DNA of 64,000 nt from Roseovarius salinarum (GTDB lineage: Bacteria > Pseudomonadota > Alphaproteobacteria > Rhodobacterales > Rhodobacteraceae). A program made the translations under genes and the position numbers. The stretch is taken from NCBI RefSeq assembly GCF_002834145.1, contig NZ_PHNT01000002.1, positions 219,909 to 283,908 of the forward strand. The letters run 5' to 3'. The first letter of the stretch is position 1. The number at the start of each line of letters is the position of its first letter. The notes under the pieces are model-generated. The model was not told the origin of the DNA and ran no database searches. It was given only the letters and a program-made list of their open reading frames with translations. Shown piece after piece: positions 1 through 64,000 of the stretch.

Positions 1-1432
1 GGATCGACGGCGGGACCGCCTTGATGGCCGCACGGCCGGCGATGATGATCGTGGGCAACGTCATCAGGGCCAGCACGATGCCGCCCGCCAGCGGCGCCGA
101 TCGCGGCACGCCGAAGATGCCGAGGAACACCGACAGCCCCAGAAGCCCGAAGACGATCGAGGGCACCGCGGCGAGGTTGTTGATGTTGACCTCCACGAAG
201 TCGGTGAAGCGGTTCTTGGGCGCGAACTCCTCGAGGTAGATCGCCGCGGCCACGCCGATGGGGAACGCCAGACCGAAGGTCACCAGCATCGTCCAGAAGC
301 TGCCGACGATCGCGCCCCAGATCCCCGCCAGTTCCGGTTCGCGCGAGTCGGCGGCGGTGAAGAAACGGGTGTTGAACACCTGGTCGATCTGGCCGGACGC
401 GCGCAGGTCCTCGATCACCACGACCTGCGTGTCCGACACCTTGCGCGCGGATTCGGGCAGCTCGGTCATGTAGAACGCCCAGTCGTCCACGTTCTCGACC
501 GGGCCGGCGTCCAGCGGCGTCATGATCTCGCCCTCGGCCTGCGAACGGTCGAGGCGCGTGAGCTTGATCCAGCCGCCGGCGACGTGGATCAGCAGCGAGC
601 GGTTTTCCTCGTCGAGGTCCTCGGCCCCGCGGGTGCCCGCCGCCCGCTCCTCGAGTTCGGCGGCCTGTTGCAGCAACTGGTCCCGCTTCTTCGCGGCCGC
701 TTCCGAGCGGCGCGTGTTGCGTTCGCGCTTTTCCTCGTTGGACGCGTTCTCGGCCCGCTGGAGATAGACCTGCACGGCGTTGTTCTGGCGCGCGGCCTGC
801 CGGCGCAGCCGGGCGGCATCGTCGACGAGCTGCGCCTTCACGGCCGTCAGCGCCTCGGCAAAGTCGTTGGATGACGTCGAGATCACCGCGGTGCCGTCGC
901 GCATGGTCACCGACAGCTTGCCGCGCGTCTCGATCTGCTCCAGCCGGCCGTATTCGCCCTTGAGGTAAAGGTCGGTCACGTCCGAGGCGAGGAAACGGTA
1001 ATCGATCGTCTGGCCCACGAGGTCGGGATTGTTCGATACCTTCTCGGCCAGTTCGAAGGTCGCGCCGGTCGAGACGATGTCGTAGAGGTCGCGCTTGGCC
1101 GTCCGCCCCTCGATCGCCGGGAAGGTGTCGCGCAGGGTCTGCTTGGTCAGACCGTTGAAGTTGGCGCGCAGCAGCGTTTTCGGATCGCGCTGGCCTTCCT
1201 CGATGCCCAGCTCCTCCTCGGAGATCGTCACCGGCAGGATGACATAGCTTTCTGTCACCGCCGTCGCCGCCTGGCTGACCACCGAGTAAAGCAGCGTGAA
1301 CAGCGCCAGCCCGGCCACCACGATGGCGGTGATGCCGTAGCCCTTCAGCCGCGCCTCGGCGAAGCGGCGCTTCTTCAGCCCCCGGCTGCGCCGCCCCAGA
1401 AGAGACCCGTGATGTCCCGTCGTGTCCGCCAT
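1..1432 (-). CDS. pstA: Phosphate ABC transporter permease PstA (3' end outside window)
   Basis: Inner-membrane permease of the high-affinity phosphate importer PstSCAB. The frame is open from an ATG at 1432 to the window edge, 477 codons, so the C-terminus is missing. Residues 1-30 are basic and cytoplasmic. A first membrane segment (about 32-52) is followed by roughly 300 hydrophilic residues, including a charged, probably coiled-coil stretch rich in E, R, K and Q. The permease core begins only near residue 375 (GLAFPIGVAAAIYLEEF, then NNLAAVPSIVFGLLGL). Typical PstA is about 280-300 residues, so this is an extended form. It lies 10 bases downstream of pstC in the same operon. Family assignment is firm; the role of the large insert is unknown. 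Confidence 0.93.
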   Translation of the reverse strand, partial: MADTTGHHGSLLGRRSRGLKKRRFAEARLKGYGITAIVVAGLALFTLLYSVVSQAATAVTESYVILPVTISEEELGIEEGQRDPKTLLRANFNGLTKQTLRDTFPAIEGRTAKRDLYDIVSTGATFELAEKVSNNPDLVGQTIDYRFLASDVTDLYLKGEYGRLEQIETRGKLSVTMRDGTAVISTSSNDFAEALTAVKAQLVDDAARLRRQAARQNNAVQVYLQRAENASNEEKRERNTRRSEAAAKKRDQLLQQAAELEERAAGTRGAEDLDEENRSLLIHVAGGWIKLTRLDRSQAEGEIMTPLDAGPVENVDDWAFYMTELPESARKVSDTQVVVIEDLRASGQIDQVFNTRFFTAADSREPELAGIWGAIVGSFWTMLVTFGLAFPIGVAAAIYLEEFAPKNRFTDFVEVNINNLAAVPSIVFGLLGLSVFLGIFGVPRSAPLAGGIVLALMTLPTIIIAGRAAIKAVPPSI

Positions 1433-1442
1433 GATCCGGTCC

Positions 1443-2819
1443 TTATTCGTAGGATTCGCGGTAACGGCGCACCAGCCGCTGCGCGAGCATGTTCATCAGA
1501 AGCGTGATGCAGAACAGCGTGAAGCCGAGCGTGAAGGCCGGCCCGGCGGCGGTGTCCGCCTCGGTGTCGCCGGTGATCAGCATCACGATCTGCACGGTCA
1601 CGGTGGTCACGGCCTCCAGCGGGTTGGCCGTCAGGTTGGCGCCCTGCCCCGCGGCCATGACCACGATCATCGTCTCGCCCACCGCGCGCGAGAACCCCAG
1701 CAGCGCGGCCGACACGATCCCCGGCAGCGCCGCCGGCAACACCACCTGGCGCATGGTTTCGGCGCGCGTCGCGCCCAGCCCGTAGGAGCCGTCGCGCAGC
1801 GCCTGCGGGACCGAGTTGATGACGTCGTCGGACAGCGACGAGATGAAGGGGATGATCATGATCCCCATGACCACCCCGGCCACGAGCGCCGATTCGCTGG
1901 CAATCGGGATGCCGATGGATTCACCCGTGTTGCGCAGGAAGGGCGCCACCGTGATCGCGGCGAAGAAGCCGTAGACGACGGTGGGAATGCCGGCGAGGAT
2001 TTCCAGCATGGGCTTGACCGTGCCGCGCACCTTCTTGGTGGCGAAGTCGCTGAGGTAGATCGCGGCGAACAGCCCCACCGGTATCGCGACCAGCATGGCG
2101 ATGAGCGTGATCAGCAGCGTGCCGGCGAACAGCGGGATCGCGCCGACGTTGTCGGGGTCCATGTTGCCGGTGTGCACGCCCGACAGCGGGCTCCAGGTCG
2201 TGCCGAACAGGAACTTGTCGATGCGCCAGTCGAGCTCGGCGAAGAAACCGATCGTCTCGAAGATCAGCGACAGCACGATCCCGATGGTGGTCAGGATCGC
2301 GATGGTCGCCATCGCGGCGAGGATCGCGCGCACGACCTTCTCGGTCCGGTTGCGCGCGCGGTACTGCGGCGAAACCGATCGCTGGGTCGTCACCGCCGCG
2401 AGCATGGCCGCGCCCACGACCAGCACGATGCGGACCCACGTCCATGTGGTGGATATCGAGGAATACTCGGCCGCGATGCGCTGGCGAAGCTCGCCGGTCT
2501 GCGAGGCGACCCGCCCCTCGGCCAGCGCCTTGGCGTCCGACAGGATGAGCTGACGTTCGATGAACGCCGTATCCGGCGCGGCCTCGCCGATCTGCGACAG
2601 CAGTGTCTGCGTCATGATGTAGTTGGGCACGACCGTCAGCAGGATCAGGAACCCGATCCCGGCAAGAAGCACCCAGAGAAGGCTGTAGGCGCCGTGGTAG
2701 GACGGGCGTGAATGCAGGCTTGCCGGTTGCCCGCCCGACATCACCTGCGCGCGATGCCGCGCCAGGAAATAGGACGCCAGCGCCAGCACCAGCACGAAAG
2801 CGGTCAGAACGGCGATCAT
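1443..2819 (-). CDS. pstC: Phosphate ABC transporter permease PstC
   Basis: Inner-membrane partner of PstA in phosphate import. It is 458 residues from the ATG at 2819; a TTG one codon upstream is also in frame but less likely. An N-terminal membrane segment, then a second one (about 50-70), precede a region of some 130 residues before the permease core (GTLLITLIAMLVAIPVGLFA, then EILAGIPTVVYGFFA and the loop around RDGSYGLGATRAET). Usual PstC proteins are about 300-330 residues, so this one is also extended at the N-terminus, as is its partner PstA. The gene follows pstS after a 95-base gap containing a strong hairpin. Confidence 0.94.
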   Translation of the reverse strand: MIAVLTAFVLVLALASYFLARHRAQVMSGGQPASLHSRPSYHGAYSLLWVLLAGIGFLILLTVVPNYIMTQTLLSQIGEAAPDTAFIERQLILSDAKALAEGRVASQTGELRQRIAAEYSSISTTWTWVRIVLVVGAAMLAAVTTQRSVSPQYRARNRTEKVVRAILAAMATIAILTTIGIVLSLIFETIGFFAELDWRIDKFLFGTTWSPLSGVHTGNMDPDNVGAIPLFAGTLLITLIAMLVAIPVGLFAAIYLSDFATKKVRGTVKPMLEILAGIPTVVYGFFAAITVAPFLRNTGESIGIPIASESALVAGVVMGIMIIPFISSLSDDVINSVPQALRDGSYGLGATRAETMRQVVLPAALPGIVSAALLGFSRAVGETMIVVMAAGQGANLTANPLEAVTTVTVQIVMLITGDTEADTAAGPAFTLGFTLFCITLLMNMLAQRLVRRYRESYE

Positions 2820-2875
2820 CAATGCCCCCGGGGGAATTTGTTGTGGTGCGATTGCGGCGGCGGCGCGCCGGGGTC

Positions 2876-2900
2876 GCAGGGGGCCGCGCGGGCCCCCTGC
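2876..2900. promoter_or_regulatory. GC-rich intercistronic hairpin between pstS and pstC
   Basis: A perfect 10-base inverted repeat (GCAGGGGGCC / GGCCCCCTGC) with a 5-base loop. No T-run follows in the transcription direction, so it probably protects the 3' end of the pstS message or attenuates transcription rather than fully terminating. This fits the usual excess of binding protein over permease. The structure is seen; the function is inferred. Confidence 0.6.
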
Positions 2901-2917
2901 CGTCCTTCAGGCGTGGA

Positions 2918-3910
2918 TCAGTCCCACTCGTTGCCGGTCATCGGCTCGAGGTTGGCCACGTTGCTGCTGATCTTGTCGAACATGTCGTCGGGCAGCGGGA
3001 TCAGGCCCTTTTCGACCAGGTAGCCGTCGGGGCCGGCGGCCTGCTCGGACATGAACTCGTTGGCGTATTCCTGGATGCCCGGGACCACGCCGACGTGCGC
3101 GTTCTTGATGTAGAAGTACAGCGAACGCGACACAGGGTAGTCGCCCGAGGCGATCAGGTCGAACGTCGGCTCGGTGCCGTCGACCGTGGCGCCCTTGATG
3201 ACGTCGCGGTTCTGGTCGAGGAACGAGAAGCCGAAGACGCCCAGCGCGTCGGGGTTGGCTTCCAGCTTGGAGACGATCAGGTTGTCGTTCTCGCCGGCCT
3301 CGACGTAGGGGCCGTCCTCGCGGATTTCCATGCCGGTTTCGCCGCAGTCCTCGCCGCCGGCCTCTTCACAGCCGGCTTCCATGACCAGCTCTTCGAAGGC
3401 GTCGCGGGTGCCCGAGCTCGGCGGCGGGCCGAGAACCTCGATCTCGGTGGCCGGCAGGGCCGGGTTGATCTCGTCCCAGGAGGTGGGCTTGGGGCCGGTC
3501 TTGGCCAGGGCTTCCCACAGCTCGGCGCGGGTCAGTTCGAAGTCGGCGCCCGACTTCTCGTTCGCGACCACGATGCCGTCATAGCCAACGACCGCTTCGG
3601 TGACCTCGGTCACGCCGTTTTCCTGGCACATCTCGAATTCGCTGGCCTTCATGCGGCGCGAGGCGTTCGTGATGTCCGGGTGCTCGGTGCCGACGCCGGC
3701 GCAGAACAGCTTCAGGCCGCCGCCCGAACCCGTCGATTCGACGACCGGCGTCTGGAAGTCGGTGGTCTTGCCGAATTGCTCGGCGACGGCGGTCGAGAAC
3801 GGGAAGACCGTCGACGAACCGACGATGCGGATCTGGTCGCGCGCCGAGGCAGCGGTCGCCGACACGGCCGCGATCGCCACGGCGGAGGCGGTCAGTTTAA
3901 CAAAGGACAT
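2918..3910 (-). CDS. pstS: Phosphate-binding periplasmic protein PstS
   Basis: Periplasmic receptor that delivers phosphate to PstCA. 330 residues. The N-terminus is a signal peptide (KLTASAVAIAAVSATAASA, cleavage likely before RDQIRIVGS). Phosphate-contacting motifs of the family are visible: IVGSSTVFPFS near the mature start, STGSGGGLKLF, and PPPSSGTRDAFEELV. It is the first pst gene after phoR and is preceded by a three-unit Pho box, so phosphate-starvation induction through PhoB is expected. Two acidic patches with paired cysteines (EAGCEEAGGEDCGETG) suggest a disulfide loop. Confidence 0.95.
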   Translation of the reverse strand: MSFVKLTASAVAIAAVSATAASARDQIRIVGSSTVFPFSTAVAEQFGKTTDFQTPVVESTGSGGGLKLFCAGVGTEHPDITNASRRMKASEFEMCQENGVTEVTEAVVGYDGIVVANEKSGADFELTRAELWEALAKTGPKPTSWDEINPALPATEIEVLGPPPSSGTRDAFEELVMEAGCEEAGGEDCGETGMEIREDGPYVEAGENDNLIVSKLEANPDALGVFGFSFLDQNRDVIKGATVDGTEPTFDLIASGDYPVSRSLYFYIKNAHVGVVPGIQEYANEFMSEQAAGPDGYLVEKGLIPLPDDMFDKISSNVANLEPMTGNEWD

Positions 3911-3990
3911 GCTTAGAGCTCCTGATTTCGTTTGCAGCAGACCACCCAGGTGATGGCCTCATCCGCGGTGCTATTGGTCGTCGGCGACGC

Positions 3991-4023
3991 TTTTGTTACA
4001 GATATGTAACAGTTTTATGACGG
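3991..4023 (-). promoter_or_regulatory. Pho box (PhoB operator) upstream of pstS
   Basis: Read on the minus strand there are three consecutive 11-base units: CCGTCATAAAA, CTGTTACATAT and CTGTAACAAAA. Each has the 7-base PhoB half-site pattern (consensus near CTGTCAT) followed by an A/T-rich 4-base spacer. The block lies about 80 bases before the pstS start codon, between phoR and pstS. Spacing and sequence match known PhoB direct-repeat operators; binding itself is inferred. Confidence 0.8.
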
Positions 4024-4058
4024 TGCGTTTTGCCGCCGGAGTCTCGGCCCCGCGCACG

Positions 4059-5108
4059 TCATCCACGGATGTCGCACGGCACGATGACGGTGAACTGCGT
4101 GCCCTCGCCCGGGGTGCTGTCGATTCGCAGCCGCCCCCGGTGACGGTTGATGATGTGCTTCACGATCGCCAGCCCCAGCCCGGTGCCGCCCATCTCGCGC
4201 GAGCGGTGGCTGTCCACGCGATAGAACCGCTCGGTCAGCCGCGGAATATGCACCTCGGCGATGCCCGGTCCGGTGTCGCGGACACGGGCGATCACCGCCG
4301 GGCCGCGCAACGCGGGCTCGTGGCTCACGGTTTCCAGGTCGACTGTCACCTGCGTGCCCGCGCCGCCGTATTTGATCGCGTTTTCCAAGAGGTTGGTGAA
4401 CACCTGATGCAACTGGTCGGAATCGCCGGGCATCGGCGCCGGCTGATCGGTGCCGGCAAAGGTGAGCGTCACGCCGGCCTCGTCGGCCAAGGGCTGCAGG
4501 GACTGCTGCACCGAGGTCAGCACCTGCGCCAGGTCCACCCGGTCGGTCGGGCGCACGCGCTCCTCGCTTTCCACGCGGCTGAGCGACAGAAGGTCCTTGA
4601 CCAGGCGTTCCATGCGCATCGCCTCGGTCTGCATGGTGGCCAGGAACCGCTCCGCTGCTTCCGGGTCGTTGCGCGCAGGGCCCCGCAACGTCTCGATGAA
4701 GCCCAGAAGCGCGGTGAGCGGCGTGCGAAGCTCGTGGCTCACGTTGGCGACGAAATCGCGGCGCATCTGGCCCGCCTGTTCGAAATGCGTGATGTCCTCG
4801 AAGCAGACAAGCACCCCGCTGCCCAGCCGCGTCTCGACGAAGGCGCAGGAGACGACGAAGGTGGTGTCCTGCGCCCCGTCGCTGCTCAGGAACCGGGTCT
4901 TGCGCGGTTCATGGTCGCTCAGGCAGGCCTCGATGGCATCCAGCACCGTGGGCTGGCGCAGCGCCGTGATGAAGTGGCGCCCCACGATGCCCTCGCCCAG
5001 AAGCCCGCGGGTATGGCGGTTGGCGCCGAGGATGCGCTCGCCCTGCCCGATCAGGACGGCGGGCAGCGGGATCGCCTCCAGAAGCGCCGATATCTCCTCG
5101 GTGCTCAC
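4059..5108 (-). CDS. phoR: Phosphate regulon sensor histidine kinase PhoR
   Basis: Sensor kinase expected to phosphorylate PhoB (not in the window). 349 residues from a GTG start. A PAS domain covers residues 5-110. The HisKA helix carries the phospho-acceptor His125 (ANVSHELRTPLTALLGF). The ATPase domain shows the N box (TNLLENAIKYGG), G1 box (DTGPGIAE) and G2 box (GGTGLGLAIVKHI). No membrane segment is visible at the N-terminus, unlike the classical enterobacterial PhoR, so it must be soluble or reach the Pst complex through partners. It lies immediately upstream of pstS in the same direction. Confidence 0.88.
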   Translation of the reverse strand: MSTEEISALLEAIPLPAVLIGQGERILGANRHTRGLLGEGIVGRHFITALRQPTVLDAIEACLSDHEPRKTRFLSSDGAQDTTFVVSCAFVETRLGSGVLVCFEDITHFEQAGQMRRDFVANVSHELRTPLTALLGFIETLRGPARNDPEAAERFLATMQTEAMRMERLVKDLLSLSRVESEERVRPTDRVDLAQVLTSVQQSLQPLADEAGVTLTFAGTDQPAPMPGDSDQLHQVFTNLLENAIKYGGAGTQVTVDLETVSHEPALRGPAVIARVRDTGPGIAEVHIPRLTERFYRVDSHRSREMGGTGLGLAIVKHIINRHRGRLRIDSTPGEGTQFTVIVPCDIRG

Positions 5109-5124
5109 CTGTGCGCCCCTGCCG

Positions 5125-5652
5125 TCATGCCTCGCGCAGGCCGTCCCGGAACCGGCGCATGTTCTGCTGGTAGTGCAGTGCGCTGGCCTTCAGGGCCTCG
5201 ATCGCATCGGCGTCGAGCTGGCGGACGACCTTGCCCGGCGCGCCCATGACCAGGCTGCCGTCGGGGATCTCCTTGCCCTCGGTCACCAGCGCGCCCGCCC
5301 CGATCAGGCAATCGCGCCCCACCCGGGCGCCATTGAGCACCGTGGCCCCCATGCCGATCAGGGTGTTTTCCCCCAGCGTGCAGCCGTGCAGCATCGCCTT
5401 GTGGCCGATCGTGCATCCGGCGCCGACGGTCAGCGGATAGCCCATGTCGGTATGCATCACCGTGTTTTCCTGCACGTTGGTGCCCGCCCCGATGGTGATC
5501 GGCTCGTTGTCGCCGCGCAGCGTGCAGCCGAACCAGACCGAGGCGCCGGAACCAAGGATCACCCGCCCGATCACGTTGGCGTCGGGCGCGATCCAGACAT
5601 CGTCGTCGTCGGGCAGTTGCGGGGCGTGGCCATCGAGTGCGTAAAGGGTCAT
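5125..5652 (-). CDS. Gamma-carbonic-anhydrase-like left-handed beta-helix protein
   Basis: About 175 residues from the ATG at 5652, which overlaps the gmk stop as ATGA; longer in-frame starts would run into gmk. The protein is built of hexapeptide repeats ([20 protein letters not shown], then [41 protein letters not shown]). Residues resembling the gamma-CA metal ligands are present ([16 protein letters not shown]). Family members include carbonic anhydrases, YrdA/PaaY-like proteins and acyltransferase relatives, so the substrate cannot be fixed. It is co-transcribed with gmk and sits just upstream of phoR. Confidence 0.85.
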
Positions 5653-6290
5653 GTCATCTCCTCGAATTCGGCATGGAGTTGCTTGACGTGCTCGTTCAGC
5701 CACGGTTGCTGGATGCGCTTGAGCCGGGCCGCGGTGACGATGCTCTTGAGCCGCGCCTCGGTCTCGTCCAGGTCGTCGTTGATCAGGACGTAGTCGTATT
5801 CCGCCCAGTGGCTGATCTCGTCCCAGCTCTTCTGCATGCGCTTTGCGATCACCTCGGCGCTGTCCTGGCCGCGCGTCTTGAGGCGGCGATGCAGCTCGTC
5901 GATCGACGGCGGTAGTATGAAGATGGACAGCGTGTGCTGCCCGAGGCTGGAGTTCTGGATCTGTTGGGCGCCCTGCCAGTCCACGTCGAACAGCACGTCG
6001 GCGCCGCCGTCGATCGCCGTTTCCACCGGCCCCTTGGGCGAGCCGTAGAAATTGCCGAAGACATGCGCGTGTTCGAGCATTCCGCCGTCGGCGACCTCGC
6101 GCTTGAACCCCGCCTCCGTCAGGAAATGGTAGTCCCGCCCGTCCACCTCGCCCGCGCGCGGGGCGCGCGTGGTGGCCGAAACCGAAAACGAAATCGTCGG
6201 GTCCCAGTCGCGCAGCCGGCGCGACAGTGTGGATTTCCCCGCGCCCGAGGGCGATGACAGGATGATCAGCAGGCCACGGCGATCAGGCAC
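5649..6290 (-). CDS. gmk: Guanylate kinase
   Basis: Converts GMP and ATP to GDP and ADP in the cytoplasm. 213 residues from a GTG start. The P-loop [16 protein letters not shown] is at residues 10-26. The GMP-binding region follows ([20 protein letters not shown], then GNFYGSP) and the LID region lies near residues 130-150. Length is normal for bacterial Gmk. It follows yicC by 44 bases, a pairing common in Proteobacteria. Confidence 0.97.
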
Positions 6291-6334
6291 GGCGGCGGGC
6301 TCCCTTGTTTCGCGGCGCGCGGCGCCGGCCGGTT

Positions 6335-7213
6335 CTACTCGACATTCTGGACCTGTTCACGCATCTGCTCGATCGCCGATTTCAGCTCCAGCCCCACCGC
6401 CGTGAGCCGCTTGTTCTGCGCCTTGGAGCACAGCGTGTTGGCCTCACGGTTGAATTCCTGGGCCAGGAAATCGAGCTTGCGCCCCACCGGCGACCCCTGT
6501 GCCAGCAGCTCGCGCGCCGCGCCGACATGGGCACGCAGGCGGTCGATTTCCTCGGTCACGTCCGCCTTTACGGCCATCACCGCAAGCTCCTGCGCCACGC
6601 GCTGTTCGTCGGCGCCGTTCGCGTTGTCGAGAACCCGCGCCAGCGCGTTTCGGAACCCTTCGGCCATCTCGGGCGCGCGGGCCTCGGCAGCCTCGGCCGC
6701 GGCGTCGGTCAGCCGCGCGATCTCGTCAACCTGGCCGTCAAGGACGTCGCGCAGGGCGCGTCCCTCGGCCGCGCGCATTTCACCGAAGGCCCCGAGGACG
6801 GCTTCGAAATCCTCCAGCAGCGTGGCCGCCAGGGTCGTGGCGGCCTCGTTCGTTCCCGGCGCGTCCAGCACCCCGCGCAGACCCAGGATGTCGGCCGCGC
6901 GCGCCGGGGCCAGCGACAGGCCCTTTTCCAGGGCGCGGGCCTCGACTTGCCGTATCATCTCAAGCGCCCGGTCCAGCGCGGCGGGGTCCAGCGCGGCATC
7001 CCCCTGCGCGCCGTCGGCGCGCACGCGAAGCGTGAGCGTGACGTTGCCGCGCGACAGGGCCGCCGTCAGGCGTGCGCGCAGCGGCGCCTCGAGGCCCTCG
7101 ATCCAGTCGGGCAGCCGCAGCCGCAGGTCCAGCCCCTTGCCGTTGACCCCGCGCAGCTCCCAGCTCCAGGCGTGGCCGTCGCGGGCGCCCTGCGCCGTGG
7201 CGATCGCGGTCAT
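6335..7213 (-). CDS. yicC: YicC family protein (putative endoribonuclease)
   Basis: 292 residues from the ATG at 7213; earlier in-frame methionines give a low-complexity leader unlike the family. The N-terminal YicC domain begins with [22 protein letters not shown], the conserved E-x-R-x-V-N family signature. The C-terminal DUF1732 segment is [20 protein letters not shown]. YicC in E. coli has been reported as an endoribonuclease; that role here is by homology. It lies upstream of gmk. Confidence 0.92.
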
Positions 7214-7392
7214 GGAATTCAGCACGCCGGTACTCCTTGTTCCGGTGCCGCACCGTCCTAGCCATTCGCCGGCGCGCTGGCAAGCGCGCCCGCGGCCGGT
7301 GCCGCGGGCGGTTAACCAGATGCAAGGAATTTTAGCGAAATCCGCGGCGCCCGTGGCATGATGGCGCGTATGACGCGACATCGGGTGACATC

Positions 7393-8037
7393 ATGGATGA
7401 CACGGGAAACCATTCTTTCGTAACCGCCAGGCACACCGGTCCCGGCGCAAGGGCGCGTGCCGCGGTGGTCGACCACTGGCAGGCGCTGCGCAACGCGGGC
7501 GCCGCGATTCCGCGGCGCAGTGACATCGATCCGCGCCGGATCGGCGCGGGGCTGGAATACGCCTTCATCGCCGAACGCATCGCCCCCGGGCTGGCACGCC
7601 TGCGCATCGCCGGCACGCACCTGGCCGACCTGATGGGCATGGAGGTGCGGGGCATGCCGCTGAGCGCCTTCGTCGTGCCCGGCGATCGCGACGCGCTGGC
7701 CGACGCGCTGACAGAGCTTTTCGATGGGCCGGCCGCCGTTCGGGTCACGCTGCGCGCGCCGGGCGGCCCGGGTCGACCCGCGCTGACGGGCGGGTTGACG
7801 CTGCTGCCTCTGCGCAGCGATCTGGGGGATGTGTCACGCGCGCTTGGCAGCCTCGCGACCGAGGGCGCGGCCCGCCCGGGCCGCACCCCGCGGAGGTTCG
7901 GGATCGTGGAGATATCCAGCACGCCGTTGTCGGCGGCGGCCGCGCGGGCCGCGGGCACCGCAGGGGTGGGCAGCAAGGCCGCCAATTTGCGACCGACCAG
8001 GGCGCCGCATCTTCGGCTGGTGACCTGCGACGACTGA
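7393..8037 (+). CDS. PAS domain protein (PAS_5-like)
   Basis: 214 residues, cytoplasmic, no signal peptide. The core (about residues 25-155) reads as the single-domain PAS_5 family common in Rhodobacterales and Rhodospirillales: DHWQALRNAGAAIPRRSDID, the Y/F-rich AFIAERIAPGLARLRIAG, and LAGT-like HLADLMGMEVRGMPLS. The C-terminus is low-complexity, rich in A and R. No output domain is present. It is divergent from yicC and convergent with the DAHP synthase gene. Ligand and partner are unknown. Confidence 0.75.
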   Translation: MDDTGNHSFVTARHTGPGARARAAVVDHWQALRNAGAAIPRRSDIDPRRIGAGLEYAFIAERIAPGLARLRIAGTHLADLMGMEVRGMPLSAFVVPGDRDALADALTELFDGPAAVRVTLRAPGGPGRPALTGGLTLLPLRSDLGDVSRALGSLATEGAARPGRTPRRFGIVEISSTPLSAAAARAAGTAGVGSKAANLRPTRAPHLRLVTCDD

Positions 8038-8059
8038 AAGGCGGCCGCGCGATCCGGCG

Positions 8060-9430
8060 CTACACGGCCGCTTGTGCCGCGTGCCCGCCGTGCCGCCCCG
8101 ACAGTTCCTCTGCCACGAGGAAGGCCAGTTCGAGCGACTGGCTGGCATTGAGCCGCGGATCGCAGGCGGTGTGGTAACGGTCCGACAGGTTCTCCTCGCT
8201 GACGGCGCGCACACCGCCGGTGCATTCGGTCACGTCCTGGCCCGTCATCTCGAAATGCACGCCGCCGGGGATCGTGCCCTCGGCTCGGTGGACGGCGAAG
8301 AACTCCTGCACCTCGCGCAACACCGCGTCGAATGGGCGCGTCTTGTAGCCCGAGCCCGACTTGATGGTGTTGCCGTGCATCGGGTCGCAGACCCAGAGCA
8401 CCTCGGCGCCTTCCTCCTGCACGGTACGGATCAGCTGCGGCAGGTGATCGCCCACCTGGCCCGCGCCGAACCGCGCGATCAGGGTCAGCCGCCCCGGCTC
8501 GTTGTCGGGGTTCAGCGTGGCCAGCAGGCGCTTGAGGTCGTCGGAGGTCATGCTGGGGCCGCACTTGAGCCCGACGGGGTTCATCACCCCGCGGGCGAAC
8601 TCGACATGCGCGCCATCGGGCTGGCGGGTGCGATCGCCGATCCAGATCATGTGGCCCGAGCCCGCCAGCCAGTTGCCCGAGGTCGAGTCCTGCCGGCACA
8701 GCGCCTCCTCGTATTCCAGCAACAGCGCCTCGTGGCTGGTGTAGAAATCCACCGTCTGCAGGGTGTGCGCGCGGTCGCTGTCCACGCCGGCGGCCTTCAT
8801 GAAGTCCAGCGCGTCGCGGATCCGGTTGGCCATGTCGCGGTATTTCGCGGCCTTCTCGCTTTCGGTAAAGCCCAGCGTCCAGGAATGCACCTGGTGAACA
8901 TCGGCATAGCCGCCGGTCGAAAAGGCGCGCAGCAGGTTCAGCGTGGCCGCCGCCTGGGTGTAGGCCTGCAGCATCTTCTGCGGGTCGGGGATGCGCGCGG
9001 CCTCGGTGAACGCCAGCTCGTTGACGATATCGCCGCGGTAGCTCGGCAGTTCGACGCCGTCCTTGACCTCGGTGGGCGCGCTGCGCGGCTTGGCGAACTG
9101 GCCGGCCATGCGGCCCACCTTCACCACGGGCACCTTGGCGCCGTAGGTCAGCACCATCGCCATCTGCAGCATCACCTTGAAGGTGTCGCGGATCGCGTCG
9201 GCCGAGAACTGCTCGAAGCTCTCGGCGCAGTCACCGCCCTGAAGCAGGAAGCCTTCGCCGCGGGCGGCCGCGCCGAGCTCGGCCTTGAGCTTGCGCGCCT
9301 CGCCGGCGAAAACCAGCGGCGGAAAGCGTGACAGGCGATCCTCGACCTCGCGCAGCGCCGCAGCGTCGGTGTAGTCGGGCATCTGCACCCGGGGTTTGTC
9401 CCGCCAATCGGATTTCTGCCACTGTATCAT
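8060..9430 (-). CDS. 3-deoxy-7-phosphoheptulonate synthase, class II
   Basis: First step of aromatic amino acid synthesis: phosphoenolpyruvate plus erythrose 4-phosphate gives DAHP. 456 residues from the ATG at 9430, preceded by a purine-rich AGCGGAGATCG; the family's typical start is W-x-x-x-DWR (here [10 protein letters not shown]). Class II hallmarks: [10 protein letters not shown] near residue 70, [39 protein letters not shown] and [18 protein letters not shown]. The gene stands alone, convergent with the PAS gene. Confidence 0.95.
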
Positions 9431-9603
9431 CGTCGATCTCCGCTTTCGCACGTCCGGGATCGTTCTATACTAGAGGTGCCGGCCGGACGCCACACGCGGT
9501 TTGCACGAATCGGCGCGAATCGTTTGTCCGGCCCTTGTCAAACGCGGCGATTTCGTGAAAGAGGAGCGGACCAATCCGGACAGCCGTCAAGGACCAACTG
9601 CCG

Positions 9604-10608
9604 ATGCAGACGGACACGCCCAAGGTCGAGGTGGACACGCGCGGTGCCCCGCGGCGTTTCGTTTTCGTGCTACTGAGCGATTTCACCTTGCTGAGCTTCG
9701 CGGCGGCGGTCGAGTGCCTGCGGATCGCCAACCGCATGGCGGGCGCGGAGCTTTACCAATGGAAGGTGGCCGGCGATTCCGACGACGGGATCATCACCTG
9801 TTCGGCCGGGTCGCGGTTCCAGCTCGACATGGGGCTGGAGGAACTGACCCGCGACGATACCGTCCTGCTGTGCGGCGGCGGCGATATCCAGCGCGCCACG
9901 ACCAAGCGGCTGCTCAACTGGGTGCGCCGCGAGGCGCGGCGCGGGCTGAGGATGGGCGGGCTTTGCACGGCGTCCTATGTCCTGGCGCGCGCCGGGCTGC
10001 TGGACGGCAAGAAGGCCACGATCCACTGGGAAAACCAGGACAGCTTCGCCGAGGAGTTCGACGAGGTGGAACTGACGAAATCGGTGTTCACGCTCGACGG
10101 CAACCGGATGACGACCGCCGGGGGCACCTCGTCGATCGACCTGATGCTCAAGGTGATCGCCGACGACCACGGCGAGAAGCTGGCCAACGCGGTGGCGGAT
10201 CAGTTGATCTATTCCTCGATCCGCACCGACCAGGACACCCAGCGGCTGTCGGTCCCCACGCGCATCGGCGTGCGCCATCCCAAGCTGAGCCAGGTCATCC
10301 AGATGATGGAGGCCAACATCGAGGAGCCGATCAGCCCGGCGCTCCTGGCCAAGCAGGTGGGCATGTCCACCCGGCAGCTGGAACGCCTGTTCCGCCGCTA
10401 CCTCAGCCGCAGCCCCAAGCGGTACTACATGGAACTGCGGCTGCAGAAGGCGCGCAACCTCCTGATGCAGACCGACATGACCGTGATCAACGTGGCCCTG
10501 GCCTGCGGCTTCGCCTCGCCGTCGCATTTCTCGAAATGCTACCGCGCGCATTACAACACCACGCCCTATCGCGAGCGCGGCACACAGGCGGCGCGGCTGT
10601 CGGTCTGA
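9604..10608 (+). CDS. GlxA-type AraC family transcriptional regulator
   Basis: 334 residues. The N-terminal half (20-200) is a DJ-1/PfpI-like glutamine amidotransferase fold with a nucleophile-elbow region GGLCTASYVLARAGLL. The C-terminal half (about 225-325) is an AraC-type DNA-binding domain with two helix-turn-helix motifs (SPALLAKQVGMSTRQLERLF and INVALACGFASPSHFSKCYR). The architecture matches the GbdR/CdhR/ArgR group, which controls betaine, carnitine and amino acid catabolism. No obvious target lies beside it: it converges with the sugar dehydrogenase gene 18 bases downstream, so the inducer is unknown. Confidence 0.9.
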   Translation: MQTDTPKVEVDTRGAPRRFVFVLLSDFTLLSFAAAVECLRIANRMAGAELYQWKVAGDSDDGIITCSAGSRFQLDMGLEELTRDDTVLLCGGGDIQRATTKRLLNWVRREARRGLRMGGLCTASYVLARAGLLDGKKATIHWENQDSFAEEFDEVELTKSVFTLDGNRMTTAGGTSSIDLMLKVIADDHGEKLANAVADQLIYSSIRTDQDTQRLSVPTRIGVRHPKLSQVIQMMEANIEEPISPALLAKQVGMSTRQLERLFRRYLSRSPKRYYMELRLQKARNLLMQTDMTVINVALACGFASPSHFSKCYRAHYNTTPYRERGTQAARLSV

Positions 10609-10626
10609 GGCACCGCCCGTGGGGCG

Positions 10627-11736
10627 TCACGGCGTCATGCGGTAGAGCGCGCCCGTGTCAACCGACAGGAACCAGATGCCGCCTTCGGGGCCTTCGGCGA
10701 TGTCGCGAACGCGGCCCGTTTGCGGGCCACTGATTCGCTCGATTTCCTCCAGCGGGCGTCCGGCCAGGTGAGAGATATGGTCGAACTTCAGGCTGCCGAC
10801 GAGGAAATGACCTTTCCACTCCGGCCAGAGCTTGCCCGAATAGATTATCATGCCCGACGGCGCGATTGACGGATCCCAGTAGAAATCGGGCTGCTCCATA
10901 CCTTCCTTGTGCGTGCCCACGCCGATCTTGGCCCCGGAGTAATGCGTGCCGTAAGCGATCACCGGCCAGCCGTAGTTGGCGCCGCGGCGGACGCGGTTGA
11001 TCTCGTCCCCGCCGCGCGCGCCGTGCTCGACCACCCAGAGCTTGCCCGACAGGTCCAGTGCCGCGCCCTGGGGATTGCGATGGCCGTAGGACCAGATCGC
11101 GTCCAGCGCGTTGGTGCGGTCCGCGAAGGGATTGCCGGGCGGGATGCTGCCGTCGCGCGCGATACGCAGCACGGAGCCGTTCGCGCGGCCCAGGTCCTGC
11201 GCCGACGGCCGGTCGCCGCGTTCACCCACGGTGACGAAAAGGTTTCCGTCGGGGGCCTCGACCACCCGTGACCCGAAGTGGCGGCCGCCGCGTGTGCCCG
11301 GTGTCATTTCCCAGATCACGCGCCAGTCGGTAAGGCGGCGGGTGTCTTCGGCCAGCCGCGCGCGGGCCACCGCGGTGCCGGCCCCGCCGTTCTGCCGCCG
11401 GGCATAGGTGAACACCAGCTCGCGCGTCTGCTCGAAATCCCGTGGCACCAGCACATCCAGCAGGCCACCCTGCCCCACCGCCGCCACCGGCGGAACACCG
11501 TCGATCGCGTGCCGGCCGTCCTGCGTGAGACGCAGCAGCCGGCCGCCCCGCTCGGTGACCAGGATGCTCGCGTCGGGCAGAAAGCCGATGGCCCAGGGTT
11601 CGGTCAGCCCGTCCGCGACGCGCGTGACCTGAACCGGCCCCGCGGCCGTCTGCAGGGACGCCGCGCCCGCGGGCGCAGCGCCCAGGGCAACCGCGGCAAC
11701 GAGAGCCAGGGCAAGGTTTCGCGCGATACGTGTCAT
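10627..11736 (-). CDS. PQQ-dependent aldose sugar dehydrogenase family protein (Gdh-B/YliI-like)
   Basis: 369 residues from the ATG at 11736, preceded by GGAGG. A signal peptide (about 1-27, ALALVAAVALGAAPAGA) predicts a periplasmic, soluble beta-propeller. Family motifs: LTEPWAIGFLPDASILVTERGG, HFGSRVVEAPDGNLFVTVGERGD, SYGHRNPQGAALD, EHGARGGDEINRV and GANYGWPVIAYG. Homologues oxidise aldoses using PQQ and Ca2+. The substrate here is unknown, and no PQQ synthesis genes are in view. Confidence 0.88.
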   Translation of the reverse strand: MTRIARNLALALVAAVALGAAPAGAASLQTAAGPVQVTRVADGLTEPWAIGFLPDASILVTERGGRLLRLTQDGRHAIDGVPPVAAVGQGGLLDVLVPRDFEQTRELVFTYARRQNGGAGTAVARARLAEDTRRLTDWRVIWEMTPGTRGGRHFGSRVVEAPDGNLFVTVGERGDRPSAQDLGRANGSVLRIARDGSIPPGNPFADRTNALDAIWSYGHRNPQGAALDLSGKLWVVEHGARGGDEINRVRRGANYGWPVIAYGTHYSGAKIGVGTHKEGMEQPDFYWDPSIAPSGMIIYSGKLWPEWKGHFLVGSLKFDHISHLAGRPLEEIERISGPQTGRVRDIAEGPEGGIWFLSVDTGALYRMTP

Positions 11737-11938
11737 TCGGGCCTCCGTGGCTGCGAAATGGCGCCGCACGATCGGCGCGCGCCGGGATCACTGCACCCAA
11801 GTTAGGACGAAAACGGCCACCGAAAAACCGCCGCACCGTGCAGTCCCGGCGGGACGGCGCCGGATCAAGGCTTTTCAAGGGGGGCGGGGATGAATAAGCT
11901 CGCGCCGGAACCAACGGAACCAACCAGGGAGAGTTTCA

Positions 11939-13132
11939 ATGAAGAACCTGCTCATGACCAGCGCCGCGATGGCGCTTGCCGCCGGCCCGGTCGCGGCCGG
12001 CAGCCACAGCGAGGAGATCACGCTTGGCGTCCTGATGGGCTTCACCGGCCCGATCGAGTCGCTGACCCCGCACATGGCGGATGCCGCCGAGATGGCAATG
12101 AAGGAAGTCAGTGACAGCGGCAAGCTGCTCGACGGCATGACGGTCACCGCCGAGCGGGGTGACACGACCTGCATCGACGCCTCCGCGGCCACGGCCGCCG
12201 CCGAGCGGCTGGTCACCGCGGAAGGCGCGAAGGGGATCGTCGGCGCGGCCTGCTCGGGTGCCACCACCTCGGTCCTGTCGAACGTGACCAAGCCCAACGG
12301 CGTGGTCCAGATCTCGCCGTCGTCGACCTCGCCGGCGCTCACCACCATCGAGGACAACGGGTTCTTCTTCCGCACCGCGCCGTCGGATGCCCGCCAGGGC
12401 AAGATCATGTCCGACATCCTGATGGACCGCGGCATCGAAGAGGTCGCCGTCACCTACACCAACAACGACTACGGCAAGGGTCTCGCCGACAGCTTCGAGC
12501 AGGCCTTCGAGGAGGCCGGCGGCACGGTGACCATCAGCGCCGCGCACGAGGACGGCAAGGCGGACTATTCCGCCGAGGTGGGCGCGCTGGCGTCGGCGGG
12601 CGGCGAGCGCCTTGTCGTCGCGGGCTACGTCGACCAGGGCGGCAGCGGCGTGGTGCGCTCGGCGCTCGACACCGGCGCCTTCAGCACCTTCCACTTCCCC
12701 GACGGGATGATCGGCACGAAGCTCGAAGAGAACTTCGGCACGATGATCGACGGCTCCACCGGCCAGCTGCCGGGCACCGACAGCCCCGGCAAGGACAAGT
12801 TCGAGGAGATGGTCGGCGATGCCTTCGACGCGACATCGCCCTTCACCGGTGAATCCTATGACGCCGCGGCCCTTATCCTGATGGCCATGCAGGCCGCGGG
12901 AAGCTCGGACCCCGCCGAATACAAGGGGCACGTGATGGACGTGGCCAATGCGCCCGGCGAGGAAATCCTTCCCGGCGAACTGGGCAAGGCGCTCGACATT
13001 CTTGCCGATGGCGGCGACGTCGACTATGTCGGCGCGACCGCGGTCGAGCTGATCGAACCGGGCGAGTCGGCCGGCAGCTATCGCGAGATCGAGATCAAGG
13101 ACGGCGAGATCACGACGGTTCAGTACCGCTGA
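11939..13132 (+). CDS. Branched-chain amino acid type ABC transporter substrate-binding protein (LivK-like)
   Basis: 397 residues with a short signal peptide (KNLLMTSAAMALAAGPVAAG). Receptor family ligand-binding domain of the LivJ/LivK class: ITLGVLMGFTGPIESLTPHM, then the central VGAACSGATTSVLSNVTKPNGVVQ hinge region, and VTYTNNDYGKGLADSF. GAGAG precedes the start. It is the first gene of a liv-type operon and is separated from the ATPase gene by a strong hairpin. The ligand may be an amino acid, amide or related compound; the sequence does not decide. Confidence 0.9.
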   Translation: MKNLLMTSAAMALAAGPVAAGSHSEEITLGVLMGFTGPIESLTPHMADAAEMAMKEVSDSGKLLDGMTVTAERGDTTCIDASAATAAAERLVTAEGAKGIVGAACSGATTSVLSNVTKPNGVVQISPSSTSPALTTIEDNGFFFRTAPSDARQGKIMSDILMDRGIEEVAVTYTNNDYGKGLADSFEQAFEEAGGTVTISAAHEDGKADYSAEVGALASAGGERLVVAGYVDQGGSGVVRSALDTGAFSTFHFPDGMIGTKLEENFGTMIDGSTGQLPGTDSPGKDKFEEMVGDAFDATSPFTGESYDAAALILMAMQAAGSSDPAEYKGHVMDVANAPGEEILPGELGKALDILADGGDVDYVGATAVELIEPGESAGSYREIEIKDGEITTVQYR

Positions 13133-13153
13133 TCGCGCGCCGCAAGGCAAAGG

Positions 13154-13179
13154 TCAGCCCGGGCCCGCGCCCGGGCTGA
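13154..13179. promoter_or_regulatory. GC-rich hairpin after the LivK-like gene
   Basis: Inverted repeat TCAGCCCGGGC / GCCCGGGCTGA with a 4-base loop, an 11-bp stem starting 21 bases after the stop codon. No T-run follows, which argues for message stabilisation or partial attenuation between the receptor gene and the rest of the operon. Confidence 0.6.
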
Positions 13180-13223
13180 TCCAACAATTCCGGGCCGCCA
13201 ACCGGCCCGATGGGGGGACATGC

Positions 13224-14009
13224 ATGATCGTCGTCGAGGACGTTCACAAGCATTTCGGCGGCTTTCATGCCGTCGATGGCGCGAACCTGGCAATCGAACC
13301 GGGCACCATCACCGGCTTGATCGGGCCGAATGGCGCCGGAAAAACCACCCTTTTCAACGTGATCGCGGGCGTTCTTAAACCCACCTCCGGGCGCGTGACG
13401 ATGGCCGGCGAGGACATCACGGGCCTGCCGCCCCACACGCTGTTCCACAAGGGGCTGCTGCGGACCTTCCAGATCGCGCACGAGTTCGCCTCGATGACGG
13501 TCCGCGAGAACCTGATGATGGTTCCCGGCGACCAGTCGGGCGAGTCGCTGTGGAAGACATGGCTGCACCGCGGCCGCATCGCGCAGGAGGAGCGCGCGCT
13601 GGCCCGGAAGGCGGACGAGGTTCTGGAATTCCTGACCATCGACCACCTTGCCGACGAGAAGGCGCGCAACCTCTCGGGCGGACAGAAGAAGCTTCTGGAG
13701 CTTGGCCGCACCATGATGGTGGACGCGCGCATCGTTTTCCTCGACGAGGTCGGCGCCGGCGTGAACCGCACGCTGCTCAGGACGATCGGCGACGCGATCC
13801 TGTCGCTGAACCGGGACCGTGGCTACACCTTCGTGGTGATCGAACACGACATGGATTTCATCGACCGGCTTTGCGACCCGGTGATCTGCATGGCCGAGGG
13901 CAAGGTGCTGGCCGAGGGCACCCTTGACGAGATCAAGTCCGACGAGCGCGTGATCGAGGCCTATCTGGGCACCGGGCTGAAGAACAAGGAAAAGGAGACC
14001 GCCGGATGA
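13224..14009 (+). CDS. livG: Branched-chain amino acid ABC transporter ATP-binding protein LivG
   Basis: 261 residues. Walker A GPNGAGKTTLFNVIAG is near residue 35, the signature LSGGQKKLLELGRT near 150, Walker B IVFLDEVGAG, and H-loop VVIEHDMDFI. The LivG-typical FGGFHAVDGA start and a C-terminus ending in AYLGTG are present. The segment after Walker B (VGAGVNRTLL) deviates slightly from the usual PAAGLNP. It overlaps the next gene by four bases. Confidence 0.93.
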   Translation: MIVVEDVHKHFGGFHAVDGANLAIEPGTITGLIGPNGAGKTTLFNVIAGVLKPTSGRVTMAGEDITGLPPHTLFHKGLLRTFQIAHEFASMTVRENLMMVPGDQSGESLWKTWLHRGRIAQEERALARKADEVLEFLTIDHLADEKARNLSGGQKKLLELGRTMMVDARIVFLDEVGAGVNRTLLRTIGDAILSLNRDRGYTFVVIEHDMDFIDRLCDPVICMAEGKVLAEGTLDEIKSDERVIEAYLGTGLKNKEKETAG

Positions 14010-14617
14010 GGTGTGCCCGTATCCTGCCCGTCTTGCTCGGTCTGGCCGTCCTGGTGTCGGGCGCAGCGCCGGCATCTGCGCAAGAGGTCGTGGGCACTGC
14101 GACGATCGAGGGCCGCGCGGTCGAACTCCTGTCCGACCGCACCTGGCGTTACGCCGTGGAGGACGGATGCCGCGACCTGGGCGAGGGCGTGTCGTTCTGC
14201 GATGCACCCGAGGAATGGTCCCGCACCCAGCCGCCCAACGCCGACATCGCCGCCAGCTACCGGATCGGCGCGCGCCACTACGGGCAGCTGGTGGTCGAAC
14301 CGGTGGGCACCGAGGACGGGCTGACACCCGAACTGGTGCGCGAGGCGGTCATCGAGAACTCGGCCGCGTCCATCGACGGCACTGCCGAGGCCGTCGAGAC
14401 GATCGAAACGAAACCGGCAGAGATCGACGGGCGCGCGGCGGAAACCATCGTCTATGGACTGGCGTTTGACGACATGGAGGTCGTCTATGCCAACACGGTG
14501 CTGCTTCTGCCCCAGCGCACGGTGCAGGTCGTGACCTATGGCATCGCCTCCGGCTACACCGATGCCCATCGCGCCCTGCACGCGGAATTCGTGGCGCACA
14601 CGAAGGTAAGTAACTGA
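14006..14617 (+). CDS. Exported protein of unknown function inside the liv operon
   Basis: 203 residues, start overlapping the livG stop as ATGA, so translation is probably coupled. A clear signal peptide (ILPVLLGLAVLVSGAAPASAQ) predicts a periplasmic product of about 180 residues. One cysteine pair lies early (DGCRDLGEGVSFC), then WSRTQPP and mixed alpha/beta sequence with no recognisable domain. Position between the two ATPase genes of an importer suggests an accessory role, but nothing in the sequence proves it. No catalytic motif was seen. Confidence 0.7.
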   Translation: MRCARILPVLLGLAVLVSGAAPASAQEVVGTATIEGRAVELLSDRTWRYAVEDGCRDLGEGVSFCDAPEEWSRTQPPNADIAASYRIGARHYGQLVVEPVGTEDGLTPELVREAVIENSAASIDGTAEAVETIETKPAEIDGRAAETIVYGLAFDDMEVVYANTVLLLPQRTVQVVTYGIASGYTDAHRALHAEFVAHTKVSN

Positions 14618-14668
14618 TATGAAAAAGCGTTTCGGAAAGTCCGCGGCACGCGGAGCGTGGGGGCAAGG

Positions 14669-15499
14669 ATGAGCGGCGGCCCGTACGACGACCGCGGCAA
14701 CAAGGACCGCACCATCGCCAACCCCGATGGCATGGGCGAGCTGCGCCCGGCCGGCACCGAGGAAGAGGCCCGCCCGGCCCCCGGCGCCGACGGCCCATTC
14801 CTGATCGGCGAGAACATGACCGGCGGCTACGGGCGCGGCCCCGACATCCTGCATGACTGCACCGTGTCGGTTGACAGCGGCCAGATCGCGGTGATCGTGG
14901 GGCCGAACGGTGCCGGCAAGTCCACCGCGATGAAGGCCGTGTTCGGCATGCTCGACCTGCGCGGCGGCGCGGTGCGGCTGGCGGGCGAGGATATCACCCG
15001 CCTCACCCCGCAGGCCCGGGTGCGCAAGGGGATGGGCTTCGTACCGCAGAACCACAACATCTTCACGTCGATGACGGTGGAGGAGAACCTCGAGATGGGG
15101 GCGTTCATCCGCACCGACGACATCAGCGAGACGATGGAGCAGGTCTTCGACCTGTTTCCCATCCTGCGCGAGAAACGCCGGCAGCCTGCCGGCGAACTCT
15201 CGGGCGGGCAGCGCCAGCAGGTCGCCGTGGGGCGCGCGCTCATGACCAAGCCGAAGGTCCTGATGCTCGACGAGCCCACCGCCGGCGTGAGCCCGATCGT
15301 CATGGACGAACTGTTCGACCGGATCATCGAGGTGTCGCGCACCGGCCTTCCGGTCCTGATGGTCGAGCAGAACGCGCGCCAGGCGCTGGAGATCGCCGAC
15401 ATGGGCTACGTCATGGTGCAGGGGCGCAATGCCTACACCGGATCCGGCAAGGAACTTCTGGCCGACGCGGAAGTACGGCAGAGTTTTCTGGGGGGATGA
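14669..15499 (+). CDS. livF: Branched-chain amino acid ABC transporter ATP-binding protein LivF
   Basis: 276 residues from the ATG at 14669; an in-frame GTG at 14657 is an alternative. An extra hydrophilic leader of about 40 residues precedes the ATPase domain, longer than usual LivF (about 235 residues). Motifs: GPNGAGKSTAMKAVFG, the LivF-type FVPQNHNIFTSMTVEENLEMG, signature LSGGQRQQVAVGRAL, Walker B VLMLDEPTAGVSP and H-loop-like LMVEQNARQALEIAD. Confidence 0.93.
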   Translation: MSGGPYDDRGNKDRTIANPDGMGELRPAGTEEEARPAPGADGPFLIGENMTGGYGRGPDILHDCTVSVDSGQIAVIVGPNGAGKSTAMKAVFGMLDLRGGAVRLAGEDITRLTPQARVRKGMGFVPQNHNIFTSMTVEENLEMGAFIRTDDISETMEQVFDLFPILREKRRQPAGELSGGQRQQVAVGRALMTKPKVLMLDEPTAGVSPIVMDELFDRIIEVSRTGLPVLMVEQNARQALEIADMGYVMVQGRNAYTGSGKELLADAEVRQSFLGG

Positions 15500-15582
15500 G
15501 GATGCAAAGAACATTGACGGCGCATCGTCACGGGGCTTGCGCCGCCCCGTTTGCCCGGTCCGCGCTTGTGTTTTCCCGACAT

Positions 15583-15605
15583 TTATCCACAGATTCTGGG
15601 GATAA
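15583..15605. promoter_or_regulatory. Inverted pair of DnaA-box-like nonamers between livF and livH
   Basis: TTATCCACA, an exact DnaA-box consensus, lies at 15583-15591. Its one-mismatch relative TTATCCCCA lies on the other strand at 15597-15605. Together with flanking bases they form an inverted repeat (CCACAGATT / AATCTGTGG, running to about 15613). The 199-base gap otherwise holds no gene. DnaA or another protein could bind it, or the RNA hairpin could act between cistrons. Confidence 0.45.
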
Positions 15606-15698
15606 ATCTGTGGAAAGCTTTTCCGTTGCCGATTTCCACGGCAAATGCGTGGCCTCGGGCGTGTCGGTGGCGTTCCAGCCGGCCGGGAGGTGCAGCTG

Positions 15699-16709
15699 AT
15701 GGATTTCCTCAACGCCATCGTGGCCCTGTCGAACTTCGTTCTGGTGCCCGCGATCGCCTATGGCAGCCAGCTGGCCCTCGGTGCGCTGGGGGTGACGTTG
15801 ATCTACGGGATCCTTCGGTTTTCCAATTTCGCCCACGGCGACACCATGGCCTTCGGCACGATGGTCACGATCCTGATGACGTGGTGGCTTCAATCCATGG
15901 GTGTCAGCCTCGGGCCGCTGCCCACCGCCCTGCTCGCCCTGCCCGTCGGGATCGTCGGCTGCATGGCGCTGGTGCTGATCACCGACAGGGTCGTGTATCG
16001 CTTCTACCGTGAACAACGGGCCAAGCCCGTGATCCTCGTGATAGTGTCGATCGGGGTGATGTTCATCCTCAACGGGCTGGTGCGCTTCATCATCGGACCG
16101 GGCGACCAGCGCTTCGCCGACGGTGAGCGCTTCATCATCACGGCCTTCGACTTTCGCAAGATGACCGGCCTGCAGGAGGGTCTGGCGCTCAAGACCACGC
16201 AGGGCATCACGCTGGTGACCGCCGTCATCGTGGTGGCGCTGCTGTTCTGGTTTCTCAACCACACCCGCGCCGGCAAGTCGATGCGCGCGTATTCCGACAA
16301 CGAGGATCTCGCGCTGCTGTCGGGGATCAATCCCGACCGCGTGGTGATGATCACCTGGCTGATCGTGGGCGCGCTGGCGACGGTGGCCGGCGTCCTTTAC
16401 GGCCTCGACAAGTCCTTCAAGCCCTTCACCTACCTGCAGCTTCTCCTGCCGGTCTTTGCCAGCGCCATCGTCGGCGGGCTGGGCAACCCGCTGGGTGCGA
16501 TCGCCGGCGGCTTCGTCATCGCCTTTTCCGAGGTGATGGTGACCTACGCGTGGAAGAAGGTTCTGGGCCACCTGCTGCCCGAGTCGCTCGAGCCGTCGGG
16601 CCTCGTGCAGCTGCTGAGCACCGATTACAAGTTCGCCGTCAGCTTCGTGATCCTGCTGATCGTGTTGCTGTTCCGGCCGACGGGGCTGTTCCGGGGGAAA
16701 GCGGTATGA
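15699..16709 (+). CDS. livH: Branched-chain amino acid ABC transporter permease LivH
   Basis: 336 residues from the ATG at 15699, preceded by GGGAGG; upstream in-frame codons are non-coding in character. About eight membrane segments. Family motifs: GALGVTLIYGILRFSNFAHGD near the N-terminus and FASAIVGGLGNPLGAIAGGF near the C-terminus. It forms the translocation pore with LivM. The last four bases overlap the livM start. Confidence 0.93.
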   Translation: MDFLNAIVALSNFVLVPAIAYGSQLALGALGVTLIYGILRFSNFAHGDTMAFGTMVTILMTWWLQSMGVSLGPLPTALLALPVGIVGCMALVLITDRVVYRFYREQRAKPVILVIVSIGVMFILNGLVRFIIGPGDQRFADGERFIITAFDFRKMTGLQEGLALKTTQGITLVTAVIVVALLFWFLNHTRAGKSMRAYSDNEDLALLSGINPDRVVMITWLIVGALATVAGVLYGLDKSFKPFTYLQLLLPVFASAIVGGLGNPLGAIAGGFVIAFSEVMVTYAWKKVLGHLLPESLEPSGLVQLLSTDYKFAVSFVILLIVLLFRPTGLFRGKAV

Positions 16710-18010
16710 ACGAAACACTCAGGAACGTCTTTCTGTTCGCCTTCGTCGCGGGGCTCATCGTGCTTTCCGGCGTGATGCAGAGCTGGAACACCGCAATGGT
16801 CATCGTGAACATGGGGCTCGTCAGCGCCGTGATGTCGCTGGGGCTGAACCTGCAATGGGGGTTCGCGGGGCTGTTCAACGTCGGCGTCATGGGCTTCACG
16901 GCGCTGGGCGGGCTGGCGACCGTGCTGGTGGCCATGCCGCCCGTGACCGAAGCCTGGGCCGCGGGCGGCTGGCGCATCATGCTGGGACTGCTTTTCGGCG
17001 CCGCTGTGATCGCGGCGGCGGCGGTGGTGCGGTACCGGATGCGCCCCTCGCGCCGGCGCGCGGCGGCGATGGTCACGATCCTGGTGGTCGGGTTCTTCGT
17101 CTACCGCTGGATCTTCGATGCGGGCGTTCAGGCGGTCGAGGCCGTGGACCCGGCGAAAACCGGCTACCTCGGCGGGCTCGGCCTGCCGGTCGTCCTGGCA
17201 TGGCCCGTCGGCGGGCTGTTGGCCGCGGGCGCGGCGTGGATCATCGGCAAGGCCGCGCTCGGGCTGCGCTCGGACTACCTGGCCATCGCCACCCTGGGCA
17301 TCGCCGAGATCATCATCGCCGTGCTCAAGAACGAGGACTGGCTGAGCCGCGGGGTCAAGAACGTCACCGGCATCCCCCGCCCCGTGCCGTATGAGATCGA
17401 CCTGCAGTCCGATCCCGGCTTCGTGGCGAAAGCCGAGGCGATGGGGTTCGACCCGGTCACCGCGTCGTCGCTCTTCGTCAAGGTCATTTACGCCGGGTTC
17501 TTCGCGGCCGTCGTGGCGGCCCTTCTGGTGCTGGCGCAACTCGCGCTGAAAAGTCCCTGGGGCCGGATGCTGCGCGCGATCCGCGACAACGAGGTCGCCG
17601 CCGAGGCCATGGGCAAGGACGTCACCCGCCGCCACCTTCAGGTCTTCATCCTCGGCTCGGCCGTCTGCGGCATGGCCGGCGCGATGATGACCACGCTGGA
17701 CAGTGCCCTCATCCCCACCACCTACCAGCCGCTGCGCTACACCTTCCTGATCTGGGTGATGGTGATCGTGGGCGGCTCGGGCAACAATCTGGGTGCCGTT
17801 CTTGGCGGGTTCCTGGTGTGGTTCCTTTGGGTGCAGGTGGAGCCGATGGGCCAATGGTTCATGGCCACCATCACCGCGCCGATGGCCGAGGACAACGCGC
17901 TGCGCGTGCACCTGCTGGAAAGCGCCGCGCACATGCGCCTGCTGACCATGGGCGTGGTTCTGCTGGTGGTGCTCCGGTTCAGCCCGCGCGGGCTGATTCC
18001 GGAAAAATAG
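16706..18010 (+). CDS. livM: Branched-chain amino acid ABC transporter permease LivM
   Basis: 434 residues with multiple membrane segments. Family motifs: SLGLNLQWGFAGLFNVGVMG, SDYLAIATLGIAEIII, WGRMLRAIRDNEVAAEAMGKD and MVIVGGSGNNLGAVLGG. Compared with E. coli LivM there is an extra hydrophobic/basic segment around residues 85-175 (RMRPSRRRAAAMVTILVVGF). Last gene of the liv operon; convergent with the HerA-like gene 28 bases on. Confidence 0.92.
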   Translation: MNETLRNVFLFAFVAGLIVLSGVMQSWNTAMVIVNMGLVSAVMSLGLNLQWGFAGLFNVGVMGFTALGGLATVLVAMPPVTEAWAAGGWRIMLGLLFGAAVIAAAAVVRYRMRPSRRRAAAMVTILVVGFFVYRWIFDAGVQAVEAVDPAKTGYLGGLGLPVVLAWPVGGLLAAGAAWIIGKAALGLRSDYLAIATLGIAEIIIAVLKNEDWLSRGVKNVTGIPRPVPYEIDLQSDPGFVAKAEAMGFDPVTASSLFVKVIYAGFFAAVVAALLVLAQLALKSPWGRMLRAIRDNEVAAEAMGKDVTRRHLQVFILGSAVCGMAGAMMTTLDSALIPTTYQPLRYTFLIWVMVIVGGSGNNLGAVLGGFLVWFLWVQVEPMGQWFMATITAPMAEDNALRVHLLESAAHMRLLTMGVVLLVVLRFSPRGLIPEK

Positions 18011-18037
18011 GCGCGGGCGGCCTCCCGCCCCGCCCGG

Positions 18038-19579
18038 TCAGCGGCCCTTGAACAGACCGCCCAGGATTCCGCGCACGATGCGCCGGCCCGTGGTGCCCTT
18101 CAGTTCGCTGACCACCGCCTGGCGCAGTGCATTTCCGATCTCCGCCCCGAAGGTGCCGCCTTGCGCGCTCGAGCGGCCCACTCTCCTGCCCGTGTAGCGC
18201 CGTGCCGCATTGAACTCGCGCGCCATCGCCGGCCTGTCCCTCACGGCCGTTTCCGCCGCCTCGGCGGCCTGTGCCGCCTCCGTCGCGCGTGCGGCCAGCA
18301 TTTCATGGGCGGAATGACGGTCCAGCCGGTGGTCGTATGTCCCGGCCACCGGCGAGCCCGCGATGATCCCGGCGCGTTCCTGTTCGGTGATTGTCCCGAG
18401 CCGCGACGACGGGGGGCGGATCAGCGTGCGTTCGGCGACGCCCGGCGCGCCGTCCCCGGTGAGCATCGAGGTCACCGCCTCGCCCACGCCGACGTCGCGA
18501 ATCGTGTCGGCGGTGTCGAAACGCGGATTCGGGCGATATGTTTCCGCCGCGCGCATCAGGGCCCTGCGGTCACGCGCGGTATAGGCGCGCAGCGCGTGTT
18601 GCACGCGGTTGCCCAACTGGCCGAGAATGTCGCCGGGCACATCGTCCGGGTTCTGCGTGACGAAATAGACGCCAACGCCCTTCGACCGGATCAGGCGGGC
18701 GACCTGCTCCACCTTGTCGATCAGCGCATCGGGGGCATCGTCAAACAGCAGGTGTGCCTCGTCGAAGAAGAAGACCAGGCGCGGTCTGTCGGGATCGCCC
18801 ACCTCGGGAAGCGTTTCGAACAGGTCTGACAACAGCCACAACAGGAAGGTCGCATAAAGGCGCGGCGCCCGCATCAGCCGGTCGGCGGCAAGGATGCTGA
18901 TGCGCCCGCGCCCCTCGCCGTCCACGCGCATCAGGTCGCCGAGGTCGAGGGCGGGTTCGCCGAACAGCCGCGCACCGCCCTGGTTCTCCAGCACCAGCAA
19001 CTGGCGCTGGATCGCCCCGACGGAACGCTGCGAGACGTTGCCGTATCGCAGCGACAGTCGGCGGCCGTGCTCGCCCACCCAGGTCAGCAGGGCCTGCAGA
19101 TCCGCGAGATCGAGCAGCGGCATGCCCTCTTCGTCGGCGACGCGGAAGGCGATATTGATGACCCCTTCCTGTGCGGGCGTGAGATCCATCAGCCGCGACA
19201 GCAGCAGCGGCCCCATCTCGGACACGGTCGTGCGCACCGGATGCCCCTGGACGCCGAAAAGGTCCCAGAACGTCACCGGGAAACTTTCGTATCGATAGCC
19301 GTCGAAGCCGATCCTGCGGGCACGATCCGTAAACGCGCCATGAAGCCCGGAATCGGAGGCGCCGGGCATGGCCAGGCCGGCGAGGTCGCCCTTGACGTCG
19401 GACAGGAACACCGGAACGCCGGCGGCCGAGAACCCCTCTGCCAGGATTTGCAGGGTCACCGTCTTGCCCGTGCCCGTTGCCCCGGCGATCAACCCGTGGC
19501 GGTTGGCCATGCCCAGGGCCAGCGCCTGGGGCGCGGCGTAATCCTTGCCGCCGCCGCCGATGAAAACCCGGGAATGCAT
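18038..19579 (-). CDS. HerA/DUF853-type P-loop ATPase
   Basis: 513 residues from the ATG at 19579, preceded by GGAGGG. Walker A GATGTGKTVTLQIL is near residue 35 and Walker B LVFFFDEAHLLF near residue 255. FVTQNPDDVPGDILGQLGNRVQHALRA carries the family's sensor/arginine region. The C-terminus is basic and alanine-rich, ending in a glycine-rich tail. DUF853 proteins (E. coli YjgR) resemble HerA/FtsK translocases; the nucleic-acid role is by family only. It is divergent from the ialB-like gene across a structured non-coding region. Confidence 0.88.
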   Translation of the reverse strand: MHSRVFIGGGGKDYAAPQALALGMANRHGLIAGATGTGKTVTLQILAEGFSAAGVPVFLSDVKGDLAGLAMPGASDSGLHGAFTDRARRIGFDGYRYESFPVTFWDLFGVQGHPVRTTVSEMGPLLLSRLMDLTPAQEGVINIAFRVADEEGMPLLDLADLQALLTWVGEHGRRLSLRYGNVSQRSVGAIQRQLLVLENQGGARLFGEPALDLGDLMRVDGEGRGRISILAADRLMRAPRLYATFLLWLLSDLFETLPEVGDPDRPRLVFFFDEAHLLFDDAPDALIDKVEQVARLIRSKGVGVYFVTQNPDDVPGDILGQLGNRVQHALRAYTARDRRALMRAAETYRPNPRFDTADTIRDVGVGEAVTSMLTGDGAPGVAERTLIRPPSSRLGTITEQERAGIIAGSPVAGTYDHRLDRHSAHEMLAARATEAAQAAEAAETAVRDRPAMAREFNAARRYTGRRVGRSSAQGGTFGAEIGNALRQAVVSELKGTTGRRIVRGILGGLFKGR

Positions 19580-19654
19580 GCACCGCCCTCCGGCAAGATT
19601 TTTCCTTGCCATGACCATACTAAGTTAACGATTGCCCGCTAGTGTGTTTTTCAT

Positions 19655-19679
19655 CCGGGGGTTTGTCCTCTTCCCCCGG
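19655..19679. promoter_or_regulatory. Hairpin upstream of a rho-independent terminator
   Basis: CCGGGGG / CCCCCGG with an 11-base loop containing TCCTC. It lies 23 bases before a strong terminator on the plus strand and may be the 5' domain of a short transcript. Structure seen, transcription not known. Confidence 0.4.
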
Positions 19680-19702
19680 GGTGACTTCCTCCCTGTCAGA
19701 CT

Positions 19703-19733
19703 GGCCGCACCGTCTTGGTGCGGCCCTTTTTTT
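19703..19733 (+). terminator. Rho-independent terminator
   Basis: Stem GGCCGCACC / GGTGCGGCC with loop GTCTT, then C and seven T. It lies in the non-coding region between the HerA-like and ialB-like genes, with no annotated gene upstream on this strand. This implies a short unrecognised transcript ending here. Confidence 0.75.
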
Positions 19734-19757
19734 GCGGAAATTGTTCCGCGTTGCCTG

Positions 19758-19786
19758 TTGACGGATAGCGGTAACTGTCATAGCGT
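19758..19786 (+). promoter_or_regulatory. Possible promoter
   Basis: TTGACG at 19758-19763 and TAGCGT at 19781-19786 are separated by 17 bases. The -35 is good and the -10 weak. It would start RNA near 19793, just before the candidate small RNA and the ialB-like gene. Confidence 0.4.
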
Positions 19787-19792
19787 CCGGCC

Positions 19793-19856
19793 AAATACTA
19801 AGCCGGCCAGTCTGGCAGGGAGTGGATTGCAAAAAGGGGCCATCGCGCCCCTTTTT
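19793..19856 (+). ncRNA. Candidate small RNA or leader with terminator
   Basis: After the possible promoter come a small stem (CCGGC / GCCGG, using 19788-19806), the arm of a long-range repeat, and a terminator with stem AAAAAGGGGC / GCCCCTTTTT (19831-19856). The product would be about 65 nt. It could be a free sRNA or an attenuated leader for the ialB-like gene at 19983. No known RNA family was recognised. Confidence 0.4.
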
Positions 19857-19982
19857 GTCGTCTTCCGGCGCGCCGGGCGCTCACCTGACGATCGACGGTG
19901 CGCGGCAGATTTTGGCCTGACAGACCCGACTTGCCGTGTTACGTGGCTGGTGATCCAATTTCCTTCAGCAAATGGTGAACCG

Positions 19983-20558
19983 ATGCGAAAGACCATTTCG
20001 ACACTGACGTTTGTTGCGGCCCTCGTCACGGGCGCAGCCGTCTCCGCCCAGGACGCAGCGGACGAAACACTCTCGATGGGAGAGGAAGTCCAGCAGCGCG
20101 AAGAGGCGACCTACATCAAGGAGGAATACGGCGACTGGAAGCTTCGCTGTTTCCGCAGCGAGGCCGAGGAAGACCCCTGCCAGCTTTACCAGTTGCTGCG
20201 TCAGAACGAGGATGTGCAGCGTCCTGTTGCCGAGATCAGCGTGTTCCGTCTGCCGGAAGGTGGCCAGGCCGAGGCCGGTGCCACCGTCATCGTGCCCCTG
20301 GGCACGCTGCTGACGCAGGGCATGCAGATCGCGGTGGATGACGGCAAGGCCAAGAGCTACCAGTTCGTGTTCTGCAACCAGGTCGGCTGCATGGCGCGGA
20401 TCGGCCTGACGTCCGAAGACGTCGAGGCGTTCAAGCGCGGGGCGGAGGCAACGCTGCGCATCGTTCCCGCGCAGGCGCCGAACCAGAACATCAACATTCC
20501 GGTTTCACTCACCGGCTTCACCGACGGTTACGAGAACGCGTCGGTCGTTCGGAACTGA
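19983..20558 (+). CDS. Invasion-associated locus B (IalB) family protein
   Basis: 191 residues from the ATG at 19983; the longer upstream frame crosses two terminators and is not credible. Signal peptide MRKTISTLTFVAALVTGAAV. The family core starts at EEYGDWKLRCFRSEAEEDPC and contains PVAEISVFRLPEG and IVPLGTLLTQGMQIAVDDGK, then a second cysteine pair (QFVFCNQVGCMARIG). IalB proteins are periplasmic or envelope proteins widespread in Rhodobacterales; despite the name, no invasion role is implied here. Confidence 0.88.
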   Translation: MRKTISTLTFVAALVTGAAVSAQDAADETLSMGEEVQQREEATYIKEEYGDWKLRCFRSEAEEDPCQLYQLLRQNEDVQRPVAEISVFRLPEGGQAEAGATVIVPLGTLLTQGMQIAVDDGKAKSYQFVFCNQVGCMARIGLTSEDVEAFKRGAEATLRIVPAQAPNQNINIPVSLTGFTDGYENASVVRN

Positions 20559-20587
20559 GGCACCGATCAAACAGCTCGTGTTTGCAG

Positions 20588-20619
20588 GGGCGCCGTCCGG
20601 TCAAGGGGCGGCGCCCTTT
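20588..20619 (+). terminator. Terminator after the ialB-like gene
   Basis: Stem GGGCGCCG / CGGCGCCC with a 13-base loop followed by TTT, starting 30 bases after the stop codon. Confidence 0.6.
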
Positions 20620-20646
20620 ACGGTTGTCCGATTGCAAAGCCGGTGC

Positions 20647-21858
20647 TCACGGCGCGCGCCGCAGTGCCAGGACAGCGTTGAGGCCCCCGAAAGCGAAGGC
20701 ATTGGACAAGGCCACCTCGACGGGCGCCTCGCGCGCTTCGTTGGGAACCACGTCCAGCGCACACTCCGGGTCGGGTTCGTCATAGCCGATGGTCGGCGCC
20801 ACGATCCCGTCGCGCACCGCCATGATGCAGGCCAGCAGTTCCACCGCGCCGGTGGCGCCGATCAGGTGGCCGTGCATCGACTTGGTGGACGAGATCATGA
20901 GGCTGTCGGCGTGGGGGCCGAAAACATCCGCGACCGAGGCGCTTTCGGTCTTGTCGTTGGCCGCCGTCCCCGTCCCGTGCGCATTGATGTAACCCACCTC
21001 CTCGCGCGGGATGCCGGCGTCGCGCAGCGCACCGGCCATCGCCCGCGAGGCGCCCTGCTTGGACGGCATCACGATGTCTGCCGCGTCCGAGGACATCGCG
21101 TAGCCGGCCACCTCGGCCAGGATCTCGGCGCCGCGGGCGCGGGCGTGCTCGTATTCCTCGAAGACGAAGACGCCCGCGCCCTCGCCCTGCACCATCCCGT
21201 TGCGGTTGGCGCTGAACGGACGGCACCCGTCGCGCGACATCACGCGCAATCCTTCCCAGGCCTTCACGCCGCCGAAACACAGCATGGATTCCGACCCGCC
21301 GGTGATCATCGCGGGCGTCATGCCCGTCCGCACCATCTGGAAGGCCTGCGCCATGGCATGGTTGGATGACGCGCAGGCCGTCGACACCGTGAAGCTCGGC
21401 CCCTTGAGGTTGAACTCCATCGACACGTGGCTGGCCGCCGCGTTGTTCATCAGCTTGGGGACCACGAAGGGATGCACCCGGTTCTTGCCGTCCTCGTAAA
21501 CCGAGCGGTAGTTCTCGTCGAGCGTGGTCATCCCGCCGCCCGAGTTGCCCAGCACCACACCCGCACGCGCGGCCAGTTCGCCGCTGAATTCCAGCCCGGA
21601 CTGCATGATCGCCTCGCGCGCGGCGACGAGCGTGAACTGCGTGAAACGGTCGTAGAGCGCCAGTTGCTGGCGGTTGAACCGCTTGTCGGCCTCGAACCCC
21701 TTGACCTGCCCGCCGATGCGGATCGCGAGCCGCTCGACATCGCGAAAATCCAGCTCGGTGATGCCGCAGCGGCCCTCGCGCATGGCAGCGAGCGTTTCGG
21801 GCACGGTGTGGCCGAGCGAATTGATCGACCCCGCCCCGGTAATGACGACGCGTTTCAC
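20647..21858 (-). CDS. Beta-ketoacyl-ACP synthase (FabF/KAS II-like)
   Basis: 403 residues. Decarboxylative condensation of malonyl-ACP with acyl-ACP. Catalytic triad visible: Cys162 (STACASSNHA), His294 (INAHGTGTAAND) and His331 (KSMHGHLIGA). Its start overlaps the stop of the upstream acpP-like gene as ATGA, and an LpxD-like gene precedes both. This suggests dedicated synthesis of a special acyl chain rather than bulk fatty acids (inference). The canonical fabF is probably elsewhere. Confidence 0.9.
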   Translation of the reverse strand: MKRVVITGAGSINSLGHTVPETLAAMREGRCGITELDFRDVERLAIRIGGQVKGFEADKRFNRQQLALYDRFTQFTLVAAREAIMQSGLEFSGELAARAGVVLGNSGGGMTTLDENYRSVYEDGKNRVHPFVVPKLMNNAAASHVSMEFNLKGPSFTVSTACASSNHAMAQAFQMVRTGMTPAMITGGSESMLCFGGVKAWEGLRVMSRDGCRPFSANRNGMVQGEGAGVFVFEEYEHARARGAEILAEVAGYAMSSDAADIVMPSKQGASRAMAGALRDAGIPREEVGYINAHGTGTAANDKTESASVADVFGPHADSLMISSTKSMHGHLIGATGAVELLACIMAVRDGIVAPTIGYDEPDPECALDVVPNEAREAPVEVALSNAFAFGGLNAVLALRRAP

Positions 21859-22115
21859 GATTTCTGGTCTTCCACGAGCTTCTCGATGCCTTTCACGATG
21901 GCGGCGACCGAGGAGATGTCGAAATCGCTTTCGGTGGGCTCGTTGGCGTTGAACGGCACGGAGATATCGAATGCCTCCTCGATGGCGAAGATGCTTTCGA
22001 CAAGCCCGAGGCTGTCGATCCCGAGGCTGTCCAGCGTGCTGTCCATGGTGACGTCGGCAGGATCGAGCACCGCCTGTTCGGCGATGATCTCGATGACGCG
22101 GTCCTTGACTTCCAT
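21855..22115 (-). CDS. Acyl carrier protein (dedicated)
   Basis: 86 residues. The phosphopantetheine site is Ser35 in LGIDSLGLVES. It is acidic, with helices typical of ACP. The sequence after the site (SIFAIEEAFDISVPFNANEP) and an extended loop differ from housekeeping AcpP. Translationally coupled to the KAS gene. Probably a specialised ACP analogous in context to AcpXL of rhizobia; the sequence alone does not identify it as AcpXL. Confidence 0.88.
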   Translation of the reverse strand: MEVKDRVIEIIAEQAVLDPADVTMDSTLDSLGIDSLGLVESIFAIEEAFDISVPFNANEPTESDFDISSVAAIVKGIEKLVEDQKS

Positions 22116-22148
22116 CTATCCCGTCCTCTTGCGCTCGCTGCCGTGGAT

Positions 22149-23240
22149 TTAGTCGCTCGCGTCCTGCTTGAAAACAGCTTTCTTGAGCGCCGCGACATCC
22201 GCGAAAAGCCGCGGCAGGCGACGCAATCCCTTGTAGGTCGCGATGTGGCTGTCCATTTTCATAGCCGGGTAGCCCAGCACGACGCGGCCGGCGGGCACGT
22301 TGGCAAGCACCTTGGTTCCGCCGCCGGTGATCACGTTGTCGCCGATGAACAGGTTGTCACCGACCCCGGTCTGGCCGGCAAGAACGACGTTGTCCCCGAT
22401 GCGCGTGGAGCCGGCGATGCCCGTGAGCGCGCACAGCAGGCTGTCACGGCCGACGTTCACGTTGTGGCCGATCTGCACGAGGTTGTCGAGCTTGGTGCCG
22501 TCGCCGATCACCGTGTCGCGGATCGTTCCGCGGTCGATGCAGCAGTTCGCCCCCAGTTCCACGTCATCCCCGATCCGCACCGAGCCCAGCGAATGGATGC
22601 GCGCATAGGGTTGGCCGCGGGTCTCGCCACGGTCGCCCAGCGTGTCGCGCACCCGCTCGACGGCCGATTCCTCCGGCGTGACGAAGGAAAAGCCGTCGCC
22701 CCCCACCACGGCACCGGGCTGGGCAATCACCCGCGCCCCGATCACGGCCCGCGCGGCGATCCGCACGCCTTCGCGCAGCAGCCCGCCCGCGCCGATCCGT
22801 GCCTGCGCGCCGACGAAGCACTGCGGCCCGATCACGGTGCCCGCGCCGATGACCGCGCCGGATCCGATCACCGCCAGCGGTCCGACGCTGACGCCCTCGC
22901 CCAGCCGGGCCGTCTCGTCGATCACGGCCGAGGGGTGGATGCCCGTGGTGCGGTCTTGCCCGGTGTCCATCATCCGGGTCAGCCCGGACATCGCGTAGCG
23001 TGGCCGCGGCGCAAGAACGGCGGCGTCCAGTCCCAGAGCCTGCCAGTCGGCCCCTTCCCACAGCAGGGCAGCCCGCGCGGCGCCCTTTGCGAGATCCTCG
23101 GCATACTCGGGCTTCATGGCCAGCGCCAGCGCGCCCGCGTCCGCGTCGGCCGGTTCCGCCGCGTGGGTCACTGCAAGGTCCGTGGCGCCGCAGGCCCGCG
23201 TGCCCAGGGCTTCGGCGATTTGCGCGATCGTGTAGGACAT
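22149..23240 (-). CDS. lpxD: LpxD-like UDP-3-O-acyl-glucosamine N-acyltransferase
   Basis: 363 residues, GGGAGA before the start. The N-terminal uridine-binding domain (about 1-105) is followed by hexapeptide repeats ([20 protein letters not shown] onward). The active-site region has the His of [21 protein letters not shown] and [20 protein letters not shown] are characteristic of LpxD. It transfers a 3-hydroxyacyl chain from ACP to lipid A precursor. Placement beside a dedicated ACP and KAS, and not with fabZ-lpxA-lpxB, suggests a second copy. Confidence 0.88.
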
Positions 23241-23266
23241 CTGTCTCCCCTCGGGTCGGGGAGGGT

Positions 23267-24877
23267 TTAGCCCTGAACGCCCCGCAGCGAAACCCCTGCG
23301 CGGGACAACGCCTGCCAGATTCTGCCGTCACGCCCGTAGATGTCATCGCGGTATTGCAGTTGCCCGCGCGGGGTGGTGAAGGCCGTGCGGTAGATGATGT
23401 GCACCGGGACCTGCTTTTCCAGGTCCACCTGCGTTTCGCGGCCCGTGTCGAGGATCCTGTGGAAGAACGGCTTGGGGTTTTCCATCTGCCGCGCAAGCAG
23501 CGTGTAGGCGAACTCGAACGGCTGCTCCAGCCGGATGCAGCCGTGGCTGTAGGCACGGCGGTCACGCTGGAAAAGGTGCTTGGCCGGCGTGTCGTGCAGG
23601 TAGATGTTGTGCCGGTTGGGGAACATGAACTTCACCAGCCCCAGCGCATTGCGCGGCGACGGCGGCTGCTTGAGGTTGAACGGGAAGGTGTTGCGCGTGT
23701 AGGCGTTGAAGTTCACCGATGCCCGGCTGACCTGCCGTCCGCTGGCGGTGTAGAGACGCAGGTGGCTGGCCGCGCCGGGGTTGGCCTGCATTTGCGGCAG
23801 GTATTCGTTCACGGCGATGGAGCGCGGCACGTTCCATGTCGGGTTGATGACCATGTGTTCCATGACGTCCGAGAATTCGGGGCTTTCGCGGTCGGGCACA
23901 TCCATCCCCACCACCGCCTTGGTGCGGAAGGTCACGCGGTCATCGTCGACGATGCGTGCGCTGAAATCGGTGAGGTTCACCAGCACGTGGCGTTTGCCGC
24001 GGTCGCGGTTGAGCCAGCGTTCGCGCTCCATCGCGACCATCACCGATTGCAGGCGCTCGCGCAGCGGCGTGTTGATCTCGCGGATCGTGTCACCGCCGGC
24101 CACGCCATCGGCCTTCAGCCCGTGGTCCTGCTGGAAGCGCAGCACGGCACCTTCGAGGCGCGAGTCGTAGCGGCGGCTGACACCGCGGTCGAGGTAGCCC
24201 ATGGCGATCAGCCGATCCCGCAGCGCGACGACGGCCCGCCCCTGCTGGCCCGGCTTCATGGCACGTGCCGGCACGGTCGGGCCCCACCCGCCCTCGGCCA
24301 GGGCCTGTTCAAGCCGCATCTTGGCCTTCATGAGCCGTGCATACTCGTTTGTCTGGGGGGGAAGCGCGCGGAAGAACGCGCGGGGGCTGGCCCGCGTGAA
24401 CACCTCGAGGTTGAGCTTCGCGCTGCGGTAGGGAATCTCGCGCTTGATGCCGTTGACCACCTGCTTGGGCTTGAGCGCGCCGGTGCGCATGTTCTGTGCC
24501 AGCCGGGCGAAGGTCAGGCTGAGGCGCGCCTCCAGAAAGCCCAGCTCGCGCGGCGTGTCGGCCGAACGCATGGCTGCCAGCAGACCGTCCGCGTCGTAGC
24601 GGCGCGCGGGCAGCCCGTGCGCCGCCGTCATGCCGATCGCTTCCAGAAGCGCGGCGCGGCGCGCGCGGTGCACTTCGGATTCGTCGGTCCAGATTCCCTC
24701 GTAGTCGCGCGCCTGGTAGAACGACGCGACGGACGGGTTCTGCGCCGCTCCCTCGGCGACCGCCTGCTTGAAGGCGGTTACCTGGGCCTCGGCCGGCAGG
24801 GCGATGACATACAGCGCTGTGAGGGCGGTCAAGCGGGTCAGGTAGGTGCGAAAGACGGCGAACATCGAATACCCCAT
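23267..24877 (-). CDS. L,D-transpeptidase (YcbB/LdtD-like) with peptidoglycan-binding domain
   Basis: 536 residues, signal peptide ([20 protein letters not shown]). The order resembles LdtD: an N-terminal alpha domain, a peptidoglycan-binding domain ([18 protein letters not shown], then [15 protein letters not shown], about 215-270), and a YkuD catalytic domain with the HGC motif (YSHGCIRL, Cys about 447). It would make 3-3 crosslinks or attach proteins to murein in the periplasm. It is 26 bases from lpxD and divergent from the DUF882 gene, also a cell-wall protein. An ATG at 24865 is an alternative start. Confidence 0.92.
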
Positions 24878-25200
24878 GCAAATCCAGGTGCCAGACGACT
24901 AGGTCGAGCACGATTTTTCCGCGCGCGCGCACTGCTTGTCCACTCAAATTTTGTTCAACGACATTGCAAGGGTGTCGGTTCGTGCCGAAGCGGGGCGTTC
25001 CTGCATCGAAGCGGGCAAAGTGGCCACACAGGCGGCTTTTGCGCGAAATACCGCCGAAATTCCTTGAAACCGTCGTTTTTCGACGCACCGGGCTTGGTCG
25101 ATGATTCCCGATATGTCATAAAACCGGTGCATCCTGGGGGTGGATGGAAGACCGCGGTAACGCGGCGAAACAACGGCAAGCGACGGGACAGGCGCGAAAC
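24878..25200. other. Divergent intergenic region
   Basis: 323 bases between the L,D-transpeptidase and DUF882 genes. It is lower in GC than its neighbours and has no credible gene or RNA structure; it presumably holds two divergent promoters. Confidence 0.5.
25094..25122 (+). promoter_or_regulatory. Possible promoter for the DUF882 gene
   Basis: TTGGTC (25094-25099) and CATAAA (25117-25122) with 17-base spacing, 78 bases before the start codon. A moderate match only. Confidence 0.3.
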
Positions 25201-25770
25201 ATGACCGAACACAAATCCCGCAGCGTGACGCGTCGCGCCCTACTGGGTGCATTCGCGGCAACCGCTGTCACGGCAGCCCCGACATACTCCAACGCCTTCG
25301 GCCTCCTGCGCGGCGCGGGCGATGTCCGGCGGCTCAAGATGACCTCGCCGCGCACCGGCGAGCAACTCAACATGATCTACTGGATCGAGGGCGACTACAT
25401 TCGCGATGCGATCCGCGAGATCACGGTCTTCATGCGGGACTGGCGCACCGACGAGGTCAAGGAGATCGACACGCGCACGATCGACATCCTCGCCGCGGCG
25501 CACAACCTGCTGGAGGTCGACGAACCCTACATGCTGCTGTCGGGCTACCGCAGCCCGGCGACCAACAAGATGCTGCGGCGTCGCTCCAGCGGGGTGGCGA
25601 AGAACTCGCGGCACCTTTACGGCCAGGCGGCCGACGTGCGGCTCAACTCCCGCTCGGTCAACCAGATGTACCGGGCGGCGATGGCGTGCCATGGCGGCGG
25701 TGTCGGACGGTATTCCGGCAGCAACTTCGTTCACATGGATTGCGGCCCGGTCCGCAGCTGGGGCCGCTGA
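25201..25770 (+). CDS. DUF882 / M15-like murein peptidase family protein (YcbK-like)
   Basis: 189 residues from the ATG at 25201. The N-terminus carries a twin-arginine-like export signal (SVTRRALLGAFAATAVTAAP). The family's zinc-ligand pattern is visible: SGYRSPATNKMLRR, then HLYGQAADVRL (His and Asp) and NFVHMDCGPVR (His). The E. coli relative MepK (YcbK) is a DD-/LD-endopeptidase that cuts murein crosslinks. The divergent L,D-transpeptidase makes such crosslinks, so the pair fits a make-and-break role (inference). Confidence 0.88.
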   Translation: MTEHKSRSVTRRALLGAFAATAVTAAPTYSNAFGLLRGAGDVRRLKMTSPRTGEQLNMIYWIEGDYIRDAIREITVFMRDWRTDEVKEIDTRTIDILAAAHNLLEVDEPYMLLSGYRSPATNKMLRRRSSGVAKNSRHLYGQAADVRLNSRSVNQMYRAAMACHGGGVGRYSGSNFVHMDCGPVRSWGR

Positions 25771-25813
25771 CGCTTCGCCACCCGCATCTCTCTTTCTCTC
25801 AGGTGGCATCACG

Positions 25814-25845
25814 AAACCCCGCACGGTCCGGACCGTGCGGGGTTT
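25814..25845. terminator. Bidirectional terminator between convergent genes
   Basis: A perfect palindrome, AAACCCCGCACGGTCC / GGACCGTGCGGGGTTT, centred at 25829/25830. It has A-runs and T-runs on both sides and serves the DUF882 gene (plus) and the cytochrome b gene (minus). Confidence 0.85.
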
Positions 25846-25911
25846 TCACTTGCAAGGGCGTCCGCCCCGTCCGACAAGGCGACGGACACCGCCCCGCGGC
25901 GGCGCGCGGCC

Positions 25912-26571
25912 TCACCGCGGCCGGATCCGGGCCGGCTCGTCGGCCTGGAGATAGGCCTCTTCCTCCGGCGTCAGGTCGATCTTGTCGAAGCCCGTGATCA
26001 TCGGCCTGACGTGTTCGCGGAAGCTGTGACCGACGGTCAGCAGGTAGACATGCGCGATCACGAAGGCGGCGATGGCATAGGCCGCCAGCAGGTGGATGTT
26101 CGACACCAGCCCGGCCCAGAAGGTCGCCTCGGGCGCGGTTTCCCAGAAGTTGTAGGTCAGCGCCAGCACCCCGGTGATCCAGACCGCCGGGAACAGGATC
26201 AGCTTGAGCGCCAGGTATGTCAGCGCCTGCAGCGGGTTGTGCTTGCGCCAGTACGCCTTGCGGAAGGGGTGCTTTTCACCCTTGAAGATGCCGTAGACAT
26301 AGAACCGCGCGACCCGCAAGAGCCCCTGCCCCGTCGGCACGTAATGCACCCATGTGCCGGTGGTGAAGTGCCAGAAGATCGCGAAGATCCACAGCAGGAT
26401 CAGCAGTCCGGCCGCCACGATGTGCGCCATCACCGCCGGGCCGAACGGCACGATGTCGTGCAGCCCGTTCAGCCCCAGCCCGGTGAACAGCAGCACCAGG
26501 ATCAGCACCATCTGCGACCAGTGCCAGAACCGTTCGAACCGCGGATAGACCTTGACGTAGCGTTCAGCCAT
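25912..26571 (-). CDS. Membrane di-heme cytochrome b (b561-like) partner of octaheme cytochrome
   Basis: 219 residues with about four membrane helices and histidines suited to b-heme ligation (WHWSQMVLILVLLFTGLGL, VMAHIVAAGLLILLW, SNIHLLAAYAIAAFVIAHVYLL). It resembles the prokaryotic cytochrome b561 / formate-dehydrogenase gamma fold. Its start overlaps the octaheme gene by eight bases, so the two are co-translated and probably form a quinol-linked electron-transfer complex. The direction of electron flow is not determined. Confidence 0.82.
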   Translation of the reverse strand: MAERYVKVYPRFERFWHWSQMVLILVLLFTGLGLNGLHDIVPFGPAVMAHIVAAGLLILLWIFAIFWHFTTGTWVHYVPTGQGLLRVARFYVYGIFKGEKHPFRKAYWRKHNPLQALTYLALKLILFPAVWITGVLALTYNFWETAPEATFWAGLVSNIHLLAAYAIAAFVIAHVYLLTVGHSFREHVRPMITGFDKIDLTPEEEAYLQADEPARIRPR

Positions 26572-28201
26572 GATCGCCCCCTTTCCCGCCGGTGGTCAGC
26601 CGGACAATCGCGTGCAGGATCACGCCGCCCAGGGCGGCCAGCACCATCACAAGCCCGAAGATACCCGCGGCGGTGAACGGCGTGCGCCCGGGCATGTGCA
26701 CGCCGGTCAGCCCGGCCATGCGCCCGTCCTCCGCATGGCAGGATTCGCAATCAAGCGCGTCCTCGGCGGGCGCCACCATGTGCGTGGTCGGCCAGTACAT
26801 GTAGGTGTCCACGAAGCCGTACTCGCCCGAGTATTCCTCGCCCGCGGCCTCCATGCCCGCGGCGATCGCCTTGGACCAGTCGTAGTTCGTCCAAAGCGCG
26901 GTGTCGGTCTCGGGGCCCCAGACGTGGCTGTAGACCAGTTCGTTGCGTGCGCTGTCATAGGGCTGGCGCCCGGCCATGCGCTTGAACGGCCAGATCCGGC
27001 TGTCGGCGCCATCGGGCGTGCCGTGCAGCGGATTGATCTCGACGACCTCGTCGGGATCGATCTTGCGGTCGGCGGTCGTGTATTCGACCTGGCCGTTGAA
27101 CCAGGCATAGATCGGCTTGGCGTTTTCCTCCCACCGGAAATCACCCTTCTTCGAGATGTAGGTGTGCCGGTGGTCGCCGTCCGATTCGACGAAGTCGGAT
27201 TCGCTGTAGGGTTTGCCCGCCTCGTCCATCTTCGTGGCGGTCGACCAGTCCCACCACGTCTTGGTGGCCACGCCGCCGCGCGCCATCTCGGGGATGTGGC
27301 AGGTCTGGCAGGCCAGCGTGTCGGTATGGTCGTTGAGCTTCACCCCCTTCAGCGTGACCGGGTGCGGTTCGTTGCCGTGGCAGCTTTCGCAGGTGGCCAC
27401 GCGCCGCTTCTCGCCCGGCTTGCCGGTGCCGTGCGGGTCGGTGGCCTGCACGTTGTAGCGTGATCCGGCCCATTCGTGCCGGTCCGACACGTGGCACTCG
27501 GAGCAGGTGAAGTTCTCGCCGTCGGGCGACATGTGCACGTCGACCGACCGCGGGGGTTCGTAAAGTGCCGAGCTCAGGTCGCCGTGCTTCACGTTGTCCC
27601 CGCCACCGCCGTAGAAGTGGCAACTGCCGCAGTTGGCGCGCGTGGGCTGGCCCACGCTCTGCGCGGCCTCCGACAGGTCCACGGCCCAGGCCTTCTTGCC
27701 CGTGATCGTCTTGGCGCCCTCGGGCACCGGGTCGAGCGGGACATGCCCCGCGCCCGTTGCGGTCTTTGTGTATTGGCCGGACCGGTCGTGGCAGACGAGG
27801 CAGTCGGGCGTCGCCTGCGCCTGGGCCGAACTCTGGCGCATGTCGTCCCAGCCGTAGCCGGCGTGACACGAGGTGCACCGTGGCTCATTGCCGGCGACGC
27901 TGCCGCAGAAGGCGTTGATGACGTTGCGCTTGCCCAGAAGCTGGCCGGTCTCGGGATGCTCGTACTCCCATTTGAAGTGGATGGAGTGCATCACCTGGTC
28001 ATCGGCCTCGGTGTGGCAGCTCAGGCAGGCCTCGGTCACCTCGGGGCCGGAGGCAAAATCCTTCTGCAAGGCCTCGAACTTCGAGTGATCCGCCGTGCTG
28101 GCCGACCCGGCGTCGTCCGCCTGCTGCGCGGCGAGCGGCGCTGCGGCAACGATGGCGGCCATCAGCCAGGGCCAGAGCGTGGGTCTCTTGGCGTTCGTCA
28201 C
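26564..28201 (-). CDS. Octaheme c-type cytochrome, tetrathionate-reductase (OTR) family
   Basis: 545 residues from a GTG start at 28201, preceded by GGAGGGAGG. Signal segment LWPWLMAAIVAAAPLAAQ. Eight CXXCH heme motifs are present: CLSCH, CTSCH, CLVCH, CGSCH, CSECH, CESCH, CQTCH and CESCH. A C-terminal membrane anchor (FGLVMVLAALGGVILHAIV) precedes a short basic tail. The Shewanella homologue reduces tetrathionate, nitrite and hydroxylamine in vitro, so the physiological substrate is open. An in-frame ATG 21 codons upstream would spoil the signal peptide and is not favoured. Confidence 0.9.
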   Translation of the reverse strand: MTNAKRPTLWPWLMAAIVAAAPLAAQQADDAGSASTADHSKFEALQKDFASGPEVTEACLSCHTEADDQVMHSIHFKWEYEHPETGQLLGKRNVINAFCGSVAGNEPRCTSCHAGYGWDDMRQSSAQAQATPDCLVCHDRSGQYTKTATGAGHVPLDPVPEGAKTITGKKAWAVDLSEAAQSVGQPTRANCGSCHFYGGGGDNVKHGDLSSALYEPPRSVDVHMSPDGENFTCSECHVSDRHEWAGSRYNVQATDPHGTGKPGEKRRVATCESCHGNEPHPVTLKGVKLNDHTDTLACQTCHIPEMARGGVATKTWWDWSTATKMDEAGKPYSESDFVESDGDHRHTYISKKGDFRWEENAKPIYAWFNGQVEYTTADRKIDPDEVVEINPLHGTPDGADSRIWPFKRMAGRQPYDSARNELVYSHVWGPETDTALWTNYDWSKAIAAGMEAAGEEYSGEYGFVDTYMYWPTTHMVAPAEDALDCESCHAEDGRMAGLTGVHMPGRTPFTAAGIFGLVMVLAALGGVILHAIVRLTTGGKGGDHG

Positions 28202-28443
28202 GGTGGTGTCCTCCCTCCGTGTGTCATTCCGTGATATTCTGAACATCGAATGTAATTTCCGCAACCGCCTTGATCTAACTCAAACGCGGCAACATCGGCC
28301 CGCTGCCCGGACGGTCCCCTTATTTTCAAACATTTCCTGAATTATCTTTGTCGCAGGTGGCGTATACCCGTCCGACCGCCACCCCTAGACTGGGTGCCGG
28401 CGACAGGCGGACGATCCGCCGGCGACCTGGGAGGCCTGCGCCG

Positions 28444-29901
28444 ATGCATGCGCGCGAGGAAATACGGTTCGTGCTCAACGAAACCGACGTGGCCGCGGGC
28501 GAGTTGCGCGCGACCGACACGCTGCTTGATTTCCTGCGGCTGCGGCGCGGCCTGACCGGCACCAAGGAAGGCTGCGCCGAGGGCGACTGCGGCGCCTGTA
28601 CCGTGCTGGTGGGCGAGTTGCGCGATGGCTCGTTGCGCTACGCGCCCGTCACCGCCTGCATCCGGTTGCTTGCGTCGCTCGACGGCTGCCATGTCGTCAC
28701 GGTCGAACACCTTTCGGCGCCCGACGGCCCGCTGCATCCGGTACAACAGGCGATGGTCGATCACCACGGCAGCCAGTGCGGTTTCTGCACGCCCGGGATC
28801 GTCATGGCGCTTGCCGCGCTCTGGATGGAAACGCCCGCGCCCACCGACCGGCAGGTGGAAACCGCGCTTCAGGGCAACCTGTGCCGCTGCACCGGCTACG
28901 CGCCGATCCTGCGCGCGGCACGGGCGGCCGGTGACCACGGCACGCCGCAAGACGATCCGCTGGTGCGCGGCCGGGCCGCGATGGCAACCCGGCTCGCCGC
29001 GTTGCGCGACGGCGCGCGCGTCACAGCCGGCCCGCCGGAGGCCCCCGCGATCGTCCCCGCCGACGCCGACGATCTGGCCCGGGTTCTTGAAGACCACCCC
29101 AGGGCCACGCTCGTGGCGGGGGGCACCGACGTGGGGCTGTGGGTCACCAAGGAGCTGCGCGAGATCGCGCCGGCGGTCTTTGTCGGCGGTCTGGATGACC
29201 TGCGGCGGATCGAGACCGACGCGGACGGCATCACGCTGGGCGCCGGCGTCAGCTACGCCGATGCACTCGGGCCGCTGGCCGGGGTCTTTCCGCACCTGGA
29301 TGCCTACCTTCACCGGATCGGCGGCGCGCAGATCCGTGCCATGGGCACGGTGGGCGGCAACATCGCCAACGGTTCGCCCATCGGCGACATGCCGCCCGCC
29401 CTGATCGCGCTGGGCGCCACGCTCACCCTGCGGCAGGGCGACAGCCGGCGGACGATGCCGCTGGAGAGCTTCTTCATCGACTACGGGACGCAGGACCGGC
29501 GGCCGGGCGAGTTCGTCGAGGCGATCCACGTCCCCTGCCCCGCGCCGGCCCAGCGCGATGCGGCCTGCAAGATCTCCAAGCGCCGGGACGAGGATATCTC
29601 GGCCCTCGCCGCGGGGATCAGCGTGACCATGGGCGGCGACGATATGATCGGCGCCGCGCGCCTTGCCTTCGGCGGCATGGCGGCGACCCCGCGTCGCGCG
29701 CCCCGTGCCGAGGCCGCGCTGACGGGCCGGCCCCTGACGCCGGCCACGGCCCATGCCGCCGCGGCGGCGCTGGCCGGGGATTTCGCCCCCATCACCGACT
29801 GGCGCGCCACCGCGCACTACCGCATGCGGGCCGCGCAGAACCTGTTGCATCGTTTCGTGCTGGAACAGAACGGCGAAACCGCCAGGCTCGCCCATGCCTG
29901 A
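28444..29901 (+). CDS. xdhA: Xanthine dehydrogenase small subunit (Fe-S/FAD)
   Basis: 485 residues from the ATG at 28444, after GGGAGG. The N-terminal 2Fe-2S domain has CAEGDCGACTVLVGE and a second cluster site (CGFCTPGIVMAL, CRCTGY). The FAD-binding domain starts near residue 200 (LVAGGTDVGLWVTKELR, then GAQIRAMGTVGGNIANGSPIGD). It passes electrons from the molybdenum subunit to NAD+. First gene of xdhABC-guanine deaminase, each overlapping the next. Confidence 0.96.
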   Translation: MHAREEIRFVLNETDVAAGELRATDTLLDFLRLRRGLTGTKEGCAEGDCGACTVLVGELRDGSLRYAPVTACIRLLASLDGCHVVTVEHLSAPDGPLHPVQQAMVDHHGSQCGFCTPGIVMALAALWMETPAPTDRQVETALQGNLCRCTGYAPILRAARAAGDHGTPQDDPLVRGRAAMATRLAALRDGARVTAGPPEAPAIVPADADDLARVLEDHPRATLVAGGTDVGLWVTKELREIAPAVFVGGLDDLRRIETDADGITLGAGVSYADALGPLAGVFPHLDAYLHRIGGAQIRAMGTVGGNIANGSPIGDMPPALIALGATLTLRQGDSRRTMPLESFFIDYGTQDRRPGEFVEAIHVPCPAPAQRDAACKISKRRDEDISALAAGISVTMGGDDMIGAARLAFGGMAATPRRAPRAEAALTGRPLTPATAHAAAAALAGDFAPITDWRATAHYRMRAAQNLLHRFVLEQNGETARLAHA

Positions 29902-32251
29902 GGGCAAGCCGGAATACCGTGCCGGCCGGGTGGCCGATGATGCCGCACACGGACCGCTGGCCCACGACAGCGCGGCCAAGCATGTCACGGGGCGGGCGCG
30001 GTACACCGACGATGTCGCCCTGCCCGAGGGCACGCTGCATGCCTACCTCGGCACGGCGGAGGTGGCCCGCGGCCGCATCCGCGCGATGGACCTGTCGGCG
30101 GTGCGCGCCGCGCCGGGCGTGGTGGGCGTGCTCACCGCCGCGGACATTCCCGGCCGCAACGACATCAGCCCGACGGGGCGCGGCGACGACCCGGTGTTCC
30201 CCGAAGCCGAGGTCGAATACCACGGCCAGCCGGTTTTCGCGGTGGTCGCCGCAACCCGCGACGCCGCGCGGCGGGCGGCAGGGCTGGCCCGGATCGACCA
30301 CGAGGTGCTGCCCCATGCCTGCGACGTGGATGCCGCGCGACGGGCGGGCTACCCGCTGGTGACGGAGCCGCTGACGCTGGCGCGCGGCGACGCCGCTGCC
30401 GCACTGGCGCAGGCGCCGCACCGCATCGCCGGGCGGATGACGATCGGCGGGCAGGACCACATGTACCTCGAAGGCCAGGTGGCGGTCGCCCTGCCCGGCG
30501 AAGACGGCGACATGTTCGTCCACAGCTCCACCCAGCATCCCAGCGAGGTGCAGCACATGGTGGCCGGCGTGCTGGGCCTGCCGGCCAGCGCCGTGACGGT
30601 GCAGGTGCGGCGCATGGGCGGCGGTTTCGGCGGCAAGGAAACGCAGATGACCCTGTTCTGCGCGGTGGCCGCGCTGGCCGCGCGGCGCTGGGGCCGGCCG
30701 GTCAAGATCCGCCCCGACCGCGACCAGGACATGATCGCCACCGGAAAGCGGCACGATTTCGTGGCGGACTACGACGTGGGCTTCGACGACGACGGCCGGA
30801 TCACGGGCGTCGACGGCACCTTCGCGGCACGCTGCGGCTTTTCGGCCGACCTGTCCGGGCCGGTCACCGACCGCGCGCTGTTTCATGCCGACAACGCCTA
30901 TTTCTATCCCGCCGTGCGGCTCGAAAGCCGCCCGCAGAAGACCAACACCGTCTCGAACACCGCCTTCCGCGGCTTCGGCGGACCACAGGGGCTGGTGGTG
31001 GCCGAGCGCATGATCGAGGAAATCGCCTATGTGCTGGGGCGCGACCCGCTGGACGTGCGCAAGGCGAACTATTACGGCGACGCGGACGACGGGCGCGACG
31101 TCACCCCCTATCACCAGACGGTCGAGGACAACATCCTGCCCCGCCTGACCGAGGAACTGGAACGCGGCGCCGGTTATGGCGCGCGCCGGAAGGCGATCCT
31201 GGATCACAACGCGCGCGGTGGCGTGATCCGGCGGGGCATCGCGCTGACGCCGGTCAAGTTCGGCATCTCCTTCACCGCGACGTGGTACAACCAGGCGGGC
31301 GCGCTGGTCCATGTCTACAGCGACGGTTCGATCCAGCTCAACCACGGCGGCACCGAGATGGGCCAGGGCCTTCACGTGAAGGTCGCGCAGGTGGTGGCGG
31401 ACGCCTTCGGCGTCGGGATCGCGCGGGTGAAGATCACCGCCACCGCCACCGACAAGGTCCCCAACACCTCGGCGACCGCCGCCTCCAGCGGATCCGACCT
31501 CAACGGCATGGCCGCGCTCGACGCGGCCGAGCAGATCAAGACGCGCCTGCGCGCCTTTGCTGCCGAGACATGGCAGGTGGCCCCCGAGGACGTGCGCTTC
31601 ACGCGCGCCGGCGTGGCCGTGGGCGACCGCATCGTCGAATTCGACACGCTGGTGCGCCGCGCCTACAAGGCGCGGGTGCACCTCTCGGCTGCCGGGTTCT
31701 ACAAGACGCCCGAGATCCACTGGGACAGGGCGTCGGGCAAGGGGCGGCCCTTCTACTACTTCGCCTATGGCGTGGCCTGTTCCGAGGTCGAGGTCGACAC
31801 GCTGACGGGCGAATACCGTGTCGCGCGCGCCGACATCCTGCACGACGCGGGCCGGTCGCTGAACCCGGCGGTGGACCGCGGGCAGGTCGAGGGCGGGTTC
31901 GTGCAGGGCATGGGCTGGCTGACGAGCGAGGAGTTGTGGTGGGACGACGAGGGCCGCCTGCGCACGCACGCGCCGTCCACTTACAAGATCCCGCTGGCGT
32001 CGGACATGCCGCGGGAATTCAACGTGACGCTGGCCGACTGGTCCGAGAACCGCGAACCGACCATCAGGCGCTCCAAGGCCGTGGGCGAGCCGCCCTTCAT
32101 GCTGGCCGTCTCCGTGCTCGAGGCGATCTCGATGGCAGTCGCCAGCGTGGCGGACTACAGCGAATGCCCGCGTCTCGATGTGCCGGCCACGCCGGAGCGC
32201 GTGCTGATGGCGGTGGAACGCATGCAGCGCCGGAAGGAGGCGCCCGCATGA
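29894..32251 (+). CDS. xdhB: Xanthine dehydrogenase molybdopterin-binding subunit
   Basis: 785 residues, start overlapping the xdhA stop by eight bases. An aldehyde oxidase/xanthine dehydrogenase hammerhead domain (about 20-140) precedes molybdopterin-binding motifs: QMGGGFGGKE-like VRRMGGGFGGKETQ, SNTAFRGFGGPQG, GGTEMGQGLHVKVAQV, and the glutamate region KAVGEPPFMLA near the C-terminus. Catalyses hypoxanthine to xanthine to urate with XdhA. Confidence 0.96.
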   Translation: MPEGKPEYRAGRVADDAAHGPLAHDSAAKHVTGRARYTDDVALPEGTLHAYLGTAEVARGRIRAMDLSAVRAAPGVVGVLTAADIPGRNDISPTGRGDDPVFPEAEVEYHGQPVFAVVAATRDAARRAAGLARIDHEVLPHACDVDAARRAGYPLVTEPLTLARGDAAAALAQAPHRIAGRMTIGGQDHMYLEGQVAVALPGEDGDMFVHSSTQHPSEVQHMVAGVLGLPASAVTVQVRRMGGGFGGKETQMTLFCAVAALAARRWGRPVKIRPDRDQDMIATGKRHDFVADYDVGFDDDGRITGVDGTFAARCGFSADLSGPVTDRALFHADNAYFYPAVRLESRPQKTNTVSNTAFRGFGGPQGLVVAERMIEEIAYVLGRDPLDVRKANYYGDADDGRDVTPYHQTVEDNILPRLTEELERGAGYGARRKAILDHNARGGVIRRGIALTPVKFGISFTATWYNQAGALVHVYSDGSIQLNHGGTEMGQGLHVKVAQVVADAFGVGIARVKITATATDKVPNTSATAASSGSDLNGMAALDAAEQIKTRLRAFAAETWQVAPEDVRFTRAGVAVGDRIVEFDTLVRRAYKARVHLSAAGFYKTPEIHWDRASGKGRPFYYFAYGVACSEVEVDTLTGEYRVARADILHDAGRSLNPAVDRGQVEGGFVQGMGWLTSEELWWDDEGRLRTHAPSTYKIPLASDMPREFNVTLADWSENREPTIRRSKAVGEPPFMLAVSVLEAISMAVASVADYSECPRLDVPATPERVLMAVERMQRRKEAPA

Positions 32252-33084
32252 TCGCGCCCGACACCCTCGGGGCGTTCTTCGCCGCCCACCCCGACTGCGT
32301 GCAGGTCAGCGTGACGCAGACCGCCGGGTCGGCCCCGCGCGGCGCGGGCACGGACATGATCGTGGCCGCGGACGCCTGCCTGGGCACCATCGGCGGCGGA
32401 CGGCTCGAGTACGAGGCCATCGCCGCGGCGCGCGACCTGCTCGCGGACGGGGCGGGATCGCGCGATATGGCGGTCGCCCTCGGTCCCGACCTCGGCCAGT
32501 GCTGCGGCGGGCGCGTGAGCCTGTCGCTGGTCCGCCTCGACGCGTCCGCACGCGCGGCCGCCGTCGAACGGGCGCGGCAAGCCGCCGCCGCCCTGCCCCG
32601 TGTCCTGATCATGGGGGCGGGCCACGTTGGCCGGGCCCTGGCCCGGCATCTTCAGCACCTGCCGCTTGCCTGCACGGTCGTGGACGACCGCGCCGAGCAG
32701 ATCGCGTGCGTGGACGCGGCGGTGCAGACACGGCTGACCGCCCTGCCCGAGGCGGAGATCACCGGGGCCCCCGCCGGCGCGGCCTTCGTGGTGCTCACCC
32801 ACGATCACGCGCTGGATTTCCTTCTTGCGACTGCCGCGTTGGAGCGGCGCGACGCGCGCTATGTCGGGCTTGTCGGCTCCGCCACCAAGCGGGCGCGTTT
32901 CGAAAGCTGGCACCGGGACCGCGCGGCGGGGTCGAACCTCGACGGCCTGACCTGCCCGATCGGCACCGCGGCGGGATCGGACAAGCGGCCCGAGGCGATC
33001 GCGGTGGCCACCGCGGCGGAGGTCATGGCAGCGCTGGCCGGCCGGTCGGAGGCCGGCGCGAAGGGGATGGCGGCCGATGGCTGA
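32248..33084 (+). CDS. xdhC: Xanthine dehydrogenase accessory protein XdhC
   Basis: 278 residues, ATGA overlap with xdhB. XdhC chaperones sulfurated molybdenum cofactor into XdhB. Motifs: SVTQTAGSAPRGAGTDMIV, GTIGGGRLEYEA, GQCCGGRVSLSL and the Rossmann segment VLIMGAGHVGRALARHL, then YVGLVGSATKRARF. Normal length for the family. Confidence 0.94.
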   Translation: MIAPDTLGAFFAAHPDCVQVSVTQTAGSAPRGAGTDMIVAADACLGTIGGGRLEYEAIAAARDLLADGAGSRDMAVALGPDLGQCCGGRVSLSLVRLDASARAAAVERARQAAAALPRVLIMGAGHVGRALARHLQHLPLACTVVDDRAEQIACVDAAVQTRLTALPEAEITGAPAGAAFVVLTHDHALDFLLATAALERRDARYVGLVGSATKRARFESWHRDRAAGSNLDGLTCPIGTAAGSDKRPEAIAVATAAEVMAALAGRSEAGAKGMAADG

Positions 33085-34381
33085 CACCGCACGGTTGCTG
33101 CGTGGCCGCGTCCTGTCGTTCCGGCGTGAACCGGAAGGGCCGTCGGATACGGCCGCGCTGGCGTATCACGCCGACGGTGCGATCCTGATCGACGGCGGCA
33201 GGATCGCGGCCATGGGCGATTACACCGGGGTGGCCGCGCAAGCGGGCGACGTGCCCCGGACTGACCACCGCCCACATCTTTTGAGCGCGGGGTTCATCGA
33301 CCCGCACATCCATTTCCCGCAGGTGCAGGTGATCGCCTCATGGGGCGCGCAGCTTCTGGACTGGCTGAACACCTATACCTTTCCAGAGGAAATGCGTTTT
33401 GCCGAGGCGGCCCACGCGCGGGCGATGGCGCCGCGGTTCCTGGACCTTTTGCTGAGCCACGGCACCACGACGGCTGCGGCTTATTGCTCGGTCCATCCTC
33501 AATCCGCCGAGGCGCTGTTCGCGGAGGCCGCGCGGCGCGACATGCGGCTGATCGCGGGCAAGGTCATGATGGACCGCAACGCCCCCGAGGGGCTGCGCGA
33601 CACCGCGCAGCGGGGGTATGACGAGTCCGGGGACCTGATCGCGCGCTGGCACGGGCACGGGCGGCTGGCCTATGCCGTCACCCCGCGCTTCGCGATCACC
33701 TCGACGGATGCGCAACTCGACGCCGCGGGCGCCCTGCTGGCGGAGCATCCCGACTGCTACTTGCAGACCCACCTGTCGGAAAATCACGACGAGGTCGCGC
33801 TGGCCGCGGAGCTTTTCCCCGACACCCGTGACTATACCCACATCTACGAAAGCCGGGGGCTGCTGGGGCCGCGCAGCCTGCTGGGCCACTGCCTGCACCT
33901 GTCGGCGCGCGAGGTCTCGGCGCTGGCCGAGGCGGGGGCGAAGCCGGTGTTCTGCCCCACCTCCAACCTGTTCCTGGGAAGCGGGCTGTTCGATGACGCC
34001 GGCCTGCGGCGCGCGGGGCTGGTCAACGCAATTGCCACCGACGTGGGCGGCGGCACGGGCTATTCCATGCTGGCCACGCTGGCCGAGGGCTACAAGGTCC
34101 TGCAGCTTCGGGGGCAGACGCTGGACCCGCTGCGCGCCTTCCACTGGATCACGCGGGGCAACGCGGTGGCGCTGGGACTCGAGGATCGCATCGGCACGCT
34201 CGAGCCGGGCAGCGAGGCGGATGTCGTCGTGCTGGATGCGCGCGCCACCCCCGCGATGGCGCGGCGCATGGAGCGGGTCGAGACGCTGGCCGAGGAGTTG
34301 TTCGTGCTGCAGACGCTGGGCGACGACCGGGCGGTGGCGCAGGTCTATCTTGCCGGCCGGCCGTGGAACTGGGGCGACTAG
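33077..34381 (+). CDS. guaD: Guanine deaminase
   Basis: 434 residues, eight-base overlap with xdhC. Zinc amidohydrolase converting guanine to xanthine, the XdhAB substrate. Metal-site motifs: FIDPHIHFPQ, TTTAAAYCSVH, LQTHLSEN, LLGHCLHLS and ATDVGGGTGYSML. Length fits the family. Its stop overlaps the stop of the convergent puuD gene. Confidence 0.94.
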   Translation: MADTARLLRGRVLSFRREPEGPSDTAALAYHADGAILIDGGRIAAMGDYTGVAAQAGDVPRTDHRPHLLSAGFIDPHIHFPQVQVIASWGAQLLDWLNTYTFPEEMRFAEAAHARAMAPRFLDLLLSHGTTTAAAYCSVHPQSAEALFAEAARRDMRLIAGKVMMDRNAPEGLRDTAQRGYDESGDLIARWHGHGRLAYAVTPRFAITSTDAQLDAAGALLAEHPDCYLQTHLSENHDEVALAAELFPDTRDYTHIYESRGLLGPRSLLGHCLHLSAREVSALAEAGAKPVFCPTSNLFLGSGLFDDAGLRRAGLVNAIATDVGGGTGYSMLATLAEGYKVLQLRGQTLDPLRAFHWITRGNAVALGLEDRIGTLEPGSEADVVVLDARATPAMARRMERVETLAEELFVLQTLGDDRAVAQVYLAGRPWNWGD

Positions 34382-35622
34382 CGCCCGGCCAGCCGCCATG
34401 GCGCCGCGTCGGCGGCCCGGTACCAGTCACGGATCGCCCGGCGTTCTTCGGGCGCGAGCGCCGTTAGGTTGGCCGGCGGCATCGCCCGGCTGCGCCCCGA
34501 TTGCAGGTAGATGGCGCGCGCCTGCGCCGCCACCTGCGCGGGCGTCTCCAGCACCACGCCCCTGGGCGCATGGCGCAGCCCCGGCCAGAGCGGGTCCCGC
34601 GCGTGGCACATGGCGCAGCGCGTCTGCACGATCCCCGTCACCTGATCGAACCCCTCGGCCGCGGCGAACCGTGGTGCGGCCGTTGCCGTGTCAGCCTCGG
34701 GGTCCGCCTCGGCCACCGGCCGGGCGGACAGCCACATGGCGACCAGCACCAGCGCGGCGGCGGCGCCCCATGTCCAGACCGGGTTGCCCGCGCCCGCGTG
34801 CCGCGCGTTGAAATAGTGCCGGATCAGAGCCCCCACCGGGAAGGTCAGCGCGGCGATGGCCCAGTTGTACGGCGTTGCAAAGACCAGCGGGTAATGGTTG
34901 CTCAGCATCAGGAAGAGCACCGGAAGCGTGAGGTAGTTGTTGTGGGTCGAGCGCAGCTTCGCCGCCTTCCCCAGCGCCGGGTCGGGCTGACGTCCCGCGC
35001 GCAGGTCGGCTGTGACGCGTTTCTGGTTGGGAATGATGACGAGAAAGACGTTGGCCGACATGATCGTGGCCGTCACCGCGCCCAGGTGCAGAAGCGCCGC
35101 GCGCCCGGTGAAGACCTGCACCAGGCCCCAGGCCAACACCACCAGACCCGCGAACAGCAGCGCCATCAACCAGCCGGGTTGCCGGGCCAACCCCGACCGG
35201 CACAGCAGGTCGTAGGCGCCCCACCCCGCCACCAGCACGCCCGCGGAAAGCGCAACGGCCTGCCAGACCGCCAGATCGGCCTTCGCGGGGGCGATCAGGT
35301 AAAGCTCCGCGCCCGCCCAGTAGATCACGGCGAGCATCGCCATGCCCGACAGCCAGGTGGCGTAGCTTTCCCACTTGAACCACGTCAGATGCGCGGGCAG
35401 CCGGTCGGGCGCGACCAGGTACTTGCGGATGTGGTAGAAGCCGCCGCCGTGAACCTGCCATTCCTCGCCGTGGGCGCCCGCGGGCAGGTCCGGCGCGTCG
35501 CGCAGGCCAAGGTCCAGCGCGATGAAATAGAAGGACGAGCCGATCCAGGCGATACCTGCGACGACGTGGAACCAGCGCAGCAACAGGCCGAGCCAGTCCC
35601 AGATGATCGCGGGGTCAAGCAT
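34378..35622 (-). CDS. puuD: Membrane urate hydroxylase PuuD with C-terminal cytochrome c
   Basis: 414 residues. The N-terminal DUF989 membrane domain has about eight helices (LLLRWFHVVAGIAWIGSSFY, MSANVFLVIIPNQKRV, THNNYLTLPVLFLMLSNHY). It is followed by a cytochrome c domain with CAMCH (about residue 338) and the distal Met in RAMPPANLT. It oxidises urate to 5-hydroxyisourate, passing electrons to the respiratory chain instead of producing peroxide. It faces the xdh genes and is divergent from the LysR gene. Confidence 0.93.
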   Translation of the reverse strand: MLDPAIIWDWLGLLLRWFHVVAGIAWIGSSFYFIALDLGLRDAPDLPAGAHGEEWQVHGGGFYHIRKYLVAPDRLPAHLTWFKWESYATWLSGMAMLAVIYWAGAELYLIAPAKADLAVWQAVALSAGVLVAGWGAYDLLCRSGLARQPGWLMALLFAGLVVLAWGLVQVFTGRAALLHLGAVTATIMSANVFLVIIPNQKRVTADLRAGRQPDPALGKAAKLRSTHNNYLTLPVLFLMLSNHYPLVFATPYNWAIAALTFPVGALIRHYFNARHAGAGNPVWTWGAAAALVLVAMWLSARPVAEADPEADTATAAPRFAAAEGFDQVTGIVQTRCAMCHARDPLWPGLRHAPRGVVLETPAQVAAQARAIYLQSGRSRAMPPANLTALAPEERRAIRDWYRAADAAPWRLAGR

Positions 35623-35729
35623 TGCGTCCTCCGGTGCCGTCGCGCCGGGCGCGACCCTAGCGCGCCGTTCGATTGTCCGTTATCGGTTAAAAAACCCTAG
35701 CTGCTTCAAACAGGAACTGAAAGTCGCCC

Positions 35730-36662
35730 ATGGCCTATCTCGACAACGTGCGCACCTTCGTGCGGGTGTTCGAACTGGGCAGCATGTCGGCGGCCGCCCG
35801 CGACCAGCGGATCTCGGCCGCCGTTGCCTCGGCCCGGATCGCCCAGCTCGAGGATCACCTCGACGTGCGGTTGTTCCAGCGCACCACGCGTCGGCTGAAC
35901 CCCACCGAACAGGGGCGGCTGTTCTACCACGGCGCCTGCAAGATCCTCGAATCGGTGACCGAGGCCGAGGCCGAGGTCAGCTCGGTCACCCACACGCCGC
36001 GCGGCACGCTGCATGTCGCCGCGCCGCTCGGGCTGGGCCAGCGGATCATCGCGCCCGCCGTGCCGGGGTTCAAGGAGGCCTACCCCCTGATCGACATCCG
36101 CCTGCGGCTGTCCGACCGCAAGCTTGATCTCGCGGCCGAGGGGCTGGACGCCGCCTTCATCCTTGGTCTGCCCGAGGATTCCACGCTGCGCATCCGGAAG
36201 ATCGCCGACTGCCGCCGGGTGCTGTGCGCCGCACCGGCCTACCTTTCGCGGCGCGGCCACCCGGACAGCCCCGACAGCCTGAAGGGCGACGACCACGCCT
36301 GCCTGAACCTGCGCTATCCCGGTGCGCCAGAGTTCCAGTGGCCGTTGCAAACGGACGAGGGCGTGCGACGCGTGCCGGTGTCCGGGCCGTTCGAGTGCGA
36401 CCACGGCGACGTGCTGACCGCATGGGCGCTCGGCGGGCACGGCATCGTTCTCAAGCCGCATTTCGAGGTGTCCGAGCACCTTGCCTCCGGCGCGCTGGTG
36501 CCGGTGCTGGACCGGACGCCGCCGGTGCCGGTGCAACTGGCCTGCCTTTATACCCACCGCCGGCGGCAGGACCCGAAGGCGCGGCTTTTCATCGACTACA
36601 TGGTTGCGCGCATCCGCGAGGCGCTGTCCGGCGAAGCGGCGGCGCCCACCCCGGCGCCATGA
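35730..36662 (+). CDS. LysR family transcriptional regulator
   Basis: 310 residues. The N-terminal winged HTH (about 3-62) contains FVRVFELGSMSAAARDQRISAAVASARIAQLEDHL. The rest is the effector-binding domain (AAPLGLGQRIIAPAVPGF onward). It lies within the purine genes, divergent from puuD with 107 bases between. It probably controls puuD and flanking genes in response to a purine catabolite (inference). Confidence 0.85.
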   Translation: MAYLDNVRTFVRVFELGSMSAAARDQRISAAVASARIAQLEDHLDVRLFQRTTRRLNPTEQGRLFYHGACKILESVTEAEAEVSSVTHTPRGTLHVAAPLGLGQRIIAPAVPGFKEAYPLIDIRLRLSDRKLDLAAEGLDAAFILGLPEDSTLRIRKIADCRRVLCAAPAYLSRRGHPDSPDSLKGDDHACLNLRYPGAPEFQWPLQTDEGVRRVPVSGPFECDHGDVLTAWALGGHGIVLKPHFEVSEHLASGALVPVLDRTPPVPVQLACLYTHRRRQDPKARLFIDYMVARIREALSGEAAAPTPAP

Positions 36663-36676
36663 CGCCCGCCCGCGCC

Positions 36677-37036
36677 TCAGCTGCCGCGGTAGGTCGAATA
36701 CCCGTAGGGCGACAGCAACAACGGCACGTGGTAATGCACGGCCTCGGCCATGCCGAAGCGGATCGGTATCTCGTCGAGGAACCGCGGCACCGGCGCGTCG
36801 GTTATGTGGGGGTCGAGGTAGGCACCGGCATGAAACACCAGCTCGTAGGTGCCCGGAACGAATTCGGCCTCCGGCAGGATCGGGCCGTCGGTGCGCCCGT
36901 CGGCGTTGGTGGCCAGCGCGCGCAGGAACACCCGGCCCCCGCCTTCGTCCTCGATACGGTAAAGTTCCACGGTCATGCCGGCGGCGGGCCGGCCGCGGGC
37001 GGTGTCCAGAACGTGGGTGGTCAGGTATCCCGCCAT
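36677..37036 (-). CDS. uraH: 5-hydroxyisourate hydrolase
   Basis: 119 residues, transthyretin-like fold. The three signature regions are present: [17 protein letters not shown] (catalytic His), the DGRTDGPIL arginine loop, and the C-terminal YSTYRGS. Hydrolyses the product of PuuD to OHCU, the substrate of the fused decarboxylase next door. Convergent with the LysR gene. Confidence 0.96.
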
Positions 37037-37194
37037 CTCGCCCCCTTTGCGGTGATCGCGCCTTCGCCCGTTATATGCCGCCTGCGCCGCCGTGGCGAGA
37101 GGCCGGACCGCGCGAATGCACCTTCAGGAATTGCCGAAGGGCATCCCGCGCCGTTCCGGGGTATCACGGGGGCCAAGGCAGGCAGGAGGGCGCG

Positions 37195-38610
37195 ATGACA
37201 CGATACGGGCGCGACTTGCGCGGTTATGGCCGCACCCCGCCCGACGCGGCATGGCCCGGCGGCGCGCGCGTGGCGGTTCAGTTCGTCGTCAATTACGAGG
37301 AAGGCGGCGAGATGTGCCTGTTGCACGGTGATTCCGCCTCGGAGGCCTTCCTGTCGGACATCCCCGGCGCGCACCCCTGGCCGGGGCGGCGGCATCACAA
37401 CATGGAATCGCTTTACGACTACGGCGCACGGGCCGGTTTCTGGCGCCTGCACCGTCTGTTCACCGGCGCCGGTGTCCCGGTGACCGTCTTCGGCGTGGCA
37501 ACCGCGCTGGCCCGCAACCCCGAGGCCGTGGCCGCGATGACCGAGGCGGACTGGGAAATCGCCTGCCACGGGCTGAAGTGGATCGAACACGCCGACATGG
37601 CCGAGGACGAGGAACGCGCGGCCATCGCCGACGCCGTGCGGCTGCACACCGAGGTCGTGGGCACGGCCCCGCGGGGCTGGTACACCGGCCGATGCAGCGA
37701 GAACACGCTGCGGCTGGCGGCCGAGCACGGCGGCTTCGACTACCTGTCGGACGCCTACGACGACGACCTGCCCTACTGGCGGCAGCTTTCCGGGCGCGAC
37801 CAGCTCGTCATCCCCTACACGCTGGACGCCAACGACATGCGCCTTGCCACCGCGCCGGGCTTTGCCACGGGCGAGCAGTTCTTTGCCTACCTGCGCGATA
37901 CCTTCGACACGCTGCACGCCGAAGGGGCCGACGGCCGGCCCCGGATGATGAGCGTCGGCCTGCACTGCCGGCTCGCCGGACGGCCGGGGCGCGTCGCGGG
38001 GGTGAAACGGTTTGTCGACCACGTCATGGCAGCGGGCGGCGCGTGGTGCCCGCGGCGCATCGACATCGCGCGGCACTGGGCGCAGGTCCACCCGCCTGCC
38101 CCGGTCGAGCGGCCCAGCGAGATGAGTCGCGCCGCTTTCGTCTCGCGTTTCGGCGGCGTTTTCGAATCGGCCCCCTGGATCGCGGAGCGCGCCTTCGACC
38201 TGGAACTCGGCCCCGCGCATGATTGCGCCGACGGCGTGCACAACGCGCTGTGCCGCGTCTTCCGCCGCGCGGGCGAAGATGCCCGGCTGGGGGTGCTGCG
38301 CGCCCACCCCGACCTTGCCGGCAAGCTGGCGGCGGCCCGCCGGCTGACCCCGGAAAGCGCCGCCGAACAGGCGGGCGCGGGGCTGGACGCGCTGACCGAT
38401 GCCGAGCGCGCCGAGTTCGAGCGGCTCAACGGCGCCTATATTCAGAAACACGGCTTTCCATTCATCATCGCGGTGCGGGATCATGACACGCCCGGCATCC
38501 TGCGGGCCTTCCGCGCCCGGCTCGACAACGACACCGCCACCGAACGCGCCGAGGCCTGCCGGCAGGTGGAACGGATCGCGCTGTGGCGGCTGAGGGACAT
38601 GCTTCCATGA
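37195..38610 (+). CDS. puuE: Bifunctional allantoinase PuuE / OHCU decarboxylase
   Basis: 471 residues from the ATG at 37195, after AGGAGGG. Residues 1-300 are a PuuE polysaccharide-deacetylase-like allantoinase (VAVQFVVNYEEGGEMCLLHGD, GARAGFWRLHRLF, WEIACHGLKWI, GWYTGRCSENTLRL, YTLDANDMRL). Residues about 308-471 are OHCU decarboxylase UraD (VSRFGGVFESAPWIAERAF, LRAHPDLAGKLA, NGAYIQKHGFPFIIAVR). The fusion joins two steps of one route: OHCU to S-allantoin, then allantoin to allantoate. Confidence 0.93.
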   Translation: MTRYGRDLRGYGRTPPDAAWPGGARVAVQFVVNYEEGGEMCLLHGDSASEAFLSDIPGAHPWPGRRHHNMESLYDYGARAGFWRLHRLFTGAGVPVTVFGVATALARNPEAVAAMTEADWEIACHGLKWIEHADMAEDEERAAIADAVRLHTEVVGTAPRGWYTGRCSENTLRLAAEHGGFDYLSDAYDDDLPYWRQLSGRDQLVIPYTLDANDMRLATAPGFATGEQFFAYLRDTFDTLHAEGADGRPRMMSVGLHCRLAGRPGRVAGVKRFVDHVMAAGGAWCPRRIDIARHWAQVHPPAPVERPSEMSRAAFVSRFGGVFESAPWIAERAFDLELGPAHDCADGVHNALCRVFRRAGEDARLGVLRAHPDLAGKLAAARRLTPESAAEQAGAGLDALTDAERAEFERLNGAYIQKHGFPFIIAVRDHDTPGILRAFRARLDNDTATERAEACRQVERIALWRLRDMLP

Positions 38611-39104
38611 CCGCCGCGCCCCTGCACGCCCGCCCCATCGACGGCGTCGCCTTCAGGCCCTACGGCGACGTGATCGCGGCCGAAGGCGCGCCGGACGCCC
38701 TTGTCAATGGCGGACGCTGCGGGCGCTACCACGATCTTGCGCGTCTGGATTTCGGCGACGGGCGCGCCGGCCTCAGCCTGTTCGAGTCGGACGGCTTCGA
38801 TCCGCCGCTGGCCCTGGCGATGATGGAGCGGCACCCACTGGGCAGCCAGGCGTTCCTGCCGTTGAACGGCGTGCCCATGCTGGTCGTCGTGGCCGAGGAC
38901 GCGGGCGGCGCACCCGGCCCGCCAGCGGCCTTCATCACGGCGTCAACCCAGGGCGTGAACCTGTTGCGCGGCGTCTGGCACGGCGTTCTGGCGCCGCTGG
39001 GGCCAAGCGGGCTTTACGCGGTGATCGATCGGATCGGCCCGGGCGACAACCTTGAGGAGCACCGGTTCGAGCGGCCGCTGACGGTCACCGTGCCGGGGGG
39101 CTGA
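38607..39104 (+). CDS. allA: Ureidoglycolate lyase
   Basis: 165 residues from the ATG at 38607, overlapping the puuE stop as ATGA. Cupin-like AllA fold: FRPYGDVIAAEGAP, LARLDFGDGRAGLSLF, MMERHPLGSQAFLPL and GVNLLRGVWHGVL. Cleaves ureidoglycolate to glyoxylate and urea. It converges with the allE gene, sharing 20 bases of 3' coding sequence. Confidence 0.93.
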   Translation: MTAAPLHARPIDGVAFRPYGDVIAAEGAPDALVNGGRCGRYHDLARLDFGDGRAGLSLFESDGFDPPLALAMMERHPLGSQAFLPLNGVPMLVVVAEDAGGAPGPPAAFITASTQGVNLLRGVWHGVLAPLGPSGLYAVIDRIGPGDNLEEHRFERPLTVTVPGG

Positions 39105-39948
39105 CCGTGCCGGGCGGGGCCAGCGGCATGTGCCGGTTCACGTCCTTGTAGAGCAGATAGCGGAACGGCCCCGGCCCGCCGGCGTAACAGGCCTGCGGGC
39201 AGAAGGCGCGCATCCAGATGAAATCGCCCGCCTCGACCTCCACCCAGTCCTGGTTGAGACGGTAGACCGCCTTTCCCGAAAGCACGTAAAGGCCGTGTTC
39301 CATCACGTGTGTTTCGGCAAAGGGAATCACGGCACCCGGCTGCAGGGTGACGATGGTCACATGCATGTCGTGGCGCATGTCGTCGGGGTCGACGAAGCGG
39401 CTGGTGGCCCAGCGGCCGTCGGTGTCGGGCATCGGATCGGGCGTGACGGCGGCGTCCTCGGTGACAAAAGCCTCCGGCGGCGCGAGACCGGGCACCGCGC
39501 AATAGGCCTTGCGGATCCAGTGGAACACGGCGCGCGTATCGCCGTCGTTGCGCAGCCGCCAGTCCGCGCCGGGCGGCAGATAGGCATACCCCCCCGGCCG
39601 CAACACGTGCCGTGCCGCGCCGATCGTCACCGTCACCTCGCCGGACATCACGAACAGTACCGCCTCGACGCCGGTCGCGGTTTCGGGGCAGTCGCTGCCG
39701 CCGCCGGGCTGAACCTCGGCCAGGTATTGCGAAAACGTCTCGGCGAACCCCGACAGGGGCCGGGCCAGAACCCAGAAACGACTGTCCTGCCAGAACGGCA
39801 GGCGGCTGGCCACGATGTCGGAAAGCGTTCCGGCCGGGATCACCGCGTAGCTTTCGGTGAAGGCCGCGCGGCCCGTCAGGAGCTGCGTCTGCGGCGGAAG
39901 GCCGCCGGCTGGCAGATGGTATGGGCTGTCCGACATCGCGTGCGCCAT
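39085..39948 (-). CDS. allE: (S)-ureidoglycine aminohydrolase
   Basis: 287 residues, double-cupin UGHY family. N-terminal YAVIPAGTLSDIVASRLPFW. The first cupin contains GVEAVLFVMSGEVTVTIGA. The second has the Mn-site motifs TLQPGAVIPFAETHVMEHGLYVLSGKAVY and DFIWMRAFCPQACYAGG. Converts ureidoglycine to ureidoglycolate and ammonia, feeding AllA. The start may be 39936 (MSDSPY) instead of 39948. Confidence 0.92.
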   Translation of the reverse strand: MAHAMSDSPYHLPAGGLPPQTQLLTGRAAFTESYAVIPAGTLSDIVASRLPFWQDSRFWVLARPLSGFAETFSQYLAEVQPGGGSDCPETATGVEAVLFVMSGEVTVTIGAARHVLRPGGYAYLPPGADWRLRNDGDTRAVFHWIRKAYCAVPGLAPPEAFVTEDAAVTPDPMPDTDGRWATSRFVDPDDMRHDMHVTIVTLQPGAVIPFAETHVMEHGLYVLSGKAVYRLNQDWVEVEAGDFIWMRAFCPQACYAGGPGPFRYLLYKDVNRHMPLAPPGTVSPPAR

Positions 39949-39956
39949 TCGAAATT

Positions 39957-39992
39957 CCGGGCCTGCGCCCCATGAAAACGGCGCAGGCCCGG
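39957..39992 (-). terminator. Strong hairpin between the TRAP permease gene and allE
   Basis: A 13-bp stem, CCGGGCCTGCGCC / GGCGCAGGCCCGG, with a 10-base loop (GTTTTCATGG read on the minus strand). It lies after dctM and only 9 bases before the allE start codon. It may end the TRAP transcript or modulate allE translation. Confidence 0.55.
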
Positions 39993-40080
39993 CGATCCAA
40001 TGGCGATCATGCCCGGCAATCCCTGAAGGAGTGCCTTGAAAAACCCGAAGCCGGCCGGCGTGCGGCCGGCCGGCCGGGAT

Positions 40081-41436
40081 CTAGCCGTATACTATCTCGG
40101 GTAACCAGGTGATGATCTGCGGAAACAGCATGCACACGGCAAGCCCCACGATCTGAAGGAACAGGAACGGCAGCGCGGACTTGAAGATGTCGCTCATCGG
40201 GATGTCCGCCGGCGCCACCCCGCGCAGGTAGAACAGCGCGTAGCCGAAGGGTGGCGACAGGAAGCTCATCTGCATGTTCACAAGGTAGAGCACGCCGAAC
40301 CACAGCACCAGGTCACCCTCGTCGCCCAGCCCGAAGGCCGCCGCCCCGAGCGCCTTCACGATCGGCACGAAGATCGGCACCGCGAGCAGCAGGATGCCCA
40401 CCCAGTCGAGGAACATGCCAAGCGCGACAAGCAGCACCTGCATCAGGATCAGGATGCCCCACGGGCCGAGGCCCAGCCCCGTCATGGTCTGTTCGACGAA
40501 TTCCTGTCCGCCCTCGAGCACGTAGAGCCCGACGAAGATCGTCGCGCCGAACATGATCCAGATCACCATCGCGCTGGCCTTGAGCGTGGTCAGGCAGGCC
40601 TCGCGCACGGTCGGCCAGTTCAGCTTGCGGTGGATCGCGGCGACGATGAAGGCGCCGAAGGTGCCGATGCCCGCGGCCTCCACCGGGGTGGCCACGCCCG
40701 CGAAGATCACGCCCAGCACCACCGCGATCAGTGACAGCGGCGCCGCCATGTTGCCCAGCAGGCGCAGCTTCTCGACCGTGCTCACGCGGTCCTCCACCGG
40801 GATCGGCGGCCCCTTGGCCGGGTCGACGAGGCACATGATGCTGACATAGGCAATGTACATCCCCGACAGCAGCAGCCCCGGCAGCACCGCCCCGATGAAC
40901 AATTCGCCCACCGACTGTTCCGCGACGACGGCGTAGATGATGGCCAGGATCGACGGCGGGATCAGGATGCCCAGCGTGCCGCCCGCCATGATCGAGCCCA
41001 TGGCGATCTTGGGGTTGTAGTTGCGCTTGAGCATCGCGGGCAGCGCGATGATGCCCATGGTCACCACGGCGGCACCGATCACGCCGACCATCGCGGCCAG
41101 GATCGTCGACGCGATGATCGTCGCGGATGCCAGCCCGCCCTTCACGCCGCCCAGCAGCTTGTAGATGACATCGAACATCTCGTTGATGATCCCCGCCCTC
41201 TCGAGCATCGCGGCGAGGAAGATGAACAACGGGATCGCCGACAACTGGTAGTTCGTCATCAGCGGGAAGATCCGGCTCGGCACGATGTTCAGCGTCTGCG
41301 CATCGCCCAGGATGAACAGGAACACGCAGGCCAGGCCGCCGGTCACGAAGGCAAGCGGAAGCCCTGCCATCAGCAACACCATCAGGCTGCCGAACATCAG
41401 GACCGTGAGCCAGCCGATTTCCATCTCGAGACCCAT
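40081..41436 (-). CDS. TRAP transporter large permease (DctM)
   Basis: 451 residues with about twelve membrane segments. Family motifs: MAGLPLAFVTGGLACVFLF, LSAIPLFIFLAAMLERAG, GGVKGGLASATIIASTILAAM, IMAGGTLGILIPPSILAII, LDWVGILLLAVPIFVPIV and YLVNMQMSFLSPPFGYALFYL. The length and this last motif match the mannitol/chloroaromatic (TakP-type) DctM group. An ATG at 41424 (MEIGWLTV) is an alternative start. Confidence 0.93.
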   Translation of the reverse strand: MGLEMEIGWLTVLMFGSLMVLLMAGLPLAFVTGGLACVFLFILGDAQTLNIVPSRIFPLMTNYQLSAIPLFIFLAAMLERAGIINEMFDVIYKLLGGVKGGLASATIIASTILAAMVGVIGAAVVTMGIIALPAMLKRNYNPKIAMGSIMAGGTLGILIPPSILAIIYAVVAEQSVGELFIGAVLPGLLLSGMYIAYVSIMCLVDPAKGPPIPVEDRVSTVEKLRLLGNMAAPLSLIAVVLGVIFAGVATPVEAAGIGTFGAFIVAAIHRKLNWPTVREACLTTLKASAMVIWIMFGATIFVGLYVLEGGQEFVEQTMTGLGLGPWGILILMQVLLVALGMFLDWVGILLLAVPIFVPIVKALGAAAFGLGDEGDLVLWFGVLYLVNMQMSFLSPPFGYALFYLRGVAPADIPMSDIFKSALPFLFLQIVGLAVCMLFPQIITWLPEIVYG

Positions 41437-41439
41437 GGG

Positions 41440-42690
41440 TCAGGCTCCCTTGAAGCTGTTGCGCAGGACGGCGACGTCGCGGGCGAGCTTGGCGATCCCC
41501 TGCAGGATCAGCAGCACCGCGCCCACGGCGATGGCCCACTTGAAGGGCCAGTAGGCGATCTTCCACTCGGAAAAGGACACCTCGCCGACGCGCGTGGCGT
41601 CCATCGCGAAGATCCATCCCGTCACCAGCAGAGTGCCTGCGAATATGAAAAAGAAGATCGAGGTCACGAGGTCCACGGCCGCCTTGCGGCGCGCCGACCA
41701 TTCGGCATAGAACACGTCGACCTTGACGTGCGCGTCCGTCAGCGCGGCATAGGCGCCCGCGATCAGGTACTGCATGCCGAACATCAGGAACATGCCCTCG
41801 TGCACCCAGATCGTGGGCGAGTTGAAGACATAGCGCGCGACCACCTCGAAATAGTAGCAGAAGACCGCGATCACGGCCCAGTAGCTGACGAATTCGCCGG
41901 CGTAGTAGGACAGGCGGTCGATCGCGCCGGTCCACCCCGTGCCGATGTGGGCCATGTCGCTTTGAACCTCGTCGGCCTCGACCTCGTCCAGCCGCTTCTC
42001 GGCGGCGTGCTCGATGGCCTCGAGGCTGCCCGGCGCACCGGCCTCGGGGCGCGCGGCGTCGAGCCTTTCGTTGGCTGTGCGCACCATCGCCGGCAGCAGG
42101 ACGGCATCGAGCAGGATGAACGCGCAGATCAGGAGAAAAGCGGTGAACGCCACGTTGGTCCACAATTCCCGCGCCGCCTGCGCATCGGCAAGCTCCGGCT
42201 TCGTTGCCTGCAGGTCCGCGCGGGCCTGTTCGAGGCGCGCGGTGTCCTCTTCCAGGCCGGTTTCGGCCTTTTCGAGCATGCGCTCGGCGCGGATCTCGCC
42301 GAAGCTGCCCTCCTCGGCCTCGTCGAGCTGGGCACGCAACTCCGCGATCTTCTCGTCGGCGCCGTCCACATTCGGTTCGAGGCGCTCGATGGTGCGCTGG
42401 GCACTCTTGACGACGTTGGACGCCTCCGAGTGCAGCTCGCGCGCATCGCGGCCCTGCGCGTTGGCGAACAGGATCGCGAAGAAAAGCGGCAGGTAGAGCA
42501 GCCCCCACAGGTTGCGCAGGTAAAGCCGGTGCAGCCCCAGTAGGCCGCCGGTCACCAGGATCAGGTAGCCGATCGGCCGGGAATACCCATGCGTCGTTCC
42601 GCGACGCGCCATGAACATGGCGACAAGAGGAAAGACGATGAGCGCGCCCCAATAGAGCCAGTGCGGTAGGATGAAGTTTATGCTGGGCAT
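41440..42690 (-). CDS. TRAP transporter small permease, extended (DctQ)
   Basis: 416 residues, more than twice the usual 160-200. Three N-terminal hydrophobic segments (about 5-22, 38-55, 60-78) are followed by a highly charged coiled-coil stretch (about 80-170). Another membrane segment (about 175-200) and a charged linker come next. The DctQ four-helix domain (about 250-400) contains FVSYWAVIAVFCYYFEVVARYVFNSPTIWVHE. It precedes dctM by three bases. The extension resembles long DctQ forms of the TakP-type subgroup; its role is unknown. Confidence 0.87.
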   Translation of the reverse strand: MPSINFILPHWLYWGALIVFPLVAMFMARRGTTHGYSRPIGYLILVTGGLLGLHRLYLRNLWGLLYLPLFFAILFANAQGRDARELHSEASNVVKSAQRTIERLEPNVDGADEKIAELRAQLDEAEEGSFGEIRAERMLEKAETGLEEDTARLEQARADLQATKPELADAQAARELWTNVAFTAFLLICAFILLDAVLLPAMVRTANERLDAARPEAGAPGSLEAIEHAAEKRLDEVEADEVQSDMAHIGTGWTGAIDRLSYYAGEFVSYWAVIAVFCYYFEVVARYVFNSPTIWVHEGMFLMFGMQYLIAGAYAALTDAHVKVDVFYAEWSARRKAAVDLVTSIFFFIFAGTLLVTGWIFAMDATRVGEVSFSEWKIAYWPFKWAIAVGAVLLILQGIAKLARDVAVLRNSFKGA

Positions 42691-42724
42691 GCGGTTCGGG
42701 TCCGTGCGGTAGGTCGCATCGCGA

Positions 42725-42754
42725 CCGCGCCCCCGGGGCGGGCCGGGGGCGCGG
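42725..42754. promoter_or_regulatory. GC-rich hairpin after the TRAP receptor gene
   Basis: A 12-bp stem, CCGCGCCCCCGG / CCGGGGGCGCGG, with a 6-base loop, 27 bases downstream of the dctP-like stop and upstream of dctQ. Probably stabilises the receptor message. Confidence 0.6.
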
Positions 42755-42781
42755 GGTTTCAGGCGAAATGCTCGGAAGGCA

Positions 42782-43882
42782 TCAGAGCTTGAGCTCTTGC
42801 CCCTCGATCATGTCGGGCGTCACATAGCCCAGCGACCCGGACATCATGTAGTCGAGCTGCGTCTTGAACACGCGCGCGGCATCCTTGTCCTGGTTGGCGT
42901 ACTTGTACCAGATCGGCACCGCGACCTCGGTCATGATCTCGATGTCGGTCTGGCTCAGGCGCGTGACCTCGACGCCGTCGGCCTCGAACTTGTCCCAGGC
43001 CTCCTGGTCCGCCTTCTGGATCGCGGCGTGATGCATGTCGGAGTAGCTGTGCACCTCCATCTCGACGAACTGCTTCATCTCGTCGGAAAGCGCGTTCCAG
43101 GCCTCCATGCCCACGGTCAGGTCCATGATGTCGACCGGCTGGTAGACCGACATGAAGCCCGGCGGGCCCATCGAGATGTAGTCGGTAACCTGGCTGAAGC
43201 CGAGGGCGTAGTTCACCGCCGGCCCGACGTAGTCGGCCACGTCGATGGTGCCCTTTTCCAGCGCCGGGAAGATTTCCGAGCCGGGCAGCAGCGTCGTCTT
43301 GGCGCCGAGCGCCGAGAACAGCTCGGCCACCATGCCGCCGGGCGCGCGCATCTTGCGGCCCGCGAAATCGTCGACCGAGCGGATCGGCACCTTGGAGTGG
43401 ATGATGTTGGGGCCGTGGTGGATGGGGCCGACGAAATACATGTTCTGCTTGGCATAGAGCTCGCGCGCCATCTCCAGCCCGCCGAGGCCGTAGTAGAAGG
43501 TGTCGAACTCGTGCGGGTTGCGCAGGCCCAGCGGATAGCTGGTCAGGAACATCGCCGCGGGGATGATGCCCTGCGCGTAGATGGTGAACGGGTTGACGGC
43601 CTGGAGCACGCCGTTCTTGACCGCGTCATAGAGCTGGAAGTCGCCCACGACATCCTTGGCGCCGAAGGGTTCGAACGCCAGTTCGCCGCCCGTCTTCTCG
43701 ACGATGGAGTTCGCCCACTCCTCGAAGATCTGAAGCCCGATGCCGCCGGGCCAGGATGTCTGGATCTTCCACGTGGTGGTCTGGCCCTGCGCCGTGGCGA
43801 TGGCCGGTGCCGCAAGTGCGCCGGCGCCGGCCGTCGCGATGCCGGTCAGTGCCGAGCGGCGTGAAATCGGATTGTTCGTCAT
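42782..43882 (-). CDS. TRAP transporter substrate-binding protein (DctP/TakP-like)
   Basis: 366 residues from the ATG at 43882, just after GGGAGG. The N-terminus is a twin-arginine-like signal (PISRRSALTGIATAGAGALAA). Solute-binding motifs: WKIQTSWPGGIGLQIFEEWA, PLGLRNPHEFDTFYYGLGG, RSVDDFAGRKMRAPGGMVAEL (contains the conserved substrate Arg) and TLLPGSEIFPALEKGTIDVADYVGP. Resembles the TakP 2-oxoacid receptor group. Position next to purine genes does not by itself imply a purine ligand. Confidence 0.9.
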   Translation of the reverse strand: MTNNPISRRSALTGIATAGAGALAAPAIATAQGQTTTWKIQTSWPGGIGLQIFEEWANSIVEKTGGELAFEPFGAKDVVGDFQLYDAVKNGVLQAVNPFTIYAQGIIPAAMFLTSYPLGLRNPHEFDTFYYGLGGLEMARELYAKQNMYFVGPIHHGPNIIHSKVPIRSVDDFAGRKMRAPGGMVAELFSALGAKTTLLPGSEIFPALEKGTIDVADYVGPAVNYALGFSQVTDYISMGPPGFMSVYQPVDIMDLTVGMEAWNALSDEMKQFVEMEVHSYSDMHHAAIQKADQEAWDKFEADGVEVTRLSQTDIEIMTEVAVPIWYKYANQDKDAARVFKTQLDYMMSGSLGYVTPDMIEGQELKL

Positions 43883-44178
43883 TGGTCCTCCCTTCGGCCG
43901 AACGCGTCCCCGCGCGCCGGCCATGATCCTCACGAAGTGAAGCCAAGTCTAAAGAGAATCCGAAATTGGTAAAGTGATTTTTCCAAATTTACTTTGCAGT
44001 CATCTTTAGACCCTGTCCAAACCCTTGTTCGCCGCGGACTTCGCGGAACCACGGTTCGCCGAACTGACCGCGATGCCGGTGCCACGCTCCCTGCCCGGCG
44101 CTTTGACGCCAAGACCCCGGCAGGCCGGCGCGGTTTCCCCCGCGGGCCCGGAACGACGCGTAAACAAGAAGGAATGGA

Positions 44179-44301
44179 ATGGCGCGCCTCGACGAAGAAA
44201 GTTCGAACGCGCTTTTTGAGACTCTCGAAGAGTGGGAGCGTCATCTCGCATCTGTAGACTTTGACAGTCTGAGGTGCGGCGATGAGCATCTTAGACATTA
44301 A
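44179..44301 (+). CDS. Possible small acidic protein of 40 residues
   Basis: An ATG-TAA frame of 41 codons, with GAAGGAATGG just upstream. The product is acidic and helical (SSNALFETLEEWERHLASVD). It precedes the cut mobC fragment by 22 bases in the same direction, so it could be the remnant of a plasmid mobilisation operon. No family recognised. The surrounding 43883-44323 region otherwise holds no credible gene. Confidence 0.3.
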   Translation: MARLDEESSNALFETLEEWERHLASVDFDSLRCGDEHLRH

Positions 44302-44323
44302 CTTCAACAGGATAGCCACATAG

Positions 44324-44552
44324 AAGGCGGAGAAAGCAAAGTACCCTCCGCCCTTCTCGCTGCGCCTGACCTATGCTGAGCGGGCGCGGCTCGAAGAGCA
44401 AGCGGGTGACAAACCGCTTGGTGTTTACATCCGTGAGCGGCTTCTCGGCGATGATGCTGCACCGCGTAAGCGGCGTGGCAACAGCCCGGTCAGGGACAAG
44501 GAAGCCTTGGGCCGGGTCATGGGCGCGCTCGGGCAGTCGCGGCTGTCATCGA
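44324..44552 (+). pseudogene. Truncated plasmid mobilisation (MobC-like) protein fragment
   Basis: The frame right after a TAG reads PPPFSLRLTYAERARLEEQ, then GDKPLGVYIRERLLGDDAAP, RKRRGNSP and LGRVMGALGQSRLSSN. This is the N-terminal two-thirds of the MobC/relaxosome ribbon-helix-helix family found on alphaproteobacterial plasmids. No start codon is available, and the family sequence stops exactly where istA sequence begins. It is a dead fragment indicating a plasmid or conjugative-element origin. Confidence 0.7.
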
Positions 44553-45343
44553 ACCACCAGCAGGACCCCGACTTCTGCCTTGGCCTTGTCGCGCGGCTTG
44601 TATGGACGCGCGGGCAGGATCGCCGTGCCGTAATGGGCGGCCATGTCGGCATAGGTGCGATTGATCCGTGGCTCAAAGAAGCACGCCTTGGTGACGCCGG
44701 CCTTGAGATTATCGGAGACGATCCGCTCGGGCACGCCGCCGAAGAACTCGAGCATCCGAACATGGGCGCCGATCCAGTCCGGCAGGCTCTGGGTCCAGCT
44801 GGCCTCGACATAGGTGTAGTTCGAGGCACCAAGCACGCCGACGAATATCTGTGCGGATCGCACCTCGCCGGTCTCGCCATCGACCACTTCAACGGTGTCA
44901 CCGGCATAATCGACGAAAACGCGCTCGCCGGCCACATGGTGCTGGCGCATGGTGGGCGAAAGCCGCCCTTCCCAGCGACGATACAGCTCACAGAACCGGC
45001 TATATCCGTACCCGTCATTCGGGTGCGCAGCACGGTACTCCTCCCAGATCAGCGACAGCGTGACACCCTTGCGCTTGAGCTCACGATGGACCGCCGCCCA
45101 GTCCGGCTCCGCCAACCCGCGGCGGGTTTTACCTCCCACCGGCGCGAAAAGATGGTGCTCCAGCGCGGCGTCGTCGAGACCGTCCGGGAGCGGCCACGAC
45201 AGCCCCGCCCGCTGCGCCCGTTTGAGATACTCGCTGACCGTCGACTGGCCAATGTTCAGGCTCGCCGCGATCTGTCGCGTCGACAGGCCGCCGGCCTTCA
45301 TGCGGAGGGCGTCTGCAATCTTGCGCATCGGCAATCGTCTCAT
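44546..45343 (-). pseudogene. istA: IS21 family transposase IstA, C-terminally truncated
   Basis: 265 codons against about 500 in complete IstA. The N-terminal HTH (GGLSTRQIAASLNIGQSTVSEYLKRA) and the first part of the DDE catalytic domain (VFVDYAGDTVEVVDGETGE, then ERIVSDNLKAGVTKA) are intact. Homology ends after KAKAEVGV, with a few unrelated residues before a stop. The final catalytic glutamate region and the partner gene istB are gone, so the element cannot move itself. Confidence 0.88.
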
Positions 45344-45522
45344 CCTGGGGCTCCCTGCTCGTCCTCGATGACGGCAAGGCTAACCCGTTGCATGATCGCC
45401 CAGCAGCGTGCCTCGCGGCCAGAAACCGGGGAGACCGGATACCCCGGAATCCATGACCGGATCCGATCGGAATCACTGACCGGATGTTATCGGAATGGCT
45501 GACCGGATGTGCCCGGAACGCA
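44553..45522 (-). mobile_element. IS21 family element, 3' deleted
   Basis: The intact end is at 45522, reading inward TGCGTTCCGGGCACATCC on the minus strand, the IS21-type TG terminus. The other end (istB and terminal repeat) is missing, and the sequence changes abruptly into mobC. The intact end has cut a dehydrogenase gene. Two unrelated truncated genes therefore flank one half-element, implying a deletion or recombination after insertion. Confidence 0.8.
45433..45508 (-). repeat. Multiple terminal repeats of the IS21 element
   Basis: TGACCGGAT occurs at 45454, 45477 and 45500, exactly 23 bases apart. A fourth, partial copy GACCGGAT is at 45433. Such subterminal repeats are the transposase-binding sites of IS21 elements. 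Confidence 0.75.
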
Positions 45523-45697
45523 CAGCCGCATCCGACAGCTCACGGGGGCTGTCCGCCAGATCACAGCGCAGCTCTGCCGCCAGATCCCGGGCCTTGTCAG
45601 GCGACCGGTTCCATAGTGTCACCTCGTGCCCTGCACGGGACAGATTGCGCGCCATATGCGCGCCCATCCGGCCCAGCCCGGCGAACCCGACCCGCAT
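45473..45697 (-). pseudogene. NAD-dependent 3-hydroxyacid dehydrogenase family gene cut by IS21
   Basis: Begins MRVGFAGLGRMGAHMARNLS, a Rossmann dinucleotide site of the 3-hydroxyisobutyrate / tartronate-semialdehyde dehydrogenase family. After 59 codons the frame enters the IS21 end and stops at 45473. A full gene would encode about 290 residues. The start overlaps the stop of the ABC ATPase gene by one base, so it was the last gene of the sugar-importer operon before the insertion. Confidence 0.85.
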
Positions 45698-47208
45698 CAG
45701 GCCACCTTTTGGGTTTCCAGGCCGGATATTGCTGCGATGAGGTTTTCTTCGGTTACCTCTTCGGATGTGAAGGTTCGCATGATCCGCCCCGAGTACATCG
45801 CCACGATGCGGTCGGACACATGCAGTACCTCGGGCATTTCCGACGAGATCACGATCACTGCATAGCCCTGCGCGGCCAGGTCGCGGATTAGGTTGTGAAT
45901 CTCGGCCTTCGAGCCCACGTCGATGCCGCGCGTGGGCTCGTCCACGATCAGGACATTGGGGTGCATCGACAGCCACTTGCCGATGACGATCTTCTGCTGG
46001 TTGCCGCCCGACAGGTTGCCGACCAGCTGTTTCCAGCCCGGCGTGCGGATGTCGAGCTTGTCGCGGTACTGGTCGAAGATCGCGATCTCGGCGCCATCGG
46101 CCACGAAGGGCCCGGCCTTTAGGTCATCGACCTGTGGCAGGGTCATGTTGTCACGGCAGTTCATGCCGAGGACCAGCCCCTGTGCCTTGCGGTCCTCGGG
46201 AACCAGCGAGATGCCCCGCTCGATCGCATCGTGGGGCGAGTGGATTCTCACCTCTTCGCCGTCCAACAGGATCGTGCCGGCCGAGGGGTCGCGCAGCCCG
46301 AACAGCGTCTCGGCGATCTCGGTGCGGCCGGCGCCGACGAGGCCGTAGAACCCGACCACCTCGCCGCGGCGCAGTTCGAAACTGACATCGCGGTAAAGAT
46401 CGCCGCAACTCAGGCCGCGCACTTCCAGCGCGACATTGCCCAGCTCGTGGTGGCTTTCGTTGCGCGACAGATCGAGCTTGCGCCCGATCATCATGTGGGT
46501 CACGCCCTCCTCGTCGGTATCGCCCGTGTTGACTGTGCCCTGGTACTGGCCGTCGCGCAGCACGCTGATCCGGTCGGTGATCCTGAAGATCTCCTCCATC
46601 CGGTGCGAGATATAGGCGATGCCGACACCCTGCGCCTTGAGGTCGGCGATAACCTCGAACAGCACGGTCTTTTCCGCATCCGTGAGCGAGGCGGTAGGCT
46701 CGTCAAAGATCACCGCCTTGGCATCGACGGTCAGCGCGCGGGCGATTTCGACCATCTGCTGGTTGGCGATGGACAGGTCGCCCACGCGGGTCTTGGCATC
46801 GAAACCGACCTTCAGTTTCTCCAGGATCCCGTTGGTCTTGGCCTCCAGTTCGGCCCAGTCCACAAGGCCGAACCGCTTGCGCGGCAGTTCGCCCAGATAG
46901 ATGTTCTCGGCCACGCTCAACTCGTCCGCGAGGCTGAGCTCCTGGTGGATGAAGACGATGCCCTTTGCCTTGGCATCAAGTGGACCGGCCATGACGACCG
47001 GTTGTTCCTCGATGATGATCCGGCCTTCGTCGGGCTGGTGAATGCCGCCCAGCACCTTCATCAGGGTGGATTTCCCGGCGCCGTTCTCGCCCATCAGGGC
47101 GTGGACCTCGCCGGGCATGATGCTCAACGAGACACCGTCGAGGGCGCGCACGCCTGGAAAGGTCTTGACGATGCCTTCCAGTCGCAGGACGGGGATTTGC
47201 TCGGTCAT
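45697..47208 (-). CDS. CUT2-type sugar ABC transporter ATP-binding protein (RbsA/XylG-like)
   Basis: 503 residues with two fused ATPase modules. The first has Walker A GENGAGKSTLMKVLGG and Walker B KAVIFDEPTASLTD. The second has a degenerate P-loop (FYGLVGAGRTEIAETLFG), signature LSGGNQQKIVIGKWL and Walker B VLIVDEPTRGIDVG. This is the hallmark of the carbohydrate uptake 2 family. Its stop and start overlaps link it to the permease gene and the broken dehydrogenase gene. Confidence 0.93.
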   Translation of the reverse strand: MTEQIPVLRLEGIVKTFPGVRALDGVSLSIMPGEVHALMGENGAGKSTLMKVLGGIHQPDEGRIIIEEQPVVMAGPLDAKAKGIVFIHQELSLADELSVAENIYLGELPRKRFGLVDWAELEAKTNGILEKLKVGFDAKTRVGDLSIANQQMVEIARALTVDAKAVIFDEPTASLTDAEKTVLFEVIADLKAQGVGIAYISHRMEEIFRITDRISVLRDGQYQGTVNTGDTDEEGVTHMMIGRKLDLSRNESHHELGNVALEVRGLSCGDLYRDVSFELRRGEVVGFYGLVGAGRTEIAETLFGLRDPSAGTILLDGEEVRIHSPHDAIERGISLVPEDRKAQGLVLGMNCRDNMTLPQVDDLKAGPFVADGAEIAIFDQYRDKLDIRTPGWKQLVGNLSGGNQQKIVIGKWLSMHPNVLIVDEPTRGIDVGSKAEIHNLIRDLAAQGYAVIVISSEMPEVLHVSDRIVAMYSGRIMRTFTSEEVTEENLIAAISGLETQKVA

Positions 47209-48206
47209 ACCTTCAACTCCTCCTTGCCTTTCACGTTGAGCTGCCGGTCAAGGAACAGCACGGCGATCAGGATGAGACCGATCACCAGGTTCACGGTCGA
47301 TGTATCGGCGCCGATATGGGCCAGCCCCTTGCGCAGAAGCTGGATCGCCACCACGCCGCCGAAGGTCGAGATGATCGAGCCCGCCCCGCCGGTGAGCTTG
47401 GTGCCGCCCAGAACGACGGCGGTAATCACCCAAAGCTCGTAGAGCTCGCCGTCATTGGGGTTGACCGAGCCGCTCTCGGAATAGAACACCACCGCCGAAA
47501 GCGCGGCCAAACAGCCGATGATCATGAAGTTGATCATCATGTGCGGACCGACGCGGATACCGGCATTGACCGCCGCCTCGCGGTTGTTGCCGATGGCATA
47601 GGCGTTGCGGCCATGCACCGTGCGGTTCATCAGGAACCAGATCGCCACGGTGACGCCCAGCAGGAACCAGGTCGGCGTGTGCAGCCCCAGGAACTGCGCC
47701 TCGGCGAAATCCACCAGCGTCCAGTTGAGATGGCTGGTCGGCTGCTCGCCGTTATACATGAAGACGAGGCCGCGATAGCCCAGCATGGAGCCCAGCGTGA
47801 CGATGAACGCATCGACACCGGTCTTCCAGACGATCAGCCCGTTGAGCGCGCCGAGCGCCACACCCGTCGCAAGCGCCAGCAGCCAGGAGACCGGGATCAC
47901 CCAGTCGCCGAGACCGGCGAACATTGGCCATGTCATCGAATCCAGCAGCACGATGGCGCAGAGCGCATAAGTCGCGCCCACGCTCAGGTCGATATTACCG
48001 TTGATCATGACGATGGTCATGCCCATGGCGATGATGCCGATGGGCGCGGACTGCTTGAACAGTAGCAGCATGTTGTCCACGTCCATGAACGCCTTGTCGC
48101 TGACCGACAGGAATTCGCCCGCCACGGTGAAGAAGATCAGCTCGAGCACGATGAAACCCCAGATGGCCCCGCGCTTGAGGAAGGTGGAAAGTGTTCCAGG
48201 TTGCAT
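47205..48206 (-). CDS. CUT2 ABC transporter permease 1
   Basis: 333 residues from the ATG at 48206; upstream in-frame codons overlap the second permease gene and look non-coding. RbsC-like membrane protein: MGMTIVMINGNIDLSVGATYALCAIV, WKTGVDAFIVTLGSMLGYRG and ITAVVLGGTKLTGGAGSIIS. Ends four bases into the ATPase gene. Confidence 0.9.
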   Translation of the reverse strand: MQPGTLSTFLKRGAIWGFIVLELIFFTVAGEFLSVSDKAFMDVDNMLLLFKQSAPIGIIAMGMTIVMINGNIDLSVGATYALCAIVLLDSMTWPMFAGLGDWVIPVSWLLALATGVALGALNGLIVWKTGVDAFIVTLGSMLGYRGLVFMYNGEQPTSHLNWTLVDFAEAQFLGLHTPTWFLLGVTVAIWFLMNRTVHGRNAYAIGNNREAAVNAGIRVGPHMMINFMIIGCLAALSAVVFYSESGSVNPNDGELYELWVITAVVLGGTKLTGGAGSIISTFGGVVAIQLLRKGLAHIGADTSTVNLVIGLILIAVLFLDRQLNVKGKEELKV

Positions 48207-48219
48207 GTCGCTTGCTTCC

Positions 48220-49194
48220 TTACGCGATCGGGGACCAGAGCTTGCCGCGCTTGGCCGCGATATCGAGCCAGACAGCAAGGATGATAATGATCCAGGTGAC
48301 CACATACTGGACATAGAATTGCAGCCCCATGAGCAGCAGGCCGTTCTGGATGAAGCCGAGGATCAGGACGCCGACCACCGTCTTGAAGATCGTTCCCGAC
48401 CCGCCCATGAGCGAGGCGCCGCCAAGGATGACGGCGGCCAGAACTTCAAGCTCCAGCCCCTGGCCCACGGTGTTCTGCGAGCCGAGCGAGCGCGAGGCCT
48501 GGATGAGCCCCGCGGTGGCCACGCAGAAGGCGCTGATCAGGTAGCAGCCGAACACGACGCGCGCGCGCCGGATTCCCGAGAAGGTCGCCGCGGTGCCGTT
48601 GCCGCCCACGGCATAGACCTTGCGGCCGAAGGGCATCTTGGAGAGCAGCATCCCGAGCACCGCAGCCAGCAACACGAATATCAGGATCGGGACCGGCAGG
48701 CCCAGCGCCTCACCCTGGCCGAACACGGAAAACCAGGTGCCTTCCTTGTCCGCGATGTCCATGTTCTTGCCGCCCGAATAGGTCAGCGTCAGCCCGTGGA
48801 TGGCCGAGAGCATCCCCAGGGTCACGATCAGCGAATTGAGCTTCAGGTAGCCCACGAGAAACCCGATGAAGGCCCCCAGGCACAGGGTCATCGCGAACAT
48901 CGCCGGGATCGCAAGGGCCGGGCCGATCTTGTCGTGCAGGTCCAGCACGACGATGGTGGAAAACGACATCATCGACCCCACCGACAGGTCCAGGTTGCCA
49001 CTGATCACGACAAAGGTGACGCCCAGTGCCATCACGCCGAGAATCGCGGAGGAGCGCACGACACCCATGATGTTGTCGGGATCAAGAAAGCGCGCATTGG
49101 CGATCGTGAACCCGATAATGAACAGCACGAAGGCGACCAGAATGCCCTGCCGGGCCAGAAAGCCGCCGATGTCCTTTCGTGTCAGCCCTGACAT
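48220..49194 (-). CDS. CUT2 ABC transporter permease 2
   Basis: 324 residues. Same family as permease 1: MALGVTFVVISGNLDLSVGSMMSFST, LGMLSAIHGLTLTYSGG, RKVYAVGGNGTAATFSGIRR and LAAVILGGASLMGGSGTIFK. Two different permeases imply a heterodimeric channel. Lies 13 bases before permease 1. Confidence 0.9.
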   Translation of the reverse strand: MSGLTRKDIGGFLARQGILVAFVLFIIGFTIANARFLDPDNIMGVVRSSAILGVMALGVTFVVISGNLDLSVGSMMSFSTIVVLDLHDKIGPALAIPAMFAMTLCLGAFIGFLVGYLKLNSLIVTLGMLSAIHGLTLTYSGGKNMDIADKEGTWFSVFGQGEALGLPVPILIFVLLAAVLGMLLSKMPFGRKVYAVGGNGTAATFSGIRRARVVFGCYLISAFCVATAGLIQASRSLGSQNTVGQGLELEVLAAVILGGASLMGGSGTIFKTVVGVLILGFIQNGLLLMGLQFYVQYVVTWIIIILAVWLDIAAKRGKLWSPIA

Positions 49195-49225
49195 TGGAGC
49201 CTCCCTTTCATCGCCGCTCGGGCGA

Positions 49226-50014
49226 TCATATTAGCGTCATTCCACCGTCGATCATCACGATCTGACCGGTCATGTAGTCGCTTTCTTTCGATGCCAGGAA
49301 CGTGGTCGTTCCGGTGACATCCTGTGGCGTGGCGACCCGGCCCCGAAGGATCTCGGCCGAGAACGCCTCCATCGCCTGTCCGGGCCGTTCGGCGGCGCCG
49401 ATCTCCATCAGGTCCCGGTCGACCTGCTCCCACATCTCGGTCGCCACGACTCCGGGCGCAAAGCCCGTCACCGTGATGTCGTGTTTCGCCAGATCGCGCG
49501 CGCCCGATTGCGTCAGCGACACAACACCCCACTTGCTGGCGCAATAGGGCGCGACATTGTCGAAGCCCTGCCGACTGGCGATCGAGGCGGTGTTGATGAT
49601 CTTGCCGAAACTGCCTTGGCGGATGAACTGCCTGGCGGCCTCCTGCATTCCGATCAGGCAGCCAAGCCCGTTCACATCGGTGATGAAACGCCAGTTTTCC
49701 TCGGTCACGTCGAGGAAGTTCATCGGCTTGTTGACGCCGGCATTGTTGAATTTCACGTCGAGCTTGCCGAACAGGTCGACCGCGTGCGTGATCATCGCGC
49801 GAACCTGGTCGCGCTTCGTCACGTCGACGCGGGCATGGGTGACTTTTCCCGGGCCTCGGGACCTGTTCGCTTCGGCCACCTCGGCGACCTTGTCGCCGTT
49901 GATATCGGCGAAACAGACGTCGGCGCCCTCGACCAGAAGCGCCTCGCCGATGGCACGGCCAATGCCTTGGGCTGCACCGGTCACGATGCAGGAACGGCCG
50001 GAAACACGGGACAT
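49226..50014 (-). CDS. Short-chain dehydrogenase, 2,3-butanediol/polyol dehydrogenase-like
   Basis: 262 residues. NAD-binding TGAAQGIGRAIGEALLVEG, NNAGVNKP, and the catalytic SIAS serine with YCASK. The C-terminal pattern GVVATEMWEQVDRDLMEIG, DYMTGQIVMIDGGM closely follows the meso-2,3-butanediol dehydrogenase (BudC) subgroup. It is in the importer operon, so it probably oxidises the imported compound. Exact substrate unknown. Confidence 0.85.
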   Translation of the reverse strand: MSRVSGRSCIVTGAAQGIGRAIGEALLVEGADVCFADINGDKVAEVAEANRSRGPGKVTHARVDVTKRDQVRAMITHAVDLFGKLDVKFNNAGVNKPMNFLDVTEENWRFITDVNGLGCLIGMQEAARQFIRQGSFGKIINTASIASRQGFDNVAPYCASKWGVVSLTQSGARDLAKHDITVTGFAPGVVATEMWEQVDRDLMEIGAAERPGQAMEAFSAEILRGRVATPQDVTGTTTFLASKESDYMTGQIVMIDGGMTLI

Positions 50015-50063
50015 GAAACCCCTCCAAGGTCGATTGTCTTGTCAGGCTTTTCGTGCACGATCC

Positions 50064-50087
50064 GGGCGCGGCAGCAATGCCGCGCCC
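50064..50087. promoter_or_regulatory. GC-rich hairpin after the CUT2 receptor gene
   Basis: GGGCGCGGCA / TGCCGCGCCC, a 10-bp stem with a 4-base loop, 16 bases downstream of the receptor stop codon and before the SDR gene. Probably stabilises the receptor message. Confidence 0.6.
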
Positions 50088-50103
50088 AGTCCGCTGACAG
50101 ATC

Positions 50104-51060
50104 TCAGAAGACCGGCTTGTCGAACTCGTCCATGTTTTCCTGGGTGATCTTCGGCGTGTCGAAGTAGTTCAGGAAGGGCACGTCCTCGCCTTCCAGCACG
50201 TCGACCGCCGTCTGCAGCGCCGCCTTGGCGTCATCCACCGGCGACTGGTAGATCGAGCCCCAGTATTCACCGCGCTCCATGGCCTCGTAGCCCACGGCAA
50301 AGTTGGTCGCGCCGACAAAAATAATGCCTTCGCGGCCCGCGGCCTTGGCGGCGTTCAGTGCGCCAACGCCCATGTTGTCGTCGCCTGCATAGACGCCGTC
50401 AATGTCGTCATACTTCACGAGGAAGGCTTCCATCACCTTCTGCGATTTCTCGCGGTTCCAGTCGCCTGGCTGCTTGTCGATCTGCTCGACGTTCGGGCAG
50501 ATCTCGGGCAGGCGGTCGTCGAAGCCCTTGGCGCGTTCGATGGCCGTCGTATAGCCCGGCTGGCCGGTGATGTGCACGACCTTGGCCTCGTCCTCGATGC
50601 CCATGTCCTTGAACTTGTCGCACATGATCTCGGCCGAGCGCTTGCCCTGCGTGATGTTGTCGGGCCCCGAGAAGCTGGCGACGAAGTCGAAGCCCTGCTC
50701 GGCAATGTTCGAGTTGGTCACGATAACGGGAATCCCGGCCTGATGCGCCTTGCGCACGGCGGGGATCACGGCCTCGCCGTTCGTCGGCCAGATGATGATC
50801 GCGTCGACTTCCTGCTGGATCAGGTCTTCCATCTGGGCGATCTGGCGCGCCACATCACCGCCCGCGTCAAGCACGACGGCCTCGACGTTGTCATTGGCCT
50901 CTGCCGCCTCGATGAAGGCCTGTTCATAGGTCGTCTGGTAGCTGTCCACGCCGACATTGTTCTGCGTGATACCGATGGTCATGGTGTCGGCGAAAGCGGT
51001 GCTGCCAATCGTGAGTGCGGCTGCCGCAGTCGTCGCGGCAAGGGCATTGCGATAGTCCAT
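50104..51060 (-). CDS. CUT2-type sugar ABC transporter substrate-binding protein (RbsB-like)
   Basis: 318 residues. Signal peptide ALAATTAAAALTIGSTAFA. Periplasmic binding protein 4 type: ITQNNVGVDSYQTTYEQAF, QMEDLIQQEVDAIIIWPTN, AGIPVIVTNSNIAEQGFDF and DGVYAGDDNMGVGALNAAKA. First gene of the minus-strand importer operon and divergent from the winged-helix/binding-domain regulator. Confidence 0.92.
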   Translation of the reverse strand: MDYRNALAATTAAAALTIGSTAFADTMTIGITQNNVGVDSYQTTYEQAFIEAAEANDNVEAVVLDAGGDVARQIAQMEDLIQQEVDAIIIWPTNGEAVIPAVRKAHQAGIPVIVTNSNIAEQGFDFVASFSGPDNITQGKRSAEIMCDKFKDMGIEDEAKVVHITGQPGYTTAIERAKGFDDRLPEICPNVEQIDKQPGDWNREKSQKVMEAFLVKYDDIDGVYAGDDNMGVGALNAAKAAGREGIIFVGATNFAVGYEAMERGEYWGSIYQSPVDDAKAALQTAVDVLEGEDVPFLNYFDTPKITQENMDEFDKPVF

Positions 51061-51187
51061 TTGGGTCTCCTCCCGAGTTGTTCCTTGTAAGGTCTCGCCC
51101 CCGTCTCCTCACGAGGGCGCATCCTCCGACTCATCGGACGATCTGCCCAAGAGTGACTCAGGTCGCCCCTTCGCGAATGCAGGCTAT

Positions 51188-51204
51188 ATATCCATTTTGG
51201 ATAT
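51188..51204. promoter_or_regulatory. Palindromic operator candidate in the divergent promoter region
   Basis: ATATCCATTTTGGATAT is a perfect 7-base inverted repeat with a TTT centre, followed by a related half-site (CATCCAAAT, 51210-51218). It lies between the receptor gene and the regulator gene and is AT-rich against a GC-rich background. It may be the binding site of the divergent regulator. Confidence 0.5.
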
Positions 51205-51276
51205 TTATACATCCAAATCGGACCGCTTCGCGATACGGTGTTGCTGTCATTTTGAACATTTTAGGCGAGGAGACAC

Positions 51277-53091
51277 ATGATGGCCGATTCGAATTCGTCC
51301 AAACTGAACAATTCGCAACCCGAAACGCACCCCGCCCCGCGAAAGGCACGGTCAAGCCCCATGAATGCGATGAACGGACATGGCAAAAGCTACGTTGCCT
51401 CCCCCGAGGCAAAGGCCGACATGTTGCGCATCGTGTCCTTCCTGGAAGATTTCGGCGATGAACTCGAAGCCTCTATCGAGCTTTACGCGCCGAACCCCTA
51501 TTACCGCATGTCGCTGCACCTCATCCGCGGCCATCTGGATGCGAAGACTGTCACGCCCACCTCGCTCATCGGTGCGAGCCAGGTGCCCTATGCCACGGCG
51601 AACCGGCGTCTGAAGGAGATGATCGAAGCCGGGCTTATCGAACAGCGCCCGCGCACGCAGAGCGGCAAGAGCTTTTCCATGCATCCGAGCGAAAAACTGC
51701 TCGACCAGTGGATGCAGCTTTCCAGCCGGATCGAACGGCTCGCCACGTCGCACTTCGGCGGACGCGAGCGCTCTGCCGACGCCAAGGACTACTACTATGG
51801 TGGCTCGTATCTCTCCGCCCAATCGATCCCGCCGCTCAAGGTTCTCCCCGAACCGTTGAAGGTCTCCGGCGGGATCCGCGTCCTGGTGCATGGCGATCCG
51901 ACTTTCATGGTCATGGACAATCTCAAGCGCCAGTTCGAACAGGCGATCGGGACGCAGATTCATCAGCGCGCCTTCTCCATCGACCGGCTGCGCGAAGAAG
52001 CGATCCGCAACGCGGAGCGCAAATCCAGCCGCTATGACATCATCGCGCTCGATTTGCCCTGGGTCGGCTTCTATGCCGAGCGCGGGATGCTCATGCCGCT
52101 CGACGAGGCCATGGATATCGCGCGGATCGACCCGGCCGATTTCCATACCGCCGGCTGGCAGGCGGCACATTGGGGCGGCCGCCCCTACGGCGTTCCGGCC
52201 CAGACAACGCCGGAATTGCTCTTCTACCGGAAGGACCTCTTCGCCCGTGCGGGCCTTCAGCCGCCCGCCACGACAGACATGCTGCTCGAAGCCGCCGCGC
52301 ATTTTCACGATCCGGCACGCGGCCGCTACGGCATCGCCTGGAACGCGGCCCGCGGCACGGCCCTGGGCCATACCTTCCTCATGGCCATGGCCGATTTCGG
52401 CCAGCCGGTGATCGACTTGCAGAGTCACGCCGGGGGCTTTCGCACGGACGATCTCGCCACGCGGGACTACAGGCCGATGATCGACACGGAGGCAGGCCTG
52501 CACGCGGCGGAATTCCTGCTCGAAATGCTGCGCTACTCGCCCCCCGACATTCTTTCCATGTCCTGGTACGAGCGCATCCGCCCCTATGCGACGGGCAATG
52601 TTCCGATGGCCTACGGCTATACCCTGCTGGCCCCCTATTTCGAGCTCGACGAGACGTCTCCGGCTTATGGGCAGACCGGTTATCTGCCTCATCCTGCGGG
52701 GCCCGGTGCAGGCTCCGTCGCGCCTGTCGGCGGCTATATCATGGGCATCCCGGCCAACCTGCCGCCCGAACGCGTCGGCCCGGCCATCGAGGCGCTCATG
52801 GTCTTCACCTCGCCGGAAGCGCAGAAGCTCTACGTCCAGAACGGCAGCCGCACGAACCCGCGCTATTCTGTCGGCTCCGACCCGGAAGTGCGCCGGGCCA
52901 GCGCGATCTTCGAGGCCGTCGATGCCATGTCCTGGCGCGACGAGCTGCAGTTCTGGCCGCGCCCGCCCGTCCCCGAGATCAGCGACATCATCCAGATCTG
53001 CGGCGAGGAACTTCACGACATGCTGCGCGGAATAACGCCCCCGCGCGACGCGCTGCGCAGGGCCCAGGAGCGGGCCCATGCGCTCTTATGA
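51277..53091 (+). CDS. Winged-helix regulator fused to an ABC-type solute-binding domain
   Basis: 604 residues, no signal peptide or membrane segment, so cytoplasmic. A disordered leader (1-45) is followed by a MarR/winged-helix-like DNA-binding segment (about 50-140: RMSLHLIRGHLDAKTVTPTS, PYATANRRLKEMIEAGLIEQ, RPRTQSGKSFSM). Residues about 195-600 are a family 1 extracellular solute-binding fold (DLPWVGFYAERGMLMPLDEA, RPYGVPAQTTPELLFYRKDL, NVPMAYGYTLLAP). GAGGAGA precedes the start. It is divergent from the importer operon and probably senses the imported compound or a product, acting as a one-component regulator (inference). Confidence 0.78.
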   Translation: MMADSNSSKLNNSQPETHPAPRKARSSPMNAMNGHGKSYVASPEAKADMLRIVSFLEDFGDELEASIELYAPNPYYRMSLHLIRGHLDAKTVTPTSLIGASQVPYATANRRLKEMIEAGLIEQRPRTQSGKSFSMHPSEKLLDQWMQLSSRIERLATSHFGGRERSADAKDYYYGGSYLSAQSIPPLKVLPEPLKVSGGIRVLVHGDPTFMVMDNLKRQFEQAIGTQIHQRAFSIDRLREEAIRNAERKSSRYDIIALDLPWVGFYAERGMLMPLDEAMDIARIDPADFHTAGWQAAHWGGRPYGVPAQTTPELLFYRKDLFARAGLQPPATTDMLLEAAAHFHDPARGRYGIAWNAARGTALGHTFLMAMADFGQPVIDLQSHAGGFRTDDLATRDYRPMIDTEAGLHAAEFLLEMLRYSPPDILSMSWYERIRPYATGNVPMAYGYTLLAPYFELDETSPAYGQTGYLPHPAGPGAGSVAPVGGYIMGIPANLPPERVGPAIEALMVFTSPEAQKLYVQNGSRTNPRYSVGSDPEVRRASAIFEAVDAMSWRDELQFWPRPPVPEISDIIQICGEELHDMLRGITPPRDALRRAQERAHALL

Positions 53092-53125
53092 CCAAACGGG
53101 ACACTATGACTGAGGAGGAGACACC

Positions 53126-53935
53126 ATGGACCCCAATCGCCTGAAAGGTAAGAACGTGCTGATCACCGGAGCAGCGCGCGGCATGGGGGCGGCCAATGCC
53201 GAAAGCTTCGCGGCGCAAGGCGCGAATGTCTGCATCGGCGATCTGGACCTCGATGCCGCCAAGGAGGTGGCCGACAAGATCAACGCCGCCGAGGGCGGCA
53301 AGGCGATCGCGGTCAGGATGGATGTCACCAAGCGCGAGGACAACGCCGCCGCCGTCGCCGCCACTGTCGAGGCCTTCGGCAACATCAACGTGGCGCTCTT
53401 CAACGCCGGCCTCAACAAGCCCCGGTTCTTCATGGATATCGACGAAGACAACTGGGACATGATCATGAACGTCAATACCAAGGCGATGTGGCTGGGCATG
53501 CAGGAAGCGGCCAAGCAGATGATCGCCCAGGGCCCGATGAAGGACCACCCCTACAAGCTGATCAATGTCGGCTCCATCGCCAGCCGCAAGCCGCTGGTGG
53601 ATGTGACCGTCTACTGCACATCGAAATACGGCTGCCTCGCGCTGACCGAATGCGGCGCGCTGGGACTGGCCGAGCATAATATCACCGTGAATGGCTACGC
53701 CCCGGGCGTGGTTGTAACCCCGCTGTGGGAGCAGCTCGACAAGGACCTTGTCGATATCGGCTTCAAGGAGCGCGAGGGCCAAGCCTACGAGGATATCGTC
53801 GAGAGCAACCTGGTGATCAAACGTGTGTCCTATCCCGAAGACATCACCGGCACCGCGTCGTTCCTGGCGAGCGATGACAGCGACTACATGACCGGTCAGA
53901 TGATCTCGATCGATGGTGGCTGGGTTACGAAGTAG
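53126..53935 (+). CDS. Short-chain dehydrogenase, second BudC-like copy
   Basis: 269 residues, AGGAGGAGA before the start. NAD-binding TGAARGMGAANAESFAAQG, catalytic SIAS serine and YCTSK, C-terminal GVVVTPLWEQLDKDLVDIG and DYMTGQMISIDGGW. It is clearly related to the SDR at 49226 on the other side of the regulator, so the two may handle successive oxidations or opposite stereochemistry (inference). Starts the plus-strand catabolic operon. Confidence 0.86.
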   Translation: MDPNRLKGKNVLITGAARGMGAANAESFAAQGANVCIGDLDLDAAKEVADKINAAEGGKAIAVRMDVTKREDNAAAVAATVEAFGNINVALFNAGLNKPRFFMDIDEDNWDMIMNVNTKAMWLGMQEAAKQMIAQGPMKDHPYKLINVGSIASRKPLVDVTVYCTSKYGCLALTECGALGLAEHNITVNGYAPGVVVTPLWEQLDKDLVDIGFKEREGQAYEDIVESNLVIKRVSYPEDITGTASFLASDDSDYMTGQMISIDGGWVTK

Positions 53936-54001
53936 GCCCACACTCACCTGATTTTTCGCAACAAATCGGGTGCGCTTGGCCGCACCCAACAGGAGTTTCC
54001 G

Positions 54002-55312
54002 ATGTCAGAACGTCCAGGCAACGCACTCATGCCCAACCTGCTCACCCCACAGGACCTTGAGACCAATTGGCAATGGCGCGAAAAGCTGCCGGCCCATGGT
54101 CACACATCCGTGGACTTCGAACGCCGCGTCGACCATGACCGGTTGCGCCGCTATCGTTTGGCCCGCACCCGTCAATCCTTGCAGAACTCCCATGCTGGTT
54201 CTCTGCTGCTGTTTGACGTGAACAACATCCGTTATGTCAGCGCCACCAAGATCGGCGAATGGGAACGGGACAAGATGTGCCGTTTCTGCCTGCTGACCGG
54301 TGATGACAGCCCCTATGTCTGGGATTTCGGCTCCGCCGCTGTGCACCATCAGCGCTATTCCGACTGGCTGGAGCCCGATCACTGCCTTGCCGGCGTTGTC
54401 GGCATGCGCGGCACCATCCCCCCCGAATTCGGCCTGATGCGCAAATACGCCAAGATGATCGCCGAACTGATCAAGGATGCGGGCATGGCCGATATGCCTG
54501 TGGGTGTGGATTATGCGGAAACCGCGATGTTCCACGCGCTTCAGGAAGAAGGCATCAAGGTCGTCGACGGCCAGCAGATCATGCTGTCCGCGCGCGAGAT
54601 CAAGAACTGGGACGAGATCCAGCTTCTGACCCAGGCGGCCTCCATGGTCGATGGCGTTTACCACATGATCTACGAAGAGCTGAAACCCGGCGTGCGTGAA
54701 AACGACATCGTCGCCATGTCCAACAAGCTGCTCTACGAGATGGGCTCTGACGACGTGGAAGCGATCAACGCCATTTCCGGCGAGCGATGCAACCCGCATC
54801 CGCACAATTTCACCGACCGTTTGATCCGCCCCGGCGATCAGGCCTTCTTCGACATTCTCCAGTCCTATCAGGGCTATCGCACCTGCTACTACCGGACTTT
54901 CAACGTGGGCCGCGCTACGCCCGCACAGAACGATGCCTATGTGAAAGCACGGGAATGGATCGACGCCTCCATCGCCATGATCAAGCCCGGTGTCACCACC
55001 GACAAGGTCGCCGAAGTCTGGCCGACAGCGGAATCGCTCGGCTTCCCCAATGAGGATGCAGCCTTTGGCCTGCAGTTCGGTCACGGCCTTGGGCTGGCGC
55101 TGCACGAACGCCCGATCATTTCCCGCGCGGTCAGCCTCGATCACCCGATGGAAATCCAGACCGGCATGGTCTTCGCGCTGGAAACCTACTGCCCCGCCAC
55201 CGACGGGTACTCCGCCGCACGGATCGAAGAAGAAGTCGTCGTGACCGAGACGGGTTGTGAAGTAATCAGCCTGTTCCCGGCCGAAGACCTGCCGATCGCC
55301 AACCGCTACTGA
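54002..55312 (+). CDS. M24-fold (creatinase/aminopeptidase P-like) protein with altered metal site
   Basis: 436 residues. The N-terminal creatinase-like domain (about 45-190) is followed by the pita-bread domain (about 200-430). The metal pentad of true M24 peptidases is incomplete. Asp284 is in AFFDILQSYQGYRTCYYRTF, but the second Asp position is Leu286 and the third aligns with Tyr. The His of FGHGLGLALHERP, Glu394 (ALETYCP) and Glu410 (ARIEEEVVV) remain. It may be a non-peptidase hydrolase or lyase, as in creatinase or DddP, which share the fold. The reaction is unknown. Confidence 0.78.
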   Translation: MSERPGNALMPNLLTPQDLETNWQWREKLPAHGHTSVDFERRVDHDRLRRYRLARTRQSLQNSHAGSLLLFDVNNIRYVSATKIGEWERDKMCRFCLLTGDDSPYVWDFGSAAVHHQRYSDWLEPDHCLAGVVGMRGTIPPEFGLMRKYAKMIAELIKDAGMADMPVGVDYAETAMFHALQEEGIKVVDGQQIMLSAREIKNWDEIQLLTQAASMVDGVYHMIYEELKPGVRENDIVAMSNKLLYEMGSDDVEAINAISGERCNPHPHNFTDRLIRPGDQAFFDILQSYQGYRTCYYRTFNVGRATPAQNDAYVKAREWIDASIAMIKPGVTTDKVAEVWPTAESLGFPNEDAAFGLQFGHGLGLALHERPIISRAVSLDHPMEIQTGMVFALETYCPATDGYSAARIEEEVVVTETGCEVISLFPAEDLPIANRY

Positions 55313-55389
55313 GGCGCGGAACGCCGGCGCACCCTGCGGCGCCGCCCGCGGGGTGCGTAATGACGGACGCACCGCACCGGAGACCTATC

Positions 55390-56397
55390 ATGGCCAAGAC
55401 AAAAACCAACACCGAAGACTACATGCGGATGTACCGCCAGATGGTGCGTATCCGCACCTTCGAAGACAACGCGAACCAGCTGTATCTCTCGGCCAAAATG
55501 CCGGGGTTGACGCATATGTATTCCGGCGAAGAAGCCGTCGCCGTCGGCATCTGCGAAGCGCTGACGACCGATGACAAGATCACCTCGACCCACCGTGGCC
55601 ACGGGCACTGCGTGGCCAAGGGTGCGGAGTTCAAGGAAATGTTCTGCGAACTTCTGGGCAAAAAAGAGGGGTATTGCCGCGGCAAGGGCGGTTCGATGCA
55701 TATCGCCGACCAGTCCAATGGCAACCTCGGGGCCAACGCCATCGTCGGCGGCTCCATGGGGATCGCCACCGGCTCGGCCTTCACCTCCAAACTGCTGGGC
55801 AAAGACGATGTCACGGTATGTTTCTTTGGGGACGGGGCCACCGCGCAGGGCCTGCTCTACGAGGTCATGAACATGGCCGCCCTATGGAAGCTGCCTGTGA
55901 TCTACGCCTGCGAAAACAACGGCTATTCCGAATACACCAGGACCGAGGAGATCGCCGCTGGCTCGATCACCGCGCGGGCCGAGGCCTTCGGAATCGAGGC
56001 GCATCAGGTCGATGGGCAAGACGTTCTGGCGGTCAATGAATTGACACAGAAACTCGTTGCCCGCGCCCGCAAGGGCGAAGGCCCCTTCTTCATGGAGTTG
56101 ATGACCTATCGCTACCACGGCCACCACGTGGGCGACATCAACCGCGAATATTATCGCTCGAAGGATGAAGAGAAGGACTGGAAGGAAAACAAGGACCCGA
56201 TCATCAAGTTCCGCAGCTGGCTCGTGGAACAGGGCATTGCCGGTGAGGACGAGATCGAAGCGATGAATGCCGAGGTCAAGAAAGACGCCGAAGAGGCCGT
56301 CGCCTATGCCGAAGCGGCCCCCTACCCCGACCAATCCGAGGTCGACATGCACGTCTATACCGACATCGAACACGCGCTTGAACGCGACACGGCCTGA
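55390..56397 (+). CDS. TPP-dependent dehydrogenase E1 alpha (acetoin/pyruvate type)
   Basis: 335 residues from the ATG at 55390. TPP-binding motif GDGATAQGLLYEVMN to CENNGYSEY. ITSTHRGHGHCVAKGAEF and KGGSMHIADQSNGNLGANAIVGG are shared by acetoin dehydrogenase AcoA and pyruvate dehydrogenase PdhA; the STHRGHGHCVAKG form favours AcoA-like. It decarboxylates or cleaves the alpha-keto or alpha-hydroxyketone substrate with E1 beta. Confidence 0.9.
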   Translation: MAKTKTNTEDYMRMYRQMVRIRTFEDNANQLYLSAKMPGLTHMYSGEEAVAVGICEALTTDDKITSTHRGHGHCVAKGAEFKEMFCELLGKKEGYCRGKGGSMHIADQSNGNLGANAIVGGSMGIATGSAFTSKLLGKDDVTVCFFGDGATAQGLLYEVMNMAALWKLPVIYACENNGYSEYTRTEEIAAGSITARAEAFGIEAHQVDGQDVLAVNELTQKLVARARKGEGPFFMELMTYRYHGHHVGDINREYYRSKDEEKDWKENKDPIIKFRSWLVEQGIAGEDEIEAMNAEVKKDAEEAVAYAEAAPYPDQSEVDMHVYTDIEHALERDTA

Positions 56398-56409
56398 GGA
56401 GGACGACCC

Positions 56410-57405
56410 ATGCGAGATATCACCCTGTCCCAGGCCGTCAACGAAGCCCTGGCCGAGGAAATGCGCCGTGACGAGACCGTCTTCATCATCGGCGAGGATG
56501 TGGCCGAGGCGGGCACGCCTTTCAAGGTGCTCAGCGGTCTGGTCGAGGAATTCGGAACCGAGCGGGTCGTCGATACACCGATCGCCGAGCCGGGCTTCAT
56601 GGGCCTTGCGGTAGGCGCGGCCCTGACCGGAACGCGCCCCGTCGTCGACCTGATGTTCGGCGATTTCATCTATCTGATCATGGATCAGCTCTGCAATCAG
56701 GCGGCGAAGGCCTATTACATGTCGGGCGGCAAGCTCAATGTGCCACTGGTCCTGCGCACGAACCTCGGCGCCACCCGGCGCTCCGCCGCGCAGCATTCGC
56801 AATCCCTGCACGCGCTGGTGGCTCATATCCCCGGCCTGAAAGTGGCCATGCCCTCCTCGGCCTACGAGGCCAAGGGCCTGATGAAGACCGCGATCCGCGA
56901 TGACAACCCGGTGGTGATCTTCGAAGACAAGCTGATGTACAATGACAATGCCCCGGTGCCCGAAGAGGAGTTCCTGATCCCCTTCGGCGAGGCCAACATC
57001 AAGCGCGAAGGCTCCGACATCACCCTGATCGGCAACTCCTCGATGGTGCAGGTCTGCGAGACCGCCGCCGAAATCCTCGCCAAGGAAGGCATCGAGGCCG
57101 AGGTGATCGACCCGCGCACCATCGTGCCGCTGGACGAGGCCGCGATACTCAAATCGGCCAAAAAAACCTCCCGCGTGATCGTCGTGGACGAAGGCCATCA
57201 AAGCTTCGGCATCACCGGCGAGATCGCCAGCCGGATCAACGAAAAGGCCTTCTACCACCTCGACGCCCCGGCGCTGCGCATGGGGGCGATGGATGTGCCG
57301 GTGCCGTTCAGCCCGGCGCTGGAGGACATCACCGTGCCCACCCCCGAAACGGTGGCCGAGAACGCCCGCAAACTCATGTCGAGGGAGATGATCCATGCCG
57401 CATGA
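56410..57405 (+). CDS. TPP-dependent dehydrogenase E1 beta
   Basis: 331 residues. Transketolase pyrimidine-binding domain (LAEEMRRDETVFIIGEDVAEAG, VDTPIAEPGFMGLAVGAALTG, DFIYLIMDQLCNQAAKAYYM) and C-terminal transketolase domain (IDPRTIVPLDEAAILKSAKK, VDEGHQSFGITGEIASRINE). Follows E1 alpha by 12 bases and overlaps the lipoyl protein gene by 11 bases. Confidence 0.93.
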   Translation: MRDITLSQAVNEALAEEMRRDETVFIIGEDVAEAGTPFKVLSGLVEEFGTERVVDTPIAEPGFMGLAVGAALTGTRPVVDLMFGDFIYLIMDQLCNQAAKAYYMSGGKLNVPLVLRTNLGATRRSAAQHSQSLHALVAHIPGLKVAMPSSAYEAKGLMKTAIRDDNPVVIFEDKLMYNDNAPVPEEEFLIPFGEANIKREGSDITLIGNSSMVQVCETAAEILAKEGIEAEVIDPRTIVPLDEAAILKSAKKTSRVIVVDEGHQSFGITGEIASRINEKAFYHLDAPALRMGAMDVPVPFSPALEDITVPTPETVAENARKLMSREMIHAA

Positions 57406-58741
57406 GGTCATCATGCCGGCCCTCGGCATGGCGCAGGATACCGGCCTGATCGTCAGTTGGTTCAGAAGCCCCGGCGATGCGGTGAAATCCGGCGATGCGC
57501 TTTTCGAGGTGGAAACCGACAAGGCCACGATGGAGGTCGAAGCCCCCGCCGATGGCTACCTGACAGATGTGCAGGCCGACGCAGGGGCCGAGGTGCCTGT
57601 CGGCAATGTCATCGCGCTGATCTCCGACACCGCCGAGGACAGTGGAACCCTGACCAAGGCCGCGCCCGCCGACACCCCGTCAGAACCACCGGCAGAGGCC
57701 CCGGCCCAAGGCACCACACTGCCCGAAGGTGCCGAGGTGATCATGCCCGCGCTTGGCATGGCGCAGGATACCGGCCTGATCGTGGCGTGGCATAAATCGC
57801 CGGGCGACGCCGTCGCCTCGGGTGATATGCTTTTCGAGGTGGAAACCGACAAATCCACGATGGAGGTCGAGGCCGGGCATGACGGCTTTGTCGCGGCCCT
57901 TTTGGCCGAAGCGGGCGAAGAGGCCCCGGTGGGCGACGTGATCGCCATCATTTCCACCGACAAACCCGGCGCCCCCGTGCAGCGCAGCATCGCGGAAGCG
58001 GCAAGCCCCAAGGCCGCCGCCCCGCGGCCGGCTCGGGATGGCGATGCCAAACCCGCCTCCGCCGATAAGGCCCCGGCCCCGGCAAACGCGGCCGCCCCAC
58101 CGGAACCGGCCCCCGGTGCCAAACCGCGTGCCGATGGCCGCATCCTCGCCTCCCCCAAGGCGCGGCGCTTGGCGCTGGAACAGGGCCTTGATCTTGGCCG
58201 TCTGGTCGAGGCGGGCCACCCACAGCCCTACCACGCCGAGGATATCGAGGTGCTCAAGGCCCTTCCCTCCGAAGCGTCCCAAAGCACGACCGCTGTCTCG
58301 CGTCGTCTTACGGCGGATTTGCCCCACGACGGGGTCGCCGCCTTCAAGGCCTGGGCCTCCGAAACAGCCGGCCTTGAGGACGAAAATGCATTGCTCGCAG
58401 GACTGGCCGCCGCCAGCCTCGGGCGTGACAGTGCTATGGTGGCGGTCGAGAGCTTCGGCGCACGCCGCGGGTATACGGTGCCCGCGGGTCCGCTTGGCGC
58501 CATCACAGCGACGGACGAGGACATTGTGCCGGACCTGATCCTGCGCGATCTGCGGCTCAGCCGGATTACTTCGGTCAGCCTCGGGGCCGAGGATGCGCCA
58601 GTTCTGACCCTGACACCGGCGGGCGATGGTCTGTCCATCACGCTTGAATGCGCCAGCCACCACCTGACCGCAACCGAGGCCGTCAGCCTTCTCTCCGAAT
58701 TCGCGGGCCGGATGGAGCATCCGCTCCGCCACCTGCTCTAA
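57395..58741 (+). CDS. Di-lipoyl, E1/E3-binding-domain protein lacking an E2 catalytic domain
   Basis: 448 residues. Two lipoyl domains, with lipoylation lysines at 43 (ETDKATME) and 153 (ETDKSTME), are near-identical tandem copies. A P/A-rich linker leads to a peripheral-subunit-binding domain (about 249-289: RILASPKARRLALEQGLDLG). The remaining 150 residues resemble an eroded 2-oxoacid acyltransferase domain: they end in SHHLTATEAVSLLSEFAGRM where the E2 core would have the HxxxDG motif, and none is present. The acyl transfer must be supplied by the protein at 60192. Confidence 0.85.
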   Translation: MPHEVIMPALGMAQDTGLIVSWFRSPGDAVKSGDALFEVETDKATMEVEAPADGYLTDVQADAGAEVPVGNVIALISDTAEDSGTLTKAAPADTPSEPPAEAPAQGTTLPEGAEVIMPALGMAQDTGLIVAWHKSPGDAVASGDMLFEVETDKSTMEVEAGHDGFVAALLAEAGEEAPVGDVIAIISTDKPGAPVQRSIAEAASPKAAAPRPARDGDAKPASADKAPAPANAAAPPEPAPGAKPRADGRILASPKARRLALEQGLDLGRLVEAGHPQPYHAEDIEVLKALPSEASQSTTAVSRRLTADLPHDGVAAFKAWASETAGLEDENALLAGLAAASLGRDSAMVAVESFGARRGYTVPAGPLGAITATDEDIVPDLILRDLRLSRITSVSLGAEDAPVLTLTPAGDGLSITLECASHHLTATEAVSLLSEFAGRMEHPLRHLL

Positions 58742-58744
58742 GAC

Positions 58745-60181
<1,437 letters not shown>

Positions 60182-60191
60182 GGGGGCGGAC

Positions 60192-61070
60192 ATGAGTGAC
60201 ATCATCGCACCACCTTCGGTTCGGGCCCGCGCTCTCGAAAAGGGCATCGACTTGGAAAAACTTGCCAAGGATCTGGGCCGAACAAGCATCGCCCTTGAAG
60301 ATCTGGAGGGCGGCAAGCCCGCCGCCGCCCCTGCGGGCGACACCTCATACTGGGATGTGGACCACAGCCAATACGGCCCCGTCACCGAGGAATGGATGAG
60401 CCGTTTTGCACAGGTCGCAGCGGCCAATCTGGGGGCGGCAAACGCGCTGATCCCGCAGGTCACGCACCACGACCGCGCCGATGTCACCGCCATCGAGAAG
60501 CTTCGCAAGGACCTCAAGCCCGAGGCGCAAGCGCGCGGCGTCAAGCTCACTGCGCTGGCGTTTCAGGCCAAGGCGCTCGCCCGCGCGCTGCGCGAGTTTC
60601 CGCGCTTCAACGCCTCGCTCTCGGCTGACGGCAAAACCCTGACCCTCAAGAACTACGTGCATATCGGCATCGCCGTCGACACCGCCCATGGCCTCATGGT
60701 TCCGGTGCTCCGCGACGTCGACCGCAAGGGCCTCTGGCAGATCGCAACCGAAATCGCAGACCTTGCCGGACGGGCGCAAAACCGGAAGGTCGGCCCTGAT
60801 GAAATGGGCGGCGCGTCCATGACGATCACCAATCTTGGCGGCATCGGCGGCATAGGCTTCACGCCCATCGTCAACCCGCCCGAACTGGCCATCCTTGGCA
60901 TCACCCGCAGCGAAACCGTCACGGTCTGGGACGGCGACACCCCCCGCCCCGTACCCATGGTTCCGCTGGACCTCAGCTATGATCACCGCGTGATCAACGG
61001 CGCCGATGCGGCACGCTTCGTGACATATCTTGCCGGGCTTATCGCCGATCCGCGCCGAATCATGGTTTGA
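60192..61070 (+). CDS. E2-type acyltransferase catalytic subunit without lipoyl domain
   Basis: 292 residues. A peripheral-subunit-binding domain (about 5-40: [20 protein letters not shown]) is joined directly to a 2-oxoacid dehydrogenase acyltransferase core (about 52-292). Active-site motif [15 protein letters not shown], with His265 and Asn269 where many E2s have Asp (HxxxDG becomes HxxxNG). The [15 protein letters not shown] and [20 protein letters not shown] motifs are typical E2. No lipoyl domain is present, so it must accept acyl groups from the separate lipoyl protein. Confidence 0.88.
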
Positions 61071-61080
61071 GGGGAGATTC

Positions 61081-61308
61081 ATGTCTGACAGTCACGCCGA
61101 CCTCATCGTTCTGGGTGCCGGGCCGGGCGGTTACGCCTGCGCCTTTCGGGCCACCGATCTGGGGCGCAAAACCGTCATGGTTGATCCACGCGCCACGCTT
61201 GGCGGGGTTTGCCTCAACGCGGGCTGCATCCCCTCAAAGGCCCTTCTTCACGCCGCCGACGCGATGCGCGAGGCCCGTGACATGGTCGTGCCCCACGGGA
61301 TGGTGTAA
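61081..61308 (+). pseudogene. Dihydrolipoyl dehydrogenase (E3), truncated by an insertion sequence
   Basis: 75 codons of about 465. The FAD site [20 protein letters not shown] and the redox cysteines 44 and 49 ([20 protein letters not shown]) are intact. The frame then reaches a stop inside the left end of the IS256-like element. The downstream remainder is not found on the far side. The complex would need an E3 encoded elsewhere. Confidence 0.9.
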
Positions 61309-61617
61309 GAGGCCGCGCGCGGAGCCATTTGGCGTAGCGCAGCGCGCGGCCGTTCTGGCGGCCACCGCGCTTCTTCGTAGTCTGAGGTTGTTAAAAGACC
61401 GATGACAACGAAGGAGAGCACGATGACCGAGAGTGAGGCATGGGTCGCCATGGGTTCGAGAACCATGCCGAACGATCGACCTTCCCGGGGTGATCGCCAA
61501 GAGCGATGGTGAGACGCGACCGTGGCCGCAGATGCGGCCGCGCAAGCGTGTCGAACGATTTCCTGCGCGATTTGATCCAGGACGCCGCGCAGCGGCTGAT
61601 GGAATTCGACCGTGAAG

Positions 61618-61640
61618 CGATCGGTCCGGGGGACCGATCG
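61618..61640. repeat. Palindromic hairpin insert 1
   Basis: A 10-base perfect stem (CGATCGGTCC) with a GGG loop, inside an extra segment of about 38 bases that shifts the transposase frame. Confidence 0.75.
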
Positions 61641-62040
61641 TAGGTAGAATGAGGTGGCCGCCGTCTGCGGCGCAGGGCATGGCGAGCGCAGCCCGGACCG
61701 CGAGAACCAGCGCAACGGCTACCGACCGCGGCAGTGGGATACCAGGGCCGGCACCATCGGCCTGAACATCCCGAAGCTGCGCAAGGGCAGTTACTTTCCG
61801 ACCTTCCTGGAGCCGCGCCGGACGGCCGAGAACCGAAGGTCCGCGCGCAGCAGCGAAGGCGCTGATGGCGGTCGTACAGGAGGCCTACATCCACGGCGTC
61901 TCGACCCGCGCCGTCGATGATCTGGTGCGTGCCATGGGGCTGACGGGCACCTCGAAGAGCCAGGTCAGCCGGCTCTGCGAGGAGATCGACGAGCGGGTGC
62001 AGGCGTTCCTGAACCGCCCCCTTGAGGGGTCGAACCGCAT

Positions 62041-62065
62041 GAATTCGGTCCCCCGGACCGAATTC
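62041..62065. repeat. Palindromic hairpin insert 2
   Basis: An 11-base perfect stem (GAATTCGGTCC) with a CCC loop, so the core is the reverse complement of the others. Directly abuts insert 3 within one extra segment of about 65 bases. Confidence 0.75.
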
Positions 62066-62088
62066 CCGACCGTCCGGGGGACGGTCGG
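62066..62088. repeat. Palindromic hairpin insert 3
   Basis: A 10-base perfect stem (CCGACCGTCC) with a GGG loop, immediately following insert 2. Confidence 0.75.
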
Positions 62089-62629
62089 CGCGGTCGACGG
62101 CCCTTCCTGTGGCGCGACGCCACCTACGTGAAGCTGCGCGAGGGCGGCCGGATCGTCTCGATGGCCGTGATAGTGGCGGTGGCGGTCAACTCGGACGGAC
62201 GCCGCGAGATCCTCGGGATCACCGTCATGCCCTCCGAGGCGTTCACGGGGCTTGCGCGGCCGCACCGCGGCCACGGTCCCCGTTCACCGTTCTGGGCCGA
62301 CTTCCTGCGGTCTCTCACGCGTCGTGGGCTGCGCGGCGTGCAGCTGGTCATCAGCGACGCGCACGAGGGCCTGAAGGCGGCTGCCAGGAAGGTCCTGGGC
62401 GCCGGCTGGCAGCGCTGCCGCGTGCATTTTCGCTGCACGGCCCTTCGGGTCAGCGCAACCTCCTGGCCCGCGTGGGCAAGGCCAACAAGCCGGTGGTCAG
62501 CGCGGTGGTGAAAACCGTCTTCGCCGAAAAGGACCGCGACCAGCGCCATCCCCGCTGGCGCGAGGTGGCCGACAACCTTCGTGACCGGTTCCGGGATGTC
62601 GCCGAGCTCATGGACGGTGAGGGCGTCGA

Positions 62630-62654
62630 GCGATCGCTCCGGGGGAGCGATCGC
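62630..62654. repeat. Palindromic hairpin insert 4
   Basis: An 11-base perfect stem (GCGATCGCTCC) with a GGG loop, inside a 45-base in-frame insertion that adds 15 residues (EGVERSLRGSDRSPN) to the transposase. Confidence 0.75.
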
Positions 62655-63011
62655 AGCCCGAACGAGCACGACGTCCTCGCCTACATGGCCTTCGACGAGA
62701 GCCTGCGCTCGAAGCTGTACAGCACCAACCCGCTGGAGCGCGTCAACAAGGAGATCAAGCGCCGCACCAACGTGGTCGGCATCTTTCCCAACCGCGAGGC
62801 CGTCATCCGCCTGGTCGGCGCGCTCATGCTGGAGCAGAACGACGAATGGGCCGTCTCGCGCCGCTACATGCCGGTGGAAAAGCTGACGGCCGTGTGTAAC
62901 GATACCGACGCGGCGACAATGATCGCCGCACAGTGAACGAGCGACACCAGCCATGAAGAAGCAGGTCGACGCCAGTTCCTACACCACTTCACGGGACACA
63001 GCCCGTTGGCG

Positions 63012-63833
63012 CGGTTCATCCCCGCGTGTGCGGGGAACAGCATTGGATGGCGTGCCGGGACGTGCGGCCCGACGGTTCATCCCCGCGTGTGCGGGGAACA
63101 GGAGCCTCAAGCAAAGGGGTGCGGGCAATGTGGCGGTTCATCCCCGCGTGTGCGGGGAACAGGCGCCTGGATTTGAGCGATCATGCGTCACCCCCGGTTC
63201 ATCCCCGCGTGTGCGGGGAACAGAGGCACAGTTGAACCGCATGGCTGTTGGGTGTCGGTTCATCCCCGCGTGTGCGGGGAACAGTAGGCCTGCCCCTCGC
63301 GGTTCTCGACCTCGATCGGTTCATCCCCGCGTGTGCGGGGAACAGTCTGCCCGGTAGCCACTCAGCCTACCGCCTGCCGGTTCATCCCCGCGTGTGCGGG
63401 GAACAGAGCCACATCCGGCGGAAGGTTGCGTCGTCCACCGGTTCATCCCCGCGTGTGCGGGGAACAGCGACGCCCTCCCGTTCTGGTATGACAAACCCCC
63501 GGTTCATCCCCGCGTGTGCGGGGAACAGCGCCCGTGTGCGCCATCTTGTCGATCGTCGGCGGTTCATCCCCGCGTGTGCGGGGAACAGGTTGAACCACGA
63601 TAGCTCGCCACCTCCGCTACCGGTTCATCCCCGCGTGTGCGGGGAACAGATGAGCCAAAGCCGCCGCTGGGCCTCTGTCGCCGGTTCATCCCCGCGTGTG
63701 CGGGGAACAGCACGTTCGAGGAGATCAGGCCCTATGTGACCAGCGGTTCATCCCCGCGTGTGCGGGGAACAGGGGATGCGGAATGTATCACCCGTCCCGA
63801 TAGTCGGTTCATCCCCGCGTGTGCGGGGAACAG
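63012..63833 (+). CRISPR. Type I-E CRISPR array, 14 repeats and 13 spacers, no cas genes in view
   Basis: The 29-base repeat begins CGGTTCATCCCCGC and ends GTGCGGGGAACAG, the classic I-E type with a GC hairpin. Repeats start at 63012, 63073, 63134, 63195, 63256, 63317, 63378, 63439, 63500, 63560, 63621, 63682, 63744 and 63805, and all appear identical. Spacers are 32 bases except one of 31 (63529-63559) and one of 33 (63711-63743). By repeat orientation the leader should lie to the left. Only 26 bases separate the first repeat from the IS256 end, and they look like neither an AT-rich leader nor a repeat. The last repeat is followed by 28 bases and then an IS3-type end, probably a cut spacer. 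Confidence 0.97.
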
Positions 63834-63861
63834 AAGTCGCGCTGGGGGTAGACATTTTCCC

Positions 63862-64000
63862 TGATCTTGCCCCCGTTTCGCCGGACACTCAGGCGGTTGC
63901 GGTTTGAGCTGCGATGAACTCGCGGGGCGAGCGCCATTTCAGCCCTGAGTGCGGATGGTTCTCGTTGTAATCCTCGAACCAGCCATCGATCAATCCGAGC
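63862..64000 (-). mobile_element. IS3 family element (runs off the window)
   Basis: The terminus TGATCTTGCCCCCGTTTCGC at 63862, then CGGACA, resembles IS3-family inverted repeats. It lies just beyond the transposase stop codon. It interrupts the CRISPR array 28 bases after the last visible repeat. Confidence 0.75.
63889..64000 (-). CDS. IS3 family transposase OrfB, C-terminal fragment (continues beyond the window)
   Basis: The minus-strand frame to the stop at 63889 reads LGLIDGWFEDYNENHPHSGL, then KWRSPREFIAAQTATA. This is the conserved C-terminus of the IS3 OrfB integrase domain (the W-x-x-x-YN-x-x-RPH-SL region). The remainder lies outside the window. Confidence 0.9.
   Translation of the reverse strand, partial: LGLIDGWFEDYNENHPHSGLKWRSPREFIAAQTATA

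Follow-up and report, generated by a model that had tools for sequence, protein, structure and literature searches.

The window analysed here, a stretch of 64,000 nt from Roseovarius salinarum, ends with a broken insertion sequence (Table 1). The last 2.7 kb contain an IS256-family insertion sequence lying in an apparent dihydrolipoyl dehydrogenase gene (named by eye). Upstream of that gene, dehydrogenase and acyltransferase-like frames were recognized by eye. A Pfam match to PF00872 (Transposase_mut, IS256), read in pieces, assigns the transposase and thereby the host element to the IS256 family. The transposase gene is split over several frames. The neighbouring CRISPR array is presumably type I-E-like.

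Table 1. Coordinates of the interrupted insertion sequence, its inserts and its neighbours in the window
Feature	Position	Strand	Description
Dihydrolipoyl dehydrogenase-like gene (by eye)	61081-61300		interrupted by the insertion sequence after about 70 codons
Broken IS256-family insertion sequence	61284..63004	+	ends set by eye, by comparison with GGTAGTGYCCC / GGGRCACTACCC at the ends of relatives
Insert a	61433..61474	+	GTGAGG...CCGAACG, imperfect hairpin; missing in intact copies
Insert b	61509..61557	+	GTGAGACG...GTCGAACG hairpin insert; G288 copy (L047) has similar ends at the same site; fold z -2.5
Insert c, W family	61610..61652	+	CGTGAAGC-stem-TCCGGGGGA-stem-GTAG...; contains hairpin 61618-61640; fold z -3.3
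Insert d	61830..61854	+	25 nt, little structure; no family
Insert e	62029..62094	+	hairpins 62041-62065 (tip inverted, CCC) and 62066-62088; outer ACCGC/GCGGT stem; fold z -5.5
Insert f, Z family	62240..62288	+	CGTTCnnGGGGC...GGnCCCC..CACC; fold no better than shuffles (z -0.7)
Insert g	62430..62449	+	20 nt, little structure; no family
Insert h, W family	62617..62664	+	contains hairpin 62630-62654; adds 42 nt net and keeps the frame; fold z -3.1
CRISPR array	63013-64000		repeat GGTTCATCCCCGCGTGTGCGGGGAACA; begins a few bases past the end of the insertion sequence

A preliminary description of this DNA reported four perfect hairpins with a TCC-GGG-GGA tip, one of them inverted, in the one IS256 transposase gene. 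Scanning the window and 40 dinucleotide shuffles of it confirmed this. All four hairpins are perfect, with arms of 10-11 bp and a loop of 3 nt, and they are the sole TCCNNNGGA hairpins with a stem of at least 7 bp in the 64 kb. The shuffles yielded no hairpin of the TCCNNNGGA type (maximum 0) against the four observed, while any hairpin with a 10-bp arm and a 3-nt loop occurred 0.125 times on average (maximum 1), again against four.

How do these hairpins sit in the gene? Two related copies, L044 and L045, have a transposase open throughout (398 codons, counted in L044) and no inserts. In the alignment to L044, identity outside the inserts is 0.90, and the window copy carries eight inserts instead of the six originally claimed, those near 61433 and 61509 having been overlooked. 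The hairpins are indeed confined to three of the eight. The last insert keeps the frame as had been proposed; however, it adds 42 nt net, or 14 codons, and not 45 bases and 15 residues. The segments near 61838, 62238 and 62430 lack the hairpin core as described, but at least the one at 62240 belongs to another family, and its site is also filled in one copy of genome G199 (L072), where the inner stem is compensated. On the reference columns, the window copy has 398 codons and 0 stops, with three codons touched by small gaps. In a comparison of six copies, 13 coding substitutions are unique to the window copy; they fall on codon positions 1-3 as 5, 3 and 5, which is the pattern expected of a dead gene. 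The hairpin is only a part of an element of about 40 nt with its own ends, and the elements form several families, within which the ends are conserved and the stems vary.

A DNA search for copies of the insertion sequence in 295 genomes of the family gave matches in 46, with the window genome counted. The family was taken as Rhodobacteraceae since several of the loci are identical with named ones, such as L043 with L092 of Sedimentitalea. More distant IS256 copies (about 70%) were excluded from insert calling, and the alignment 'inserts' of L045/L098 and L080, which are neighbouring IS ends or copies, were left out of the counts. Among the 24 close named copies that were aligned (L076-L098, L126), 18 have no insert of at least 10 nt; three of these 18 have a 1-nt indel in the gene. 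Thus, the intact close copies do not carry the segments as normal coding sequence, and genome scans found the same hairpin design elsewhere; the idea of a mobile hairpin survived on both counts.

Insert-bearing copies were found in seven genomes among those aligned, including the window genome. The G288 copy (L047) has about 11 inserts, a Sedimentitalea metagenome-assembled genome has 2, an uncultured Jannaschia (L090) has 2, both of 42 nt, and G087 has 1 in a partial alignment. In G199, two copies have one insert apiece, one of the two being a partial alignment. Maritimibacter fusiformis has one insert in all four full copies (L093-L096), which all lie near contig ends and carry an identical 37-nt hairpin insert; a search of that genome found no intact close copy.

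The insert sets differ between sister copies and include the types X, Y, W and Z, and copies sharing a site carry the same family there. Sites b and c are filled in the window and G288 copies, site f in the window and G199 copies, site 487 by X in Sedimentitalea and G288, and site 634 by Z in G199 and Sedimentitalea. Site h holds W in the window copy and, with a different stem, in the Jannaschia copy; in G288 (L047) and M. fusiformis (L093-L096) it holds another hairpin type. Judged by eye, a diverged IS256 of Rhodobacter sp. CZR27 (L196) has an insert at site c as well. The stems differ and yet stay complementary: CGATCGG/CCGATCG in one copy and CAATCGA/TCGATTG in L047 at site c, GCGATCGC and CGATCGA at site h. 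The earlier observation that differing stems remain complementary around conserved parts is therefore real, according to the insert alignment and the arm-swap test given below. Flank similarity at the shared sites is mostly not raised (partner ranks 23/25, 23/25, 4/27, 4/27, 24/25, 13/26 and 10/27). Thus, common or old descent, repeated insertion and very short conversion tracts are inseparable here, while recent recombination as the source of the shared sites was rejected since flank identity is mostly not elevated.

The best-sampled family is X, which is found in sister copies and is absent from the window copy and, by pattern, from the window genome. The X pattern gave 111 matches in 53 of the 295 genomes, mostly 41 bp long and at most 7 per genome, and the reversed control pattern gave 0 matches in the same 295. 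An inner helix of at least 5 bp is present in 51 of 72 distinct X sequences, with 26 different stems. This share of 0.71 compares with a mean of 0.21 (maximum 0.41) when arms are exchanged between sequences and with 0.026 upon shuffling, i.e., the stem covaries. When similar flanks are collapsed into 45 distinct contexts, RTC lies immediately 5′ of X in 21 of them against a background of 3.6%. This is a preference, not a rule, and RTC could partly belong to the element, few sites having an empty relative. A G follows GAGAGG in 42 of the 45 contexts and is probably the element's own last base. In 29 of the 45 contexts X is 41 nt in length, and so the reading frame is broken.

Where does X reside? 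With one locus taken per genome, 26 of 30 loci lie in or at transposase genes; 19 of these were supported by Pfam on one frame each picked by eye, four of them scoring below Pfam's curated cut-off, and 7 were added by tblastn. By tblastn alone, like for like, transposases were matched at 23 of 30 X loci and at 0 of 14 control loci (p 1e-6), the control loci being a non-random choice at round coordinates in four genomes. One X locus, L220, has a weak tblastn transposase match, and at L208 an IS5-type remnant lies on one side of X and a DUF6638 gene on the other. No transposase was assigned at 4 of the 30 loci, among them L230, a stemless chance match that was kept in the 30. The hosts of X were classified by eye as IS3, IS5, IS21, IS256 and IS630 types, and IS30, IS110 and IS481 come in (by eye) through matches of X, Y and W on plasmids; 14 of the 15 plasmid matches opened, picked from BLAST lists, are within or beside transposase genes. 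In 25 loci judged by eye, X is oriented sense to its host in 10 and antisense in 15.

The cleanest case was found in genome G013, which consists of two contigs, one of 4.33 Mb. It has six full copies of a 1385-nt IS3, 99-100% alike, plus six partial matches. All six full copies share the same four X-type inserts, and a search of the genome found no intact copy of that IS3. The junctions were read against an intact 1231-nt Phaeobacter IS3, whose identity outside the inserts is only 0.82. Measured in this way, the inserts are 38, 40, 38 and 38 nt long, and each orientation is represented by two of them. These lengths equal the element lengths within 1 nt; thus, none of the four junctions examined has a target duplication. 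Among the six copies, 25 sites vary; 15 of them were placed in codons by hand, with 4 at third positions. An IS3 with several interruptions was thus amplified in G013, in the simplest view in trans. Several genomes have two or more near-identical X-bearing copies.

The other families are less bound to insertion sequences. The Y hairpin core was found at 38 places in 25 of the 295 genomes. Of 25 Y-core loci, 8 by tblastn and about 10 by eye are at transposase genes, and several others are at gene ends. For the W core, the stem pattern matched 16 places in 9 of the 295 genomes, and for this stem pattern the notion of W as a high-copy chromosomal REP was rejected. Of 12 W loci outside the window, 2 lie in insertion sequences by tblastn (both in one genome) and 3 by eye; others are at gene ends or in tandem arrays. 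Since W and Y hairpins also occur outside insertion sequences, nesting is strong for X and not for every family. By eye, one stretch of IS5 (GEGEW|KHGGPKRR) is occupied by Y at three loci and by W at two, and a phage-methylase-like gene of L157 contains, in frame and around position 1501, an insert that has Y ends but a W-like stem. In the window genome, TCCGGGGGA has 34 matches, tandem arrays on contigs C6 and C34 among them. These tandem TCCGGGGGA hairpins, whose outer stem ends in CGAACGGGCGGAGCCCC, lie at C6:76216 and 76279 (63 bp, two repeats) and at C34:113855, 113931 and 114007 (76 bp, three repeats).

It was assessed which enzyme might move the elements. Systems of the REP/RAYT kind had been named as comparable in idea to the hairpins. 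A REP/RAYT system is not supported: a Pfam search found no Y1_Tnp domain (PF01797, the RAYT/IS200 domain) in the window genome (G000) or in 42 of the 53 X-bearing genomes. The idea of a mobile hairpin itself agrees with the empty sites, the recurrence and the compensated stems. The domain is present in 11 of 53 X-bearing genomes as against 19 of 242 others (p 0.01), an excess that may just mark IS-rich genomes. At 16 Y1 loci fetched from the 30 positive genomes, no Y1 gene has repeats on both sides, and 15 of the loci have no X within the stretch fetched. The single case is L318 of G089, where one X lies about 560 bp from the Y1_Tnp gene. There, X occupies 1984-2021 and is the same as the X of L222, the Y1_Tnp gene occupies 2582-2941, and the end of an IS110-type transposase (by eye) lies between them. 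RAYT/Y1 as a required mobiliser was thus rejected, because the domain is absent from most X-bearing genomes and only one X lies near the 16 loci.

I consider it fairly probable that the eight inserts of the window are copies of several families of palindromic mini-elements of about 40 bp, which would move as folded single-stranded DNA and nest in insertion sequences. They are probably REP/RPE-like mini-elements moved as single-stranded hairpins by some enzyme. Movement as a single strand is suggested by the clean junctions, the target preference, the occurrence of both orientations and the covariation of the stems. The element may be excised or replicated in hairpin form and then inserted beside a short target by an enzyme. 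A dead, insert-laden insertion sequence might then be moved in trans by the transposases of related copies, with the hairpins carried along, and mismatch repair in the folded hairpin toward either strand might keep the stems perfect while their sequence drifts.

The abundance of X in transposase genes may reflect targeting, or these genes may simply be where inserts survive and get amplified. In the latter form, the elements would insert anywhere, would be lost again from DNA that is useful to the cell, and would persist in dead insertion sequences and be copied when these are moved in trans, with no targeting of transposases. This is a serious alternative, although I hold it to be somewhat more probably wrong than right. 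The neutral codon positions of the window-only substitutions agree with it, as do those of the 15 coding differences among the G013 copies, the mostly frame-breaking length of X, its two orientations and the near-identical X-bearing copies in several genomes. However, it predicts many intergenic X elements, and at most 4 of the 30 loci are without a transposase assignment. In addition, the window copy has as many as eight inserts beside its 13 unique coding substitutions. The targeting form can be put forward only tentatively. It holds that hyperparasitic hairpin families of about 40 bp in Rhodobacterales preferentially invade transposase genes, those of insertion sequences unrelated to one another (IS3, IS5, IS21, IS30, IS110, IS256, IS481 and IS630), as single-stranded DNA into a short target, disable them and spread with the disabled copies, so acting as a brake on insertion sequences.

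An immobile origin seems improbable for the W and Y inserts. They would be captured gene-end hairpins, i.e., a stop codon with a terminator-like palindrome, recombined into the IS genes. The hairpin is indeed common to the gene-end copies, several of which follow TGA by eye (C6, C34, L295 and L315), and Y starts with TGAGGAGG. It is very improbable that the inserts are tolerated at the level of RNA or translation, by byp-like ribosome bypassing or by splicing, with the gene functional. Some take-off and landing codons agree at sites c and h by eye, and in M. fusiformis the four full copies all bear an insert and no close intact copy was found. Nevertheless, X occurs in both orientations, the codon-position patterns are neutral in two cases, and the lengths vary and are often incompatible with a single frame, for which reasons translational bypass was dropped. 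Least credible of all is that template switching (quasi-palindrome correction) formed the palindromes where they now lie, while the gene decayed. The stems, perfect as they are and different at each site, would agree with this, but conserved ends and tips turn up again in genes and genomes that are unrelated, and the sites are empty in intact copies. Template switching after insertion could explain the perfection of the stems.

The nested mini-elements can be compared with several known systems. MITEs are likewise short, non-autonomous, folding mobile DNA. Here, judged on duplication only, the four G013 inserts differ from them in having no target duplication, and no parent insertion sequence with such ends was met in passing. 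Insertion sequences of the IS200/IS605 type (HUH) make no target duplication, insert 3′ of a short preferred sequence and have hairpins near their ends. Their ends and mini-derivatives resemble X, which shows no duplication at the junctions compared, often lies directly 3′ of RTC and has hairpins near its ends; however, the present elements are only about 40 bp long and, as noted, flank none of the 16 Y1 genes on both sides. REPs and REPINs with a RAYT (TnpA-REP) are hairpins of 20-40 bp with a presumed single-strand chemistry and one conserved end, as here. They differ in being high-copy and extragenic, whereas X has low copy numbers and is mostly not extragenic; a RAYT is lacking in the window genome, and none of the 16 Y1 genes is flanked by the repeat.

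Rickettsia palindromic elements (RPE) are described (PMC3733652) as short palindromes in ORFs, inserted in frame and with host proteins that are likely functional. RPE and REPs inside ORFs (PMC3733652) resemble the present elements in being palindromes within coding sequence of alphaproteobacteria, sometimes two per gene. In contrast to the in-frame RPE, the hosts here encode transposases of many IS families, and the frames are often broken: insertion is in frame in insert h, L090, L194 and L195 and out of frame elsewhere, including the window gene overall. According to PMC3733652, CGTC elements have only a few fortuitous associations with other transposase classes. Insertion sequences are also known to use REPs as their targets (Tobes and Pareja 2006, PMC1525189). 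Palindromic repeats are linked with insertion sequences in both cases, but there the insertion sequences enter REPs, while here the palindromes lie within insertion sequences. No report of palindromic mini-elements concentrated in Rhodobacterales transposase genes was found in the open-licence literature. The RepRanger paper (PMC12306157) does not mention Rhodobacter, Paracoccus, Roseobacter, transposase or insertion sequence, and the consulted part of PMC5082802 yielded nothing on inserts within genes.

If the reading as nested mini-elements is true, they would be among the smallest classes of mobile DNA, dwelling largely inside other mobile DNA, and would provide a record of IS inactivation. 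They would account for frame-broken transposase genes that annotation tends to drop. Their hairpin, which covaries, has defined ends and prefers a certain target, would be a handle for finding the enzyme. Under targeting, mobile elements would themselves have mobile elements, which would in practice serve as a natural brake on IS.

Some minor observations were made in the window genome. A second IS256 copy (L071, region C4:8869-9166), about 0.73-0.75 identical, is damaged by an internal duplication and small indels and not by hairpins. The motif AAATACTCCGGGGGAGTCGCC..GGCGACGGGGGCAG, terminator-like by eye, recurs in the genome (L007, L009, L010, L013, L014, L023, L025, L026, L031, L035 and L036). 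An Rfam search of L001 and L004 at relaxed E gave one match, which was rejected as far under its gathering score. The longest arm in the window scan, with loops of 0-8 nt allowed, belongs to a perfect 32-bp palindrome, AAACCCCGCACGGTCC/GGACCGTGCGGGGTTT, at 25814-25845.
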